This document shows positions 1-64,000 of a DNA stretch of 64,000 nucleotides, in pieces. A program made the position numbers and the translations under genes. The notes beneath the pieces are model-generated. The model searched no databases. It was not told the DNA's origin and worked only from the letters and a program-made list of their open reading frames with translations. Source of the stretch: Pseudomonas sp. SCA2728.1_7 (GTDB lineage Bacteria > Pseudomonadota > Gammaproteobacteria > Pseudomonadales > Pseudomonadaceae); the NCBI RefSeq assembly GCF_018138145.1, contig NZ_CP073104.1:5726001-5790000 (forward strand). The letters are read 5' to 3'. Position 1 is the first letter of the stretch. Every line of letters starts with the position of its first letter.

Positions 1-1265
1 AGCGGAATAAACCGCGTGGCGTTGTCGATCTGTTGCTTGAACAGTTGCAGTTTGCCGCTGGTGTCGGCGTCGAAATTGCCGACCTTGTTCTTGTCCATCA
101 GGCGAATGCTTTCGCTGGCCAGGTACATGTCATTGCGCACGTTGCCCATGGCTTCAGCCGGGACTTTTGCCAGCGAACCGTAGCCTTTGACTTCCTCACC
201 GATGTGCCCGGTGAGGGCGGCGAGGGCGGGGATCAGTTGCGGCGTGGCGTCCTTGCTGCGCACGTAATCGGAAAGGACCGCACGCGGATCGGCCGGCGTC
301 GGCAGCGGCGCACTTTTCACCAGCGCTTGCTGGGTGACTTGCGCCACGGCGGCAAACTGCAGCGATTGTTCTTCCGGCATCGTGCGGTTCAAGGCATAGG
401 CCATCGGCAGTGTGCCGACCAGAATCAGCATGATCAGGCCCATGCCTTTTTGGCCGTCGTTGGAGCCGTGGGCGAAGGACACGCCGGTGCAGGTCAGAAT
501 CAGCAAACCGCGAATCCACCACGGCGGTGGGGTATTTCCCTCCGGTGCCTTGTACAGCGAACGATTTTTTACGAAGGCGCGCAGCGCCAGCAGCAATAGT
601 GCCGCACAACCGAAACCCACCAGTGGCGACAGCAGCAAGGCGTAACCGATCTTGGTTGCCTGTGCCCAGTCGACACCGCTGGTGCCGTCGCGGCCGTGCA
701 TCAAGGCATTGGCCACACCGACGCCGATGATCGAACCGATCAGCGTGTGCGAAGACGACGCCGGCAAACCCAGCCACCAGGTGCCGAGGTTCCACAGGAT
801 CGCCGCGATCAGCAGAGCAAAGATCATCGAGAAACCAGCGGACGAACCGACCTGCAGAATCAACTCCACCGGCAGCAACGCGATAATGCCGAACGCCACC
901 GCACCGCTCGAAAGCAGCACGCCGAGAAAGTTGAAGAAACCCGACCAGACCACCGCCACGTTCGGCGGCAGCGAGTGGGTATAGATCACCGTCGCGACGG
1001 CGTTGGCGGTGTCGTGGAAACCATTGACGAACTCAAAGCCCAGGGCAATCAGCAACGCCACACCGAGCAACAGAAACGGCGTCCACGTGGTGACCACCGT
1101 GCCGAGTTCGTGCATGTCGTGCATCAGGCTGTAGGCGGTGAACAGCATTCCCATCGCCAGCACGGCGAAAAAGATCACGTAGGTAAACGGGCCGGTTTTC
1201 TTGTCGAGGGCAGGCCTGCCGCTGGCGGCGGAGGCGGGGCTGGCGGTCAGGGAGGGAGTAGCCAT
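1..1265 (-). CDS. PiT-family inorganic phosphate transporter (3' end outside window)
   Basis: Low-affinity inorganic phosphate permease of the inner membrane, probably importing metal-phosphate with protons. About 421 residues are present; the C-terminus lies beyond the left edge. The protein has an N-terminal cytoplasmic extension, then many hydrophobic segments. Both duplicated PiT signatures are visible: GFEFVNGFHDTANAVAT near residues 75-95 and SFAHGSNDGQKGMG near residue 280. A hydrophilic loop follows the second signature. The start codon at 1265 is preceded by a CAGGA-like site. No partner such as a PhoU-like (DUF47) gene is seen on this side. The family call is firm; whether it is PitA or another paralogue cannot be told. 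Confidence 0.93.
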   Translation of the reverse strand, partial: MATPSLTASPASAASGRPALDKKTGPFTYVIFFAVLAMGMLFTAYSLMHDMHELGTVVTTWTPFLLLGVALLIALGFEFVNGFHDTANAVATVIYTHSLPPNVAVVWSGFFNFLGVLLSSGAVAFGIIALLPVELILQVGSSAGFSMIFALLIAAILWNLGTWWLGLPASSSHTLIGSIIGVGVANALMHGRDGTSGVDWAQATKIGYALLLSPLVGFGCAALLLLALRAFVKNRSLYKAPEGNTPPPWWIRGLLILTCTGVSFAHGSNDGQKGMGLIMLILVGTLPMAYALNRTMPEEQSLQFAAVAQVTQQALVKSAPLPTPADPRAVLSDYVRSKDATPQLIPALAALTGHIGEEVKGYGSLAKVPAEAMGNVRNDMYLASESIRLMDKNKVGNFDADTSGKLQLFKQQIDNATRFIP

Positions 1266-1387
1266 GAGCGGACAATCCTGAGCGAGGAAAGGAATGTCGC
1301 CCATGATCGTTGCAGAATGTTACAGAGAGACTGCGCCATGTCAGTGTTTGCTTTATTAGTCCGACCATTGATCTAAACAACGACGAA

Positions 1388-1490
1388 GATCCCCTGTGGG
1401 AGCGAGCCTGCTCGCGAAAGCGGTGTGTCATTCAACATGATGGCGTCTGACACTCAGTCTTCGCGAGCAGGCTCGCTCCCACAGGGGATC
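1388..1490. repeat. REP inverted pair (gtgggagcgagcctgctcgc type)
   Basis: Two copies of a roughly 30-base palindromic unit face each other (1388-1418 and 1460-1490) with about 40 bases of spacer. They lie between the divergent-from-nothing 5' side of the phosphate transporter and the 3' end of zntB. This is the typical intergenic REP doublet of fluorescent pseudomonads and may fold into a long cruciform. Confidence 0.9.
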
Positions 1491-1513
1491 TGCGGTGGTA
1501 GTGCATTCCGCGG

Positions 1514-2536
1514 TCAGTAATCCCCTCGTTTACGAAACGCCCAACGCCCGGCAATCACGGTAAACGTCGCCACCAGTGCAACCAAAATCCAGAACCCTTC
1601 CGGATCCTGCGACAACGGCACGCCACCCACATTCATTCCGAAAAAACCGGCAATGATGTTGATCGGCAGCGCCAGCACCGTGACCACCGTCAGGGTAAAC
1701 AACGTGCGGTTGCTCTGTTCGTTGAGGTTGGCGGCGATCTCTTCCTGAAGCAATTTGATTCGCTCACCCAGTGCAGTGAGGTCGTTGATGATCAGCGCAA
1801 ACTCCTCGGTGGATTTGCGTAGCTCCTTGACGTCCTCCTTCTGCAACCACGGCGGCGGCCGGTTGAGCAGACGCAGCAACGAACCCGGCTCCAGCGCCAG
1901 CAGCCGTTGCAGGCGCACCAGCACGCGGCGGTTGGCACCGAGTTCGGCACGGTTGGTCGACAGCCGCGAGGAGAGCAATTCGTCCTCGACCTGATCGACG
2001 CTCAGGCTGGTCTTGCGCACGATCTGCGTGAGCACTTCGCCCTGATCGCGTAGCAGGTGCACGAGCAATTCCGAGGGCGAACGAAAGCGTTCGCCGGCCT
2101 TCACCGATGAGCGCAATTTGTCCACCGAGTGCAGCGGTTGCAGACGCGCGCTGACGATCAATTTGCTGCGCACACAAACCCACAGCGTCGACACATCCGA
2201 AGAAACCATGCTGCTGAGGTTGAACACCACATCGTTGACCACCGCCAGCAACGCCGAATCGACATGCTCGATACGCGTCGAACGCGAGCCTTCGTGCAGC
2301 GCCTCGAAAAACTCTTCGGGCAATTGCAGATGACTTTTCATCCAGCGTTCGCACGCCGCATGCGCAAGATTGAGGTGCAGCCAGAGGAATTCGCCCGTGT
2401 CGTTGTCGTCCTGCAAACAGCGCAACGCTGTCGCCGAGTCGACTTCGCGGCCCCGTTCGCCGGGCAGGAAACGAAAGCCGTAGAGCAGGCCAAACAGATC
2501 AGGATCGCGATGGCTGATATCGAGGCTGTGGTTCAT
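1514..2536 (-). CDS. zntB: ZntB-type CorA-family divalent cation transporter
   Basis: Inner-membrane CorA-superfamily transporter, most like the zinc transporter ZntB. The 340-residue product has a long soluble N-terminal domain with helices rich in charged residues, then two C-terminal membrane segments. The first carries the family signature FFGMNVGGVP, and the GMNVGG form favours ZntB over CorA magnesium channels. It ends with a short basic tail (RKRGDY). The start is uncertain: ATG at 2536 (MNHSLDIS) gives the usual family N-terminus, but an in-frame ATG at 2560 is also possible and neither has a strong ribosome binding site. It stands alone between a REP pair and the chemoreceptor gene, so metal specificity is inferred only from the motif. 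Confidence 0.85.
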   Translation of the reverse strand: MNHSLDISHRDPDLFGLLYGFRFLPGERGREVDSATALRCLQDDNDTGEFLWLHLNLAHAACERWMKSHLQLPEEFFEALHEGSRSTRIEHVDSALLAVVNDVVFNLSSMVSSDVSTLWVCVRSKLIVSARLQPLHSVDKLRSSVKAGERFRSPSELLVHLLRDQGEVLTQIVRKTSLSVDQVEDELLSSRLSTNRAELGANRRVLVRLQRLLALEPGSLLRLLNRPPPWLQKEDVKELRKSTEEFALIINDLTALGERIKLLQEEIAANLNEQSNRTLFTLTVVTVLALPINIIAGFFGMNVGGVPLSQDPEGFWILVALVATFTVIAGRWAFRKRGDY

Positions 2537-2812
2537 GAAGGCTCGCTGCGAGGAGGGCATCCGGGGCGGGTTTTACAGATTCACCTGAGCCACATCATCG
2601 CAATGTCACATGACGTTTATGTGACAGCAAAGTGACGTCAAATCAGCGACTTACCGACGGTCGGGTTTTCTTCAAGAAGCGCTCTGGCGCGCCGATCACA
2701 GGTGCGTTAGGTTGCGCGCCATTGGCCATGAGCCAAGGCTCGCCGACATGGATGTCCGGCACAATTTCACGCCTTACCGGGCGTGCCTCATTCTTGTCCT
2801 GAGTATCTTTCG

Positions 2813-4435
2813 ATGCTGCAAAAATCCCTGAGAGCGCAAATTCTCGCCCTGCTGAGCGGCAGCCTGCTGGCGGTGCTGTTGATTGCGCTGGCCTGTTTTC
2901 ATTTCCTCTCCAACGGCGTGCAAAGCTACAGCCAATTGATCGCCGGTCCCCTGCACACCTCGCAACTGATCGACGAAGCCAATCTGCAATTCAAGGTGCA
3001 GGTGCAGGAGTGGAAAAACGTCCTGCTGCGCGGCAAGCAACCGGCGGATCTGGCCAAATACTGGGGCCAGTTCGAAGATCGTCAGCGCGATGTGCAGAAC
3101 ATCCTTGGTGAACTGGCCGGGCAGAAAGGCATTGAGCCGAGCCTGAAAAACCGCATCGAACGTTTGCGTGATGAGCATCGTCAGTTGGGTTCTGCGTATC
3201 AGAAGGGACGCGATGCCTACGTGGCTGCCGGTGGTGATCCGACGGCGGGTGACGCGGCGGTCAAAGGCGTTGACCGTGCCGCCAGTGATCAGATGAGCGA
3301 ACTGGTCGCTGAGTTGCGCAAGCAGGGTAGTGCACAGTCGGCGCTGATCAGTGCCGAGGCCGATCGCACCGTGTGGCTGGGGCTGTTGGTGATGCTCGCG
3401 TCGGGTCTGCTGATCGGCTTGTTGAGCCTGTGGCTGGTCAACCGCAACCTGGTCGAGCCGATCCGCAAACTCATCGATTACGTCACCCAATTGAGCCGCG
3501 GCAAACTGGCCGAACGTGTGGTCAGCGACCGTCAGGATGAGCTGGGCAATCTCGCCGCAGCGGCCAACACCCTGCGTGATTTCCTCGCCGACACCTTCAC
3601 CCGTTTGCAGCGCAGCGCCAGTGATCTGGACAGCGCCAGCGGTGAGTTGAATGCGATCGCCACGACCATGGCCGGCGGCACCAACGAGCAGTTCAACCGC
3701 ACCGACCAAGTGGCCACGGCGATGAACGAAATGTCCGCCACCGCCCAAGAAGTGGCGCGTCACGCTGCCGATGCCGCGCGTGCTGCGGACGATGCCGACC
3801 AGTCTGCCCAGCAGGGTGAGAAGGTCATGCAGAGCACTATTCACTCGATCACCCAGATGCGCGGTGAAATCGCCAACACCGCCACGGTGATTCGTCGTCT
3901 GGAAGCCGACAGCGGCCGCATTGGCAAAGTGCTGGAAGTGATTCGTGGCATCGCCGAACAGACCAACCTGCTGGCGCTTAACGCTGCGATCGAAGCGGCG
4001 CGGGCCGGTGAGGCCGGGCGTGGTTTTGCCGTGGTCGCCGATGAAGTGCGCAACCTCGCACAGCGCACTGCCGAGTCGATCATCGAGATCAACCAGATCA
4101 TTCAGAGCGTGCAAACCGGTGCGGTGGACGCAGCGCAAGCCATCGACGGCGGCCAGACGCGCAGTGATGAAAGCGTCGAGCAGGTGACCCAGGCGGGCGC
4201 GATGCTGGAACGTATTACTCACGCCGTGGAAGCGATCCGCGACATGAATCGTCAGATCGCTACCGCTGCCGAAGAGCAGACCTCGGTGGCCGAGGACATC
4301 TCGCGCAACCTCACCGAGATCACTTCGATCGCCAGCACCAACCTCGACAACGTCCAGCGCACCGAAAGCGCCAGCCAGAACCTGCATGGTCTGTCCGGGC
4401 AACTGAACGAAGTCACCGCGCGCCTGAGCGCCTGA
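2813..4435 (+). CDS. Methyl-accepting chemotaxis protein, membrane type
   Basis: Transmembrane chemoreceptor that would signal to CheA/CheW. The 540-residue protein has a first membrane segment at about residues 10-32, a helical periplasmic sensor of about 150 residues, a second membrane segment near 187-208, a HAMP domain, and the cytoplasmic coiled coil. The signalling hairpin tip [20 protein letters not shown] is at about 378-397 and is followed by [18 protein letters not shown]. The ligand is unknown. No CheR/CheB-tethering pentapeptide is seen at the C-terminus (ends ARLSA). The ATG at 2813 gives the normal short cytoplasmic N-terminus; an ATG ten codons upstream (2783) is less likely. 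It is a single gene with no chemotaxis neighbours. Confidence 0.92.
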
Positions 4436-4545
4436 CGCGATTGACTGTGTACCGGTTCGGATACCGAGTCGGTACACAGTCGATCTCAATTACCTGCGGC
4501 CGTGGTCGATGACCGGTTATCTATAACCGGCATTGGAGCCTTTCC

Positions 4546-4992
4546 ATGGTCAGCATTACTTCAGTTTCGATCAATCAGACCGTCAGCGCACCGACCAGCA
4601 AAACGTCGATCAGTGACGTTGGTGACGACACGTCTACCTCAGCAACCGCCAGCACGGGTGCGACTGCCGATAGCGGTAAAGTCGCTGCCGGTGGAGGGGC
4701 CGCTCCGGCGGGTGACAGCAGCTCCAGCAGCAGCGAAGAATCGGATTCGGTGAAGGAACTGCGCAAGCAGATTGCCGAACTGCAGAAGCAATTGCAGGAA
4801 GAACAGCAAGCGTTGCAAGCGGCGCAGGCGAAGCAGGAAAGTTCGGATGCCAAGGCTGCGGAAGTAGCCGCCGCACAAGCGCAGATCACCGCGACCTCGG
4901 CCTCCCTGTCAACCGCTACCGCCTCGCTGTTGCAGGCGTTGCAGGATTCCGACTCGAGCACCTCGGGTTCGCTGGTCAGCACCTCGGCGTGA
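4546..4992 (+). CDS. FlxA-like small coiled-coil protein
   Basis: A 148-residue low-complexity protein with three zones. Residues 1-65 are rich in Ser, Thr and Ala. Residues about 66-105 form a coiled coil (KELRKQIAELQKQLQEEQQA). A Ser/Ala/Thr-rich tail ends LVSTSA. The pattern of a disordered N-terminus and short Gln/Leu heptads resembles the FlxA-like family common in Pseudomonas, where the function is not established. There is no signal peptide or membrane segment. The start at 4546 follows GGAGCC at a suitable distance. It follows the chemoreceptor gene by 110 bases, but nothing shows a functional link. The family name is tentative. Confidence 0.65.
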   Translation: MVSITSVSINQTVSAPTSKTSISDVGDDTSTSATASTGATADSGKVAAGGGAAPAGDSSSSSSEESDSVKELRKQIAELQKQLQEEQQALQAAQAKQESSDAKAAEVAAAQAQITATSASLSTATASLLQALQDSDSSTSGSLVSTSA

Positions 4993-4994
4993 TG

Positions 4995-5335
4995 CCCTTT
5001 CCCCTCACCCTATCCCTCTCCCAGAGGGAGAAGGGACTGACCGGGGTGATTATTTGAGTTACGCCGACCTGAAATATCGAGGTGCACTCAGGTCTTTGGT
5101 GTTTTCTTGTCGGCTGCAAGATTGCGAGTCGAACTCAGGCCTTGAATAGCCCGCGGTCTGCCCCCTTTCCCTTCACCCTAGCCCTCTCCCAGAGGGAGAG
5201 GGGACTGACCGTGGTGATTATTTGAGGTACGCCGACCTGAAATATCGAGTCGAACTCAGGTCTTGAATAACCCCCCGATCGGCTCCCTTTCCCCCTCGCC
5301 CCCTTGGGGGAGAGGGCTGGGGTGAGGGGGAGAAA
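4995..5335. repeat. Tandem intergenic repeat (two long copies and a third inverted partial copy)
   Basis: The sequence beginning ccctttcccctcacccta at 4995 recurs at 5163 with very few changes, giving a 168-base period. Both copies continue through gagggagaaggggactgacc and gttacgccgacctgaaata before diverging. A third related segment at about 5283-5335 holds the same ccctctcccc/ggggagaggg arms as a hairpin. This fills the gap between the FlxA-like and PepSY genes. No gene is seen in it. Confidence 0.85.
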
Positions 5336-5376
5336 ATCTCACTGACAACACATCAACAAAGCCAAACATCAGACAC

Positions 5377-5418
5377 AAGCGAAAGCCGCACGATCTTTCA
5401 ATCGTGCGGCTTTCGCTT
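5377..5418. terminator. Bidirectional hairpin terminator, 18-bp perfect stem
   Basis: The arms aagcgaaagccgcacgat (5377-5394) and atcgtgcggctttcgctt (5401-5418) are perfect complements around a 6-base loop. It sits 10 bases past the stop of the minus-strand PepSY gene, so it probably ends that transcript. T-richness is weak on both sides. Confidence 0.75.
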
Positions 5419-5428
5419 ATGCGCGGTA

Positions 5429-5734
5429 TCAGTGGTCTTGCTTGTTGCTCAGCACTTTGCCGGTGGTGGCGTCGAAGTCGACATCCCATTCAGTGCCATC
5501 GGCCAAACGCAGCTCAACTTCATACTCATAACCATTGAAGTGGTTGTCCAGATCCGTGTCAGTAATAGTCGCACCCGGATGCAGTTTCAGCGCTTCGGCG
5601 TTCATCGACTCCAGCGACTTGATCTTGCCCGACTTAACCAGTTCAGGAATCTGGTCGACGCGGACATCAGCCTGGGCCAGGCCAGCGGTGAGGGTCAGGG
5701 CAGCGGCGGTAAACAGGGCAGTCAAAGTTTTCAT
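5429..5734 (-). CDS. Periplasmic PepSY-domain protein
   Basis: A 101-residue exported protein. Residues 1-22 are a Sec signal peptide ending at a LAQA|DV-like cleavage site. The rest is a single PepSY domain, recognisable by the C-terminal strand pattern YEYEVELRLADGTEWDVDFD followed by TGKVL. PepSY domains are thought to inhibit or bind proteases or to sit beside sensor systems; here no protease or two-component genes are adjacent. The start follows AAGGAACGAACCG. It is a monocistronic gene with a strong hairpin just after the stop. Confidence 0.85.
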   Translation of the reverse strand: MKTLTALFTAAALTLTAGLAQADVRVDQIPELVKSGKIKSLESMNAEALKLHPGATITDTDLDNHFNGYEYEVELRLADGTEWDVDFDATTGKVLSNKQDH

Positions 5735-5842
5735 CGGTTCGTTCCTTGGGGTGATTCGTTTAAGTGGCCTCAGGTTAACCGGCGCAACTTAACTCACCCT
5801 TAAAACGCCAAACAAAACGGACAAGCCATGCCCCTGCACCGA

Positions 5843-5870
5843 ACCTGTGGGAGCGTGGCTTGCCCGCGAT
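5843..5870. repeat. Single REP unit, degenerate
   Basis: The stretch cctgtgggagcgtggcttgc plus gcgat is a lone REP half with no inverted partner, lying between the PepSY promoter and the 3' end of glpQ. Confidence 0.6.
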
Positions 5871-5890
5871 ATAGGCGCCTCGATTTCAGA

Positions 5891-7018
5891 TCAGAAACCG
5901 TTGTTCTTCAACACCTGATCAACAGTGCCAGCCGCCGGGCGTTTGTAGAACTTCAACAGTTCGCTGGCACGGTTGGTGAAGATGCCGTCGACACCGGCTG
6001 CCATGACTTTCTCGAAATCTACCGGTTCATCAACTGTGTAGACGTGCACCAGCAAGCCTTGATCGTGGGTGTACTGGTTCATCCACGGTTGCACCAGATC
6101 CGAATAGCTCTGGTCGCCACCCTTGGTCAGCTTCGCCGACGGGCCGGTGCCGATTGCACCCTGGGCCTTGGCGTAATCCACCCATTGTTTGAATTCGGCT
6201 TCGGACTTCGGCTCTTGTTTGCCGTAGAAAACGTTTTTGTCCTTCTCGCCGGACTCGGCAAACGTCACCTTGGATTTCGGCTCGATGCTGCCTTCGCCAA
6301 CCCACAACAGAAGGATTTTCGGCACTTGCGGCATTTCTTTTTGCAGCAGTTCGAGGCTGTTTTTCTCGAACGTCTGCAGGATCACCTTGCCTTTGCCCTG
6401 ACCAACACCCAGTGCACTTTTCGCCAGTTTCGAACCGGCCGGGCTCAGCCAGCCGCGATCCTGCAGCTTCTCTTTCAGGTCTTTCTCGATCCCGGGAAAC
6501 AGTTGCGGCTCTTTGGTCTCGATGTACAGGCCCGGCTTGTGTTGCGGATTGGCCTGAGCGATGTCGATGATTTCATCGAGAGTCAGAATCTTCAGCCCTG
6601 CGTAGGACGGGCGCGCGCGATCCGGGTACTTGGCGTTGAACCAGCTGCCGGCGTCGAGGGTTTTCAGTTCGGCCATGGTAAACGCGGTGGCCGAGGCGTC
6701 CTTGCGCTCCGGGAATTTGGTCGCAACGTCAGTGGTGCGTTGCAGATTGTCGTCGTGCAGGGCGAACAGCACGCCGTCCTTGCTGCGCTGCAGGTCCATT
6801 TCCAGGTAATCGGCGCCCAGGTCGCGAGCCAGTTTGTAGGAGGCAGCGGTGGATTCCGGCGCATCGAAAGAGGCGCCACGGTGAGCGATCACCGCCGGGT
6901 GCGGGATGCCGTTGGCGGCAGCGAGCGCTTTCGGATCGGTTTGGCTGGCGGCGTGCGCCTGACCGAGGCCGAGCAGCAGGCTCAGGACCAGAGCGCTTTT
7001 GGTGAAAGTGGCAGGCAT
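5891..7018 (-). CDS. glpQ: Glycerophosphodiester phosphodiesterase, periplasmic
   Basis: Hydrolyses deacylated phospholipids (glycerophosphodiesters) to glycerol-3-phosphate and an alcohol in the periplasm. The product is 375 residues, close to E. coli GlpQ. Residues 1-24 form a signal peptide ending AHA|AS. Catalytic GDPD motifs are present: the first His/Arg in VIAHRGASFDAPEST, the metal ligands in LEMDLQRSKDG, and FALHDD. The ATG at 7018 has AAAGGAA eight bases upstream; the in-frame extension to 7222 is rejected because it would bury the signal peptide. No glpT or pho genes adjoin it, so it is probably free-standing. Confidence 0.92.
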   Translation of the reverse strand: MPATFTKSALVLSLLLGLGQAHAASQTDPKALAAANGIPHPAVIAHRGASFDAPESTAASYKLARDLGADYLEMDLQRSKDGVLFALHDDNLQRTTDVATKFPERKDASATAFTMAELKTLDAGSWFNAKYPDRARPSYAGLKILTLDEIIDIAQANPQHKPGLYIETKEPQLFPGIEKDLKEKLQDRGWLSPAGSKLAKSALGVGQGKGKVILQTFEKNSLELLQKEMPQVPKILLLWVGEGSIEPKSKVTFAESGEKDKNVFYGKQEPKSEAEFKQWVDYAKAQGAIGTGPSAKLTKGGDQSYSDLVQPWMNQYTHDQGLLVHVYTVDEPVDFEKVMAAGVDGIFTNRASELLKFYKRPAAGTVDQVLKNNGF

Positions 7019-7239
7019 GTTCGAGTTCCTTTCGCAGGGCATTTTCAAAGACGTATCTTTTAACAACTGAATCGCTCGGGTGCTATCGCAGGACCGACAT
7101 AAACGTATTAAAAGCGATTTTTCCTGCACTTTTGTGGCGCGGTTTGCAGTACGCTTGCCCTCGGCAGACGCTCCGGAAGAGGGCGCGCCGTGCTGTTGCC
7201 CTGCGTGTAAACCATCGATCATTTTTCGTGAGGTTTACC

Positions 7240-7566
7240 ATGCGCATCACCTCCCAACTCATCTGCCAGGCCGCCGACGATCTCAAGGGTTTTGTCGGCC
7301 TCAACCGCAAAACCGGTCAATACATCGTGCGTTTCAGCGAAGATTCGTTCGGCATGGACGTGGCCGATGACGGCATTATTCCTGTGAATGAATTCGTCTG
7401 GGCGCCGGCGACAGCGCAGACCATGACGCTTAAACGCGAGTTGATTCAGTTGTTGCTGGATCAGAATATTGATGACCGGATCAACATCACCGAGCCGTTG
7501 CGCGTTTATATGAGCAAGGTTGAGGTGCCGGAGATTGAGGCGGTGCGCAGTCTGGTGCGCGGCTGA
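7240..7566 (+). CDS. Small conserved Pseudomonas protein (DUF2025-like)
   Basis: A 108-residue cytoplasmic protein of unknown function. It begins MRITSQLICQAADDLKGFVG and has a mixed alpha/beta pattern with no signal or membrane segment and no obvious catalytic motif. I recall this sequence type as a pseudomonad family annotated DUF2025, but the number is from memory. The start is set by the ATG at 7240 after GTGAGGTTTACC; the longer open frame from 7132 lacks a binding site. The gene is divergent from glpQ with about 220 bases between them. Confidence 0.75.
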   Translation: MRITSQLICQAADDLKGFVGLNRKTGQYIVRFSEDSFGMDVADDGIIPVNEFVWAPATAQTMTLKRELIQLLLDQNIDDRINITEPLRVYMSKVEVPEIEAVRSLVRG

Positions 7567-7591
7567 AGATTTGCTGTGAGGGTGAGGGCCT

Positions 7592-7670
7592 CTTCGCGAG
7601 CAGGCTCGCTCCCACATGGGAACAGTGGTGTTCACAAATCCCCTGTGGGAGCGAGCCTGCTCGCGAAAGC
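7592..7670. repeat. REP inverted pair
   Basis: Two REP units (7592-7618 and 7641-7670) face each other with a 22-base spacer. They separate the 3' ends of two convergent genes, where they could also act as a transcription barrier. Confidence 0.88.
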
Positions 7671-7691
7671 GGCCGTCAACGCGCCGCCATT

Positions 7692-7997
7692 TTATTGCCC
7701 GAACCGATACTCACGCTCAACCCGACACACTCGCGTATGAAACGCCGAATACCACTCCAAACGCCCACGGGCCTGAATCACCTGATGTTCAGGGTTCTGC
7801 CGCCACGCCAGAATCGCCGCTTCGCTCTGCCAATACGACACCGTAATCCCGACGCCATCCGCCCCACGAACCGACTCCACCCCAAGAAACCCCGGCTGCT
7901 CACTGACCAACGCAGCCATGCGCTCAGCCGCCTCCGCATACCCATTGTCACCCTCGGTTCGAGTCGACGTAAAAATCACCGCAAAGCAATCAGTCAT
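7692..7997 (-). CDS. Antibiotic biosynthesis monooxygenase (ABM)-fold protein
   Basis: A 101-residue ferredoxin-like ABM-fold protein. The core pattern is visible: FAVIFTSTRTEGD, a helix RMAALVSEQPGFLGVESV, the strand GVGITVSYWQSEAAI, and the W-x6-H motif in AWRQNPEHQ. Members act as cofactor-free monooxygenases, heme-degrading enzymes or stress proteins; this one lacks anything that picks one role. Its start at 7997 overlaps the stop of the upstream amidotransferase-like gene by one base (TGATG), so the two are translationally coupled and probably work together. An ATG six codons upstream is inside the previous gene and less likely. Confidence 0.8.
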   Translation of the reverse strand: MTDCFAVIFTSTRTEGDNGYAEAAERMAALVSEQPGFLGVESVRGADGVGITVSYWQSEAAILAWRQNPEHQVIQARGRLEWYSAFHTRVCRVEREYRFGQ

Positions 7998-8701
7998 CAA
8001 CGCGGCTCCATGCAAGCTTCGACAAACGCGCGCACCAGCGGCGGCATCTGCCCTTTGAGCGCGGCACGTTCTGGTTGAAACAACGTCGCGACAAAGAAGC
8101 GGTGATCCTTGAGTTCTATAGCGCGCAAATCCCCTGACGAATCATGCCCCACTGCCTGTAGCCGATCGTTCAACAATTCCCGTTCGAACAGCGGATTCAC
8201 ACCGAAGCGGCAGCGATAGCCTTCACGAATCTGCGACGTTTCGTACGCCTTGGCGATCAACGAGTCGGGAACCAAGTGAATACTGTCGACCGCTTCGACC
8301 AGCGAACAGGTCAACGGCGTGAGTACCGCGCGTTCAGAATCAGGTGACGTCTCACCATGTTCCGCATCCTCCCAGCCCAACACGTTGCGGGAAAACTCCA
8401 GCACCGCATGCTGAAAACCGCCGCAGGTGCCGAGGAAAGGGCGCTGCTGTTCGCGGGCAAAACGGATCGCCCGCAATGCGCCGTCTTCGCTTTTGTAGGG
8501 GCTGGCGGGTACACACCAGAAACCGTCGAACCGCTCGAGCGGCGTATCGGCGTGGATCTGCTCGGTGGGCAACCATTCGAATTGCACGTTGCGGTTGAGG
8601 TGTTCGGCGACCAGCCCGAGGGCGACGGGAATGGCTTGGTGAGCGGTGACCTGCGGGTCGTAATCGCCAATCAGGGCGATACGGATGGCGCTGTTTTCCA
8701 T
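7997..8701 (-). CDS. CTP-synthase-like class I amidotransferase domain protein, catalytic His missing
   Basis: A 234-residue stand-alone relative of the C-terminal glutaminase domain of CTP synthase (PyrG). It begins IRIALIGDYDP and carries the nucleophile-elbow motif FLGTCGGFQHAVLEF (Cys at about residue 93). In PyrG the catalytic His-Glu pair lies in an HPEF motif; here the matching segment reads LFQPERA, with Gln in place of His. Glutaminase activity is therefore doubtful. The synthetase domain is absent. The start at 8701 follows AGGGAACCCC. It is coupled to the ABM gene and divergent from a LysR regulator 78 bases away, which probably controls the pair. Substrate unknown. Confidence 0.82.
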   Translation of the reverse strand: MENSAIRIALIGDYDPQVTAHQAIPVALGLVAEHLNRNVQFEWLPTEQIHADTPLERFDGFWCVPASPYKSEDGALRAIRFAREQQRPFLGTCGGFQHAVLEFSRNVLGWEDAEHGETSPDSERAVLTPLTCSLVEAVDSIHLVPDSLIAKAYETSQIREGYRCRFGVNPLFERELLNDRLQAVGHDSSGDLRAIELKDHRFFVATLFQPERAALKGQMPPLVRAFVEACMEPR

Positions 8702-8779
8702 GGGGGTTCCCTGCGCTTGTTGATTGATGGCACTCACTATAGATTGGCGTTCACGCACTCAATATGGGCGTTTCCCCAA

Positions 8780-9658
8780 GTGATCAATGCAGCGACGCAC
8801 TATCAACTCGACTACCCCGATCTGGCCCTGATTCTGGCCTTGGTGCGTGGCGGCTCTCTGGCCCGCGCTTCGCAGCTGTTGAAGGTCGACGTATCGACGG
8901 TGTTTCGCGCCGTGCGCCGTCTCGAAGCCGCACTCGGTCAGCAACTGTTCGAAAAAAGCCGTGCCGGCTATTTACCGACAACTCTCTCGCAAACACTGGC
9001 CGAGCAAGCCGAACGCGCCGAGCAAGCACTAGAGGCCGCGCGCATTGGCGTGGAGCAGGGCGGCGAAGTCGTCAGCGGCACGGTGCGTCTGACCTGTACC
9101 GATTCGGTGCTGCAGAGTTTGCTGCTGCCAGCACTGGCGCAGTTCATGCCCAATTACCCGGCACTGACCATTGAGCTCAGCACCTCCAACGATTTCGCCA
9201 ACCTCAGCCGCCGCGATGCCGACATCGCCCTGCGCCTGACGCGGACACCGCCCGAGCATCTGGTCGGACGCCAACTGGCGAAGATTTCCTATCGGGTCTG
9301 CGCCAGTGCGCGGTATCTGCAAAATGTCGATGCTTCGGATCTGACGACGTTGACCTGGATCGCCCCGGACGACTTTCTCCCCGATCATCCGACGATTGCC
9401 TGGCGTCGCCAACACCTGCCCGGCGTGACACCGGGCTATCGCTGCAACAGCATGTTGTCGGTGACAGAGCTGGTTCGCGCGGGCCTCGGCGTGGCGGCGT
9501 TACCGGACTTTCTGATCACCGAGGGTATGCAGGCGTTGAGCGAGCCGCTGCACGGTTACGACACCGCGCTGTGGCTGCTGACTCGCCCGGATTGCCGCGC
9601 CTTGCGCTCGGTGGTGACGCTGTTCGATGAGTTGGGGCGGGCGCTGCGGTTGCCGTGA
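8780..9658 (+). CDS. LysR-family transcriptional regulator
   Basis: A 292-residue LysR regulator. The N-terminal winged helix-turn-helix is at about residues 10-65 (LILALVRGGSLARASQLLKV then VFRAVRRLEAALGQQLFEK), followed by a substrate-binding-like effector domain (GTVRLTCTDSVLQSLLLPAL). No ATG fits; GTG at 8780 (VINAATHYQLD) is the most plausible start, though its ribosome binding site is poor. It is divergent from the amidotransferase/ABM pair, the usual arrangement for a LysR gene and its target. Its stop codon directly abuts the stop of the convergent DUF1003 gene (TGATCA). Confidence 0.87.
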   Translation: MINAATHYQLDYPDLALILALVRGGSLARASQLLKVDVSTVFRAVRRLEAALGQQLFEKSRAGYLPTTLSQTLAEQAERAEQALEAARIGVEQGGEVVSGTVRLTCTDSVLQSLLLPALAQFMPNYPALTIELSTSNDFANLSRRDADIALRLTRTPPEHLVGRQLAKISYRVCASARYLQNVDASDLTTLTWIAPDDFLPDHPTIAWRRQHLPGVTPGYRCNSMLSVTELVRAGLGVAALPDFLITEGMQALSEPLHGYDTALWLLTRPDCRALRSVVTLFDELGRALRLP

Positions 9659-10192
9659 TCAGCGCTGCGGGTTCTGGCGCATGTGATCGTGCAACTCGCT
9701 GGTCAGGCTGGCGATGCGTTCGGTGAGGTTTTTGGTCATCTCGGTCAGGCGGGTGTTCTGCTCCAGCAGCTCAAGCAGCTGCGCGGTGTTTTTCGCGGCT
9801 TGGGCCTGACGCTCGGTATTGGCCTGCGCCAGCGCTTCACGGTGTTGCGCATCGGCATCGGCTTGCGCCTTGTCGCGGGCGGCCTGACGGGTTTGTGCGA
9901 GCAGAATCAGCGGCGCGGCGTAGGCCGATTGCAGGCTGAAAGCGAGGTTTAACAGGATGAACGGGTAAACGTCGAAGGTGGTCACGCCAAACGCGTTGAG
10001 GCAGACCCACAACAGCACAATCAGGGTTTGCGCGCCGAGAAACATCGGCGTGCCGAAGAACCGCGCAAACGCCTCGGCGCGCAGGGCGAACTTGTCATTG
10101 CCGAAGGTGGTGCTGAGGTGCGCATGGCGGCGGTGGAAGCGCAGGTGATCGACGGGAGCTGATTCCGGTGTTGCGGGTTTTTCAGTGGTCAT
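9659..10192 (-). CDS. DUF1003 membrane protein
   Basis: A 177-residue inner-membrane protein of the DUF1003 family. After a soluble N-terminus it has two hydrophobic segments: about residues 48-70 (FLGAQTLIVLLWVCLNAFG) and 76-100 (YPFILLNLAFSLQSAYAAPL). A C-terminal coiled coil follows (ELLEQNTRLTEMTKNLTERI). Function is unknown; the family sometimes neighbours ion transporters, but not here. The ATG at 10192 opens the conserved reading frame. The gene has no space from the convergent LysR gene, so transcripts must overlap. Confidence 0.85.
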   Translation of the reverse strand: MTTEKPATPESAPVDHLRFHRRHAHLSTTFGNDKFALRAEAFARFFGTPMFLGAQTLIVLLWVCLNAFGVTTFDVYPFILLNLAFSLQSAYAAPLILLAQTRQAARDKAQADADAQHREALAQANTERQAQAAKNTAQLLELLEQNTRLTEMTKNLTERIASLTSELHDHMRQNPQR

Positions 10193-10253
10193 GATGCACT
10201 CGGCAGGGCGTGGGACGTGTAGTCACTATAGCCCTGCGCTGTGGCGACCGGCC

Positions 10254-10348
10254 CTTCGCGAGCAAGCTCGCGCCCACAGGATCAGCGGTCGGAATACAAA
10301 ACCTGTGGTCAACTCAATCTCTGTGGGAGCGAGCTTGCTCGCGAAGGC
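10254..10348. repeat. REP inverted pair (cgagcttgctcgc variant)
   Basis: Inverted REP units at 10254-10280 and 10320-10348 in the gap between the DUF1003 promoter and the 3' end of the bdlA-like gene. The core reads gcgagcttgctcgcgaagg, a variant of the other copies. Confidence 0.88.
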
Positions 10349-10369
10349 AACGACGCGGTCTACCTGCCT

Positions 10370-11689
10370 TTAACCCGGGGCCCGCTCATTGGCAAACATG
10401 CTCACCGCATCCACCGCCTCACTGGCGCCATCACGAATCTGCAAGATCACCGTGCCCGCCTGATTCGCCAACTCGACCCCTTCAGCCGCGCGCCCCCGGG
10501 TGCCTTCCATGCTCTTGATGGCCTGGCGGGTCTCGTTCTGGATCAGCCCGATCATGCTGGAAATTTCCGCCGTCGAGCCGCTGGTACGTGCCGCCAGTTG
10601 TCGCACTTCATCAGCGACCACAGCAAATCCGCGCCCCTGTTCACCGGCGCGTGCAGCTTCAATAGCAGCATTGAGCGCCAGCAGGTTGGTCTGGTCGGCA
10701 ATCGCGCGGATGGTGTTGACGATGGCGGTGATCTGCTCGGAGCGTTCACCCAGTTGTGCAATCAGCGTTGAAGATTCGGCAATGTCCTCGGCGATTTCGC
10801 GCATTTCGCTGGCGGCTTGCTGGATCACTTGCGTACCTTGTTCGGCGACTTTTCGCGTCGCCACCGAGATGTGATACGCCGCGCTGGCACTGCGTGCGTC
10901 CTGTTCGTGTTGCTCGACTCGGGCGGTCACGTCGGAGGCGAATTTCACCACTTTGCACAAGCGCCCGGCAGCGTCGTAAACCGGGTTGTAGTTGGCTTCG
11001 AGCCACACCGTTTGCCCGCGTTTATCGACGCGTTCGAACTGACCCTGGAAAAGCTCGCCCTGGTTCAAACGCCGCCAGAAATCCTCATACGCGCTGCTAT
11101 TGACCAATGCCGGCGTGCAGAACAAACGGTGATGTTTACCTTTCAGCTCGGCGAGGGTGTAACCCATGCGCGTCAGAAAATTCTGATTGGCCGTGAGAAT
11201 ACTGCCGTCGAGGTTGAATTCGATGACCGCCATTGCCCGGTCAATCGCTTGCAACTTGGCATTGGCCTCACTTTCCTGCTGCACCTTCGCGGTCACGTCC
11301 ATGGCGTACTTGACCACTTTGACCACCCGTCCCGAGGCATCCTTGATCGGGTTGTAACTGGCTTCCAGCCAGATCGGCTGGCCCTTGCCGTCGACCCGTT
11401 CAAATGTCCCGGACTGAAACTGGCCGTTTTTCAGGCGTGACCACAAATCAGTGTACTGAGCACTACGGCCGAACTCTGGCGTGCAAAAGCGCCGATGCGC
11501 TTGGCCGATCGCTTGTTCGGCGGTGTAACCCATGGTCTTGAGAAAGTTGTCATTGGCACGCAGCACCACGCCATCGAGGTCGAACTCGATCACCGCCATC
11601 GAGCGATTGATCGCATCGAGCAGGCCGGCTTGTTCGGTGAGGGTGCGCTGAAGGTCATCGACGACGGCTTTGTGGCGATTGAAGAACAT
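10370..11689 (-). CDS. bdlA: PAS-PAS-MCP soluble chemoreceptor, BdlA-like
   Basis: Cytoplasmic chemoreceptor of 439 residues with no membrane segment. Two near-duplicate PAS domains (about residues 22-125 and 145-245) share the motifs RFCTPEF / LFCTPALVN and ERVD.G.G.P.WLEA.YNP. A shortened methyl-accepting signalling domain follows, with tip [20 protein letters not shown] near residue 335 and [18 protein letters not shown]. This is the layout of P. aeruginosa BdlA, which mediates biofilm dispersal in response to nutrients and c-di-GMP; the transfer of function is inference. A GGDEF remnant lies just upstream. The upstream region holds an inverted repeat of TTATACAAAA. Confidence 0.85.
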
Positions 11690-11820
11690 GCTCGCAGTAC
11701 TCTGGAAGAAGGGGAAGATCGAGGATTCAGTCCCTATTTCCGCGCTGGCAGACCGAATGCGCGGACGGCATTCGGCGGTGACTGCTCAATGCCAGCATTC
11801 CTTAACTGGCAGATGGCTAC

Positions 11821-11876
11821 TTATACAAAACTTCATAAAGTTGTACAAGAAAGTAATTATTTGTAATTTTGTATAA
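11821..11876. promoter_or_regulatory. AT-rich repeat array upstream of bdlA-like gene
   Basis: TTATACAAAA (11821-11830) and its exact inverse TTTTGTATAA (11867-11876) flank a related TTGTACAAGA (11841-11850). The block lies in the 190-base gap upstream of the minus-strand bdlA-like gene and is far more AT-rich than its surroundings. It may be a regulator-binding region or promoter UP element. Confidence 0.5.
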
Positions 11877-11880
11877 CTTT

Positions 11881-12129
11881 TTAGGCGCTGACGTTGTCCG
11901 CCACGGCACGGCTCAAGGCAGTGCTGATGGTGTTGCGGCCCTTATGTTTGGCGGTGTACAGCGCTTTGTCGGCATCGTCCAGCCAGTCGAGGGCATCCTT
12001 GTACAAGGGTTGATACCGCGCCAGACCGATACTCAGACCCACTCGCAAGTCTGGCACCTGCGGATGACAACATGAATTCAATGCTTCACCCATCGCTCCA
12101 TCAAGCCTCCATGCCTCGTACAGCGGCAA
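11881..12129 (-). pseudogene. Remnant of a GGDEF (diguanylate cyclase) domain
   Basis: The last ~58 codons read as the C-terminal third of a GGDEF domain: VGLSIGLARYQP, then ALDWLDDADKALYTAKHKGR and NTI. This is the standard end of a diguanylate cyclase. Everything before it is lost: no GG(D/E)EF active-site loop exists upstream, and the preceding ~24 codons do not resemble the family. The TetR gene ends 33 bases before the open frame begins. I read this as a 5'-deleted relic, not a working gene. Its closeness to bdlA suggests that a full cyclase gene once preceded it. Confidence 0.75.
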
Positions 12130-12162
12130 CTGGCAGGGAGCGGGTTACAGGTGGAGGGCGAT

Positions 12163-12771
12163 TTAGAGTTGATAGCAGGCCAGAAACATCTCCAGCGCCG
12201 ATTCGGCGACGGTGTTCTGCGTGTCGACATCAAGAGCGGCGCGGCCCATCGACATCTGTGGCCAGAAGCCAAAGGTCTTGAGCAAACCTTGTACTTGATG
12301 GGCGGCGAATTCCGGGTCGACCGGTTTCAATCGGCCGTCGGCCTGCGCGGCGCGAATCCATACGGTCAGGCCTTCCTCGCGCTCGCCCATGCGCTCGATC
12401 ATGTTCTGCGCGCGCTCCGGCGAGTGAATAGTGGCGGCAATTGCCACCCGGGCCAGGGTCAGGAAATTCTCGTCGGCCATCAACTGCACCTTGGCCTGGA
12501 GCATCTGCCGTAATTGCTCGCGCAACGGCTGATCACGGTTATACACGACCGATTGTTCTGCGCTGATTCGTGCCCACAACTGGTTGAGAATTTCGGCGAA
12601 CAACTCTTCTTTACTGGGGAAATGGTTGTACACCGTGCGCTTCGACACACCGGCCGTGGCCGCGATTTTGTCCATGCTGGTGATCTCGAAACCGTGGGCA
12701 CGGAATTCGGCAATCGCCGCCTGAATAATGGCTTCGCGTTTACGGTCGGTGAGGCGCTGTGGAGCTGTCAT
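12163..12771 (-). CDS. TetR-family repressor
   Basis: A 202-residue TetR/AcrR regulator. The N-terminal DNA-binding domain (about residues 8-55) reads REAIIQAAIAEFRAHGFEIT, SMDKIAATAGVSKRTVYNHF then PSKEELF; the rest is an all-helical ligand and dimer domain. The ATG at 12771 (MTAPQRLTDRKRE) gives the normal N-terminus. It is divergent from the metallo-hydrolase gene. The gap carries two similar 16-base operator-like elements, the nearer one 31 bases from this start codon, so the protein probably represses itself and the hydrolase. Ligand unknown. Confidence 0.9.
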   Translation of the reverse strand: MTAPQRLTDRKREAIIQAAIAEFRAHGFEITSMDKIAATAGVSKRTVYNHFPSKEELFAEILNQLWARISAEQSVVYNRDQPLREQLRQMLQAKVQLMADENFLTLARVAIAATIHSPERAQNMIERMGEREEGLTVWIRAAQADGRLKPVDPEFAAHQVQGLLKTFGFWPQMSMGRAALDVDTQNTVAESALEMFLACYQL

Positions 12772-12801
12772 AAGTACGCTTCGGCAGAGAAAAGATGAAA
12801 T

Positions 12802-12864
12802 TACACTTGGCAGTTTACTTGTCATCCGCTTTGATGCAACCTAGAAACTACACCGAGCAGTGTA
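12802..12864. promoter_or_regulatory. Paired operator-like elements between TetR and MBL genes
   Basis: TACACTTGGCAGTTTA (12802-12817) and TACACCGAGCAGTGTA (12849-12864) match at 12 of 16 positions and are 47 bases apart. The second has perfect 5-base inverted ends (TACAC/GTGTA); the first has one mismatch. The element size and position suit TetR binding to both divergent promoters. Confidence 0.65.
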
Positions 12865-12985
12865 ATGTTGCGTTAATCCTCGCAACCTAAAAAACAGCAG
12901 TTCGGCCTATGCGTGCAGCTTTGGCCATCTATCGTCCACCGTGGAAAAACCGCGAATTGTGCGGTTTTTCTGGAGTCATTCAGTC

Positions 12986-14041
12986 ATGGCCAATCCAATT
13001 TCGCTCCCGGATAACACATCCACGCCTGAAGCCTCGCGGCAGCATCAGGGGCTGTTTCGCAACCACGCACCCGTGCAACGCGAAGGCCTGCGCAAAATGC
13101 TGCGGATCATGTGGAACATGATTTTCCACAAACCGCGCAATACCCGACCCGCAGCGCCGATCCCAGTGCAGGCGTTGACTCGAGAAGAGCTGCTGGCAGC
13201 GCCCAACCACAGCGTCTATCGCCTCGGTCACTCGACCTTGCTGCTGAAACTGCGTGACAAATTCTTCATCACCGACCCGGTCTTCGCCGAGCGCGCCTCG
13301 CCAGTGCAGTGGGCCGGGCCGAAACGCTTCCACCAGCCGCCGATCAGCATCGATCAATTACCACCGATCGAAGCGGTGATCCTGTCGCACAACCATTACG
13401 ACCACCTCGATTACCAGGCCGTGCTCAGACTGGCCGCCAAAACCAACCTGTTTCTGACCCCGCTGGGTGTCGGCGACACCTTGATCAAATGGGGCATCGA
13501 CGCCAGCAAAGTCCGCCAGTACGACTGGTGGCAGGGCGCAGAGATTGCCGGCATCCGTTTCGTCGCCACACCGTCCCAGCACTTTTCCGGCCGTGGCCTG
13601 TTCGATGGCAACAGCTCCCTGTGGGCGTCCTGGGTGATGATCGACGGCGACACGCGGATCTTCTTCAGTGGCGACAGCGGCTACTTTGACGGCTTCAAAC
13701 GCATCGGCGAACATTACGGCCCGTTCGACCTGACCCTGATGGAAACCGGCGCCTACAACGTCGAATGGCCGCACGTACACATGCAGCCCGAAGAAACCCT
13801 GCAAGCGCACATCGACCTCAAGGGCCGTTGGCTCTTCCCGATCCACAACGGCACCTTCGACCTAGCGATGCACGCCTGGCACGAACCGTTCGACCGGATC
13901 CTGGCACTGGCGTGGGAACGCAGTATTTCCATTACCACGCCGCAGATGGGCGAGGCGTTTAACATCGCTCAACCGCAACGCGGGGAGGCGTGGTGGTTGG
14001 CGGTTGAAGGGGAGAGTGAGGGCGTTGTGCAGAACGCCTGA
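12986..14041 (+). CDS. Metallo-beta-lactamase-fold hydrolase (NAPE-PLD/UlaG-like)
   Basis: A 351-residue soluble metal hydrolase. The metal-binding signature HNHYDHLD is at about residue 132, with further ligands in TPSQHFSGRG, the SGDSGYFDGF loop and FPIHNGTFDLA. The arrangement YRLGHSTLLLKL...ITDPVFAERASP...W.GPKRFHQPP is typical of the bacterial group related to N-acyl-phosphatidylethanolamine phospholipase D. A phosphodiesterase or lactonase role is plausible but the substrate cannot be read. The start at 12986 follows TGGAGTCATTCAGTC. Expression is probably governed by the divergent TetR gene through the paired operators. Confidence 0.88.
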   Translation: MANPISLPDNTSTPEASRQHQGLFRNHAPVQREGLRKMLRIMWNMIFHKPRNTRPAAPIPVQALTREELLAAPNHSVYRLGHSTLLLKLRDKFFITDPVFAERASPVQWAGPKRFHQPPISIDQLPPIEAVILSHNHYDHLDYQAVLRLAAKTNLFLTPLGVGDTLIKWGIDASKVRQYDWWQGAEIAGIRFVATPSQHFSGRGLFDGNSSLWASWVMIDGDTRIFFSGDSGYFDGFKRIGEHYGPFDLTLMETGAYNVEWPHVHMQPEETLQAHIDLKGRWLFPIHNGTFDLAMHAWHEPFDRILALAWERSISITTPQMGEAFNIAQPQRGEAWWLAVEGESEGVVQNA

Positions 14042-14079
14042 TCAGATGAAGACGGTTCGCCCCTAAGGGGGCGATTGGC

Positions 14080-14397
14080 TTACTCAGCCATCGCAAAATC
14101 CCCACGTCCCACCGCTTCCGACGAAACGCTCTGAAAACTCGCACTACGCCCCGGCGCAAACCCCGGAAAGAACACCAGCCCCTGCGCCTCGAACCGGTAA
14201 GCCAACGCCAGTCGCGCCGCATCCGCGACATCCTGCTGCGCTTCAAAGCGTTGAATGTCCTCAACCGAAACCTCAGCCTCCCGCGAGAGCTGTTCCGCGC
14301 TCCAGCCCAGCATCGCTCGGGCCTGGATGCAGTGCGTCGGGGTGAACTGGAAAAGGGCAATGCGTTCGAGGATGTGGTTCATCGCAAGAGAGGCCAT
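14080..14397 (-). CDS. Small XRE-type helix-turn-helix regulator
   Basis: A 105-residue protein with a central XRE helix-turn-helix: QARAMLGWSAEQLSREAEVS then VEDIQRFEA (about residues 24-55). It is followed by a short C-terminal domain with GLVFFPGFAPGRSASF. The Gly-Trp-Ser start of the HTH and the -FFPG- tail are common in small DNA-binding proteins of proteobacteria. The ATG at 14397 follows GGAG; ATG at 14382 is possible. A palindrome of the TGTAC/GTACA form lies 35 bases upstream and may be its own operator. It is convergent with the hydrolase gene. Confidence 0.82.
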   Translation of the reverse strand: MASLAMNHILERIALFQFTPTHCIQARAMLGWSAEQLSREAEVSVEDIQRFEAQQDVADAARLALAYRFEAQGLVFFPGFAPGRSASFQSVSSEAVGRGDFAMAE

Positions 14398-14431
14398 GGT
14401 GTGCTCCGGGCTCAAGAGTGCTGATTGAAAA

Positions 14432-14450
14432 TGTACTGTGTTTTTGTACA
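14432..14450. promoter_or_regulatory. Palindromic operator candidate upstream of XRE gene
   Basis: TGTAC and GTACA are inverted around a 9-base centre (tgtgttttt) just upstream of the small XRE gene. The location and the 19-base size suit autoregulation by a dimeric HTH protein. Confidence 0.5.
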
Positions 14451-14490
14451 GTTGTTTTCGGCCGGGATCAAACGCATTTTTTGATTTGCG

Positions 14491-15258
14491 CTAATTCGCC
14501 GCCTCCAACCAGACGGACGGTGCCTGCCCGAGGATCCGCCGGAACATCGTCGAGAACGCTGCCGGGCTTTCATAACCGAAGTCCAGCGCGATGCGCGTCA
14601 CCGCTTCACCTGAGGCCAAACGTGCCAGCGCCAGGACCACGCAAGCCTGCTGCCGCCATTGCCTGAAGCTCAGCCCGGTTTGTTGGCGAAACAGTCTGTT
14701 GAAGGTACGCAAGCTTATGTGTAATTGGTCAGCCCACTGCTGTGGTGATTGGTGGGCGTACGGCTGATGCAGAAAGGTCTGACACAGAGACAGGAGCTTT
14801 CCGTCAGTCGGCAGCGGAATGTGCAGCGGCAGCGGCGCACTGCGCGTCAGTTCATGCAGCAACAGATCAATCAACACACCATCGCGCCCGCCGAGGTCAT
14901 AGGTCAGCGGTACCTCCACCGCCTCCATCAGCAAATGCCGCATCAACGGCGACACACTGATTACCTGACAGCGCTCCCCCAGATCCACCGCCCCCGGCTC
15001 GATGTACAAGCTGCGGGTGCTGACCCCAAGCATCAACACCTCATGCGCCACCCCCGGCGGAATCCATACCGCGCGCTGCGGCGGCACCACCCAATTGCCG
15101 TCATGGGTGCTGACTTGCATCACCCCCGTCGCGCCGTACAACAACTGCGCCCGCCGATGCGTGTGAAGGGGCAGCAAGTGACCGTGGGAATAATCCGTAC
15201 CGATCGCCACCACCGCGCGCGGCGTGTCATCCAGCAGATTGATCGAAACATTGCGCAT
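14491..15258 (-). CDS. AraC-family transcriptional regulator with cupin sensor
   Basis: A 255-residue AraC regulator. Residues about 25-95 form a cupin-like domain (HLLPLHTHRRAQLLYGATGV, then WIPPGVAHEV). Residues about 155-255 carry two helix-turn-helices (QWADQLHISLRTFNRLFRQQ and ALDFGYESPAAFSTMFRRIL). The ATG at 15258 (MRNVSINLLDD) is preferred to the one at 15294 but the ribosome binding site is weak. It is divergent from the TSUP permease 112 bases away, which makes that permease its likely target; cupin-AraC regulators are often next to the exporter they control. Confidence 0.87.
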   Translation of the reverse strand: MRNVSINLLDDTPRAVVAIGTDYSHGHLLPLHTHRRAQLLYGATGVMQVSTHDGNWVVPPQRAVWIPPGVAHEVLMLGVSTRSLYIEPGAVDLGERCQVISVSPLMRHLLMEAVEVPLTYDLGGRDGVLIDLLLHELTRSAPLPLHIPLPTDGKLLSLCQTFLHQPYAHQSPQQWADQLHISLRTFNRLFRQQTGLSFRQWRQQACVVLALARLASGEAVTRIALDFGYESPAAFSTMFRRILGQAPSVWLEAAN

Positions 15259-15370
15259 CAGGCGTTTCCCGGTGATTGGCGTAAACGCAAACATTATTGG
15301 CTGACTTGCTGAAGCAGGCCAAGCGATGCCGCTCTATCGTCGACCGCTCTCCCACCACGGACGCCTAGAC

Positions 15371-16186
15371 ATGTTCTATTTACTGCTGACCCTCTTCGGC
15401 TGCCTGACCGGCATTACCGCCGTGCTGTTCGGCTTCGGCGGCGGCTTCGTCGTGGTGCCGCTGCTGTATCGCATGCTCACCGCCAGCCACGGCGCCGCCG
15501 ACCCGATCGGCCAATCGGCAATGCACATTGCCGTCGCCACCTCGACCTGCGTGATGATCGTCAACGCCCTGATCGCCACCGACAAACACCGCCGCGCCGG
15601 CAATCTCATTCGTCATTACCTGTGGCCGTTGGGAGGGTTCATCGGGTTGGGTGCAATCGTGGGGGCAATGGCGGCTGTGTGGGTCAGCGGCGAAGTGATT
15701 CGCTACGCATTCATCGGCTACCTCGGCGTGACCATCGTCGACTGCCTGCTGCGACGCGGCTTTCTCACTCAGAACCCAGACGTCATCCCACGTCGACTTG
15801 GCGCTACGGAAACTTCCGCAGGTGGTGTAGGCATCGGCGCCATCGCGACGTTTCTCGGTGTAGGCGGCAGCGTCATGACCGTGCCGCTGTTACGCCGCTG
15901 TGGATTGAGCATGTCGCAAGCGACGTCCATGGCCAATCCGTTGAGTGTGCCGGTGGCAGTGGCGGGGACGCTGACGTACATGGCATTGGCCGGGTTCAGT
16001 CAGGCTGAATTGGGCGCGTGGTTTGTCGGGTATGTGGATTTGCTGGCGTTTGCGATGCTGACGGTGGGGGCGCTCATCGGGATTCGATTGGCCGCGCCAT
16101 GGATTGGACGAATCCCGGATCGGGTGCATGCGCGTGTGTACATCGGGCTGTTGCTGATGGTGATGATCAGCATGTGCTTGAGTTGA
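15371..16186 (+). CDS. TSUP (TauE/SafE) family membrane permease
   Basis: A 271-residue inner-membrane permease with about eight hydrophobic segments and the duplicated TSUP motifs: GFGGGFVVVPLLY (residues about 22-34) and FLGVGGSVMTVPLLRRCG (about 173-190), each followed by an A-T-S helix. The family moves sulfite, sulfoacetate, organosulfur compounds or other anions; the substrate here is unknown. The start is the ATG at 15371; the ATG at 15326 would put a hydrophilic, basic leader before the first membrane helix. It is divergent from the AraC regulator. Confidence 0.87.
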   Translation: MFYLLLTLFGCLTGITAVLFGFGGGFVVVPLLYRMLTASHGAADPIGQSAMHIAVATSTCVMIVNALIATDKHRRAGNLIRHYLWPLGGFIGLGAIVGAMAAVWVSGEVIRYAFIGYLGVTIVDCLLRRGFLTQNPDVIPRRLGATETSAGGVGIGAIATFLGVGGSVMTVPLLRRCGLSMSQATSMANPLSVPVAVAGTLTYMALAGFSQAELGAWFVGYVDLLAFAMLTVGALIGIRLAAPWIGRIPDRVHARVYIGLLLMVMISMCLS

Positions 16187-16276
16187 AAGCGACAGCGCTC
16201 GATTCCCTCGCGCAACCTCGACATAATCCGCAGCTTCTTTTGGCGGGCAGTTGCTCGTTTATTCAAGGATGAAGTG

Positions 16277-17425
16277 ATGTTCCGAGGATTGTTACGCCTT
16301 TTCGCTGTTCTTTTTCTGACGGGCTTGTTTGTCTCGACTGCAACGTGGGCCGACAACGGCGCGCAGGTGTACACCGGCACCTTGGGTAAAGCGGCCATCG
16401 TCCTCGAAATAAACACTCGCACTGGAGACGGTCGTTACTTCTATAAGAAGTATCGCAAGGATCTGCCACTCGACGGTGCCCTGGACGGGGAAACACTGAT
16501 GCTGGAAGAAGGTTCGCGGATGGAAGACTCGCGCCCGACCCTTCGTCTGCAGCCGACAACTCATGGTTGGTATGGCGAGTGGACGAGTACCGCTGGGAAA
16601 ATCCTGAAGGTCGAGTTAGAACCAGCCGTCATCCCCGATGTACCCGACGATGCCTTGCCCTTTTTCACCATCCTTCACGACAAGTATCCTTACGAATATC
16701 TGCGACTGCAGGGCGTCACCCTCAAAAAAGGCAAGACCGACACCTTCATGGGCTACACGCTGCAGTGGTGGACTGAGCCGAAGACAGGCACTTCTCTGTT
16801 TGAAGTGTTGACCGGTTACTCCCTCGAAGAGCGTCGACTTATTAACCAACAATTGATGGCGCGTTTGTGGGGCGAAGTGTTGTCGTCTTATGGCTGTTCT
16901 GGAAGTTATGCGCAGTGGAGCCAGCCACTGTGGATGTCGCCCACAGTGATGAGTGTGCGGAATTCATCGGACTATTACTGTGGCGGTGCCTATCCGGATC
17001 AAAGCCACGACGCGCTCAACATCGATACCAAGACAGGCAAGCTTCTGACCCTTGATGATGTTTTGTGGGTGGGGCAGGGCAAGCCGTTGCACTACGAGGA
17101 ATATGAAGATTTCGCCGCGGGCTCACCCGGCTCTTCGACAGCGTGGTCGAACTACCGCAACACTGAACTGGCACCTTGGTTGGTCGCACAGTTGCTGAAA
17201 CTCTACCCAAACGAAATGACCGTCACCCTTGAGGGTGAAAACGATTGCGGCTACGACGAGGATTATCCCTGGCATTATCCGGGTTGGTACTTCACGGAAC
17301 AGGGCATCAAGCTCGAGCCATCATTTGCCCACGTCGCGGCGGTCTGCGGATTCGTGGACTGGAGCGTTCTGCCGTACACAATCGTCAAACAACATCCGGG
17401 CGGGGTTGCACTTCAACTGCCTTGA
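16277..17425 (+). CDS. Exported protein of twin pair, copy A (DUF3298/RsiV-like C-terminus)
   Basis: A 382-residue secreted protein with a signal peptide (residues 1-25, ending TATWA|DN). The N-terminal region begins VYTGTLGKAAIVLEI. The C-terminal half has the order YYCGGAYPD, LNIDTKTGKLLTLDDVL, WYFTEQGIKLEP, LPYTIVKQHPGG, which resembles the domain at the end of RsiV and DUF3298 proteins; that likeness is from memory and needs a profile search. Several Cys (CGFVDWS, YGCSG) suggest disulfides in the periplasm. AAGGA precedes the ATG at 16277. The next gene encodes a close paralogue. Confidence 0.75.
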   Translation: MFRGLLRLFAVLFLTGLFVSTATWADNGAQVYTGTLGKAAIVLEINTRTGDGRYFYKKYRKDLPLDGALDGETLMLEEGSRMEDSRPTLRLQPTTHGWYGEWTSTAGKILKVELEPAVIPDVPDDALPFFTILHDKYPYEYLRLQGVTLKKGKTDTFMGYTLQWWTEPKTGTSLFEVLTGYSLEERRLINQQLMARLWGEVLSSYGCSGSYAQWSQPLWMSPTVMSVRNSSDYYCGGAYPDQSHDALNIDTKTGKLLTLDDVLWVGQGKPLHYEEYEDFAAGSPGSSTAWSNYRNTELAPWLVAQLLKLYPNEMTVTLEGENDCGYDEDYPWHYPGWYFTEQGIKLEPSFAHVAAVCGFVDWSVLPYTIVKQHPGGVALQLP

Positions 17426-17550
17426 GGTGGCGTTATCTTTCAAGCGCAGACTCTCGATTACCAGGCGTAACCCCGCCATAATCGCCGCGAATTTATCCGC
17501 GCCGGCCCTCCAATGCCGGCGCGGCCTCCGCCTCTTTCAAGGAACGATCA

Positions 17551-18747
17551 ATGCTCAAGGGACTGATGCGCCTGGCAACCTGCGCCGCTGTGCTGTTCTC
17601 GCTGCTATCCTTCGCGCACGCCGAAGATAACCGGATGGTGTTCACCGGCACGTTGGGCAAAATGCCGATCGTCTTCGAAGTCGATATTAGTGACCCGGGG
17701 CAAGTCACCGGTCGCTACTTTTATGAGAAATTTCACCGCGATCTAGAGCTTAACGGCACCTATCAAAATGACATCTTGCTGCTCACAGAGGGCAGCAATC
17801 GTATGGACCCGGAAAAGCCATTACCGACCCTCAAACTGCAACAGATTGATGGCGGCTGGAAGGGCGAATGGCAAAACCCGAAGGGCAAAAAGTTGCCCGT
17901 ACTCGTCACTGATACGCCTCTTCCCGAAGTGCCGGCGAATGCATTGCCCTACATCGCCAAGTTGCCCAAGAGCGAGCCCTACGAATATCTACGGCTTCAG
18001 GGACTGAGACTCAAACCCGGTAAAAAGCAGGACTTCATGGGCTACTCCCTGCAATGGTGGGAAGAGCCTGATACCAAGATGTCCATGTTCAGCATCGAAT
18101 CCGGGATGCCAAAAGAAGATCTGCAACGGGTTAACCAGCAGTTGCTCGGGCGCTTGTGGGACGAGGCCATCAGTTACTACGGTTGCCAGTTGCGAGGTCG
18201 CGGTTACGCCGAATTCCTGCAGGACGTCACCCCGACATTTATCTCGCCCAGCGTCATCAGCCTGAACATCTCCACCAGCTACGACTGCGGCGGTGCGCAC
18301 CCGGACTTCGGCGATTCACCACTTAACATCGATGTGAAAACCGGCCATCCGTTGTCGCTCGAAGACGTGCTCTGGGTGGGCGAGGGTCAGCCAATCCTTC
18401 ACGCTGATCGTTACCGAGGCGGTGACCAGCCATTGACCGAGGCCGAAGACGCAGCGCGCTCAAAGTACCAACGCGAAATCTTCAAGCCGTGGCTAATAAA
18501 GCAGCTCACCGCACTGTACCCGGATGAAATGAAGAAACCGGCAGGCGGAGATGAAGACAGTTGCGACTTCACCAATGAAGACAACTGGAGCTATTCCAAC
18601 TGGCACTTCACCGAAAAAGGTTTGTACATCGGAGCGTACTTCGCCCGCATAGAACGAGCCTGCGATTCACCCGACTGGTCGATCCTGCCGTACTCCCTCG
18701 TCAAACAACACCCCGGCGCCGTCAAACTGCAACTGCCCCAGGGCTAA
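17551..18747 (+). CDS. Exported protein of twin pair, copy B
   Basis: A 398-residue paralogue of the preceding gene. It has the same signal peptide layout (cleavage near FAHA|ED) and the same motif order: FTGTLGKMPIVFEVD, GRYFYEKFHRDLELNG, YEYLRLQGLRLKPG, the CGGAHPD loop, LNIDVKTGHPLSLEDVLWVG, WHFTEKGLYIGAYFARIE, and a final LPYSLVKQHPGAVKLQLP. Identity looks near half over the full length, so this is an old tandem duplication. Start chosen at ATG 17551 after AAGGAACGATCA. The 125-base gap between the copies has no clear terminator, so they may be co-transcribed. Function unknown. Confidence 0.78.
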   Translation: MLKGLMRLATCAAVLFSLLSFAHAEDNRMVFTGTLGKMPIVFEVDISDPGQVTGRYFYEKFHRDLELNGTYQNDILLLTEGSNRMDPEKPLPTLKLQQIDGGWKGEWQNPKGKKLPVLVTDTPLPEVPANALPYIAKLPKSEPYEYLRLQGLRLKPGKKQDFMGYSLQWWEEPDTKMSMFSIESGMPKEDLQRVNQQLLGRLWDEAISYYGCQLRGRGYAEFLQDVTPTFISPSVISLNISTSYDCGGAHPDFGDSPLNIDVKTGHPLSLEDVLWVGEGQPILHADRYRGGDQPLTEAEDAARSKYQREIFKPWLIKQLTALYPDEMKKPAGGDEDSCDFTNEDNWSYSNWHFTEKGLYIGAYFARIERACDSPDWSILPYSLVKQHPGAVKLQLPQG

Positions 18748-18750
18748 CCG

Positions 18751-19737
18751 TCACTCCAGGCCCGGCGCTTCACGAATAATGAAGTGGTCCAGGTTCTCGA
18801 TATTGGCATTGAAGACCTCGAAAGGCTTTTCGGGGTTCTTCTTGCCGGGCACCTGCCTCAACTCCGGCGTCACCCCATAGAAGAAACAGAACAACGCCTT
18901 GTCGCTATCCGCCGCGTGCTTGATCTCTTCCAGAAACGCCTTGCGCTTGCGGTAGTTGTCGATCAGCTTCTTGTTCAGATAAACACTGACCGGATACGGC
19001 TTCTTCTTACTGTCCTCGGGCTTCTTGAACCAGACCTTGTCCTCGAAATCGATACGAAAACTGGCACTGTGGAAGTCCTCGATCTTCTTGATCCGCCCCC
19101 AGTAAATCAGCCCCTTGTTGTCCGTCAGATACTCGATCTTCTTGAAGAACGAACTGTACGGCGCCGTATGCTCACCGACCTTCAACGGCATACGCTTAAG
19201 CAACTCCTTGTCCGCGAAGTTGGAAACAAAACACTCCACTGGATGCGCAAACACACTGGTCTTATCCGGCGCCGACTCACGACTCGCCGACTCTTTACCA
19301 CTGTCCGCCGCCACCCGCACCGGATCATCGCGCAACACATCCACCGCCCCCGCTGGCGCGACAGGCTTGCGCACATACTCACGCCGCGTCAGCAACAACT
19401 CTGACGGGAAGTGCTCCTCTCGCCCGTCATCCACCTCGCCATCCGCCGTCTCAACGCCAGATGCTGAAGCCTTCAAACTCACATACGGACAACCCGCCAC
19501 ATGTTGCGTAGTGGGCAGATTCTTGAAGTGCGGCGTGCGCACGTAATTCACGTTCTTGGCGTTGAACGTACCCAACTCGTTGGACGCCTCGAACGCCGAA
19601 CGACAGGCATCGTTGGGGCACTGGAAGTGTTCCTTCGCAGAGTCAAACGCCACCGTCTCATCGAAATTGAGATCGCGAACGTCATAGATCGACAACTTGT
19701 CGTCGAGGCTGAGGCAGTAGGCGAGATCGAATTTCAT
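18751..19737 (-). CDS. Uncharacterised protein with CoiA-like N-terminal zinc ribbon
   Basis: A 328-residue cytoplasmic protein of unknown function. The first ~95 residues carry a probable zinc site: FQCPNDACRSAFEA, then VRTPHFKN, H of TQHVAGCPY. This FxC..C...HF...H...C spacing resembles the N-terminal ribbon of CoiA-like and restriction-associated proteins. The middle is low-complexity and the C-terminal half (YSSFFKKIEYLTD, IYWGRIKKIEDF) is not one I recognise. It ends three bases from the convergent twin-pair gene. The ATG at 19737 is preferred; a Pro-rich in-frame extension to 19800 lacks a binding site. It is next to an HNH nuclease gene on the same strand. Confidence 0.65.
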   Translation of the reverse strand: MKFDLAYCLSLDDKLSIYDVRDLNFDETVAFDSAKEHFQCPNDACRSAFEASNELGTFNAKNVNYVRTPHFKNLPTTQHVAGCPYVSLKASASGVETADGEVDDGREEHFPSELLLTRREYVRKPVAPAGAVDVLRDDPVRVAADSGKESASRESAPDKTSVFAHPVECFVSNFADKELLKRMPLKVGEHTAPYSSFFKKIEYLTDNKGLIYWGRIKKIEDFHSASFRIDFEDKVWFKKPEDSKKKPYPVSVYLNKKLIDNYRKRKAFLEEIKHAADSDKALFCFFYGVTPELRQVPGKKNPEKPFEVFNANIENLDHFIIREAPGLE

Positions 19738-19921
19738 GGTGGGGCTCGGATCCTTGAGTGGGGGTGGGGTATTAATAGCGGGAGGCGGGGTAGGTTGCAC
19801 TGATTGTTTTCAGGATGATGCGGAATCTGTGGGAGTCAGCCTGCTGGGGATTGGTGGCATCAACTCAATATCGAATCCAGACACCCACTCAGCAGCAAAA
19901 ACTCCCGCTAGTCACAGAGTT

Positions 19922-20638
19922 TTATTCCTCTGGAATCAGCCTTTTCACCCTTTTATAAAGCGAAGCTGTAAACGCCACGCGATCATTCGAATGGTGACAA
20001 CGACGATGGCAATTCGGACAAAGTGCTACAGCGTTCGAGACTTGATCCGAACCCTTATCTGCAAGTGGTTTGACATGGTGGACTTCTAGAAATGGCAGAT
20101 CATGCATTTGAAACGGAGCCGGGTCGCCACAGCCTTCGCAATGCCCCTCAGCTTCATTTCGAACCCAGGCTCTAACCTCGGGGTCGCGTACGTAAACCGT
20201 GCGAGTACTCGACGCTTTCTTTGGTTTCTTTATGCCTTTCGGCGGCTCTTTTATGTGCTTCTTCTGAATTGCAGCAGCGCGACGCTCTAGTGTTTCTTCG
20301 TCGGCTGTCGGAATAGCAGGGTCGCCCGGCTGGAATCCGCGATTTGTGAGAGCTGTTCGAATTAACTGTTCGACATTCGAACCAACGTTTTTCGCCGGTT
20401 TGTAACCCTTAATGGGTTTCCGATCCATCGTCATCAGGACTTTGGAAATGTTCTGCATTCGGAATTCGACAGAGCCTTTTGTACGAGTCGACAAGGCTGA
20501 TGCGCGTAATTCGCGATTCTCATGTGCCTTGTTGAATTTGTGACCCGCGAGCTCTAAATCAAGCATTCTGAGATAGGTGTCAACCGCTGCCTCAATTTCA
20601 GCAACAGTCCAGTCAGTGTCTTTTTTCTTGTCGCTCAT
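19922..20638 (-). CDS. HNH endonuclease
   Basis: A 238-residue nuclease. The C-terminal HNH domain has CEGCGD, then FLEVHHVKPLADKGSDQVSN and AVALCPNCHRRCHH, so both the catalytic HH and the structural Cys pairs are intact. The N-terminal ~95 residues (DWTVAEIEAAVDTYLRMLDL, then SVEFRMQNISKVLMTM) match a domain I recall in front of HNH and restriction nucleases in defence islands. No methyltransferase gene is next to it, so a modification-dependent enzyme is possible. The start ATG at 20638 has no clear Shine-Dalgarno, and a 9-bp hairpin lies 7 bases upstream. It has fewer strong-GC codons than the core genes. Confidence 0.82.
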   Translation of the reverse strand: MSDKKKDTDWTVAEIEAAVDTYLRMLDLELAGHKFNKAHENRELRASALSTRTKGSVEFRMQNISKVLMTMDRKPIKGYKPAKNVGSNVEQLIRTALTNRGFQPGDPAIPTADEETLERRAAAIQKKHIKEPPKGIKKPKKASSTRTVYVRDPEVRAWVRNEAEGHCEGCGDPAPFQMHDLPFLEVHHVKPLADKGSDQVSNAVALCPNCHRRCHHSNDRVAFTASLYKRVKRLIPEE

Positions 20639-20645
20639 AAAATCG

Positions 20646-20666
20646 CCGAGGGTTGAAAACCCTCGG
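20646..20666 (-). other. Hairpin in 5' leader of HNH gene
   Basis: CCGAGGGTT and AACCCTCGG pair perfectly around a three-base loop, ending 7 bases from the HNH start codon. It could serve as a translation control element, or as a terminator for the upstream BRO-N gene, although no T-run follows. Confidence 0.5.
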
Positions 20667-20751
20667 ACGATACTGAGTGGCCATCACGGCTGTCTAGGAA
20701 AATTCCTACAGTAAATAGCGACGGATCTCTCGAGATCCGACAACCACATCG

Positions 20752-21285
20752 CTAACCCATCGAATGCTTCGAAGACTGAAACACTTGCACAACCCTCCGC
20801 CACCAAGGAACCGCTGCCGTAGCCCGCCGTTGGGACTGATCGTTCAACAGGTAGGGCATATCCCGAAGCCTAATCCAGTTCTCATCCTGCCAATGCAGCA
20901 GGCTCAGCGACATTTCGGGCCAGTTCAGCAAACTCAACATCGGCTGATCTGTATTTACCGAGCGTTCCGCATCGCGCAACGTCGGCACAACCAGATGAGT
21001 AAGCCACTCACGCAACAACCGATTTTCCGGGACATAGTGATACACAAGTAGCGCATATACGCCGGACTCGCTGAGCATCAACAGCTTTTCAGGCTGCCGG
21101 TAATAATCAATCCACAAAAAACGATGTTGATCTTTGTCCAGCTTGGCGACCATGCGATCACTGAGATGGACGCCCATCAAGCGACCGATGTCGCGGGCGC
21201 TGAACCATGGTTCGTTTTCGAGAAGGAGGCCGTGCAGATGAAGGCTATGGCGGGTAAATACTGTGGGAGTGTGTGCGTCAGGCAT
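20752..21285 (-). CDS. BRO-N domain protein, antirepressor-like
   Basis: A 177-residue protein with an N-terminal BRO-N domain: LHLHGLLLENEPWFSARDIG, then RLMGVHLSDRMVAKL and LLMLSESGVYALLVYHYVPE with the conserved LREWLT. BRO-N domains bind DNA in phage antirepressors and baculovirus proteins. The C-terminal half (LNWPEMSLSLLHWQDENWIR) has no known domain. The ATG at 21285 follows a strong GGGAGG. It overlaps the end of a small upstream ORF by 8 bases, and an IS3 element has inserted further upstream. Likely phage-derived; role unknown. Confidence 0.8.
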   Translation of the reverse strand: MPDAHTPTVFTRHSLHLHGLLLENEPWFSARDIGRLMGVHLSDRMVAKLDKDQHRFLWIDYYRQPEKLLMLSESGVYALLVYHYVPENRLLREWLTHLVVPTLRDAERSVNTDQPMLSLLNWPEMSLSLLHWQDENWIRLRDMPYLLNDQSQRRATAAVPWWRRVVQVFQSSKHSMG

Positions 21286-21370
21286 GATCAGCCTCCCGAA
21301 TAGGAAGCATAATTTCAGCGGTAAAGCTGTAGGCAATTTCCTTCATACAGAAGGGAAAATACGTAGGCAT
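21278..21370 (-). CDS. Small ORF overlapping the BRO-N start
   Basis: A 30-codon frame, MPTYFPFCMKEIAYSFTAEI then MLPIREADHA, opens with GAGG eight bases before ATG 21370 (an ATG two codons earlier is also possible). It ends inside the BRO-N start region, overlapping it by 8 bases. The overlap and the good binding site suggest a translated peptide coupled to BRO-N, although no family is recognised. Confidence 0.45.
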   Translation of the reverse strand: MPTYFPFCMKEIAYSFTAEIMLPIREADHA

Positions 21371-21382
21371 ATCCATTACCTC

Positions 21383-21485
21383 TACTTGATAGCTTTCTTA
21401 GGGCTAAGGCGCCGGGAGTTAAGAAACCCCAAGTAGAAGGCCGGACATATTCCCCTTACGGGTCTTGTATTAGCCCACTCCCGAC
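21383..21485 (-). other. Structured leader upstream of BRO-N, cut off by the IS element
   Basis: On the minus strand this leader can form a long stem: GTCGGGAGT (21477-21485) with ACTCCCGGC (21411-21419), 9 pairs. A smaller GGGCT...ACCC arrangement sits inside. The proximal end (21383-21416) closely resembles 22871-22897 on the far side of the IS element. The 137 bases between the small ORF and the IS element hold no convincing gene. Confidence 0.4.
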
Positions 21486-21551
21486 ATAGCAGAGGTGTTT
21501 TACGCCCACGAGGAATCCATATGTCTAGTCCTGAAATAGGTTTACACCTAT

Positions 21552-22355
21552 TCACCCTAACGCCCGATGCACCGCATCGGGCGTTTTGTATTTTAAGGAA
21601 AGGTGCGGCCGCTCTTGGTTGTAGATCGTAATAGCCTCCCGCACCATCTGTTCAGCCTGTTCTAGATTTTCTGGCCTGTAGAGCAGCAGCTCTGTTTTCA
21701 GAATGCCGTTAACCCGCTCTGCGAGAGCGTTTTGGTAGCAATCGTAGCCATCGGTCATTGAGCAAGTGACGTCATGTTTGGCGTGCAGCTTCTGGTAAAG
21801 ATCAGAGCAGTACTGTGCGCCTCGATCCGAGTGATGCACCAGTCGTTGCTTTGTTCGGCGCTCTTTTAGCGCCTTTCGGAAGGCTTGAGCCACGGATTTG
21901 GCGTGCAGGCTGTCATGTACGTGAAAGCCGACAATTTTTCTCGAGTAAGCATCTGTCACCAAACTCAAGTAAACAGATCCTTCTCGTGTGGGGATGTAGG
22001 TGATATCTGCTACCCAGACTTGTTCTGGGCCGGTCGCAATCACTTGATGCGGGCCAGGTTTCAGGAGGTTGGGATGGCAGCGAAAACGATGATGGCTGTC
22101 AGTCGTCTTGTGATAGGCCCGTTTTCTACGTACCAGTTGTCGATGATCGCGCAAAACATCGAATAGACGATCCCTTCCAACATGCAGTTCTTGTCTCTCG
22201 CGTTTGGCATGCATCATCGAATGTAACTTACGAGTACCGATGCAGGGCTGACGTAAGCGGATCTCATGCACAAACTTGATGAGCTTCTGGTCTTGCTCAA
22301 GCCTGGATCGGTAAGCCCGATCTCGCTTGTAATAGGCTTGGCGACTTATTCCCAT
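21552..22355 (-). CDS. IS3-family transposase OrfB (DDE integrase core)
   Basis: Catalytic part of the transposase. From the first ATG it reads MGISRQAYYKRDRAYRSRLE, an HTH_21-type region (RLRQPCIGTRKLHSMM), then the rve core: first Asp in VWVADITYIPT, second Asp in HHSDRGAQYCSDLY, and Glu in NALAERVNGILKTE. All three DDE residues are present. The C-terminus ends LSLKYKTPDAVHRALG. It is probably made mainly as an OrfAB fusion after -1 frameshifting at 22415-22421, which joins RQVVAQTQTLSVSRACQF in front of this ATG. Confidence 0.93.
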   Translation of the reverse strand: MGISRQAYYKRDRAYRSRLEQDQKLIKFVHEIRLRQPCIGTRKLHSMMHAKRERQELHVGRDRLFDVLRDHRQLVRRKRAYHKTTDSHHRFRCHPNLLKPGPHQVIATGPEQVWVADITYIPTREGSVYLSLVTDAYSRKIVGFHVHDSLHAKSVAQAFRKALKERRTKQRLVHHSDRGAQYCSDLYQKLHAKHDVTCSMTDGYDCYQNALAERVNGILKTELLLYRPENLEQAEQMVREAITIYNQERPHLSLKYKTPDAVHRALG

Positions 22356-22378
22356 AAACTGGCAAGCCCTGCTGACAC

Positions 22379-22774
22379 TCAGGGTTTGGGTTTGCGCAAC
22401 GACTTGCCTGGCCGCTTTTTTACAACGGATACGCCATAGTCATTCTTCAGAACATCGACCACGTCTTCAAAAAATTTGGCTTTCTGATTGGCCAGCGCCA
22501 ATTGTTCTTCAAGCTCTTTGATTCTCTGCTCAGGCGTCAGCGGCAAAGTTGGCTCGTCCATCGGTCGAGTCCTCTGAGAGCGAATGGAGGCGCCTTGGCT
22601 CCAATCCTGCCGACCATGCTTGCGTAACCAAACCAGAACCGTCGACCGGCCTTGAATCCCATAGCGCCGTTGAGCCTCTTTATAACTCAACTCGCCTTTT
22701 TCGACCTGATCGACAACCGACAATTTAAAAGTCAGTGTGTAATCGCGCTGACTCCGCTTTTCGCCCGTCTCCAT
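22379..22774 (-). CDS. IS3-family transposase OrfA (HTH and leucine zipper)
   Basis: A 131-residue DNA-binding protein: the N-terminal helix-turn-helix (LTFKLSVVDQVEKGELSYKE, then AQRRYGIQGRSTVLVWLRKH), and a C-terminal coiled coil (RIKELEEQLALANQKAKFFE). It binds the inverted repeats and regulates transposition. The start at 22774 has GGAGGGTGCA upstream. The slippery AAAAAAG near its end lets a share of ribosomes pass into orfB. Confidence 0.92.
   Translation of the reverse strand: METGEKRSQRDYTLTFKLSVVDQVEKGELSYKEAQRRYGIQGRSTVLVWLRKHGRQDWSQGASIRSQRTRPMDEPTLPLTPEQRIKELEEQLALANQKAKFFEDVVDVLKNDYGVSVVKKRPGKSLRKPKP
22415..22421 (-). other. Programmed -1 frameshift heptamer AAAAAAG
   Basis: In the orfA frame the codons are gtA AAA AAG, the classic A AAA AAG slippery heptamer of IS3 elements. 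Slipping back one base enters the frame that continues, without a stop, into orfB. Confidence 0.85.
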
Positions 22775-23070
22775 TGCACCCTCCTGATAAGAAGCCAGAA
22801 GGTGTAAACCTTATTTAGGACGAGGCAATAGGCAGAAAAAAGCCGCATCTTTCGGGAGCGGTCAGGCCGCTACTTGAGGCGTTTCTTAGGCGCCGGGTCA
22901 TTGAGCTTATTTGCTTCGCGAGAGGCAGTCAAGTGGAAGGCTTACGCCGAAATAATAATTGTAAAAAAAGTTGAAATTTATACGCTTCAGCTATGCTCAT
23001 TAATCATTTTCTATGTGGTTTGCTTGTGTTGGTTGCAGTTATGTCTGTCAGAACTATCAGGGAGTAGGAA

Positions 23071-25446
23071 ATGTTTAAGAAAATAAAAAGAATTAAGAAT
23101 GTAGCGGTTTATTCAGATTTTGATTGGGATGCTTCAGTAAGGGAGTCGGGTGGGCGGATAAGTGAGTTCAAAGGAATAAACATAATCTATGGGAGGAATT
23201 ACTCTGGGAAGACAACTCTTTCAAGGATTTTTAGATCCTTGGAGACTGGGTTTATCTCTGATAAATATATATCGCCAAAGTTTGAGTTTGAGTTGAGTGC
23301 TGGCGGGGTGGTTAATCAGGATCAGATTCCTTTGAAGCAACATAAGGTGAGAGTGTTTAATGAGGATTTCGTTAGGGAGAATTTAAAGTTTATAAGTAAT
23401 GCTGATGAGAGTATTAAATCTTTCGCCATACTAGGTGAGGATAATAATCGCTTGGAAGAAGAAATTAAGCTTAAGGAGGAGGCTCTTGGTTCGGAAGAGG
23501 ACGGGGTGGGGAAGCTAGGAGTAGAGAAAGAGAAGAAACTCGCGCTCGGTGTTGCTCGTAAAAACGCTCAAGACGCTCAAGATTCTCTGGACTCAAAGAT
23601 TTCGGATAAAGCTAATAATAAAAACACCGGAATAAAACATAATAAGATTTACGGAGAAGCAACCTATAACGCGCCGAAGCTCCTAAAAGATGTAGAAACT
23701 GTTTTGGATGACGGATTTGAGTGCGTGAGTGACGATGAGTCGTTGAATTTAGAAGCCCTGCTTAAAGAAGAGGTTAAGGCGGAAATAGATAGATTTTATT
23801 TTTTTGAACCGTCTTTCGATAAGTTATCCAGTAGAGCAAAGGATCTTGTTGAGAAGAAGATCTCGGTAACTCAGCCTCTTATTGAGTTGTTGGAAGACAA
23901 CCTGTTAGAAGATTGGGTGCGAAAGGGGCGCGCTCTTCATGAGCATAAGCGAGATGATTGCGGATTTTGTGGGGGCGCTTTACCTAGTGGGTTGTGGAGT
24001 AAGTTGGATCTCCATTTTAATAAAGAATCGGAAGAGCTTAGGATTAGTATTTCGAGTCTTTTGTTTGATTTGCAAAATGAAATAAAAAGAGCTGCGGATG
24101 TACCTAAGATAGATGTATCTTCCTTTTACGCGTCCTTTCGCGTCGAGGTATTGAGTGCTGAGGTTGAGCTTAATTCTACTTTAAATAATTATCGAAAATC
24201 TTTAGAAAAATTGGGTGCGGCTTTGGACGCCAGGCTTGCTGATATTTTTCATCCGAAAGTGTATTTTGATGTGGAAGATTATAGTGAGGTTGTGGTAGCT
24301 ATTGGTGAGGATTTGAATGGTGTTGTGAGTAAGTCTAATGAGTTTACCAAAACGCTTGCTACTGAAAAGAATAAGGCTCAAAAGTGTTTGCGGTTAAGAG
24401 ATGTATTTCGGTTTGTTATGGACATAAATTTAGGGGGTGAAAAAGCAAAAATCATCGCTTTGAATACTTGTTCAGATGATGCAGAGCGCGAGTGGAGAGA
24501 ATCGAAATTAGAGGTTGACGTGCTCGTTCGCGAACTTGATAAGTTAAAGGCGCAACTAAAAGATGAAAGCAAAGGGGCTGATCGAGTTAATGTTTATTTG
24601 AACGATTTTTTTGGTCATAAAGCTTTGTCTCTTAAGTCAGAAGAGGTCGAAACGGGCTACAAATTCGAGGTCGTAAGAAACGGGGTTAAGGCTCACCATC
24701 TCAGTGAGGGAGAGTGTAGTTTAATCGCATTTTGTTATTTTATGGCGAAGCTTCATGATGTTGAAACTAAAGGGCATAAGCCAGTCATATATATTGATGA
24801 TCCCATCTCAAGTCTCGATAGTAATCATATATTTTTTATATTTGGCCTGATTAATAGCGAAATCGTGAGGTCGGGTGAGTTTGGTCAGCTATTCGTGTCT
24901 ACTCACAATTTAGATTTTTTGAAATATCTTAAACGGCTTATTCCCAAGGATGTTTCGGGAAAGGCTGAGGAGAGAAGGTATTTCATAATCGAGACTTCTG
25001 GTGATGTAAGCTCGATTAAGTTAATGCCTGGGTATTTGAAATCGTATGTGACTGAGTTTAATTATCTGTTTCATCAAATATTCAAGTGTGCTAATGCGGG
25101 CGATGCGCCTGCGGAGAGTGAGCATGATTGCTATTATAATTACGGTAATAATGCGCGAAAATTTTTAGAGGCTTTTCTTTATTATAAATACCCTAATGCG
25201 GATGAAAAAGATTCGACAAAGTTGGAGAGGTTTTTTGGTGATGATAGTCGTTCTTCATTGCTTACAGAACGTATCCATAACGAGTATTCTCATCTGGCAG
25301 GTGTGTTCGAACGAAGTATCAGTCCTGTTGATGTTCCGGAGATGAAGAGGTCTGCGCAATTTATTCTGAACAAGATGAAAGAAAAGGATGCCGATCAGTA
25401 TTCAGCTTTTATGGAAAGTATAGGTAATCCAGTTGTGACTTTTTAG
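23071..25446 (+). CDS. ABC-type ATPase with zinc hook and R-E-H/HEPN-like C-terminus (RloC/PrrC-like candidate anticodon nuclease)
   Basis: A 791-residue AAA_13-type protein. Walker A is GRNYSGKT at 41-48, the signature LSEGE at 544-548, Walker B VIYIDDPISSLD around 572-583, and the switch His in STHN at 612. A long coiled coil in between is broken by C297-G-F-C300, a zinc-hook-like CxxC. Near the C-terminus R696-xxx-E700 and R734-x6-H741 (also H736) resemble the Arg-Glu-His nuclease triad of PrrC/RloC and the HEPN RNase motif. RloC proteins are of similar length and cut tRNA on phage attack; that function is inferred. The gene is strikingly AT-rich against its surroundings and follows AGGGAG; it ends at a strong terminator. 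No restriction genes adjoin it. Confidence 0.72.
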   Translation: MFKKIKRIKNVAVYSDFDWDASVRESGGRISEFKGINIIYGRNYSGKTTLSRIFRSLETGFISDKYISPKFEFELSAGGVVNQDQIPLKQHKVRVFNEDFVRENLKFISNADESIKSFAILGEDNNRLEEEIKLKEEALGSEEDGVGKLGVEKEKKLALGVARKNAQDAQDSLDSKISDKANNKNTGIKHNKIYGEATYNAPKLLKDVETVLDDGFECVSDDESLNLEALLKEEVKAEIDRFYFFEPSFDKLSSRAKDLVEKKISVTQPLIELLEDNLLEDWVRKGRALHEHKRDDCGFCGGALPSGLWSKLDLHFNKESEELRISISSLLFDLQNEIKRAADVPKIDVSSFYASFRVEVLSAEVELNSTLNNYRKSLEKLGAALDARLADIFHPKVYFDVEDYSEVVVAIGEDLNGVVSKSNEFTKTLATEKNKAQKCLRLRDVFRFVMDINLGGEKAKIIALNTCSDDAEREWRESKLEVDVLVRELDKLKAQLKDESKGADRVNVYLNDFFGHKALSLKSEEVETGYKFEVVRNGVKAHHLSEGECSLIAFCYFMAKLHDVETKGHKPVIYIDDPISSLDSNHIFFIFGLINSEIVRSGEFGQLFVSTHNLDFLKYLKRLIPKDVSGKAEERRYFIIETSGDVSSIKLMPGYLKSYVTEFNYLFHQIFKCANAGDAPAESEHDCYYNYGNNARKFLEAFLYYKYPNADEKDSTKLERFFGDDSRSSLLTERIHNEYSHLAGVFERSISPVDVPEMKRSAQFILNKMKEKDADQYSAFMESIGNPVVTF

Positions 25447-25478
25447 AAGTGTTTTATATATGGCTAAGCGTGTTATAT

Positions 25479-25508
25479 AAAAAAGCCCTGAAGTTCAGGG
25501 CTTTTTAT
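25479..25508. terminator. Bidirectional terminator between ATPase gene and nrdB
   Basis: AAAAAAGCCCTGAA and TTCAGGGCTTTTTA form a perfect 12-bp hairpin with an A-run on one side and a T-run on the other. It can end transcripts from both the plus-strand ATPase gene and minus-strand nrdB. Confidence 0.9.
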
Positions 25509-25538
25509 TTTTCATTAGGAGTGTTGCCTTCGCTAATT

Positions 25539-26789
25539 TTAATCCCAGCTCAACGCCCCACCAGTCTGGTATTCGATCACGCGAGTCTCAAAGAAATTCT
25601 TCTCTTTCTTCAAGTCCATAATCTCGCTCATCCAAGGGAACGGGTTAGTCGTCCCTGGATATTCCTCTTTCAAACCAATCTGCGACAACCGACGGTTAGC
25701 GATGAACTTCAGATAGTCCTCCATCATCGCCGCGTTCATGCCCAACACCCCGCGAGGCATGGTGTCACGGGCGTATTCGATCTCCAGCTGCGTACCCTGC
25801 AGAATCATCTGGGTCGCTTCTTCCTTCATTTCGGCATCCCACAGGTGTGGGTTTTCGATTTTGATCTGGTTGATCACGTCGATGCCGAAGTTCAGGTGCA
25901 TGGATTCGTCGCGCAGGATGTACTGGAACTGCTCGGCGACGCCGGTCATTTTGTTGCGGCGGCCCATGGAGAGGATCTGGGTGAAGCCGCAGTAGAAGAA
26001 GATGCCTTCCAGAACGCAGTAGTAGGCGATCAGGTTGCGCAGCAGCTCTTTGTCGGTGTCCGGGGTGCCGGTTTCGAACTTCGGATCGGAGATCGAACGG
26101 GTGTATTTCAGGCCCCAGGCTGCCTTTTTGGCGACCGATGGGATCTCGTGGTACATGTTGAAGATCTCGCCTTCATCCATGGCCAGCGATTCGATGCAGT
26201 ACTGGTAGGCGTGGGTGTGGATCGCTTCTTCGAAAGCCTGGCGCAGGATGTACTGGCGGCATTCCGGGTTGGTGATCAGACGGTACACGGCCAGTACCAG
26301 GTTGTTGGCAACCAGGGAGTCGGCGGTGGAGAAGAAGCCGAGGTTGCGCATGACGATGCGGCGCTCGTCGTCGGTCAGGCCTTCCGGGTCTTTCCAGAGG
26401 GCGATGTCGGCGGTCATGTTGACTTCTTGCGGCATCCAGTGGTTTGCGCAACCGTCCAGATATTTCTGCCAGGCCCAGTCGTACTTGAATGGCACGAGTT
26501 GGTTGAGGTCGGCGCGGCAGTTGATCATGCGCTTTTCGTCAACGGCGACACGGGCGGAGGCGCCTTCGAGTTCGGCGAGGCCTTCGGCGACGTCGAGGGA
26601 GTTCAGTGCAGCCTTGGCGCGGGCGACAGCGGCCGAGTCGTCGGCGGTCACGGCGCGGGCTTCGATCGCGGCGGCACCGCCAGCGTTGTCGAGGCGGTCC
26701 ATGTTGGCTTCAGTAGCGTGGCCGGCGTTGGCGCCTTTCACGGTTGCTACTTCACTGTCTTCTTTGTCGAATTCGTCCCAGCTCAGCAT
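25539..26789 (-). CDS. nrdB: Class Ia ribonucleotide reductase beta subunit
   Basis: Small subunit that houses the diiron centre and tyrosyl radical for making deoxyribonucleotides with NrdA. The product is 416 residues. After a ~85-residue N-terminal extension rich in Ala and Asp it has [20 protein letters not shown], the iron ligands in [16 protein letters not shown] and [11 protein letters not shown], and a C-terminal tail ending GGALSWD that would dock on NrdA. The start at 26789 ([11 protein letters not shown]) follows AGGAGACGAC; the longer frame to 26951 has no such site. nrdA is not next to it in this window. An NrdR-like box lies 417 bases upstream of the start. Confidence 0.95.
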
Positions 26790-27205
26790 GACGTGTCGTC
26801 TCCTGCGTGAGGGCCTGTGCCCGTGTGAAACCTGATTGGTTGGTTTTTCACACGGTCGTACAGACCGCGTTGGATGTCGTTTTTTGCAGCGATGCACGCA
26901 GGCAAATAAACAGAAATTTTGACGGGTTCCGAGAGCCTCTGATGGGCGCAATCAGCGTTGAACGCTGCTGCGGGGCTTCAGAATGGCTTTTGCTCCCTGT
27001 AAGGGAATATTGCTGACCCGTATGGGGCGGCATTATAGGGAAAAAAACACGGCTGTGCTGAGGCGAATCCGCGCATGGAGCGGTCGAGGAGGGTGGTTTT
27101 TCGACGAGAGTGAGGGTTTACAGGGCTTTGCCGGGGATAGATTTTTTTTCGCAAAAATCTCGCCAATGTGAATTTGCTCAAAAAACAAACAAAAAAATGG
27201 GTTTT

Positions 27206-27221
27206 TCACTACATCTAGTGT
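27206..27221. promoter_or_regulatory. NrdR-box-like palindrome upstream of nrdB
   Basis: TCACTACATCTAGTGT contains a perfect CACTA-cATc-TAGTG palindrome and fits the NrdR box pattern acaCwAtATaTwGtgt at most key positions. NrdR boxes normally come in pairs about 30 bases apart; I see only this one clearly. Confidence 0.6.
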
Positions 27222-27255
27222 TTTGCAAGCATTTCTGACGGTTTCAAACACAACT

Positions 27256-27276
27256 GAGCCCGACCGAAGTCGGGCT
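27256..27276 (-). terminator. Hairpin terminator after the DUF2790 gene
   Basis: AGCCCGAC and GTCGGGCT pair around a 4-base loop, followed on the minus strand by cagttgtgtttg. Likely ends the DUF2790 transcript. Confidence 0.6.
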
Positions 27277-27331
27277 GGAATCGACCCTCAATGAAGCGCT
27301 GAGAGATCCAATTCGGTGCAGTCTCGAATCA

Positions 27332-27592
27332 TCAATTGGTGCAGCCGTTGCCCATCACGCTGTAACGCAGGATGTGGCGCTGGCCTTTGGAGTCGTCGTA
27401 CTCCATTTTTGCCGGTACTACTTCGCAGACGTTGGGAATTTCACTCATCGATACGACGTTGGCGATGTCCAGGTGAGTGGAGTAAGTGTATTCCTCGATT
27501 ACCGGTTGTTGCTGTGCGACATCAGTCGGGACCTCATCTGCCATGGCGGTTGCGCACAGACTGCTGAGGGCCAGAACCAATAAAGCTTTCAT
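27332..27592 (-). CDS. DUF2790 small exported protein
   Basis: An 86-residue protein with a signal peptide (residues 1-18, cleavage near AMA|DE) and the DUF2790 pattern: YTYSTHLDIANVVSMSEIPN, then CEVVPAKMEYDDSKG and LRYSVMGNGC. Two Cys may form a disulfide. In Pseudomonas many paralogues of this family exist and some respond to metal or stress signals; the function is unknown. The start is the ATG at 27592 that opens the signal peptide. It is monocistronic. Confidence 0.87.
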   Translation of the reverse strand: MKALLVLALSSLCATAMADEVPTDVAQQQPVIEEYTYSTHLDIANVVSMSEIPNVCEVVPAKMEYDDSKGQRHILRYSVMGNGCTN

Positions 27593-28046
27593 TTCAAATT
27601 TACCTTTTTGAGGTCGAGTGGGGTCACGCAACCTTTATGGGGTTGCGTGTGTAACTTCATCGTTTGCAGTTATTACTTGAGAGCTGGATTAACGGCCTTC
27701 GTGGGGGCTGTATCGTTGTTAATCGCGTTTGCCTTGTTGGCGAGGTGGATTTTAGGGAGAAGGGGCGGGGGTAAACAGAGCGGGTTTTGATAAACACCTT
27801 TGGCAGATTTGGTAACAATCCCTTGATATGGGGATTGATAACCGGGTGTTTTGTCTGTGGGACCGAGTTGTCTGATTCGCTTGCAGGCAAGCTCCCACAG
27901 GGGATTGGGGATGTTTGGGAGATCTGCGTGCGGGGTAGGTGGAGGGTTTGTAGGGGCTTGTTACTACCATCGTCGAATGGTTCTATGGCCCCCGCCCCGT
28001 TACAACAGGGTCATACAAAAACAACTATTACACCGAGGTAGGAAAG
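27593..28046. other. Divergent intergenic region before acs, no gene
   Basis: This 454-base stretch separates the divergent DUF2790 and acs genes. It holds one lone REP unit at 27875-27905 and otherwise low-information sequence with T-rich stretches. Both promoters should lie here; no convincing -35/-10 pair or small gene stands out. Confidence 0.5.
27875..27905. repeat. Single REP unit
   Basis: A lone copy of attcgcttgcaggcaagctc followed by ccacagggga, a REP variant with no inverted partner, about 140 bases upstream of acs. Confidence 0.7.
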
Positions 28047-30002
<1,956 letters not shown>

Positions 30003-30017
30003 GCGTTAGAAGCATAG

Positions 30018-30052
30018 GAGCCCTGTCCGGTTTTGCCGGGCGGGGCTTTTTT
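30018..30052 (+). terminator. acs terminator
   Basis: GAGCCCTGTCCGG and CCGGGCGGGGCT form an imperfect GC-rich stem followed by TTTTTT, 16 bases after the acs stop. Confidence 0.85.
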
Positions 30053-30087
30053 GTGTCTGGAGGTTTTGTGGTGACTGGGCTGGCCTC

Positions 30088-30170
30088 ATCGCGAGCAGGC
30101 TCACTCCTACAATTGACCGGGTTCCTTCAGATGGAATGCGATCCCTGTAGGAGTGAGCCTGCTCGCGATA
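30088..30170. repeat. REP inverted pair (gtaggagtgagcctgctcgc type)
   Basis: Units at 30088-30111 and 30144-30170 face each other. The core reads gtaggagtgagcctgctcgc, a sequence subtype distinct from the gtgggagcgagcc copies at the left of the window. Confidence 0.9.
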
Positions 30171-30522
30171 GCAATCTGTCAGACGCCATCGCAGTCCATT
30201 GTCAGACCATCAGCGCACCCAACCAATAATTATCGATCTACCCCGTAAGACATTTCCCGCTGTTACCCAACACCTTCCACGTAACCGAATGTGTAACCGC
30301 CCGCCCCGCGACGGGGCAAAGGGAAACGCATCGCCCCGTTTTAGAGCCTCGAAACCCCCAGTGAAAAATAAGACACAACGCTGCGCTTGCCGGATTAGAA
30401 GGGTTTGCGAATAATAGGCCCGCAATTTGCAGCATAGATCGGTTCACTGTCTTTCGCTCTTGCATGAAATTGCAAGGCTGTCAATGTGCCAAAGTCGCTT
30501 TCTCTGTGCATCTGTAATTAGT
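30171..30522. other. Upstream region of the aot operon, no gene seen
   Basis: About 350 bases between the REP pair and the ArgR-like sites. Short open frames on both strands lack binding sites and family features. Two GC-rich inverted stretches (cccgccccgcgacggggc region near 30300) might fold. I see nothing else. Confidence 0.45.
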
Positions 30523-30559
30523 TGTCGCATTGAAGAAATATCGGCTTCCGGCCTGTCGT
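30523..30559 (+). promoter_or_regulatory. Candidate ArgR half-sites upstream of aotJ
   Basis: TGTCGCattgaagaAA at 30523-30538 fits the Pseudomonas ArgR half-site TGTCGC-N8-AA exactly. TGTCGT at 30554-30559 is a second, weaker match one to three helical turns downstream. The position fits induction of the aot operon by arginine. Confidence 0.6.
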
Positions 30560-30721
30560 TAGAATGCCGATCACTCGCTCATCGTGGCTGACGTTGAAAC
30601 CTGCGATGGTTTCAATGGGAAACTTCCCACCGATGCAGCAACCGATTTCCCGATTCACCCATTCGCATATTGGGCTGTCGCTCACTCTGCCGTTTTTGCC
30701 CTTTACCGATGGAGTCCCAAG

Positions 30722-31495
30722 ATGAAGAAACTTGTGCTGCTTGGCGCCCTGGCACTGTCCGTGCTGTCGATGAACGCCTTCGCTGACGAAAAACCTCTGA
30801 AGATCGGTATCGAAGCGGCTTACCCTCCGTTCGCTTCGAAAGCACCGGATGGCAGCATCGTCGGTTTCGACTACGACATCGGCAACGCACTGTGCGAGCA
30901 GATGCAGGTCAAGTGTGTGTGGGTCGAGCAAGAGTTCGACGGTCTGATCCCGGCACTGAAAGTGCGCAAGATCGACGCGATCCTGTCGTCGATGTCGATC
31001 ACTGAAGATCGCAAGAAGTCGGTCGACTTCACCAACAAGTACTACAACACCCCGGCACGTCTGGTCATGAAGGCCGGTACTCAGGTCAGCGAAGGTCTGG
31101 CTGAGCTGAAGGGCAAGAACATCGGCGTACAACGTGGTTCGATCCACGAGCGTTTCGCCCGCGAGGTCCTCGCGCCAGTGGGTGCCGAGATCAAGCCGTA
31201 CGGCTCGCAGAACGAAATCTACCTCGACGTGGCCGCCGGTCGTCTCGACGGTACCGTGGCTGACGCCACCCTGCTGCAAGATGGCTTTCTCAGCACCGAC
31301 GCCGGCAAAGGTTTCGCCTTCGCAGGCCCGGCGTTCACCGACGTCAAATACTTCGGTGACGGCATAGGCATCGCAGTCCGTAAGGGCGACGCCCTGAAAG
31401 ACAAGATCAACGCTGCCATCACGGCCATCCGCGAAAACGGCAAATACAAAGCAATCCAGGACAAGTACTTCGCCTTCGATATCTACGGCAAGTAA
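30722..31495 (+). CDS. aotJ: Arginine/ornithine ABC transporter substrate-binding protein
   Basis: Periplasmic binding protein of the arginine/ornithine importer. The 257-residue product has a signal peptide (residues 1-21, ending AFA|DE) and the family-3 solute-binding fold: [20 protein letters not shown], then [31 protein letters not shown] and [13 protein letters not shown]. This is the HisJ/ArgT pattern; Asp and Arg side-chain contacts for basic amino acids are conserved. The start ATG at 30722 opens the signal peptide. The gene begins the operon aotJ-Q-M-O-P-argR, and a hairpin follows it. Confidence 0.93.
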
Positions 31496-31517
31496 GACGT
31501 CTCTGCGACAAGTCCGA

Positions 31518-31561
31518 AATGGCGCAAGCAACAGGATCTCTGCGGTTTGCGCCATTTTTTC
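31518..31561 (+). terminator. Hairpin with T-run between aotJ and aotQ
   Basis: AAATGGCGCAA (31518-31528) pairs with TTGCGCCATTT (31548-31558), then TTT follows. The position suggests partial termination or mRNA stabilisation, giving more binding protein than permease, as is usual in such operons. Confidence 0.75.
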
Positions 31562-31586
31562 ATCCCAACTTTCGAGGACCTGAATC

Positions 31587-32276
31587 ATGTTGAAAGGCTA
31601 CGGGGCTGTCATCCTCGATGGCGCATGGCTGACGCTTCAGCTCGCCTTGTCGTCCATGGCTCTGGCCATCGTTCTCGGGCTGATCGGTGTCGCGTTGCGC
31701 CTGTCGCCAGTGCGCTGGCTGGCCTGGCTGGGCGATCTGTATTCCACGGTGATCCGCGGGATTCCCGATCTGGTGCTGATCCTGCTGATCTTCTACGGCG
31801 GTCAGGACTTGCTCAACCGCGTCGCACCGATGCTCGGCTATGACGACTACATCGATTTGAATCCGCTGGCCGCCGGTATCGGCACCCTCGGTTTCATCTT
31901 CGGTGCGTACCTGTCGGAAACCTTCCGTGGCGCGTTCATGGCCATTCCCAAAGGTCAGGCCGAAGCGGGCATGGCGTACGGCATGAGCAGTTTTCAGGTG
32001 TTCTTCCGGGTGATGGTGCCGCAGATGATTCGCCTGGCGATTCCGGGCTTCACCAACAACTGGCTGGTACTCACCAAGGCCACCGCGCTGATTTCCGTGG
32101 TCGGTCTGCAAGACATGATGTTCAAGGCCAAGCAGGCGGCAGATGCCACCCGCGAGCCTTTCACCTTCTTCCTCGCAGTGGCGGCGATGTACCTGGTGAT
32201 CACCAGTGTTTCGTTGCTGATCCTGCGTCAACTTGAGAAGCGCTACTCGGTAGGCGTAAGGGCGGCTGATCTATGA
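31587..32276 (+). CDS. aotQ: Arginine/ornithine ABC transporter permease
   Basis: Inner-membrane permease of 229 residues, HisQ type. Hydrophobic helices include LTLQLALSSMALAIVLGLIG and a proline/glycine-rich exit, with the ABC-permease EAA loop at QAEAGMAYGMSSFQVFFRVM and PQMIRLAIPGFTNN. Its stop overlaps the aotM start by four bases (ATGA), so the two permeases are translationally coupled and form a heterodimer with AotP. The start is the ATG at 31587, preceded by TCGAGGACC. Confidence 0.92.
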   Translation: MLKGYGAVILDGAWLTLQLALSSMALAIVLGLIGVALRLSPVRWLAWLGDLYSTVIRGIPDLVLILLIFYGGQDLLNRVAPMLGYDDYIDLNPLAAGIGTLGFIFGAYLSETFRGAFMAIPKGQAEAGMAYGMSSFQVFFRVMVPQMIRLAIPGFTNNWLVLTKATALISVVGLQDMMFKAKQAADATREPFTFFLAVAAMYLVITSVSLLILRQLEKRYSVGVRAADL

Positions 32277-32971
32277 TCTTCGACTACAACGTCATTTGGG
32301 AGGCCATGCCGCTGTACCTCGGCGGCTTGCTGACCACCCTCAAACTGCTCGCGCTGTCGCTGTTTTTCGGTCTGCTCGCGGCCCTGCCGCTGGGGCTGAT
32401 GCGCGTCTCGAAGAACCCGGTCGTCAACGGCGCCGCGTGGCTGTACACCTACGTGATCCGTGGCACGCCGATGCTGGTGCAACTGTTCCTGATCTACTAC
32501 GGTCTGGCGCAGTTCGAAGCGGTACGCGAAAGCTTCTTGTGGCCGTGGCTGTCCAGCGCAACGTTCTGCGCGTGCCTGGCCTTTGCGGTCAACACCAGCG
32601 CCTACACCGCTGAGATCATTGCCGGCAGCCTCAAGGCCACGCCGAACGGTGAGATCGAAGCGGCCAAGGCCATGGGCATGTCGCGCTTCAAACTGTACAA
32701 GCGCATCCTGCTGCCATCGGCCCTGCGCCGGGCACTGCCGCAGTACAGCAACGAAGTGATCATGATGCTGCAGACCACCAGTCTGGCCTCCATCGTCACC
32801 CTGATCGACATCACCGGTGCGGCGCGCACCGTCAACGCGCAGTTCTATCTGCCGTTCGAGGCGTACATCACCGCTGGCGTGTTCTACCTGTGCCTGACGT
32901 TCATTCTGGTCAAGCTGTTCAAACTGGCCGAGCGTCGCTGGTTGAGCTACCTGGCCCCGCGGAAGCACTGA
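32273..32971 (+). CDS. aotM: Arginine/ornithine ABC transporter permease
   Basis: Second permease subunit, 232 residues, HisM type. Membrane helices begin at GGLLTTLKLLALSLFFGLLA. The EAA loop reads GEIEAAKAMGMSRFKLYKRI followed by LLPSALRRALPQYSNE. It overlaps aotQ by four bases, and aotO starts two bases after its stop. The partnership with AotQ and AotP follows from this order, which is that of P. aeruginosa aotJQMOP. Confidence 0.92.
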   Translation: MIFDYNVIWEAMPLYLGGLLTTLKLLALSLFFGLLAALPLGLMRVSKNPVVNGAAWLYTYVIRGTPMLVQLFLIYYGLAQFEAVRESFLWPWLSSATFCACLAFAVNTSAYTAEIIAGSLKATPNGEIEAAKAMGMSRFKLYKRILLPSALRRALPQYSNEVIMMLQTTSLASIVTLIDITGAARTVNAQFYLPFEAYITAGVFYLCLTFILVKLFKLAERRWLSYLAPRKH

Positions 32972-32972
32972 T

Positions 32973-34085
32973 ATGGAACGCATCGACCACGTATTGCCGT
33001 GGAGCCATCTGGGCAGCGAGCGCAAGATTTCGGTGTTCCGCTTCGGGCATGGCGAGCGCAAGGCCTACATTCAGGCCAGCCTCCATGCTGACGAATTGCC
33101 GGGCATGCGTACCGCCTGGGAGCTGAAAAAGCGCCTCGGCGAGCTCGAAGCCAAAGGCTTGCTCAACGGTGTCATCGAACTGGTGCCAGTCGCCAACCCG
33201 TTGGGTCTTGGGCAGTTGCTGCAAGGCAATCACCAGGGCCGTTTCGAGGCCGGCAGCGGCAAGAATTTCAACCGTGATTTTGTTGAGCTGAGCGCGCCGG
33301 TTGCGGCGGCATTGGCTGACAGCCTTGGTGATGATCCGCACGCCAATGTGCGCCTGATCCGTCAGGCGATGGCCGATCACTTGGCGGCATTGCCGGAAGC
33401 GAGCAGCCAGTTGCAAGGCATGCAACGTGTGTTGCTCAGCCACGCTTGCAGCGCTGATGTGGTGCTTGACTTGCACTGCGATGCTGAAGCCGCGCTGCAC
33501 ATGTATGCGTTGCCGCAGCACTGGCCGCAGTGGCGTTCACTGGCGGCGCATCTGAATGTGAAGGTCGGATTGCTCGCGGAAGATTCCGGCGGCAGCTCGT
33601 TCGATGAAGCGTGTTCGCTGCCGTGGTTGCGTCTGTCGCGGCAGTTCCCCGATGCGCAAATTCCGCTGGCGTGCCTGGCGACGACCATTGAGCTGGGCGG
33701 TCAGGCCGACACCGGTCGCGCTGAAGCCTGTGCGTATGCTGAAGGCATTCTCGCGTTCCTCGCCGAGCAAGGCTTGATCACCGGCGAGTGGCCGAACCCG
33801 GCGCACGAAGCCTGTGAGGGCATGCCGTTCGAAGGCACCGAGTTGCTGTTCGCGCCGCACCCTGGCGTGGTGAGTTTTCTGCGCAAGCCCGGCGAGTGGG
33901 TCGAGGCCGGCGACGAGATTTTTGAAGTGATTGATCCTCTGTCCGATCGGGTCAGCACGGTATGTGCTGGTACCTCCGGGGTGCTGTTTGCCATTGAACG
34001 GCTGCGTTATGCCCAACCCGGTTTCTGGCTGGCCAAGGTGGCGGGGCGCGAAGCGCTGCGTCACGGGCGCTTGCTCAACGACTGA
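32973..34085 (+). CDS. aotO: Succinylglutamate desuccinylase/aspartoacylase family protein of the aot operon
   Basis: A 370-residue zinc peptidase-like protein of the M14 AstE/aspartoacylase group. The zinc site is visible as SLHADELPG (His, Glu) and LDLHCDAEAALH. It also has a C-terminal domain with HPGVVSFLRKPGEWVEAGDE, like the barrel-sandwich end of aspartoacylases. AotO is kept in the pseudomonad aot operon, but transport does not need an amidohydrolase; its role is unclear, perhaps deacylation of imported amino acid conjugates. It begins two bases after the aotM stop, so it is co-translated with the permeases. Confidence 0.88.
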   Translation: MERIDHVLPWSHLGSERKISVFRFGHGERKAYIQASLHADELPGMRTAWELKKRLGELEAKGLLNGVIELVPVANPLGLGQLLQGNHQGRFEAGSGKNFNRDFVELSAPVAAALADSLGDDPHANVRLIRQAMADHLAALPEASSQLQGMQRVLLSHACSADVVLDLHCDAEAALHMYALPQHWPQWRSLAAHLNVKVGLLAEDSGGSSFDEACSLPWLRLSRQFPDAQIPLACLATTIELGGQADTGRAEACAYAEGILAFLAEQGLITGEWPNPAHEACEGMPFEGTELLFAPHPGVVSFLRKPGEWVEAGDEIFEVIDPLSDRVSTVCAGTSGVLFAIERLRYAQPGFWLAKVAGREALRHGRLLND

Positions 34086-34112
34086 CTGACTGTTTTTGTG
34101 AGAACCGACCGC

Positions 34113-34877
34113 ATGTACAAACTTGAAGTCCAAGACCTGCATAAACGCTATGGCAGTCACGAAGTGCTCAAGGGCGTGTCCCTGAAAGCGGCAGCCGGCG
34201 ATGTGATCAGCATCATCGGCTCCAGTGGCTCCGGCAAAAGTACTTTCCTGCGCTGCATCAACCTGCTCGAGCAGCCGCACGCGGGCAAGATTCTGCTCAA
34301 CAACGAAGAGCTGAAACTGGTAGCGAACAAGGACGGCGCGCTGAAAGCCGCTGATCCGAAGCAGCTGCAACGCATGCGTTCGCGCCTGTCGATGGTGTTC
34401 CAGCATTTCAACTTGTGGTCGCACATGACTGCAATTGAAAACATCATGGAAGCGCCGGTTCACGTGCTCGGCGTACCCAAGTACGAAGCCCGCGAGAAAG
34501 CCGAGTACTACCTGAACAAGGTCGGCGTGGCCCATCGTAAAGACGCGTTCCCTGGGCACATGTCCGGTGGCGAGCAGCAGCGTGTGGCGATTGCCCGTGC
34601 GCTGGCGATGGAACCTGAGGTAATGCTGTTCGACGAACCGACCTCGGCGCTCGACCCTGAATTGGTTGGCGACGTGTTGAAGGTGATGCAAGCACTGGCT
34701 CAGGAAGGTCGCACCATGGTCGTGGTCACGCACGAAATGGGTTTTGCGCGTGAAGTGTCGAACCAGTTGGTGTTCCTGCACAAAGGCGTTGTTGAAGAAA
34801 GCGGCAACCCGCGTGAAGTGCTGGTGAATCCGCAATCGGAACGCTTGCAACAATTCCTCTCGGGCAGCCTCAAGTAA
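34113..34877 (+). CDS. aotP: Arginine/ornithine ABC transporter ATP-binding protein
   Basis: ATPase that powers the AotJQM importer. The 254-residue protein has Walker [21 protein letters not shown] near residue 38, the signature [19 protein letters not shown] near 150, Walker [20 protein letters not shown] and the switch [14 protein letters not shown]. The ATG at 34113 ([14 protein letters not shown]) is preferred to GTG at 34098. It lies 27 bases after aotO. The family is certain and the operon fixes the substrate class. Confidence 0.94.
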
Positions 34878-34935
34878 TCGCTGCCGTTATGCACCAGATT
34901 AGGTCATGCTTCGCGACCTAGAGACTGACCGAGAT

Positions 34936-35029
34936 CCCTTGTAGGAGTGAGCCTGCTCGCGAAAGCGGTGGTTCAGACAGCAGTAATGTTGACTGTTACA
35001 CCGCCATCGCGAGCAGGCTCACTCCTACA
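34936..35029. repeat. REP inverted pair
   Basis: Inverted REP units (34936-34962 and 35005-35029) of the gtaggagtgagcc type, filling the gap between aotP and argR. Confidence 0.88.
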
Positions 35030-35121
35030 TTTGAGCTGTGCAGTTTCAAGATTTGTGTTCATTTACGGGCTAGCATTGGCCCATGCCTTCATCACTGTTC
35101 TTCGCTTCGGATTGCCCGCCC

Positions 35122-36102
35122 ATGACTGCCCATCGAATTGGTTTCCTGATTTGGCCCAGCACTAAAGCGTTGACGCTGGCGCTGGCGGAGGAAGCCTTGC
35201 GTGTTGCTCAGCGGGTGCACCCGGACGTGGTTTACGAACTGTCGTTCCTGCAAGCCGAGCCACCGGCTGAAGGTGCCTGGCAATTGCCCGGCGAAGCCTG
35301 GACCGGCAAGCTCGAAAATTTCCAGAAACTGTTCCTGCTCGCTGACGAGCCGCCGACCACATTGGCGCCGGCACTCAGCAGTGCGCTCAAGCAACTGGTG
35401 CGTGCGGGAACCGTCATCGGCGGTTTGTCCGCTGGCGTTTATCCCTTGGCGCAACTCGGTTTGCTCGACGGTTATCGCGCTGCCGTGCATTGGCGCTGGC
35501 AGGACGATTTTGCCGAGCGTTTCCCGAAAGTCATCGCCACCAGTCACCTGTTCGACTGGGATCGCGATCGCCTGACCGCCTGCGGCGGCATGTCCGTGCT
35601 CGATCTGTTGCTGGCGGTACTCGCCCGCGATCACGGTGCGGAACTGGCCGGTGCGGTCTCGGAAGAACTGGTGGTTGAACGCATTCGTGAAGGCGGCGAG
35701 CGCCAGCGCATCCCGCTGCAAAACCGTCTCGGCTCCAGTCATCCAAAACTCACCCAAGCGGTGTTGCTGATGGAAGCCAACATCGAAGAGCCGCTGACCA
35801 CCGACGAAATCGCCCAGCACGTGTGCGTATCCCGTCGTCAGTTGGAACGGATCTTCAAGCAATACCTCAACCGTGTGCCGAGCCAGTACTACCTGGAATT
35901 GCGCCTGAACAAGGCCCGGCAGATGTTGATGCAAACCAGCAAGTCGATCATCCAGATCGGCCTCTCGTGTGGCTTCTCCTCGGGGCCGCATTTCTCCAGC
36001 GCCTATCGCAACTTCTTCGGTGCCACGCCGCGGGAAGATCGCAACCAGCGGCGCAGCAGCAGCCCGTTCGAATTGTCGTCAGTGCCACCCGAGCGCGGTT
36101 AG
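35122..36102 (+). CDS. argR: Arginine-responsive AraC-type regulator ArgR
   Basis: Transcription activator/repressor of arginine uptake and catabolism in pseudomonads (unrelated to E. coli ArgR). The 326-residue protein has an N-terminal class-I glutamine-amidotransferase-like (DJ-1/PfpI) domain, residues about 1-190 (RIGFLIWPSTKALTLALAEE, then GTVIGGLSAGVYPLAQLG). The C-terminus has two AraC helix-turn-helices (DEIAQHVCVSRRQLERIFKQ and QIGLSCGFSSGPHFSSAYRN). Placement after aotP is as in P. aeruginosa. Its likely sites precede aotJ and aruC. The ATG at 35122 (MTAHRIGF) is the conserved start although an ATG 13 codons upstream is open. Confidence 0.93.
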   Translation: MTAHRIGFLIWPSTKALTLALAEEALRVAQRVHPDVVYELSFLQAEPPAEGAWQLPGEAWTGKLENFQKLFLLADEPPTTLAPALSSALKQLVRAGTVIGGLSAGVYPLAQLGLLDGYRAAVHWRWQDDFAERFPKVIATSHLFDWDRDRLTACGGMSVLDLLLAVLARDHGAELAGAVSEELVVERIREGGERQRIPLQNRLGSSHPKLTQAVLLMEANIEEPLTTDEIAQHVCVSRRQLERIFKQYLNRVPSQYYLELRLNKARQMLMQTSKSIIQIGLSCGFSSGPHFSSAYRNFFGATPREDRNQRRSSSPFELSSVPPERG

Positions 36103-36121
36103 ACCGCGTCGAGCGCCGGGG

Positions 36122-39100
36122 TCAATCGGAAAACGAAAGGTCCTGGAAGTCATCCAGCGCTTCGTTTGTGCTGGCTCGCGTTTCTCGATCCTCCAGTCTG
36201 CGGGCGATCAGTGCCTCGTTGTACGTTCTCAGGCGATGCTCGCTCTGCGTGCTTAATGGATTGCCACTGAAGTCATAAGTGGCCCCTGAACCGAGGGTCG
36301 GTGACGGCAGCGGGTCAGGAAGCTCGGTAATGGCGTTGGCGGACAGATCGGCATAATTCAAACGGGGCAGTTCGAAAAGCCCGGCTGGAAGGTCACTCAA
36401 CCCGCTGTGGCCCAGATGTAACGAGTAGCACGTCCGCAGGTTTCGCAGGTCTGGTGCCAGCCCCAGCGGGTTGTGGCTCAGGTCGAGAACTTGCAGGTTT
36501 TCCATGCGTGCCAGGGCGCTCACCGTTTGCGCGTTCAGGGTGATTTGGCAATCGGGCAGTTCCAGGTGAGTCAGCTTGTTCAAGGTGAATACCGCTTGGG
36601 GGATCTCATTGAGCTGATAGGCCCGTATGTCCAGTTGCTCCAGATTCGGCAGCAGCTCAAGCAGGCGATCAACCCGAGGATGTACTTTCGCGGTACTGGT
36701 CAGTGTCAGCTCGCTGATCTGCTCGAAGCGCCCACTCAGTGTTGGCAACTCGCCGGTGAACGAAAGATCACAGGTGAGTTCGGTGGAGGAAAAACCTATC
36801 GGAGCTTCGCGCAATCTGCGTTCCAGGCCATTTACGAACCAGGCTCTTTTGGCATTTTCCTGCCGCAGTGCTTCGCCCCCCAGGGTGGCGCCTGTGACTG
36901 GATCGCGCGGGGCCTCCTTCGCCCAGGCCCCGAGTTCGCCCAGTAATGCCGCAAGGTCGCTCTGCCGGCGCAGCAATTCAAGATGCCCCTCGGCGAGCGT
37001 GCCGGGCAGCCTGTAGATCAGATGGTTAGCATCGACTTCGCTGATGCGTGGGTATAACGATTGCGTCAGGGCAATGTCCGCTTCTGCGGCCGTTACACCC
37101 AGATGCTGGCGAGTGATCTGATAGTCGGTTTTGATTCGGTCTCTGGCGGCGGCGGACAGCGGATTGGCCCGCAGGTCGACCCCGTTGGCAGCGAAGCCAG
37201 TCATGTCTTGCGGCAAATCGACTATGGCGTTTTCGCTCAGCAGCGCGTAGCGCAGCCGCGGCAATTGGCCCACGCCGACGGGAACCTGGCTGATAGCGGT
37301 GCGACTGAGGTCGAGTGTCATCAGAACTCGCAATGAGCTGACATCCGGCGCGGTGCCAAGGGGGTTGTTGTACAGGTCCAGCGCCTTCAGGCGACTCAGT
37401 CCGGTCAGCGTGGTCTGCCCCACGCTATCGAGAACGATGCCGCAACTGCTCAGCGTCAGTGTTTCCACAGCCGGCATCAGTGAGAGTGCACGGGGCATCC
37501 GGCCCAAGGCAAAACTGCGCAGTTCCAGCACCTGCAATCCGCTGAAGCACGACAGAAAACCCGTGGGTGCATTCAACGCCTCATTGCCGCGTATGGACAG
37601 ACGGATGACGTGGCTGAAATCGGCCGTCAACGACGGTAATTCACCGGCGAAGGACGCATCAAATTCCAGCGAGTTCAGCCTCAACTCGAGTTTGTTCGGG
37701 TTTCTGCCGCGCCAGAATTCCTCCAGTTTCTCACTGAACTGTTTCCTGTTGCTCCTTTCCAGTGTTCGTCGGAATGCCCCCCAGTGTTCGCCGGTCGCAG
37801 GGTTGCGCACCGGTACGCGTTCGGTCCAGGTATTGAGGTCGCTGAGCATCTGGCTGATCTCCACCTCCCAGCGCGCCAGTTGCGCCGTACCGGCCTGCAA
37901 GCTGCCAGGCAGGTGATAGATCATGTGACTGGCGTCGTCGACATCCATCTCCGGGTACAGCCGTAGCGCGCTGCTCAGATCGCTGACGTCCGGCATCACA
38001 TCGAAGTGGCGTCCGTGCTCGACATAAAAAGTCTTGATACGTTCGCGAGCCGCCAGGGACAGCGGGTTGTTGCCCAGATTGAGCCCGTCGGCAAGGTCCA
38101 GATCGATGCTGAAAAAAGCCTCGGGGAGATCGCTGATACGGTTGTCGTTCAACAGGGCGTTTTTCAGGTTCGGATGCCTGGCGATGCCTTCGGGCAGGGC
38201 GGGAATACCGGTATTGGTCAGCAGAATGTCACGCATGGCCGGGAAGGACTGAAGATCAGGTGCCGTCGATAGCGGGTTGTGGCTCAGATCCAGCAGTTCA
38301 AGGTTTTGCCGTGTCGCAAGGGTGCTCTGGTCGAGGGCGGTGAAGGTGATGCCGCAATCGCTCAGCGTCAGTTCCTTGAGCTTCGTCAGACGAGTCACGG
38401 TCTGGGGGATTTCATCCAGCGGGAATTTTCGCAGTTCCAGTTCCCGCGCGTTCACGAACAAATCGGTCAACGCATCCGGTGCGCCGATGGCGGCGTTGCC
38501 TTTGAGTTTCACGCCAGACACATGGCTGAAATCCGTGGTCAGTTGGGGGAAGTCTCCAAAGAACCTCAGGTCGGCTTCGAGAAAGTCGGCGCGCATCCCT
38601 GATTCGCCATAGCGGTGACGCCAGAATCGTTCCAGCTGCTGGCCGAATTCGGATCGGGCGGCGTACTGGTCGAACAGCTCAATGGCCGTGAGGATCTGCC
38701 CAGTGAGCGGGTGAGTGCTTGGCACCTGGGGAGCCCACAAGGTCAGGTCGGTGGTCATCTGATTGAGTTCGGCGCGCCATTGAACGAGCTGCGTCCGGCC
38801 ATCTGCCAAAGTGCCTGGCAAGTCATAGAACACATCGCTGGCCTCTTGTTCGTCCAGGGACGGGAACAGTTGACGCATCAGGGCGATGTCGCCTTCATCG
38901 GCGCGCACGTCGAAGTCGAAACCGGTGCGTCGGTAATAGGCTTTTATTTTATTGTGCGTTGCACTCGATAGCGGATTGTCGGAGAAGTCCAGTCCGTCAC
39001 TTTGATTGGCCGTCATTTCAAAAACGGTATCGGGGATTTCGCTGATACGGTTGCCGCTGAGAATCGCGGTGCGCAGGTGCGGGTGGCTGGTCAGTCCGTC

Positions 39101-42100
39101 GGGCACTACGTTGATGCCGGTGTTGGACAGATCGAGGTAGGTCAGCTCGGGCAGCATATTCAGATCGGGGAAGGTCCCCAGCGGGTTGTTGCTCAAATCC
39201 AGCGTATGCAGGTTGTTGAGTGATACCAGTGTCGCCTGATTTTCCGGGGTCAGCACCACACCGCAGTCGTTGAGCTCGAGGACATTGAGGCCCGGCAGCC
39301 TGATCTCTGACAGCGCAACCGGCTCAAGGTCGAAGGCGTGCAATTCCAGCGTGTTCAAATGTTCAAAACGGCGCACGAATGGCAACAGAGCGGTGATGTT
39401 TTTGTTGCCCGTCAGCCTTAACCGGGAAACATGGCCGAAGTTGGCGCTGAGAGCGGGCATGTTTCCGGCGAAGTCCAGATTGGCCGCCAGTTCGCTTTGC
39501 CTGGCCGACGCCGATCTGTTGCGCCAGAACTGCTCCAGGTTATTGCGGAACGTCTCCCTTGCACTGCGTTCCAGGACTTGCTCCTCGAGCGTCAACGGGC
39601 GCTTGAACACGGGGTCGAGCGCCGGAGTCTGCTGGGCCCACGCGTCCAGTTCGGTTTTCAGCGTGCTGAGTTCGGCTTCCCAGCGGGCCAGTTGGGCTCG
39701 ACCTTCAACCAGGGGGCCGGGTATCCGATACAGAAGTTCACTGGCCTGATCAATCTCCAGCGCCGGAAACAGTGCCACCGCGCGCTCGATGTCTGCAGCC
39801 TCCGGCCGTACCCCGAAGTGTTTTCCGGTGTGGTTGTAGAACGTCTTGACCTTCTCTCGCGTTGCCGCCGTCAGCGGGTTGTCCGCAAACCCGAAACCGT
39901 CACTGAGCGAGCTGGCCAGATTGAAAAAGGATGGCGGTATTTCGGTGATCCGGTTGCCCTGGAAATTGCCGGAAATCAGCACCGGATGATCGAGCAGATT
40001 GTCCGGCAGCGTCGAAATACCGGTTCGCGACAGATTGACGTAGCGCAGCGAGGGTAGAGCGCTGATATCGGGTAGCGCATTCAGCGGATTACCGCGCAGG
40101 TCCAGCAGCGAGAGCTTGGGCAATGCCGCAAACACTGCCTGGTTGGCCGCCGAGTGGCTGACGCCGCAGTTGCGCAGGATCAACTGGCGCAGATGGGGCA
40201 TGGCGGTCAAGGCTTGGGGCAGATTCGGCAGGTTGAGGTTTTGCGCATCCAGATACAGCATTCCCGGAAAGCGTTGCAGAAAAACATCCACGGCCCCGGT
40301 ACTGGCACTGCCATTGATCGAGAGCATGGAGACGTGGCTGAAATCCGCCTCCAGCAAAGGCAGGTCACCGACGATCGGTTCAGCGATCTGCAGCATGTAG
40401 CCTGAGGGCCCGCGAGTCTGTCTGCGCCAGCAGCGTAAAAGTGCCTCTCTGAACAGGGCACGATTCTGCCGGGCTGCCCGGCGCTGCATGTAGGTCAATG
40501 GCAGGCCGCTGGCCGGGTCGTTGGCGGGGACATCGGTTTCCCAGCGACGCAGGTCATCACTGAGCTTGAAGTGCTCGTCGCGACGTGCGGCCAGTTCAGC
40601 GTTGAGTGCTGTCGGATCATTCTGGAACGGGGCGACATAAGCTCGTGCTTCGTCGGTGGAAATGCCTCGAAAGACCTCTTGGGCGCGCTCTTCGGGGCTG
40701 ATGATTCGCTGGCCGGTGGTGGTCAGGTTGTCCTGGTTTTCAATGCCCACCGCACCGAGTTCGCCCGCCTCAAAAAAATCGACATCTTCAACGCGCCTGG
40801 GTGTATTCAGTCGCTGATTGCCAAAGCCTTCAAGGCGCAGCGTATCGACGACAGGCTGGCGGATCGGCGCCTCGAACAACACGGTGCGCAGCTCGTTGCG
40901 CGCCAGTGTCCGCTCACGGATCGCCGAGTACAGCCGATCGTTCTGGCCAATCTGCATCTTCAGGTTTTGGCGTTCACCGTCGGGCAACGCATACAAAACG
41001 CTGGAGTAGAAATCAGTGGCCGAATGCAGTTCCTGACCGCGTTCGTCATAGGGCTGGTAGCGACCGTCCTGTTGGCGAACCAGTACTTTGCGTGCGGGCG
41101 CGGTTTCGATGCCGATGCTGTTGAGTACGAGACCTTCGTAGCGTTCATCGCGGATTTCGAGGCGTACGTCGCCGCTCCAGCCTGGCAATAGCTTGATGCT
41201 GTGCAGAGCGAGTGCATCGGAATCGGGATTGTTCATCGAGTCCAGTGCCAGCCCTTCGTAAGCACGGGTGACGCGTACTTCCTGATTGGCCAGTTGCATG
41301 AGGTCCTGTTGACGCTCCGGCAGGTCTCCCTCGTTGATCTGCAACAGCTCGCTGCCACTGGCGGTGTCGAGCAGTTCCCGGGTGATGCTGGCCGGCAGTG
41401 TCGGATCGCGGCTGACAAGGGCTTGGGCCAACGGGTCGTCGACACGCTGGAGTGCCTGATAGCGCGATTCGAACAGCGAGCTGCGATGGCGGCGGGCGAG
41501 ACCGGCCAGTTGCTGACGCAGGGTTTGGCTGCGCACGCCAAGCGAAGGCATTGGTCCGCCGAATGGTTCTGCGAGCAGGGCTCTGGCTTGTTGTTCGTCG
41601 AGGGCAGCCAGCAGGCTCTTGAGCAGATCGCCGTCGATCAGGCGACTTTGATCAAGCTCGGTCAGCGGCAAGGTTTCGTCCGCCGAAGATTGCCAGACCA
41701 ACTCGCCCTGCTGGTTGATCAAACGCAGACGCTGGTTGTCTGGCCAGCGGCCGTGTTGCGTCAGCAGTTGCAACTGCGTCACGGGGTCGGCCCGCAGGAA
41801 TTCCTCGCTGACGTCGCTATCGAGCTGATTGATCAGGCGTTGCAGTTGCTGATCGATCTTGAAGCGCTGGATGCTATCAGCCAGCAGGGGTGGCGGCGTT
41901 TGCTGATCGACATGCATTTTGCGCACGGCATCTTCGGTGACGCCGCTGACCCGCAGCAATGCCTCGCGCTCGGTCGGTGAGAACGACTCGACTGCCGGAC
42001 CGATTCGCCGCAGCGCCGTGTCGGTGTCCCACTCCAGTGGTCGTTCCAGCTCGGTGTGCCAGGCGCCGGCGCCATTGTGCCGCACCACCGGCTGGTAAGC

Positions 42101-43927
42101 GCCGGGTCGGGTCGGGTGATCAATGCGGTACTGGCCGGGAACCGCGCCTTCACTGACTGCAAAGTGGGCATTCTCAAGTGGCAGCAGTTGTTTGTCCTGG
42201 TGAGTGTGCAAGCCCAGTTCATTGGGTATTGAACTGGCATCGGGTTCTGCCGGGTGTTGGTACCGGGCCAGATCGGGCTCCCAGTAGCGGGTTGCACCGC
42301 TGGCCAGCTTCACAGGCTTGAAGCGATCGATGAATGCGACAACTTCCTTGGGCAAGACTTTGCGAAACTCGCCGGCGCCAATCGCACCGCCCATGCCGAA
42401 GATACCCAGCTGGATCAACGATTCGACGGTGCCCATCAGGTGTGTGAATGCTTCGGTCGTGCGCCCCTGTCCCCATTCGATGATGCCCTCGAAGGCTTCA
42501 TCGAGCATTTGATAGGCCATATAGGCCATCATTGCTTCACCCAGCACCGGCACGAACGGTGCGACGATCAGCGCGGCGGCCTGCACGATGTTGGAGATGA
42601 CGTTGCTCACCGAATCCCAGAACGCCCAGCGTGCTTTTTGATCGACGATAGCGGTGGGTACGGCGATCACTCGGGCGTCATTGAAGATCTTGTTCAGTTT
42701 CGTTTGGTAAAGGTGTTGCCACAGACCGTCATGGAACGGCGTCAGCGTGGTCTGCAGATCGGGATGCTCGACGGGCGTTTCGCGCCACGCGGGCAGTGAG
42801 CTGCCGGGCTCTGGCGGATGCCACTCGATCTTCGTCAAGCGGCTATTGAGGGTGCTGAAGAAAAAGCCGCGATGTTCGTGGTTCACGAAGCGGCTGAAAA
42901 ACTGCTGGTAGTCTTTCGAGCGTAACTGGCGCGTCAGTTCGACGATCAGATCGTTGGTCGAGGCGTATTCCTTGAAGGGGTGCTCGGGATCATCGGGGAC
43001 GTAAGCCACCACGCGCGCAGGGTCGCGTGATGCGTACAGATCAGGGGCAAACACGACGATGCCGGTGAGCGGCGCGCACAGCATCCCCATGTCATGGCAC
43101 ACCACAGGCGCCCCGCTGACATACAGACCTTTCATGCCGTCGAGCACGGCGTCGATCAAGCGAAAGTAACTTTCCGACACGTCGCGGTTCATCCGCGCCC
43201 ACTGCAGGGCGGCTTTCATCGCGGCTTTCTGGCTGTCGTCCAGTTTGCTGCGCAGTACGGCAGCCACCATCGGATCGGTGTAACCGAGGTTATCTTCGAG
43301 ATGAGTTTTGTACTGCGCGCCGATATCCAGCCTTCGGCACAGCCTGGTGAAGGCAGCAATGCTCAGTTTGGCCTTGATCGACGGCAGGGTCATGAACTGG
43401 CCGGAGGTGGAAGGCCGGGTGACAAAGGTCGAGTCAACGTCGAAGGCGTCATCGCGGGTCTCCGCTTCCTCGAAGTTGTGCAGCGCAGCCTCCAGTAACG
43501 AAACAGTCCAGGCGCGTGTACCGGTTCTGATCGGGAACCAGGGGGTCGTCGCGGGGATATACAGGCGCACAAAGGTGTTGCGCACATCCAGATCCAGGTC
43601 GAAGTTTTTTTTCAGTTCCTCCTTGAGCAAGGGTTCGGCAAAGGCGCTGGCGTCCTGCAGGTGCTCCAGGCTTTGGTCGACCTTGCTTTGCGCGGCCCAG
43701 TGCGCGGCGTTGAGGGTCTTCATCTGTTGATGCTGTTCGGCGGGGGCCGATTGGAGTGAGGTGGACAGGCGGGGCAGACTGTTCTGGAATGCCTGGCGGC
43801 GGGTCGATGAAGCGTTGCCGAGCCAGTCGGGCAGAGCGTTTTTCAGCGGCAGATAATGATCGTCTTGATACTGCTCGTCACTCGTGGCGGTCGAGGCTGC
43901 CGCAGGGTGTCGTTGAGTCAGGTGCAT
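36122..43927 (-). CDS. Giant LRR protein with dermonecrotic-toxin-like (DUF6543-type) N-terminus, five tandem modules
   Basis: A 2601-residue protein. Residues 1 to about 1070 resemble the dermonecrotic-toxin/DUF6543 region of large Pseudomonas proteins and include a hydrophobic stretch near 440-490 (AALIVAPFVPVLGEAMMAYM). From about 1074 the sequence is five repeats of ~300 residues starting near 1074, 1379, 1678, 1979 and 2282. Each has a helical linker (like ALFPALEIDQASELLYRIPG, then a W-rich helix) and a block of leucine-rich repeats (such as LHTLDLSNNPLGTFPDLNML). The LRR-bearing relatives I know end in a NEL ubiquitin-ligase domain; here the protein stops soon after the last LRR (LEDRETRASTNEALDDFQDL). 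No signal peptide. AAGGA precedes the start at 43927. A secreted effector or toxin is a guess. Confidence 0.8.
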   Translation of the reverse strand: MHLTQRHPAAASTATSDEQYQDDHYLPLKNALPDWLGNASSTRRQAFQNSLPRLSTSLQSAPAEQHQQMKTLNAAHWAAQSKVDQSLEHLQDASAFAEPLLKEELKKNFDLDLDVRNTFVRLYIPATTPWFPIRTGTRAWTVSLLEAALHNFEEAETRDDAFDVDSTFVTRPSTSGQFMTLPSIKAKLSIAAFTRLCRRLDIGAQYKTHLEDNLGYTDPMVAAVLRSKLDDSQKAAMKAALQWARMNRDVSESYFRLIDAVLDGMKGLYVSGAPVVCHDMGMLCAPLTGIVVFAPDLYASRDPARVVAYVPDDPEHPFKEYASTNDLIVELTRQLRSKDYQQFFSRFVNHEHRGFFFSTLNSRLTKIEWHPPEPGSSLPAWRETPVEHPDLQTTLTPFHDGLWQHLYQTKLNKIFNDARVIAVPTAIVDQKARWAFWDSVSNVISNIVQAAALIVAPFVPVLGEAMMAYMAYQMLDEAFEGIIEWGQGRTTEAFTHLMGTVESLIQLGIFGMGGAIGAGEFRKVLPKEVVAFIDRFKPVKLASGATRYWEPDLARYQHPAEPDASSIPNELGLHTHQDKQLLPLENAHFAVSEGAVPGQYRIDHPTRPGAYQPVVRHNGAGAWHTELERPLEWDTDTALRRIGPAVESFSPTEREALLRVSGVTEDAVRKMHVDQQTPPPLLADSIQRFKIDQQLQRLINQLDSDVSEEFLRADPVTQLQLLTQHGRWPDNQRLRLINQQGELVWQSSADETLPLTELDQSRLIDGDLLKSLLAALDEQQARALLAEPFGGPMPSLGVRSQTLRQQLAGLARRHRSSLFESRYQALQRVDDPLAQALVSRDPTLPASITRELLDTASGSELLQINEGDLPERQQDLMQLANQEVRVTRAYEGLALDSMNNPDSDALALHSIKLLPGWSGDVRLEIRDERYEGLVLNSIGIETAPARKVLVRQQDGRYQPYDERGQELHSATDFYSSVLYALPDGERQNLKMQIGQNDRLYSAIRERTLARNELRTVLFEAPIRQPVVDTLRLEGFGNQRLNTPRRVEDVDFFEAGELGAVGIENQDNLTTTGQRIISPEERAQEVFRGISTDEARAYVAPFQNDPTALNAELAARRDEHFKLSDDLRRWETDVPANDPASGLPLTYMQRRAARQNRALFREALLRCWRRQTRGPSGYMLQIAEPIVGDLPLLEADFSHVSMLSINGSASTGAVDVFLQRFPGMLYLDAQNLNLPNLPQALTAMPHLRQLILRNCGVSHSAANQAVFAALPKLSLLDLRGNPLNALPDISALPSLRYVNLSRTGISTLPDNLLDHPVLISGNFQGNRITEIPPSFFNLASSLSDGFGFADNPLTAATREKVKTFYNHTGKHFGVRPEAADIERAVALFPALEIDQASELLYRIPGPLVEGRAQLARWEAELSTLKTELDAWAQQTPALDPVFKRPLTLEEQVLERSARETFRNNLEQFWRNRSASARQSELAANLDFAGNMPALSANFGHVSRLRLTGNKNITALLPFVRRFEHLNTLELHAFDLEPVALSEIRLPGLNVLELNDCGVVLTPENQATLVSLNNLHTLDLSNNPLGTFPDLNMLPELTYLDLSNTGINVVPDGLTSHPHLRTAILSGNRISEIPDTVFEMTANQSDGLDFSDNPLSSATHNKIKAYYRRTGFDFDVRADEGDIALMRQLFPSLDEQEASDVFYDLPGTLADGRTQLVQWRAELNQMTTDLTLWAPQVPSTHPLTGQILTAIELFDQYAARSEFGQQLERFWRHRYGESGMRADFLEADLRFFGDFPQLTTDFSHVSGVKLKGNAAIGAPDALTDLFVNARELELRKFPLDEIPQTVTRLTKLKELTLSDCGITFTALDQSTLATRQNLELLDLSHNPLSTAPDLQSFPAMRDILLTNTGIPALPEGIARHPNLKNALLNDNRISDLPEAFFSIDLDLADGLNLGNNPLSLAARERIKTFYVEHGRHFDVMPDVSDLSSALRLYPEMDVDDASHMIYHLPGSLQAGTAQLARWEVEISQMLSDLNTWTERVPVRNPATGEHWGAFRRTLERSNRKQFSEKLEEFWRGRNPNKLELRLNSLEFDASFAGELPSLTADFSHVIRLSIRGNEALNAPTGFLSCFSGLQVLELRSFALGRMPRALSLMPAVETLTLSSCGIVLDSVGQTTLTGLSRLKALDLYNNPLGTAPDVSSLRVLMTLDLSRTAISQVPVGVGQLPRLRYALLSENAIVDLPQDMTGFAANGVDLRANPLSAAARDRIKTDYQITRQHLGVTAAEADIALTQSLYPRISEVDANHLIYRLPGTLAEGHLELLRRQSDLAALLGELGAWAKEAPRDPVTGATLGGEALRQENAKRAWFVNGLERRLREAPIGFSSTELTCDLSFTGELPTLSGRFEQISELTLTSTAKVHPRVDRLLELLPNLEQLDIRAYQLNEIPQAVFTLNKLTHLELPDCQITLNAQTVSALARMENLQVLDLSHNPLGLAPDLRNLRTCYSLHLGHSGLSDLPAGLFELPRLNYADLSANAITELPDPLPSPTLGSGATYDFSGNPLSTQSEHRLRTYNEALIARRLEDRETRASTNEALDDFQDLSFSD

Positions 43928-44004
43928 GGGCCAATCCTTGGCGTTGAAAGAACGCGCAGCAAATCAGGAATGGGCCACCCTTGTGCGGTACATATTTATA
44001 TCTT

Positions 44005-45451
<1,447 letters not shown>

Positions 45452-45515
45452 TAGACCCTTCGGCGCCTGGAGTTTTTCAGGCGTCGATCAAAATTTTATG
45501 CCGGACCAGATCAAC

Positions 45516-45604
45516 TGTAGGAGTGAGCCTGCTCGCGATTGCGGTATGTCAGTCGACTCATTGGTTTCTGACAGACCGCAATCGCGAGCAGGCTCACTCC
45601 TACA
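45516..45604. repeat. REP inverted pair inside the aru operon
   Basis: Inverted gtaggagtgagcctgctcgc units at 45516-45541 and 45580-45604 in the aruC-aruF gap. A weak GC hairpin (cggcgcctg ... caggcgtcg) lies just before it at about 45460-45487. Confidence 0.9.
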
Positions 45605-45665
45605 TTGATCTCTATGTAGGCCCGGTTATTTTTCTGTGAATTGATAAGAGAAAAGGAGTGACACC

Positions 45666-46685
45666 ATGCTGGTGATGCGCCCCGCGCAAATGGCTGATCT
45701 GGGCGAGGTACAGCGTCTGGCTGCGGACAGCCCGATTGGTGTCACTTCCTTGCCGGATGACGTGGAACGTCTGAGCGACAAGATCGCTGCAAGCGAAGCT
45801 TCGTTCGCTGCCGAAGTGAGTTTCAACGGTGAAGAGAGTTACTTCTTCGTCCTCGAAGATTCCACCACTGGCAAGCTGGTCGGCTGCTCGGCGATTGTCG
45901 CCTCGGCGGGTTATTCGGAGCCGTTCTACAGCTTCCGCAACGAGACCTTCGTGCACGCCTCGCGCGAGCTGAAGATCCACAACAAGATCCACGTGCTCTC
46001 GCAGTGCCACGATCTGACCGGCAACAGCTTGCTGACCAGCTTCTACGTGCAGCGTGAGTTAGTCGGTTCGCCGTGGTCGGAACTCAACTCCCGTGGCCGT
46101 TTGCTGTTCGTCGCCAGCCACCCGGAGCGTTTTGCCGATTCGGTAGTGACCGAGATTGTCGGTTACAGCGACGAGAACGGCGACTCGCCATTCTGGGACG
46201 CGATCGGTCGCAACTTCTTCGACCTCAATTACGCCGAAGCCGAGCGCCTGTGCGGGCTGAAAAGCCGTACTTTCCTCGCCGAACTGATGCCGCATTACCC
46301 GATCTACGTGCCGTTGCTGCCGGATTCCGCCCAAGAGGCGATGGGCCAGGTGCACCCGCGTGCGCAGATCACCTTCGACATCCTGATGCGCGAAGGCTTC
46401 GAGACCGATCACTACATCGACATTTTCGACGGTGGCCCGACCCTGCATGCACGTGTTTCGGGGATCCGTTCGATCGCCCAGAGCCGCGTGGTGCCAGTGA
46501 AAATCGGCGAGCCGGTGAAAGGTGCCGGGCGCCAGTATCTGGTGGCCAACGCGCAGTTGCAGGATTACCGCGCGGTGTTGCTGGAGCTGGACTACGCGCC
46601 GGGTAAACCGGTGACTCTGGATCTGGAAGCGGCCGAAGCCCTGGGCGTCGGTGAAGGTGCCAGCGTGCGCCTGGTGGCGGTTTAA
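45666..46685 (+). CDS. aruF: Arginine/ornithine N-succinyltransferase, alpha subunit
   Basis: First AST step: transfers succinyl from succinyl-CoA to arginine or ornithine; pseudomonads use a heteromer of AruF and AruG. The 339-residue protein has the AstA pattern MLVMRPAQMADLGEVQRLAA, SPIGVTSLPDDVERLSDKIA, SCSAIVASAGYSEPFYSFR-like and YFFVLEDSTTGKLVGCSAIV, with the late QYLVANAQLQDYRAV segment. AAAAGGAGTGACACC precedes the start. aruG follows 51 bases later and encodes a homologous subunit. Confidence 0.94.
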   Translation: MLVMRPAQMADLGEVQRLAADSPIGVTSLPDDVERLSDKIAASEASFAAEVSFNGEESYFFVLEDSTTGKLVGCSAIVASAGYSEPFYSFRNETFVHASRELKIHNKIHVLSQCHDLTGNSLLTSFYVQRELVGSPWSELNSRGRLLFVASHPERFADSVVTEIVGYSDENGDSPFWDAIGRNFFDLNYAEAERLCGLKSRTFLAELMPHYPIYVPLLPDSAQEAMGQVHPRAQITFDILMREGFETDHYIDIFDGGPTLHARVSGIRSIAQSRVVPVKIGEPVKGAGRQYLVANAQLQDYRAVLLELDYAPGKPVTLDLEAAEALGVGEGASVRLVAV

Positions 46686-46736
46686 CGCCTTAGCGAGTTT
46701 CACGGGTGGCGAAAGCGGCCCGTTTGAGGAGATAGC

Positions 46737-49228
<2,492 letters not shown>

Positions 49229-49231
49229 CGG

Positions 49232-49300
49232 CCATCGCGAGCAGGCTCACTCCTACAAGAGCGATGAAAATCCCTGTAGGAGTGAGCCTGCTCGCGATAG
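49232..49300. repeat. REP inverted pair inside the aru operon
   Basis: Inverted gtaggagtgagcctgctcgc units at 49232-49256 and 49274-49300 between aruD and aruB, with a short 17-base spacer. Confidence 0.88.
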
Positions 49301-49367
49301 CCGCGACGCGGTCTGACTGAATTGTTACCTGAAGCCTATAACAACAGATTCTCGTGGAGCCTCGCTG

Positions 49368-50714
49368 ATGAAATCCTATGAAGTCAACTTTGACGGTCTA
49401 GTGGGGCCGACCCATAACTACGGTGGTCTGTCCTACGGCAACGTTGCCTCCCAGAGCAACAGCCAGCAGTCTTCGAATCCGAAGGAAGCGGCGCTGCAAG
49501 GTCTGGCGAAGATGAAAGCGCTGATGGAGATGGGCTTTCAGCAAGGTGTGCTGGCACCGCAGGAACGTCCGGACGTGGCCGCTCTGCGCCGTCTGGGTTT
49601 CAGCGGCACTGACGCGCAAGTGATCGAGCGCGCCGCCAAAGAGGCGATGCCGCTGCTGGTCGCCAGTTGCTCGGCGTCGAGCATGTGGGTGGCCAACGCC
49701 GCCACGGTCAGCCCGAGTGCCGATACCGCTGATGGCCGCGTGCATTTCACCGCCGCCAACCTCAACTGCAAATACCACCGCAGCATCGAGCACCCGACCA
49801 CCAGCCGTGTGCTCGGTGCGATGTTCGCCAATCAGCAGCACTTTGCTCATCACGCAGCATTGCCAGCGGTCGCGCAGTTCGGTGACGAAGGCGCGGCCAA
49901 CCACACGCGTTTCTGCCGTGAGTATGGCGAGGCGGGCGTCGAGTTCTTCGTGTTCGGTCGCAGTGCCTTCGACAACCGATTCCCGGCGCCGCAAAAGTAC
50001 CCGGCGCGCCAAACCCTCGAAGCGTCGCAAGCGGTAGCGCGTCTGCACGGTTTGCGTGACGAAGGCGTGGTTTACGCCCAGCAAAACCCGAACGTGATCG
50101 ATCAGGGCGTGTTCCACAACGACGTGATCGCCGTGGGTAATGGTGAGGTGCTGTTCTATCACGAGGACGCCTTCCTCGACACCGAGTCGATGCTGGCTGA
50201 GCTGCAAAGCAAGCTGGCCAAAGTCGGCGGCAACTTCCAGTCCGTGTGTGTGCCGCGTTCGGCGGTCACCGTGGATGACGCGGTACGTTCCTACCTGTTC
50301 AACAGCCAGTTGCTGTCGCGTCCTGACGGCTCAATGCTGCTGATCGTGCCGCAAGAGTGTCAGGCCAACGAGCGCGTCTGGGCGTATCTGCAAAGTCTGA
50401 CCAGCTCTGGCGGTCTGATCCGCGAAGTGAAAGTCTTCGATCTCAAGCAAAGCATGCAGAACGGCGGTGGCCCGGCGTGCCTGCGACTGCGCGTCGCGCT
50501 TAACGAAACCGAACTGGCGGCGGTCAACCCAGGGGTTATCATGACGCCACCGTTGTACGGTTCGTTGACCGCATGGGTTGAAAAGCACTACCGCGACCGC
50601 CTGAGCGAAACCGATCTGGCGGATCCGCAATTGCTGCTTGAATGCCGGACGGCACTGGATGAACTGACGCAAATCCTTAAACTGGGCGCGGTTTATCCAT
50701 TCCAGATCAATTGA
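49368..50714 (+). CDS. aruB: N-succinylarginine dihydrolase
   Basis: Second AST step: hydrolyses succinylarginine to succinylornithine, CO2 and two ammonia. The 448-residue protein is full length for AstB. The N-terminus reads [20 protein letters not shown], then a guanidino-modifying fold with the catalytic His/Glu region [20 protein letters not shown] and a C-terminal Cys in [31 protein letters not shown] precedes the start. It is followed by a small acidic gene and aruE. Confidence 0.95.
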
Positions 50715-50771
50715 TGGCCGGCGCGTCGCCTGAACGCGGCGCGCGGCTTGTCTCCCCAAGAGAGTAAAAAC

Positions 50772-51062
50772 ATGAGCGATTCCCTGCAGCTGATCCTTGA
50801 AGACACCGACGGCACGCAACAGGAGACTTCCTGCACCCGCGTTGCGGTCATGTGGCAAGGCAAAGAGCTGTGGATCCAGCAGGACGGCCGTGGCCAACTG
50901 CTGATCGGCGTGGATGTTGAAGAAGGTGACGCCGAGTACGCCAACCTGCTGCTGCGCCCATTGGCGACTAATCTGGTAAGTCTGCAACTGGAAATGGAAC
51001 CGGCTGACGTCGGCGACGACGAAGACCACGTGCACGGCCCGGATTGCAACCACGACCACTAA
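50772..51062 (+). CDS. Small acidic protein with His-rich tail, aru operon
   Basis: A 96-residue cytoplasmic protein between aruB and aruE. The body has strands VAVMWQGKELWIQQDGRGQL and LIGVDVEEGDAEYANLLLRP. The acidic C-terminus VGDDEDHVHGPDCNHDH has four His and one Cys, a likely metal-binding tail. P. aeruginosa keeps a gene of this kind at the same place (PA0900), once misnamed topoisomerase. A role in metal delivery to the zinc enzyme AruE is an appealing guess only. AGAG precedes the ATG; aruE starts 12 bases after its stop. Confidence 0.8.
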   Translation: MSDSLQLILEDTDGTQQETSCTRVAVMWQGKELWIQQDGRGQLLIGVDVEEGDAEYANLLLRPLATNLVSLQLEMEPADVGDDEDHVHGPDCNHDH

Positions 51063-51074
51063 GGAAACCGCTCT

Positions 51075-52085
51075 ATGCTCGCCCTCGGCAAACTGCTTGA
51101 ACTGACCCTCGCCGGCCGCGAACCGGCGGAGAAGACTCAACTGACTGTCGAAGGCGTGCGCATGCGCTGGTTGAGCGAAGGTGCGCTGGAAGTCCGGCCA
51201 CCGGAAGCACGCGACAACGGCCTGGACCTGCTGCTGTCGGCGGGCATCCACGGCAACGAAACTGCACCGATCGAGTTGCTTGATCGACTGCTGCACGACA
51301 TCGCGCGTGGCGATCTGAAGCCGCGCGCACGCATTCTGTTCCTGTTCGGCAACCCGGAAGCGATTCGCAAAGGCGAGCGTTTCGTCGAGCAGGACGTCAA
51401 TCGGCTGTTCAACGGCCGTCATGAACAAAGCAGTGGCAGCGAAGCGCTGCGTGCCTGTGAGCTGGAGCGGTTGGCGGCGAGCTTCTTCAGCCTGCCGGAT
51501 CGCCAGCGTCTGCACTACGACCTGCACACCGCTATTCGCGGCTCGAAGATCGAACAGTTCGCGCTGTATCCGTGGAAGGAAGGTCGTCAGCATTCCCGTC
51601 TTGAACTGGCACGTCTGCGTGCTGCCGGGATGGAAGCGGTGCTATTGCAGAACAAACCGTCGATCGTGTTCAGCTCGTACACCTACGACAAGCTCGGTGC
51701 CGAGGCTTTCACGCTGGAACTGGGCAAGGCGCGGCCGTTCGGGCAGAACGACGGGGTTAACGTCTCGCTGCTGGAAACTCGTCTGAAGCAGATCATCGAA
51801 GGCACTGAGCCGGAGATGGCTGAACCACGGCTGGATGGTTTGCAGCTGTTCAGCGTCGCGCGGGAAATCATCAAGCACAGCGATGCCTTTCGTTTGAACC
51901 TGCCGCAGGACATCGAAAACTTTTCCGAGTTGGAAGTGGGTTATGTGTTGGCCGAGGATTTGGCCAATACCCGTTGGATCATCGAAGAGCAGGGCGCGCG
52001 GATCATCTTCCCCAATCCCAAGGTCAAAAACGGCTTGCGCGCGGGCATCCTGATCGTCCCGACCACCGACGAAAATCTCGCCTGA
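51075..52085 (+). CDS. aruE: Succinylglutamate desuccinylase
   Basis: Final AST step: removes succinate from succinylglutamate to give glutamate. The 336-residue M14-family zinc enzyme (AstE) has the zinc and catalytic motifs [20 protein letters not shown] (His-x2-Glu) and [18 protein letters not shown], with [20 protein letters not shown] and DVNRLFNG between. AAGGAAACCGCTCT precedes the start. It closes the aru operon; a REP pair follows. aotO upstream is a divergent member of the same superfamily. Confidence 0.94.
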
Positions 52086-52098
52086 TCCTACGCAAAAC

Positions 52099-52193
52099 CC
52101 CTGTAGGAGTGAGCCTGCTCGCGATTGCAATGTATCAGTCACTACATTGGTCGACTGACACTCCGCTATCGCGAGCAGGCTCACTCCTACAGT
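52099..52193. repeat. REP inverted pair after aruE
   Basis: Inverted gtaggagtgagcctgctcgc units at 52099-52125 and 52168-52193 in the convergent gap between aruE and ribH2. Confidence 0.9.
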
Positions 52194-52206
52194 TTTGGTT
52201 CCGTGT

Positions 52207-52716
52207 TTACACGGCTACAGCATGCGGCTCAGTACGGCGCAGCGCGCGAACCTTGCGCAGCGTATCCGCGCAAGTCCGCGCCGCTTCCTGACCCTTGTGC
52301 ACAAAGTGCTCGAAGAAGAACTTCTGATGCTCGTCACCGGCATGGAAGTGATGCGGCGTCAGCGACACCGAGAACACCGGCACTTCGGTTTCCAGTTGCA
52401 CCTGCATCAGGCCGCTGACCACCGACTGGGCGACGAACTCGTGACGGTAGATGCCGCCGTCCACGACCAAGGCTGCGGCGACGATGCCGGCATAGCGACC
52501 GGTCTTGGCCAGCAACTTGGCGTGCAGGGGCATTTCAAAGGCGCCGCCGACTTCGAAGATATCGATGTCCGATTCCTGATAACCCAAGGCAATCATTTCA
52601 GCGACGAAGCCTTTACGGCTCTGGTCGACGATTTCCTTGTGCCAGCAGGCCTGGATGAACGCGACGCGCTCGCCATGAGGGTGTTTGCTTTTGCTGTCGA
52701 TAGCGGTGGGTTGCAT
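52207..52716 (-). CDS. ribH2: 6,7-dimethyl-8-ribityllumazine synthase, RibH2 type
   Basis: Penultimate riboflavin step. The 169-residue protein has VAFIQACWHKEIVDQSRKGF, IDIFEVGGAFEMPLHAKLLA, AGIVAAALVVDGGIYRHEFV and the late PVFSVSLTPHHFHAGDEHQK with its catalytic His. The GGIYRHEF motif and the missing GTP-like loop fit the decameric type II (RibH2) group of proteobacteria. An FMN riboswitch covers its leader, and a hairpin includes its ribosome binding site (CAGGAG). The start ATG is at 52716. It is monocistronic. Confidence 0.93.
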   Translation of the reverse strand: MQPTAIDSKSKHPHGERVAFIQACWHKEIVDQSRKGFVAEMIALGYQESDIDIFEVGGAFEMPLHAKLLAKTGRYAGIVAAALVVDGGIYRHEFVAQSVVSGLMQVQLETEVPVFSVSLTPHHFHAGDEHQKFFFEHFVHKGQEAARTCADTLRKVRALRRTEPHAVAV

Positions 52717-52725
52717 GTTCTGACT

Positions 52726-52746
52726 CCTGTTTGTGTGAAAAACAGG
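52726..52746 (-). promoter_or_regulatory. Hairpin that sequesters the ribH2 ribosome binding site
   Basis: On the RNA, CCTGTTT (52746-52740) pairs with AAACAGG (52732-52726), and the second arm holds the AGG of the Shine-Dalgarno CAGGAG. This suits a translation-off switch under the FMN aptamer. Confidence 0.55.
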
Positions 52747-52823
52747 GCGTTATGAATCGAAAGGGATTCAAGGGTGCGCACACGCACAACATCGCGCGGA
52801 CGGCCCTTTGGCGTTAATCCCGT

Positions 52824-52984
52824 TCTCTCTTCATCCGGACTATGACCGTCGGCCCCGGAATCACACCGGGTCTGCTGACCTTGCCGCCGCGCACAACCAA
52901 AGCCGTGTCAGCACCAAGCGCTCGCGGGCTATACGCATTGCGCGCAATTACCGCCGGTGGGGAATTGCACCCCGCCCTGAGAAC
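52824..52984 (-). promoter_or_regulatory. FMN riboswitch (RFN element)
   Basis: The minus strand has the conserved RFN core: CAGGGCGGGGTGCAATTCCC at the 5' side, CACCGGCGGTAATTG, a variable P3 arm, then GACCCGGTGTGATTCCGGGG, CCGACGGTCATAGTCCGGAT and GAAGAGAGAACG. The last part pairs with the first to close P1. It lies 108 bases upstream of ribH2 and binds FMN to lower expression. Confidence 0.95.
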
Positions 52985-53049
52985 GTTTTTGCCGCCCTTT
53001 CTCGGGCGGCGCAGCGTTTTTAACACATATTTTCCGGCCCTGCACAGAA

Positions 53050-53141
53050 CCTGTGGGAGCGAGCCTGCTCGCGAAAGCAGTGTGTCAGTCAGCAGATGTG
53101 TCACTGACAGACTGCTTTCGCGAGCAGGCTCGCTCCCACAT
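53050..53141. repeat. REP inverted pair
   Basis: Inverted gtgggagcgagcctgctcgc units at 53050-53076 and 53115-53141 between the riboswitch and the threonine aldolase gene. Confidence 0.9.
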
Positions 53142-53263
53142 GGATGGTGTGTTTTCAAGAAGTAACCTGACCTTTTCGCGCTCAAGGGTTGATTAATCCA
53201 CGCGATGCCCGCAGTAATTCCACTTCGTAAAGGGATTTCCCCTGCTGACTTGAGGCCAGGTTC

Positions 53264-54268
53264 ATGAGCGTTATCGATCTTCGCAGCGACACCGTCACCC
53301 AACCGACTCCGGCCATGCTCGACGCGATGACTGCGGCGGACACCGGCGATGACGTGTACGGCGAAGATCCGACGGTCAATCGCCTGGAAGCCGAATTGGC
53401 CCAACGATTGGGTTTTGCCGCCGCTTTGTTTGTGCCGACCGGCACCATGAGCAACCTGCTGGGTTTGATGGCGCATTGCGAGCGCGGCGACGAGTACATC
53501 GTTGGCCAGCAGGCGCACACCTACAAGTACGAGGGCGGTGGTGCGGCGGTGCTCGGTTCGATTCAGCCACAGCCGCTGGAAGTGCAGGCTGACGGTTCGC
53601 TGGATCTGGATCAGGTCGCGGCAGCGATCAAACCTGACGACTTCCATTTCGCCCGGACTCGTCTGCTGGCGCTGGAAAACACCATGCAAGGCAAAGTGCT
53701 GCCACTGGACTATCTGGCTCGGGCCCGCCAATTCACCCAAGACCACGGTCTCCAGTTGCACCTCGACGGCGCGCGTCTTTACAACGCGGCGGTCAAGCTG
53801 GGCGTCGATGCACGGGAAATCACTCAGTACTTTGATTCGGTATCGGTGTGCCTGTCCAAAGGTCTTGGCGCGCCGGTCGGCTCGGTGTTGTGCGGTTCGG
53901 AGCAACTGATCGGCAAGGCCCGGCGTTTGCGCAAAATGGTCGGTGGCGGCATGCGTCAGGCCGGGTTGTTGGCGGCGGCGGGGCTGTATGCGCTGGATCA
54001 CAACGTCGAGCGTCTGGCCGACGATCACGCCAATGCGCAATTGCTCGCCGAAGGTCTGCGTGAAGCAGGTTTCATCGTCGAACCCGTGCAAACCAACATG
54101 GTTTATGTGCAAATGGGCGACAAAGCCGAAGCGATCAAGGCCTTTGCTGCCGAACGCGGGATCAAGTTGAGCGCCGCCGCACGCCTGCGTATGGTCACGC
54201 ACATGGACGTCAATCGCTCGCAAATCGAGCAAGTGATCGCGACATTCGTCGAGTTTTCGCGCAAGTGA
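53264..54268 (+). CDS. ltaE: Low-specificity L-threonine aldolase
   Basis: PLP enzyme cleaving L-threonine or L-allo-threonine to glycine and acetaldehyde. The 334-residue protein has [20 protein letters not shown], the [15 protein letters not shown] region, the cofactor Asp in [17 protein letters not shown] and the Schiff-base Lys in [30 protein letters not shown] precedes the ATG. It stands just upstream of alaS on the same strand, with a promoter -10 in between. In the reference strains the ltaE neighbourhood differs, so this placement is a lineage trait. Confidence 0.93.
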
Positions 54269-54334
54269 CAGCGTTAGCCGTCCAATTGACCGTTTCTATC
54301 GTATAAACACGCTGTACCCCGCGCGCAGGGCCGA

Positions 54335-54340
54335 TATAAT
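54335..54340 (+). promoter_or_regulatory. TATAAT -10 box upstream of alaS
   Basis: A perfect TATAAT lies 75 bases before the alaS start, in gccgatataatgcgg. The matching -35 is unclear. Confidence 0.5.
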
Positions 54341-54414
54341 GCGGCCCTTTGCCGTCGCTTCGTCTGTTGACGTTTCGAACAGGCCTTTGGCCGCAGCCTC
54401 CGTGGAAGAACCTA

Positions 54415-57033
54415 ATGAAAAGCGCAGAAATCCGTGAAGCCTTCCTTCGCTTCTTCGAAGAGCAAGGCCACACCCGTGTAGCCTCCAGCTCTTTGATTCC
54501 GGGCAACGACCCAACCCTGCTGTTCACTAACGCGGGGATGAACCAGTTCAAGGACTGCTTCCTGGGCCAGGAAAAACGTGCGTACACCCGTGCGACCAGC
54601 AGCCAGAAATGCGTGCGTGCCGGTGGCAAGAACAGCGACCTGGAAAACGTCGGTTATACCGCTCGTCACCACACGTTCTTTGAAATGCTCGGTAACTTCA
54701 GCTTCGGCGACTATTTCAAGAAAGACGCGATTACCTACGCGTGGACCTTCTTGACCGGCGTTCTGCAACTGCCGAAGGAAAAACTCTGGGTCACCGTTTA
54801 CGCCTCCGACGACGAAGCGTATGACATCTGGACCAAACAAATCGGTGTGCCGGTCGAGCGCATGATCCGCATCGGCGACAACAAAGGCGCGCCATACGCC
54901 TCTGACAACTTCTGGACCATGGGCGATACCGGCCCGTGCGGCCCATGCACCGAGATTTTCTACGATCACGGCGACCACATCTGGGGCGGCCCACCGGGCT
55001 CGCCGGAAGAAGATGGCGACCGTTACATCGAGATCTGGAACAACGTGTTCATGCAGTTCAACCGCACCGCCGATGGCGTGTTGCATCCGTTGCCAGCACC
55101 GTCGGTCGACACCGGCATGGGCCTGGAGCGGATCAGTGCGGTGATGCAGCACGTCAACTCCAACTACGACATCGACCTGTTCAAGAACCTGCTGAAGGCC
55201 TCGGCTGAAGCCATCGGTTGCGAAAATGGCGATCAGTCTTCGCTCAAGGTTGTTTCCGATCACATCCGTTCGTGCGGTTTCCTGATCGCCGACGGCGTGC
55301 TGCCGTCCAACGAAGGTCGCGGCTATGTGCTGCGTCGGATCATCCGTCGCGCCTGCCGTCACGGCAACAAGCTGGGTGCCACCGGCAGCTTCTTCTACAA
55401 GATCGTCGCGGCGCTGGTTGCCGAGATGGGCGAAGCCTTCCCGGAACTGAAGAAGCAGCAGAGCAACATCGAGCGCGTGCTCAAGGCTGAAGAAGAGCAG
55501 TTCTCCAAGACGCTGGAGCACGGTCTGAAGATCCTCGAGCAGGATCTGCTGGAACTCAAAGGCACCGTGGTGCCGGGCGACGTGGTGTTCAAACTCTACG
55601 ACACTTACGGTTTCCCGATGGACCTGACCGCCGACATCGCCCGCGAGCGCAGCCTGACTGTCGACGAAGCCGGTTTCGAGCGTGAGATGGAAGCCCAGCG
55701 TGTTCGCGCGCGTTCGGCCAGCTCGTTCGGTCTGGACTACAACACCTTGGTCAAGGTTGATGTGGCCACCGAATTCACCGGCTACAAAGACACCAGCGGT
55801 TCGGCAAAAATCGTCGCTATCTATAAAGATGGCCAGTCGGTCGACGTCTTGAATGAAGGCGAAGAGGCGGTGATCGTTCTGAATCAGACGCCGTTCTACG
55901 CTGAATCCGGCGGCCAGATCGGCGACTGTGGTTATCTGCAGGCTGGCAACGCACGTTTCGACGTACGTGACACCACCAAGACTGGCGGCGCATTCCTGCA
56001 CCACGGCGTGCTGGATTCGGGCAGCCTGACCATCGGCGCGCCAGTGGAAACCCACGTCGATGCCGAAGTGCGTCACGCGACTTCGCTGAACCACTCGGCC
56101 ACGCACTTGCTGCACGCTGCGCTGCGTCAGGTATTGGGCGAGCACGTTCAACAGAAAGGTTCGTTGGTCGATAGCCAGCGTCTGCGTTTCGACTTCAGCC
56201 ACTTTGAAGCGATCAAGCCGGAACAGATCAAAGCACTGGAAGACATCGTCAACGCCGAGATCCGCAAGAACTCCGCCGTTGAAACCGAAGAAACCGACAT
56301 CGAAACCGCCAAGAACAAAGGCGCCATGGCGCTGTTCGGCGAGAAGTACGGCGACAACGTGCGCGTGCTGAGCATGGGCGGCGATTTCTCCGTCGAGCTG
56401 TGCGGCGGTATCCACGCCAACCGTACCGGCGACATCGGCCTGCTGAAAATCATCAGCGAAGGCGGTGTGGCATCGGGCGTACGTCGTATCGAGGCAGTCA
56501 CTGGTGCGCAAGCACTGGCCTACTTGAACGCGGCAGAAGAACAACTCAAGGAAGCGGCCAGCCTGGTCAAGGGCAGCCGCGACAACCTGATCGACAAGCT
56601 GTCAGCTGTGCTGGAGCGCAACCGCCAACTGGAGAAGCAACTCGAGCAGTTGCAAGCCAAGGCGGCCAGCGCTGCGGGCGACGATCTGTCGTCCTCGGCG
56701 CTGGACGTCAAAGGCGTGAAGGTTCTGGCCGCACGTCTGGATGGTCAGGACGCCAAGGCGCTGCTGGCGCTGGTTGATCAGTTGAAGAACAAACTCGGTC
56801 GCGCAGTGATCCTGCTCGGCAGTGTCCATGAGGAAAAGGTCGTTCTGGTTGCTGGCGTAACCAAAGACCTGACTGGCCAACTCAAAGCCGGTGATTTGAT
56901 GAAGCAGGCTGCTGCGGCAGTGGGCGGGAAGGGCGGTGGTCGTCCGGACATGGCGCAGGGCGGCGGTATCGACGCCGGCGCGCTGGATGGTGCATTGGCG
57001 CTGACCTTTCCATTCGTCGAGCAGGGTTTATAA
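54415..57033 (+). CDS. alaS: Alanyl-tRNA synthetase
   Basis: Charges tRNA-Ala and edits mischarged serine. The 872-residue protein is normal length. Class II core: [20 protein letters not shown], the [20 protein letters not shown] motif 1, [14 protein letters not shown] and DTGMGLERI (motif 3). The editing domain has the zinc-binding [17 protein letters not shown] and [15 protein letters not shown]-terminal coiled coil and DHHA1-like domain end in [23 protein letters not shown] precedes the ATG at 54415. lysC follows after about 90 bases. Confidence 0.97.
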
Positions 57034-57123
57034 GACGGCACGGCGGGCCCGCAGTCTAGTGGCGGGCCCGGCGGCTGTTCGAGTGATTATTGGGCGCCCT
57101 TCATGGGCAGAGGCGGCTTTGAA

Positions 57124-58366
57124 ATGGCTTTGATCGTACAGAAATTTGGAGGCACCTCGGTCGGTACCGTCGAGAGAATCGAGCAGGTTGCCGACAAGGT
57201 GAAGAAATTCCGCGATGCCGGCGATGACCTGGTGGTTGTGCTGTCTGCAATGAGCGGCGAAACCAACCGTCTGATCGATCTGGCCAAGCAAATCAGTGGC
57301 GACACTCAACCGGTTCCGCGTGAACTGGACGTGATCGTTTCCACCGGTGAGCAGGTGACGATTGCCCTGTTGGCCATGGCGCTGATCAAGCGCGGTGTGC
57401 CGGCGGTGTCGTACACCGGTAACCAGGTGCGGATCCTGACCGACAGTGCGCACAACAAAGCGCGTATCTTGCAGATTGATGACCAGAAGATTCGTGGTGA
57501 TCTGAAAGCGGGTCGCGTGGTGGTTGTCGCCGGTTTCCAGGGCGTCGACGAGCACGGCAACATCACCACCCTCGGTCGTGGCGGTTCCGACACCACCGGT
57601 GTGGCACTGGCTGCCGCGTTGAAGGCTGACGAGTGCCAGATCTACACCGACGTTGATGGTGTTTACACCACTGACCCGCGTGTCGTGCCAGTCGCTCAGC
57701 GTCTGGACAAGATCACCTTTGAAGAGATGCTGGAAATGGCCAGCCTCGGTTCCAAGGTGTTGCAGAATCCGTGCGGTGGAATTCGCCGGCAAGTACAACG
57801 TTCCGCTGCGCGTACTGCACAGCTTCAAGGAGGGTCCGGGCACCCTCATTACTATTGATGAAGAGGAAACCATGGAACAGCCGATCATTTCCGGCATCGC
57901 TTTCAACCGCGATGAAGCCAAGCTGACCATCCGTGGCGTGCCAGACACCCCGGGCGTGGCGTTCAAGATTCTCGGCCCGATCAGTGCCGCGAACATCGAA
58001 GTCGACATGATCGTGCAGAACGTTGCGCACGATAACACCACCGACTTCACCTTCACCGTACACCGCAACGACTACCAGGCCGCACAGACCGTGCTGGAAA
58101 ACACCGCTCGCGAGATCGGTGCCCGTGAAGTGGTTGGCGACACCAAGATTGCCAAGGTCTCGATCGTCGGCGTCGGCATGCGTTCCCACGCAGGCGTGGC
58201 CAGCCGCATGTTCGAATCCCTGGCAAAAGAAAGCATCAACATCCAGATGATCTCGACTTCGGAAATCAAGGTTTCCGTGGTGATTGAAGAGAAGTACCTG
58301 GAATTGGCCGTGCGCGCCCTGCACACGGCTTTCGAACTGGATGCTCCGGCCCGTCAAGGCGAGTAA
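57124..58366 (+). pseudogene. lysC: Aspartate kinase with a one-base frameshift as sequenced
   Basis: First enzyme of the Asp family (Lys, Thr, Met). It starts [20 protein letters not shown] and has the kinase motifs through [18 protein letters not shown]. After SLGSKVLQ the frame shifts: CAGAATCCGTGC is read where CAGATCCGTGC would restore [20 protein letters not shown], so one A is extra at 57766 or 57767. The second frame then continues through two ACT regulatory domains to 58366. The whole would be 413 residues, the family norm. Because lysC is normally the only aspartate kinase in pseudomonads and essential for lysine and diaminopimelate, a sequencing error is more likely than a true null. 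Confidence 0.9.
57872..58366 (+). CDS. Aspartate kinase beta subunit from internal start
   Basis: An internal ATG (MEQPIISGIAFNRDEAKLTI) is preceded by AGAGGAAACC, a good ribosome binding site inside lysC. It would yield a 164-residue ACT-domain protein. In Bacillus, Corynebacterium and many other bacteria such an internal start makes the beta subunit of the alpha2-beta2 enzyme. It lies downstream of the frameshift and is intact in any case. Confidence 0.75.
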   Translation: MEQPIISGIAFNRDEAKLTIRGVPDTPGVAFKILGPISAANIEVDMIVQNVAHDNTTDFTFTVHRNDYQAAQTVLENTAREIGAREVVGDTKIAKVSIVGVGMRSHAGVASRMFESLAKESINIQMISTSEIKVSVVIEEKYLELAVRALHTAFELDAPARQGE

Positions 58367-58377
58367 TTCCGTTTCTT

Positions 58378-58408
58378 GAAGGGCGCGGTCTGACCGCGCC
58401 CTTTATTT
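58378..58408 (+). terminator. lysC terminator
   Basis: GGGCGCGGT and ACCGCGCCC pair around a short loop, then TTTATTTTTT follows. Confidence 0.9.
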
Positions 58409-58553
58409 TTTGAATGGCGCGAGCCCTGAACTGTTCTTTTGCTCGCGCTGGTCAATACTCAGGCATGTAGGGCTACGATCGCTCCGGTTGTAGGTCGGGT
58501 GCCTTTTTTTTGCAGACTGTTGTCCCTGAACTGAATTGCGTGAGGAGAAAGGT

Positions 58554-58742
58554 ATGCTGATTCTGACTCGTCGGTGCGCAGAAAGCCTGATTATCGGTGA
58601 TGGCGAAATCACCGTGACCGTGCTCGGCGTTAAAGGAAACCAAGTGCGTATCGGCGTCAACGCCCCGAAAGAGGTTGCCGTGCACCGTGAGGAAATTTAC
58701 CTGCGTATAAAGAAAGAGAAGGACGAAGAACCAAGCCATTAA
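58554..58742 (+). CDS. csrA: Carbon storage/post-transcriptional regulator CsrA (RsmA)
   Basis: Dimeric RNA-binding protein that represses translation by binding GGA motifs in leaders, part of the Gac/Rsm cascade. The 62-residue sequence is canonical: [48 protein letters not shown], including L4 and R44 of the RNA-binding faces. GAGGAGAAAGGT precedes the ATG. It is in the usual place after lysC and before tRNA genes. In Pseudomonas the name rsmA is used. Confidence 0.97.
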
Positions 58743-58804
58743 TTTTTATCGATTTTTATGTTTGCAAACGGGGAAAAGGTTGGTTAAGATACGCCCCGTG
58801 TTGC

Positions 58805-58895
58805 GGAGAGCTGGCCGAGTGGCCGAAGGCGCTCCCCTGCTAAGGGAGTACACCTCACAAGGGTGTCGGGGGTTCGAATCCCCCGTTCTCCGCCA
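58805..58895 (+). tRNA. tRNA-Ser (anticodon GCT)
   Basis: A class II tRNA of 91 bases with a long variable arm. The 7-bp acceptor stem pairs GGAGAGC with GTTCTCC, the anticodon GCT is at 58839-58841, the T-loop is TTCGAAT and the CCA is encoded. It reads AGC and AGU codons. Confidence 0.96.
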
Positions 58896-58960
58896 TTATT
58901 TGCTTAGTACGTCGTAATCTGGCTTTTTCTGTAAGTTGTTGAAATTTATAGAAAAAGTGG

Positions 58961-58988
58961 TTGGAATAGAGATTAGACGGGCTATAAT
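58961..58988 (+). promoter_or_regulatory. Promoter of the tRNA-Arg cluster
   Basis: TTGGAA (58961-58966), a 16-base spacer and a perfect TATAAT (58983-58988) precede the first tRNA-Arg by 14 bases. Confidence 0.75.
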
Positions 58989-59002
58989 GCGGCGCAACAA
59001 AT

Positions 59003-59079
59003 GCACTCGTAGCTCAGCTGGATAGAGTACTCGGCTACGAACCGAGCGGTCACAGGTTCGAATCCTGTCGAGTGCACCA
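59003..59079 (+). tRNA. tRNA-Arg (anticodon ACG), copy 1
   Basis: A 77-base tRNA: acceptor GCACTCG/CGAGTGC, anticodon ACG at 59037-59039, T-loop TTCGAAT, encoded CCA. After A-to-I editing it reads CGU, CGC and CGA. Confidence 0.97.
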
Positions 59080-59150
59080 TTTAAGAGTCAGTTACAGCAA
59101 TGTAAATGACTTGGCTTCAACCAGATGTGATCTGGTCTAAAAACACAAAT

Positions 59151-59227
59151 GCACTCGTAGCTCAGCTGGATAGAGTACTCGGCTACGAACCGAGCGGTCA
59201 CAGGTTCGAATCCTGTCGAGTGCACCA
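59151..59227 (+). tRNA. tRNA-Arg (anticodon ACG), copy 2
   Basis: Identical to copy 1 over all 77 bases. The spacer upstream closely resembles the one before copy 3, so the repeating unit is 148 bases. Confidence 0.97.
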
Positions 59228-59298
59228 TTTAAGAGTTAGTTGCAGCAATGTGAATAACTTGGTTTCAGCCAGTTGTGGTCTGGTCTAAAAACACAAAT

Positions 59299-59375
59299 GC
59301 ACTCGTAGCTCAGCTGGATAGAGTACTCGGCTACGAACCGAGCGGTCACAGGTTCGAATCCTGTCGAGTGCACCA
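59299..59375 (+). tRNA. tRNA-Arg (anticodon ACG), copy 3
   Basis: Third identical copy, 148 bases after copy 2. A terminator follows directly. All three probably share one primary transcript from 58961. Confidence 0.97.
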
Positions 59376-59382
59376 TATACCG

Positions 59383-59410
59383 AAAAGCCCGCGTTTAACG
59401 CGGGCTTTTT
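59383..59410. terminator. Terminator after the tRNA cluster
   Basis: AAAAGCCCGCGTT and AACGCGGGCTTTTT form a 12-bp stem with a T-run on the plus strand and an A-run opposite. It overlaps the last codons of the convergent minus-strand gene. Confidence 0.9.
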
Positions 59411-59913
59411 GCTGTTCGCGATTTGGCTTTTGCCTTCACGCATCCTCTCTCGTCAAAATCTATTTGAGCACTCCTGCCTCGCTTGAGGTCGTATCGATAG
59501 CTCGTCGTCGATGTTCGAATATTCACTTTGTCCGGTTTGCCTAGCGCACTTTCGACATCTTGCTGACTCATGCCGGCAATCACGCGTTGATTGATGATCG
59601 CGGCGCGACGTTGTCTCGCGTCGATCAGGTTTCCGCATTTGTCTTCAGTGTGGCCAACAATGCCTGGTTCTCTATTTCGCGTTGTCATGCCTGATGTTTC
59701 TTCATGGTTGTGTTCCGGCATCACTGCCACAACCGATCCGGGTAAGTAGGGGTGGACTTCCTGTGCTGAGCGCTGCTCGCCTTGTGCGCAGCTCATCGAG
59801 GTGAACGTGATGCTGCCGTCAGCGGCTTCGCAGCGATGGAGGGTGAGGGCGGCCCCGGTGGGTGGCAGGCAGAGCAGGCTGGTGAGTACGAGGTGGGATG
59901 GTTTCAATGGCAT
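59395..59913 (-). CDS. Exported protein with DUF4124-like start and SmpA/BamE-like motif
   Basis: A 172-residue protein with a signal peptide (residues 1-22, ending TGAA|LT). The start of the mature region (LHRCEAADGSITFTSMSCAQ) is the DUF4124 type, with Cys pairs likely disulfide bonded. Further on, IAGMSQQDVESALGKPDKVN matches the helix-turn of SmpA/OmlA/BamE-fold proteins, then SYRYDLKRGRSAQIDFDERG. The fold call is inferred. Starts at 59913; the ATG at 59943 has poorer context. Its 3' end lies inside the tRNA terminator hairpin. Confidence 0.75.
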   Translation of the reverse strand: MPLKPSHLVLTSLLCLPPTGAALTLHRCEAADGSITFTSMSCAQGEQRSAQEVHPYLPGSVVAVMPEHNHEETSGMTTRNREPGIVGHTEDKCGNLIDARQRRAAIINQRVIAGMSQQDVESALGKPDKVNIRTSTTSYRYDLKRGRSAQIDFDERGCVKAKAKSRTAKSPR

Positions 59914-60234
59914 TCGGCGTCCTCCATGACGATCTACGCTCAAGGGTAGTCGCTACATTTTCAAGTGCTGGTGTGTTTTCTTTTCAGGATGAGTCGTCGC
60001 ATTTGCAGGGATCAGGACAGCGCTCAGGTTTGTTTCGCAAGCGCTTGTTTCGACCGCGATTTTTTAACGTTTTAAACCGTCAGGCGGTGTATCATTGCGC
60101 CCGTCAGCCCCGCCGGGGCTTATGGAAAACCTCCATGGACTTACCCAGTAGTTACTCAGTAAATAGTTTCACCAATCATGAATTGACTGATTGATCCTTC
60201 CGGCGTGCCCCGCTGCTGGGAGTGGAGTTCGCCT
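59914..60234. other. Leader region before mgtE, no gene
   Basis: About 320 bases with the promoters of the divergent exported-protein gene and mgtE. A small GC hairpin (agccccgccggggctta at about 60106-60122) is present. No clear M-box magnesium riboswitch pattern is seen. Confidence 0.45.
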
Positions 60235-61677
60235 ATGTCTGAAATCGAAGTAAAGAAAACACAAGAAAGCCTGCAGGATCGCCTGGCTCAGGTCGTCGAA
60301 CTGCTGCAGCGTCAGCGGGTCGTCGAAGACCTGACTCACCGCCAGGAAGGCGCGCATCACGATCGCGTCGAAAACCTGGTTCACCGACAAAACCTCGTCG
60401 AGCTGCAACGCAAGCTCGATGATCTGCACTCCGCTGACGTTGCCTACATCCTTGAAGCCCTGCCGCTGGACGATCGTCTGACGCTCTGGCAATTGGTCAA
60501 GGCTGATCGCGACGGCGATATCCTTCTCGAAGTATCCGACTCCGTTCGTGAAACGCTGATCGCCGACATGGACGATCACGAGCTCTTGGCTGCGGCCAAG
60601 GACATGGACGCCGACGAACTTGCTGACCTGGCTTCCGAGCTGCCGCGAGACGTCGTCCATGAGCTGATGGAGAGTCTGGATAACCAGCAACGTGAACGCG
60701 TACGGTCGGCCCTGTCTTACGACGAGGAGCAGGTCGGTGCGTTGATGGACTTCGAGATGGTCACCATCCGTGAGGATGTCAGCCTCGAAGTGGTTCTGCG
60801 TTATCTGCGTCGACTCAAAGAGCTGCCGGGTCATACCGACAAGCTGTTCGTCGTCGACTACGACGGTGTGCTCAAGGGTGTGCTGCCGATCAAGCGTCTG
60901 CTGGTCAATGACCCGGACAAGCAGGTTGCCGAAGTGATGGCCAGCGATCCGGTGAGTTTCCATCCGGACGAAGACGCTTACGACGCCGCGCAGGCGTTCG
61001 AGCGTTACGACTTGATCTCGGCCCCTGTAGTCGACAAGAACGGCAAGTTGATCGGCCGTCTGACCATTGATGAAATGGTTGACCTGATTCGTGAAGAGAG
61101 TGAGAGCGAAGTTCTCAACATGGCCGGTCTGCGTGAAGAGGAAGACATCTTCGCCTCCGTCTGGAAGTCTTTACGCAACCGTTGGGCATGGCTGGCGGTC
61201 AACCTGATCACTGCGTTTGTCGCCTCTCGAGTGATCGGTCTGTTCGAAGGCTCGATCGAGAAGCTGGTAGCGCTTGCAGCGCTCATGCCGATCGTGGCGG
61301 GTATCGGCGGCAATTCCGGTAATCAGACGATCACCATGATTGTTCGCGCCATGGCGCTCGATCAGGTCAGCACTGGCAATACCTCGCGTCTGATGCGCAA
61401 GGAGTTGGCGGTGGGCTTGATTAATGGCTTGGTCTGGGGCGGTGTGATCGGCGTCGTTGCTTATCTGCTCTACGGCAGTTGGTCGTTGGGCGTGGTAATG
61501 ACGGCAGCGATGACGCTGAATCTGTTGCTGGCTGCGTTGATGGGAGTGTTGATCCCTATGACCCTAGCGAAGATGGGGCGAGATCCGGCGATGGGGGCGA
61601 GCGTGATGATCACTGCGATGACGGACAGTGGTGGTTTCTTCATCTTCCTGGGGTTGGCGACAATCTTCCTGCTCTGA
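60235..61677 (+). CDS. mgtE: Magnesium transporter MgtE
   Basis: Mg2+-gated channel of the inner membrane. The 480-residue protein has the N-terminal MgtE superhelical domain (LADLASELPRDVVHELMESL), two CBS domains (PVSFHPDEDAYDAAQAFERY, then LISAPVVDKNGKLIGRLTID), a connecting helix and five membrane helices with the pore motif PIVAGIGGNSGNQTITMIVR. TGGAGTTCGCCT precedes the ATG at 60235. A terminator follows at once. P. aeruginosa mgtE is also close to rsmA and tRNA genes. Confidence 0.95.
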   Translation: MSEIEVKKTQESLQDRLAQVVELLQRQRVVEDLTHRQEGAHHDRVENLVHRQNLVELQRKLDDLHSADVAYILEALPLDDRLTLWQLVKADRDGDILLEVSDSVRETLIADMDDHELLAAAKDMDADELADLASELPRDVVHELMESLDNQQRERVRSALSYDEEQVGALMDFEMVTIREDVSLEVVLRYLRRLKELPGHTDKLFVVDYDGVLKGVLPIKRLLVNDPDKQVAEVMASDPVSFHPDEDAYDAAQAFERYDLISAPVVDKNGKLIGRLTIDEMVDLIREESESEVLNMAGLREEEDIFASVWKSLRNRWAWLAVNLITAFVASRVIGLFEGSIEKLVALAALMPIVAGIGGNSGNQTITMIVRAMALDQVSTGNTSRLMRKELAVGLINGLVWGGVIGVVAYLLYGSWSLGVVMTAAMTLNLLLAALMGVLIPMTLAKMGRDPAMGASVMITAMTDSGGFFIFLGLATIFLL

Positions 61678-61693
61678 TCGGTATTAGCGAAAC

Positions 61694-61718
61694 TGCCCGC
61701 CAATTGGCGGGCTTTTTT
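61694..61718 (+). terminator. mgtE terminator
   Basis: GCCCGCCAATTGGCGGGC followed by TTTTTT, 17 bases after the mgtE stop. Confidence 0.92.
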
Positions 61719-61745
61719 GTGGCTGCGAAAACTCAAATTCCGCGC

Positions 61746-61772
61746 AAAAAAAAGCCAGCAGTTAAGCTGGCT
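61746..61772 (-). terminator. amrZ terminator
   Basis: On the minus strand AAGCCAGC and GCTGGCTT pair and are followed by a long T-run, 18 bases after the amrZ stop. Confidence 0.88.
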
Positions 61773-61790
61773 TGAGATGTTCGGTATGGC

Positions 61791-62117
61791 TCAGGACGCG
61801 TCTGCTGCCATTTCGGCGTCATGGGCAATCAAGGACACCAAAGCGTTTTGCTGACGATGAGATAGCTGGCGGAAACGTTGCAACAGCTCGCGCTCGTGCA
61901 ACGACAGCTCCGGGCTGTCCAGGCGCATGCTCAGCTCTTCGCCCAGTGCGCCTTCCTGAATAAGACTCTGCTCAAGGCGCGCAATGATCTCGGAGTTCAT
62001 GCTGCGATGATGATTGCGAGCCACCTCGGCAATGCGTTCACGCATTCCGTCTGGCAGACGTACGACAAACTTGTCAGCCGTACGGCTGGAATAAATTGCC
62101 TGTTTCAATGGGCGCAT
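61791..62117 (-). CDS. amrZ: AmrZ, ribbon-helix-helix global regulator
   Basis: DNA-binding regulator of alginate, twitching, flagella and c-di-GMP genes in pseudomonads. The 108-residue protein has the Arc-type ribbon-helix-helix [20 protein letters not shown] and [17 protein letters not shown] after an N-terminal tail [15 protein letters not shown], and a C-terminal multimerisation region. This matches P. aeruginosa AmrZ almost throughout. The start ATG lacks a classic Shine-Dalgarno; a TAACCGGTTA palindrome sits 5 bases upstream. Monocistronic. Confidence 0.96.
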
Positions 62118-62122
62118 ATATT

Positions 62123-62132
62123 TAACCGGTTA
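62123..62132. promoter_or_regulatory. 10-bp palindrome at the amrZ start
   Basis: TAACCGGTTA is self-complementary and covers the place where the amrZ ribosome binding site should be. It may be an operator or a translation control point. Confidence 0.4.
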
Positions 62133-62507
62133 GTTCAGGGGAGCGGTTCTCGGGATTGGCCGCAGGATGTGTGGTAGGACAAGCATCCGCGCCAAATGGT
62201 TCAACCTGAATTGTTAAGAGGCCCGCATCATGCCTCAAAATTGCCAGATCATTGGCGTCAATTCTGTGACAAATATTGAGCTGGGTAAAGGCGTAATGCC
62301 AGCACCAATTATCAGAAATGCGGACTGGTTTGAAAACTTCGCCTCTGTCCGCATCCTTGCCCGCTTCCTGCTGCATATGAATTGATGTCCGAAGGCATCA
62401 GAGCGTGCATTCTATGCGGGTTCTGCATCCTTGTTCCTTACCTTTACAGGATAGTGGCAAATTGCCGATTTACTAGTGGCAGGCACCCGCTGGAGGGCGT
62501 TTTCAGG
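62133..62507. other. Divergent region between amrZ and phnN, no gene
   Basis: About 375 bases that should carry the amrZ and phnN promoters. Open frames on both strands here have no credible binding site or family. Nothing else is seen. Confidence 0.45.
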
Positions 62508-63077
62508 ATGGATGGCAAGCTAATTTATTTGATGGGGCCTTCCGGTTCAGGCAAGGACAGTTTGATTGAGGCAGCTCGGCAGCCATTACGCGCTTTGAAT
62601 TGCCATGTGATGCGCCGGGTGATCACACGATCTGCCGAATCGGTAGGGGAGGATGCTATTGGTGTAACACCGGAAGAGTTCGAACGTCGTGAGCATGCTG
62701 GCAATTTCTCGCTGGCCTGGCGTGCCAATGGTCTTGCCTACGGGATTCCGGTGGAAATGGATCAGCGCCTAAGCGATGGGCAGCATGTGCTGGTCAATGG
62801 CTCTAGGGCCAATCTGCGTCAGGCAATTGAATGCTATCCAGCGTTGCTGCCGGTTTTGCTGACGGTCAGGGATGAAGTACTGCGAGAGCGTCTGCTCAAG
62901 CGTGGTAGGGAAACGCTTGAGCAAATTGATGCAAGACTGGCTCGCAATGCGTTGTTCAAGGATAGGAGATCAAGTGATGGGCCAGTACATATTGTCGACA
63001 ATTCCGGAGATCTGGCGGACGCCGTCAATGATCTCTTGCGTCTGATCCGGCTCAGCGTAAAACCGGATCAAATTTGA
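62508..63077 (+). CDS. phnN: Ribose 1,5-bisphosphate phosphokinase
   Basis: Converts ribose 1,5-bisphosphate to PRPP using ATP. The 189-residue guanylate-kinase-fold protein starts MDGKLIYLMGPSGSGKDSLI, a perfect P-loop, then has CHVMRRVITRSAESVGEDAI, NFSLAWRANGLAYGIP and a lid region with RERLLKRGRETLEQIDARLA. PhnN normally belongs to the C-P lyase operon; no other phn genes are in this window. Start 62508 follows GGAGGGCGTTTTCAGG. Its end overlaps the convergent small membrane gene by 26 bases. Confidence 0.93.
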   Translation: MDGKLIYLMGPSGSGKDSLIEAARQPLRALNCHVMRRVITRSAESVGEDAIGVTPEEFERREHAGNFSLAWRANGLAYGIPVEMDQRLSDGQHVLVNGSRANLRQAIECYPALLPVLLTVRDEVLRERLLKRGRETLEQIDARLARNALFKDRRSSDGPVHIVDNSGDLADAVNDLLRLIRLSVKPDQI

Positions 63078-63231
63078 TCTTTCGTCCTGCTGCCAGTGCC
63101 AGCACAAATAGCACGGCAAAAACGGCGCAGCCAATCAGGGGCAGGGTGATTTCAGCGCCTTCGAACAGCGATAAATGCGCAACGCCACTCAAAAGGGCGA
63201 GGATCAGAAATCCCGCAGCTGACTTGGACAT
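63052..63231 (-). CDS. Small two-helix membrane protein (PA3371-like)
   Basis: A 59-residue protein with two hydrophobic segments: SAAGFLILALLSGVAHLSLF and LPLIGCAVFAVLFVLALAAG. It ends with a short basic tail (RKIKFDPVLR). I recall a pseudomonad family named after PA3371, whose gene lies near phnN in P. aeruginosa; the match is by position and shape. AGGAGTACAAC precedes the ATG at 63231. Function unknown. It overlaps phnN tail to tail. Confidence 0.72.
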   Translation of the reverse strand: MSKSAAGFLILALLSGVAHLSLFEGAEITLPLIGCAVFAVLFVLALAAGRKIKFDPVLR

Positions 63232-63251
63232 GTTGTACTCCTGAAGATATT

Positions 63252-63488
63252 TCAAAAAACCAGATGTTCGGAGGTCAGTGCTGGTCGCACTTGCTCAGAG
63301 TTACTGACGGCCAGCGGTGTTGATGTGCCCTGATCGCTCAGTACTGCCAGTTGGGGGGCTTTTTGTACCTGCAAGTAATGCGGCATACGCTGGGCCAATG
63401 GCTCCGGCGAGTCGCTTGCGGGGATAAAATGGAAGCTCACCAAAACCGCCAGAGCAATTGCGTTTGCAAGCAAAAGGGTGCTGTTCAT
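63252..63488 (-). CDS. Small exported protein, unknown
   Basis: A 78-residue protein with an N-terminal hydrophobic segment (MNSTLLLANAIALAVLVSFH) that is either a signal peptide or membrane anchor. The rest is hydrophilic (ASDSPEPLAQRMPHYLQVQK). No family is recognised. CGGAGCTACGCCC precedes the ATG at 63488. Its stop is 20 bases before the small membrane gene start, so the two probably form an operon. Confidence 0.65.
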   Translation of the reverse strand: MNSTLLLANAIALAVLVSFHFIPASDSPEPLAQRMPHYLQVQKAPQLAVLSDQGTSTPLAVSNSEQVRPALTSEHLVF

Positions 63489-63783
63489 GGGCGTAGCTCC
63501 GAATGTTCTTCTATTGAACAGACAAAGCAGCCGTCGTGCCAACAGTCTAACCTCTGTTAAGTCCTTTAAAAACAAGCATTTGAGCAAGTTTTTCGGATTG
63601 TGCAGGTTGCAATCTGCACTGATGGCTTTTAAGCCTGCGTGCAAAATGCACGGTAATTTTTCCCGCAGCATCACAGGGCGCCTGCCTACACTTAAAAAGC
63701 CCTACGGACGACATGACAAATCGGGGTTCGGTGGTTAACATGCACGCCGTCCGTCATGCAGCGTCTGCTGCGACGAAACGTGT
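63489..63783. other. Promoter region between small operon and tRNA-Arg, no gene
   Basis: About 295 bases. It should carry the promoter for the minus-strand pair and the plus-strand tRNA. Sequences like gcaaccaaccc are not convincing -35/-10 pairs. No gene is seen. Confidence 0.4.
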
Positions 63784-63860
63784 GTCTCAGTAGCTCAATT
63801 GGATAGAGCATCCCCCTCCTAAGGGGAAGGTTGGCAGTTCGAACCTGCCCTGGGACACCA
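63784..63860 (+). tRNA. tRNA-Arg (anticodon CCT)
   Basis: A 77-base tRNA: acceptor GTCTCAG/CTGGGAC, D-stem AGCTC, anticodon CCT at 63818-63820 in a 5-bp stem, T-loop TTCGAAC, encoded CCA. It reads AGG. The 140 bases after it contain no clear integrase or attachment-site duplicate. Confidence 0.95.
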
Positions 63861-64000
63861 TCTACTATAGAAACTCCTCTCCCTTGCTGTTCGCTAACCC
63901 AATGCTCAAGGCTCTGGCTTTGTCATGGGCCAAGGGGGCTTGCCTGCGCTTGCTGCTAGAGGGGCTGTCTCCTTGATTTTGAATCAGGCGTGCGTAAGCG

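Follow-up and report, generated by a model that had tools for sequence, protein, structure and literature searches.

The closest described relatives of the protein discussed here are the RloC proteins, represented by GkaRloC from Geobacillus kaustophilus and AbaRloC from Acinetobacter baylyi. In the passages of the 2008 report that characterize the family, they are 658–897 amino acids long and combine ABC-ATPase motifs with a coiled-coil/CxxC insert and with the residue pattern R-x3-E-x36-52-H, in which the histidine is often preceded by a serine (PMC2610378). Their genes usually lie outside restriction-modification loci. Published work shows that RloC cleaves tRNA and that DNA-break inducers can activate it: GkaRloC is turned on by its own ATPase with linear DNA, its activity rises if a hook cysteine is altered, and the nucleotide it excises is the wobble one; the targets of AbaRloC, which DNA-break inducers switch on, are tRNA-Glu and tRNA-Gln (PMC2610378, PMC3874168). 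In GkaRloC, alanine at any one of the triad residues R692, E696 and H737 abolished activity (PMC2610378).

PrrC, the tRNA-Lys anticodon nuclease of the EcoprrI locus, shares the ABC ATPase and has an active site of R-x3-E and His, but in the published description it comprises 341–416 amino acids without a zinc-hook insert and is linked to type Ic restriction-modification. Two broader groups resemble parts of the architecture: Rad50/SbcC, with ATPase head, coiled coil and zinc hook, and the HEPN ribonucleases, including HepT toxins and Las1, whose superfamily motif is R-x4-6-H.

A stand-alone RloC-type gene

The gene analysed here occupies positions 23071 to 25446 on the forward strand of the window, a stretch of 64,000 nucleotides (5726001–5790000) from the Pseudomonas sp. 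SCA2728.1_7 genome, which is a single contig of 6,782,730 bases with a completeness of 100. Its open frame begins with ATG, encodes 791 amino acids and is preceded by GGAG at 23061–23064, six bases 5' of the start codon, which we read as a likely ribosome-binding site. The Pfam family PF13166 covers residues 23–766 of the product with 483 bits, and the PADLOC model PDC-S06 (PDLC04887), which also covers the RloC family, extends over residues 1–786 (992.9 bits). With the PADLOC model of PrrC the score is 46.3 bits, best across the ATPase stretch 530–645. A protein search scored 7998 candidates, of which 1801 matched; among the 120 homologues listed, at least 20 bear the JGI name “wobble nucleotide-excising tRNase”. 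Judged by its sequence, the protein is a member of the already described RloC family, with a length inside the published range, and the gene looks like a well-formed, ordinary stand-alone representative. The original prediction had left room for a still undescribed RNA-cleaving protein, a label made superfluous by the naming of the family as RloC in 2008 (PMC2610378). Elsewhere in the genome there is one further PF13166 stretch only, which is sub-threshold. The AT-rich codon use noted from the start is confirmed, with a GC content of 0.39 and a GC3 of 0.38 against about 0.75 nearby (0.75 in nrdB and 0.76 in acs).

For comparison, relatives were chosen with two ATPase peptide patterns, none of them from the C-terminus, and 328 of 399 candidate stretches were confirmed. 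Of these 328, the 80 best are 39–58% identical, come from several phyla and include one archaeal record; together with the query they form an alignment of 81 rows. One of them with a broken frame (L076) reaches none of the hook or active-site positions and another at a contig end (L029) stops before R734, while one without a stop within its stretch (L043) and one of 892 amino acids (L047) were retained.

ATPase head and zinc hook

All motifs named in the original prediction are found at the residues given there, on the forward strand. The Walker A sequence GRNYSGKT (residues 41–48, 23191–23214) is near-invariant in the 81 aligned rows; the ABC signature LSEGE (residues 544–548, 24700–24714) and the Walker B and D-loop VIYIDDPISSLD (residues 572–583, 24784–24819) are evident from sequence and alignment, and the switch histidine H612 (24904–24906) is present in 80 of 80 rows reaching it. 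The predicted zinc hook CGFC (residues 297–300, 23959–23970) is flanked on both sides by long helices in the predicted model, and each of the 80 rows that extend to the two cysteines, C297 and C300, retains both, in the alignment of the best 80 of 328 relatives with the query. This predicted hook lies at a position similar to that in GkaRloC, where the published hook cysteine is residue 291 (297 in the query). A Foldseek search with the whole model matched only Rad50, SMC and related heads. The SMC/ABC-type ATPase with a CxxC hook is thus present as first described and conserved across relatives, and in the model the query shares the ATPase head and hook-bearing coiled coil of Rad50/SbcC; it differs by an additional C-terminal RNase-like domain and by having no adjoining Mre11/SbcD partner gene.

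Predicted C-terminal nuclease site

Residues 652–791 (25024–25443, forward strand) form a predicted HEPN-like RNase domain in which 21 of the 140 positions are invariant over 79 rows. Two motifs stand out: R696-x3-E700 (RKFLE, residues 696–700, 25156–25170), with both residues conserved in 80 of 80 rows reaching them, and R734-x6-H741 (RIHNEYSH, residues 734–741, 25270–25293), in which R734, N737, S740 and H741 are conserved in 79 of 79. Given this conservation, the named motifs exceed what chance would produce in a sequence. In an hhalign comparison with the PrrC profile (probability 97.8, E 6.9e-13), R696, E700, R734, N737 and H741 are placed on corresponding PrrC residues. The PrrC-like spacing originally claimed for R696 and E700 is thereby upheld, as is the fit of R734-x6-H741 to the HEPN RNase motif. 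The same alignment rules out R-x3-E and R-x6-H as competing motifs; as far as the sequences tell, they form one site.

As the third residue of the triad, the original prediction had offered H736 or H741. We favour H741 as the catalytic candidate because it is found in 79 of 79 rows, whereas residue 736 is usually asparagine (66 of 79 rows); histidine occurs there in the query alone, which rules out H736. The resulting pattern, R696-x3-E700-x40-H741 with S740 before the histidine, falls within the published RloC consensus (PMC2610378), and its x40 spacing equals that of GkaRloC when compared by published residue numbers rather than by sequence alignment. Across the aligned rows the distance from E to H is 37–45 residues.

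The model of the C-terminal domain is closest to HEPN chains, at modest scores and with no Foldseek match at E ≤ 0.001. It suggests a helical arrangement similar to that of HEPN RNases, from which the query differs by its fusion to a Rad50-like ATPase with a zinc hook. A phmmer search of PDB sequences gave no matches. With profile A2 the PDB yielded 22 matches of E ≤ 1, none of them a family relative: besides one Rad50 chain at E 0.05, they are largely coiled-coil or other helical chains such as apolipoproteins and keratins; the single match of profile A3 (E 0.93) was no family relative either.

We consider it very probable that this is the gene of a stand-alone anticodon nuclease of the RloC type, silenced by its ATPase and hook and released by DNA ends to cut tRNA. 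The family, the motifs and their conservation, the triad spacing, the alignment to PrrC, the HEPN-like predicted fold, the low GC3 and the location in an exchanged segment described below all speak for this reading; an anticodon nuclease was one of the options in the original prediction. That DNA ends activate the protein, that it cleaves tRNA and excises the wobble nucleotide, and that it serves in defence would follow by analogy with the assayed RloCs. The Rad50-like head and the zinc-hook coiled coil would keep the C-terminal HEPN RNase silent until linear or broken DNA, together with ATP, frees it. R696, E700, R734 and H741 would then cut tRNA within the anticodon loop, the cleavage probably taking out the wobble nucleotide, and translation would halt, leaving a phage unable to complete its cycle.

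Could the same sensor and switch instead control a HEPN ribonuclease that acts mainly outside the tRNA anticodon loop, on another part of tRNA, on mRNA or on rRNA? HEPN domains with the identical motif do cut different RNAs, according to the passages on this motif in PMC3710099, and the branch of the query is distant from PrrC. However, the triad spacing is that of GkaRloC, an anticodon nuclease by assay, and the entire architecture is that of RloC, which makes another main target improbable.

Self-sensing versus control in trans

A nuclease of RloC architecture might also act as a second line behind a type I restriction-modification enzyme that silences it in trans, as in PrrC, and control in trans was considered by the RloC authors themselves, as a passage of their work shows. 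Neighbours were readable at 76 of the 80 relatives' loci, four having been set aside because their length was odd or their frame could not be located, and HsdM- and HsdS-like gene clusters lie near 15 of these loci each and HsdR-like genes near 16, under names assigned by reading the sequences. On the other hand, HsdM_N has no match in the one-contig source genome, while the same search was positive in 9 of 14 control genomes. We therefore favour RloC-like self-sensing and regard control in trans as highly improbable; HsdM_N was the one family searched, so that a type III system, or a type I system of atypical sequence, may still be present in the genome. Membership of PrrC itself was rejected on the length of the query, about twice that of PrrC, its zinc-hook insert, the low score of the PrrC model, the lack of any hsd gene among the scanned neighbours and the genome-wide lack of an HsdM_N match. 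That the protein might be a DNA-repair or regulatory ATPase which has lost its nuclease function is barely credible, for although Rad50- and SMC-like heads top the whole-model fold search, every row that extends to R696, E700, R734, N737 and H741 keeps these residues, and within the genus the gene occurs only sporadically.

Gene exchange beside nrdB

The right neighbour of rloC is nrdB, encoding the small chain of ribonucleotide reductase (25539–26951, reverse strand; PF00268, 310.5 bits), which faces it. A terminator-like hairpin on the forward strand between the two genes (25480–25506) is a consensus match only, with 2 such hairpins found against 2.3 expected in shuffles. Upstream of rloC lie an IS3-like element, a Bro-N gene, an HNH gene and a gene for 349 amino acids. 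The element (21522–22827, reverse strand) has inverted repeats and two ORFs (21552–22355 and 22379–22774) with rve and HTH domains, and its IS3 label was given by reading. The HNH gene (19922–20638, reverse strand; PF01844) matches PADLOC mREase_IV with 107 bits over residues 108–234, a partial similarity to type IV restriction models, and PDC-S36 with 96 bits over residues 6–148; it would at most be a putative member of the rloC system. The statement that no restriction-modification genes adjoin rloC holds, with the caveat that this HNH gene stands 2.4 kb upstream, beyond the insertion element. The 349-amino-acid ORF (18751–19800, reverse strand) has DNA matches in five relatives' regions (L143–L147) and no match in Pfam, PHROG or PADLOC. 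Between it and the Bro-N gene, the interval 19865–20854 varies, with the HNH gene here, a gap of 226 bases in L143 and other ORFs in L144–L147. At the far end of the window, tRNA-Ser(gct) is followed by three tRNA-Arg(acg) genes at 58805–59375, and tRNA-Arg(cct) lies at 63784–63860.

The nrdB site was compared by blastn in ten relatives' regions (L143–L152), and no DNA match to rloC was found at this site in any of them. In L145 and L152 the matches stop at 22894 and resume at 25541; therefore, positions 22895–25540 constitute an exchanged segment that holds rloC between flanks common to relatives. The insertion element is missing from L145, in which the equivalent of 21521 joins directly to 22829 and the insertion point is uninterrupted. 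A PADLOC scan of 17 proteins at the relatives' sites, four of which gave no match, showed that five of the ten carry other genes with defence-family matches: a C5-methyltransferase with Vsr and an EcoRII-like protein in L143, BstA in L144, PDC-M38A and B in L145, SspB, C and D in L148, and a C5-methyltransferase with an NsnA/GmrSD-like protein in L151. Two (L146 and L147) are nearly empty, with about 0.39 kb from the Bro-N match to nrdB, and the remaining three (L149, L150 and L152) hold genes of ordinary GC. A literature search for the nrdB site as a Pseudomonas defence hotspot found no match, though it may still be published.

Relatives scoring above 570 bits occur in 5 of 149 genomes of the genus, the source genome included. 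The low GC3, the exchanged segment and this sporadic spread fit a horizontally moved defence gene. Among 50,697 phage records none has a place spanning 80% of the query and nine match partially, four of them annotated “translation-disabling ACNase”; matches are present in 186 of 72,556 plasmid records, 11 of which cover 80% or more of the query, all of these at less than 60% identity. A look through 48 genomes of a single genus, taken as Acinetobacter, did not identify AbaRloC.

Relatives linked to SbcCD

An SbcD-like gene lies within the four nearest ORFs on either side of rloC at 7 of the 76 readable loci (L003, L004, L007, L010, L012, L027 and L064), before or after rloC, and at six of these seven an SbcC-like gene is also present. 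These names, too, were assigned by reading; the pair in L064 was confirmed by SbcD and SbcC family matches. In L007, L010, L012 and L064 the rloC and sbcD frames share a few bases, and L066 has an Mre11-like gene farther away. A tree built from 78 rows places the query together with L003 and L004 (SH-aLRT 98), both SbcCD-linked, and the linkage label needs 3 changes, a number as low in 3 of 500 shuffles; the tree was built by a quick method in which the composition of the query was flagged, and it includes none of the closer homologues of the protein search, for which there is no DNA context. Of six SbcCD-linked genomes, four have one close SbcD, that of L064 has two and that of L007 two partial matches; in many cases, therefore, no SbcCD other than the one adjoining rloC seems to have been found. 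A survey of L064-RloC relatives in 369 genomes of the class added little on gene order. The SbcD-like gene of the query genome maps to 1.27 Mb, rloC to 5.75 Mb.

Because SbcD- and SbcC-like genes adjoin rloC in some relatives, including the tree neighbours L003 and L004, one may propose that in the branch of the query RloC works with SbcD-SbcC, the Mre11-Rad50-like complex. SbcCD would open or present the DNA ends of an invader, RloC would read them and stop translation, and the solo gene described here would use the host SbcCD in trans. We regard such cooperation as conceivable but doubtful. The literature passages on RloC with SbcC and SbcD describe no rloC-sbcD-sbcC operon; the link may already be known, however, because Table 1 of the 2008 paper lists a “linkage to cellular DNA metabolism genes 10/73”, with no gene names given in that entry (PMC2610378).

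Implications

Does RloC alone restrict phages? Published correlations point both ways. In a P. syringae panel, RloC accompanied susceptibility and was called of unknown function in the passage concerned (PMC12447246), whereas 74.4% of the 38 P. aeruginosa strains with a predicted PDC-S06 were resistant, as stated in the relevant part of PMC10855318; for S. thermophilus, RloC is listed as not tested against phages (PMC12322248). The gene marks a site beside nrdB at which defence-type genes are exchanged and, as a stand-alone RloC in a one-contig genome without an HsdM_N match, it offers a clean case in which to ask whether RloC by itself restricts phages.
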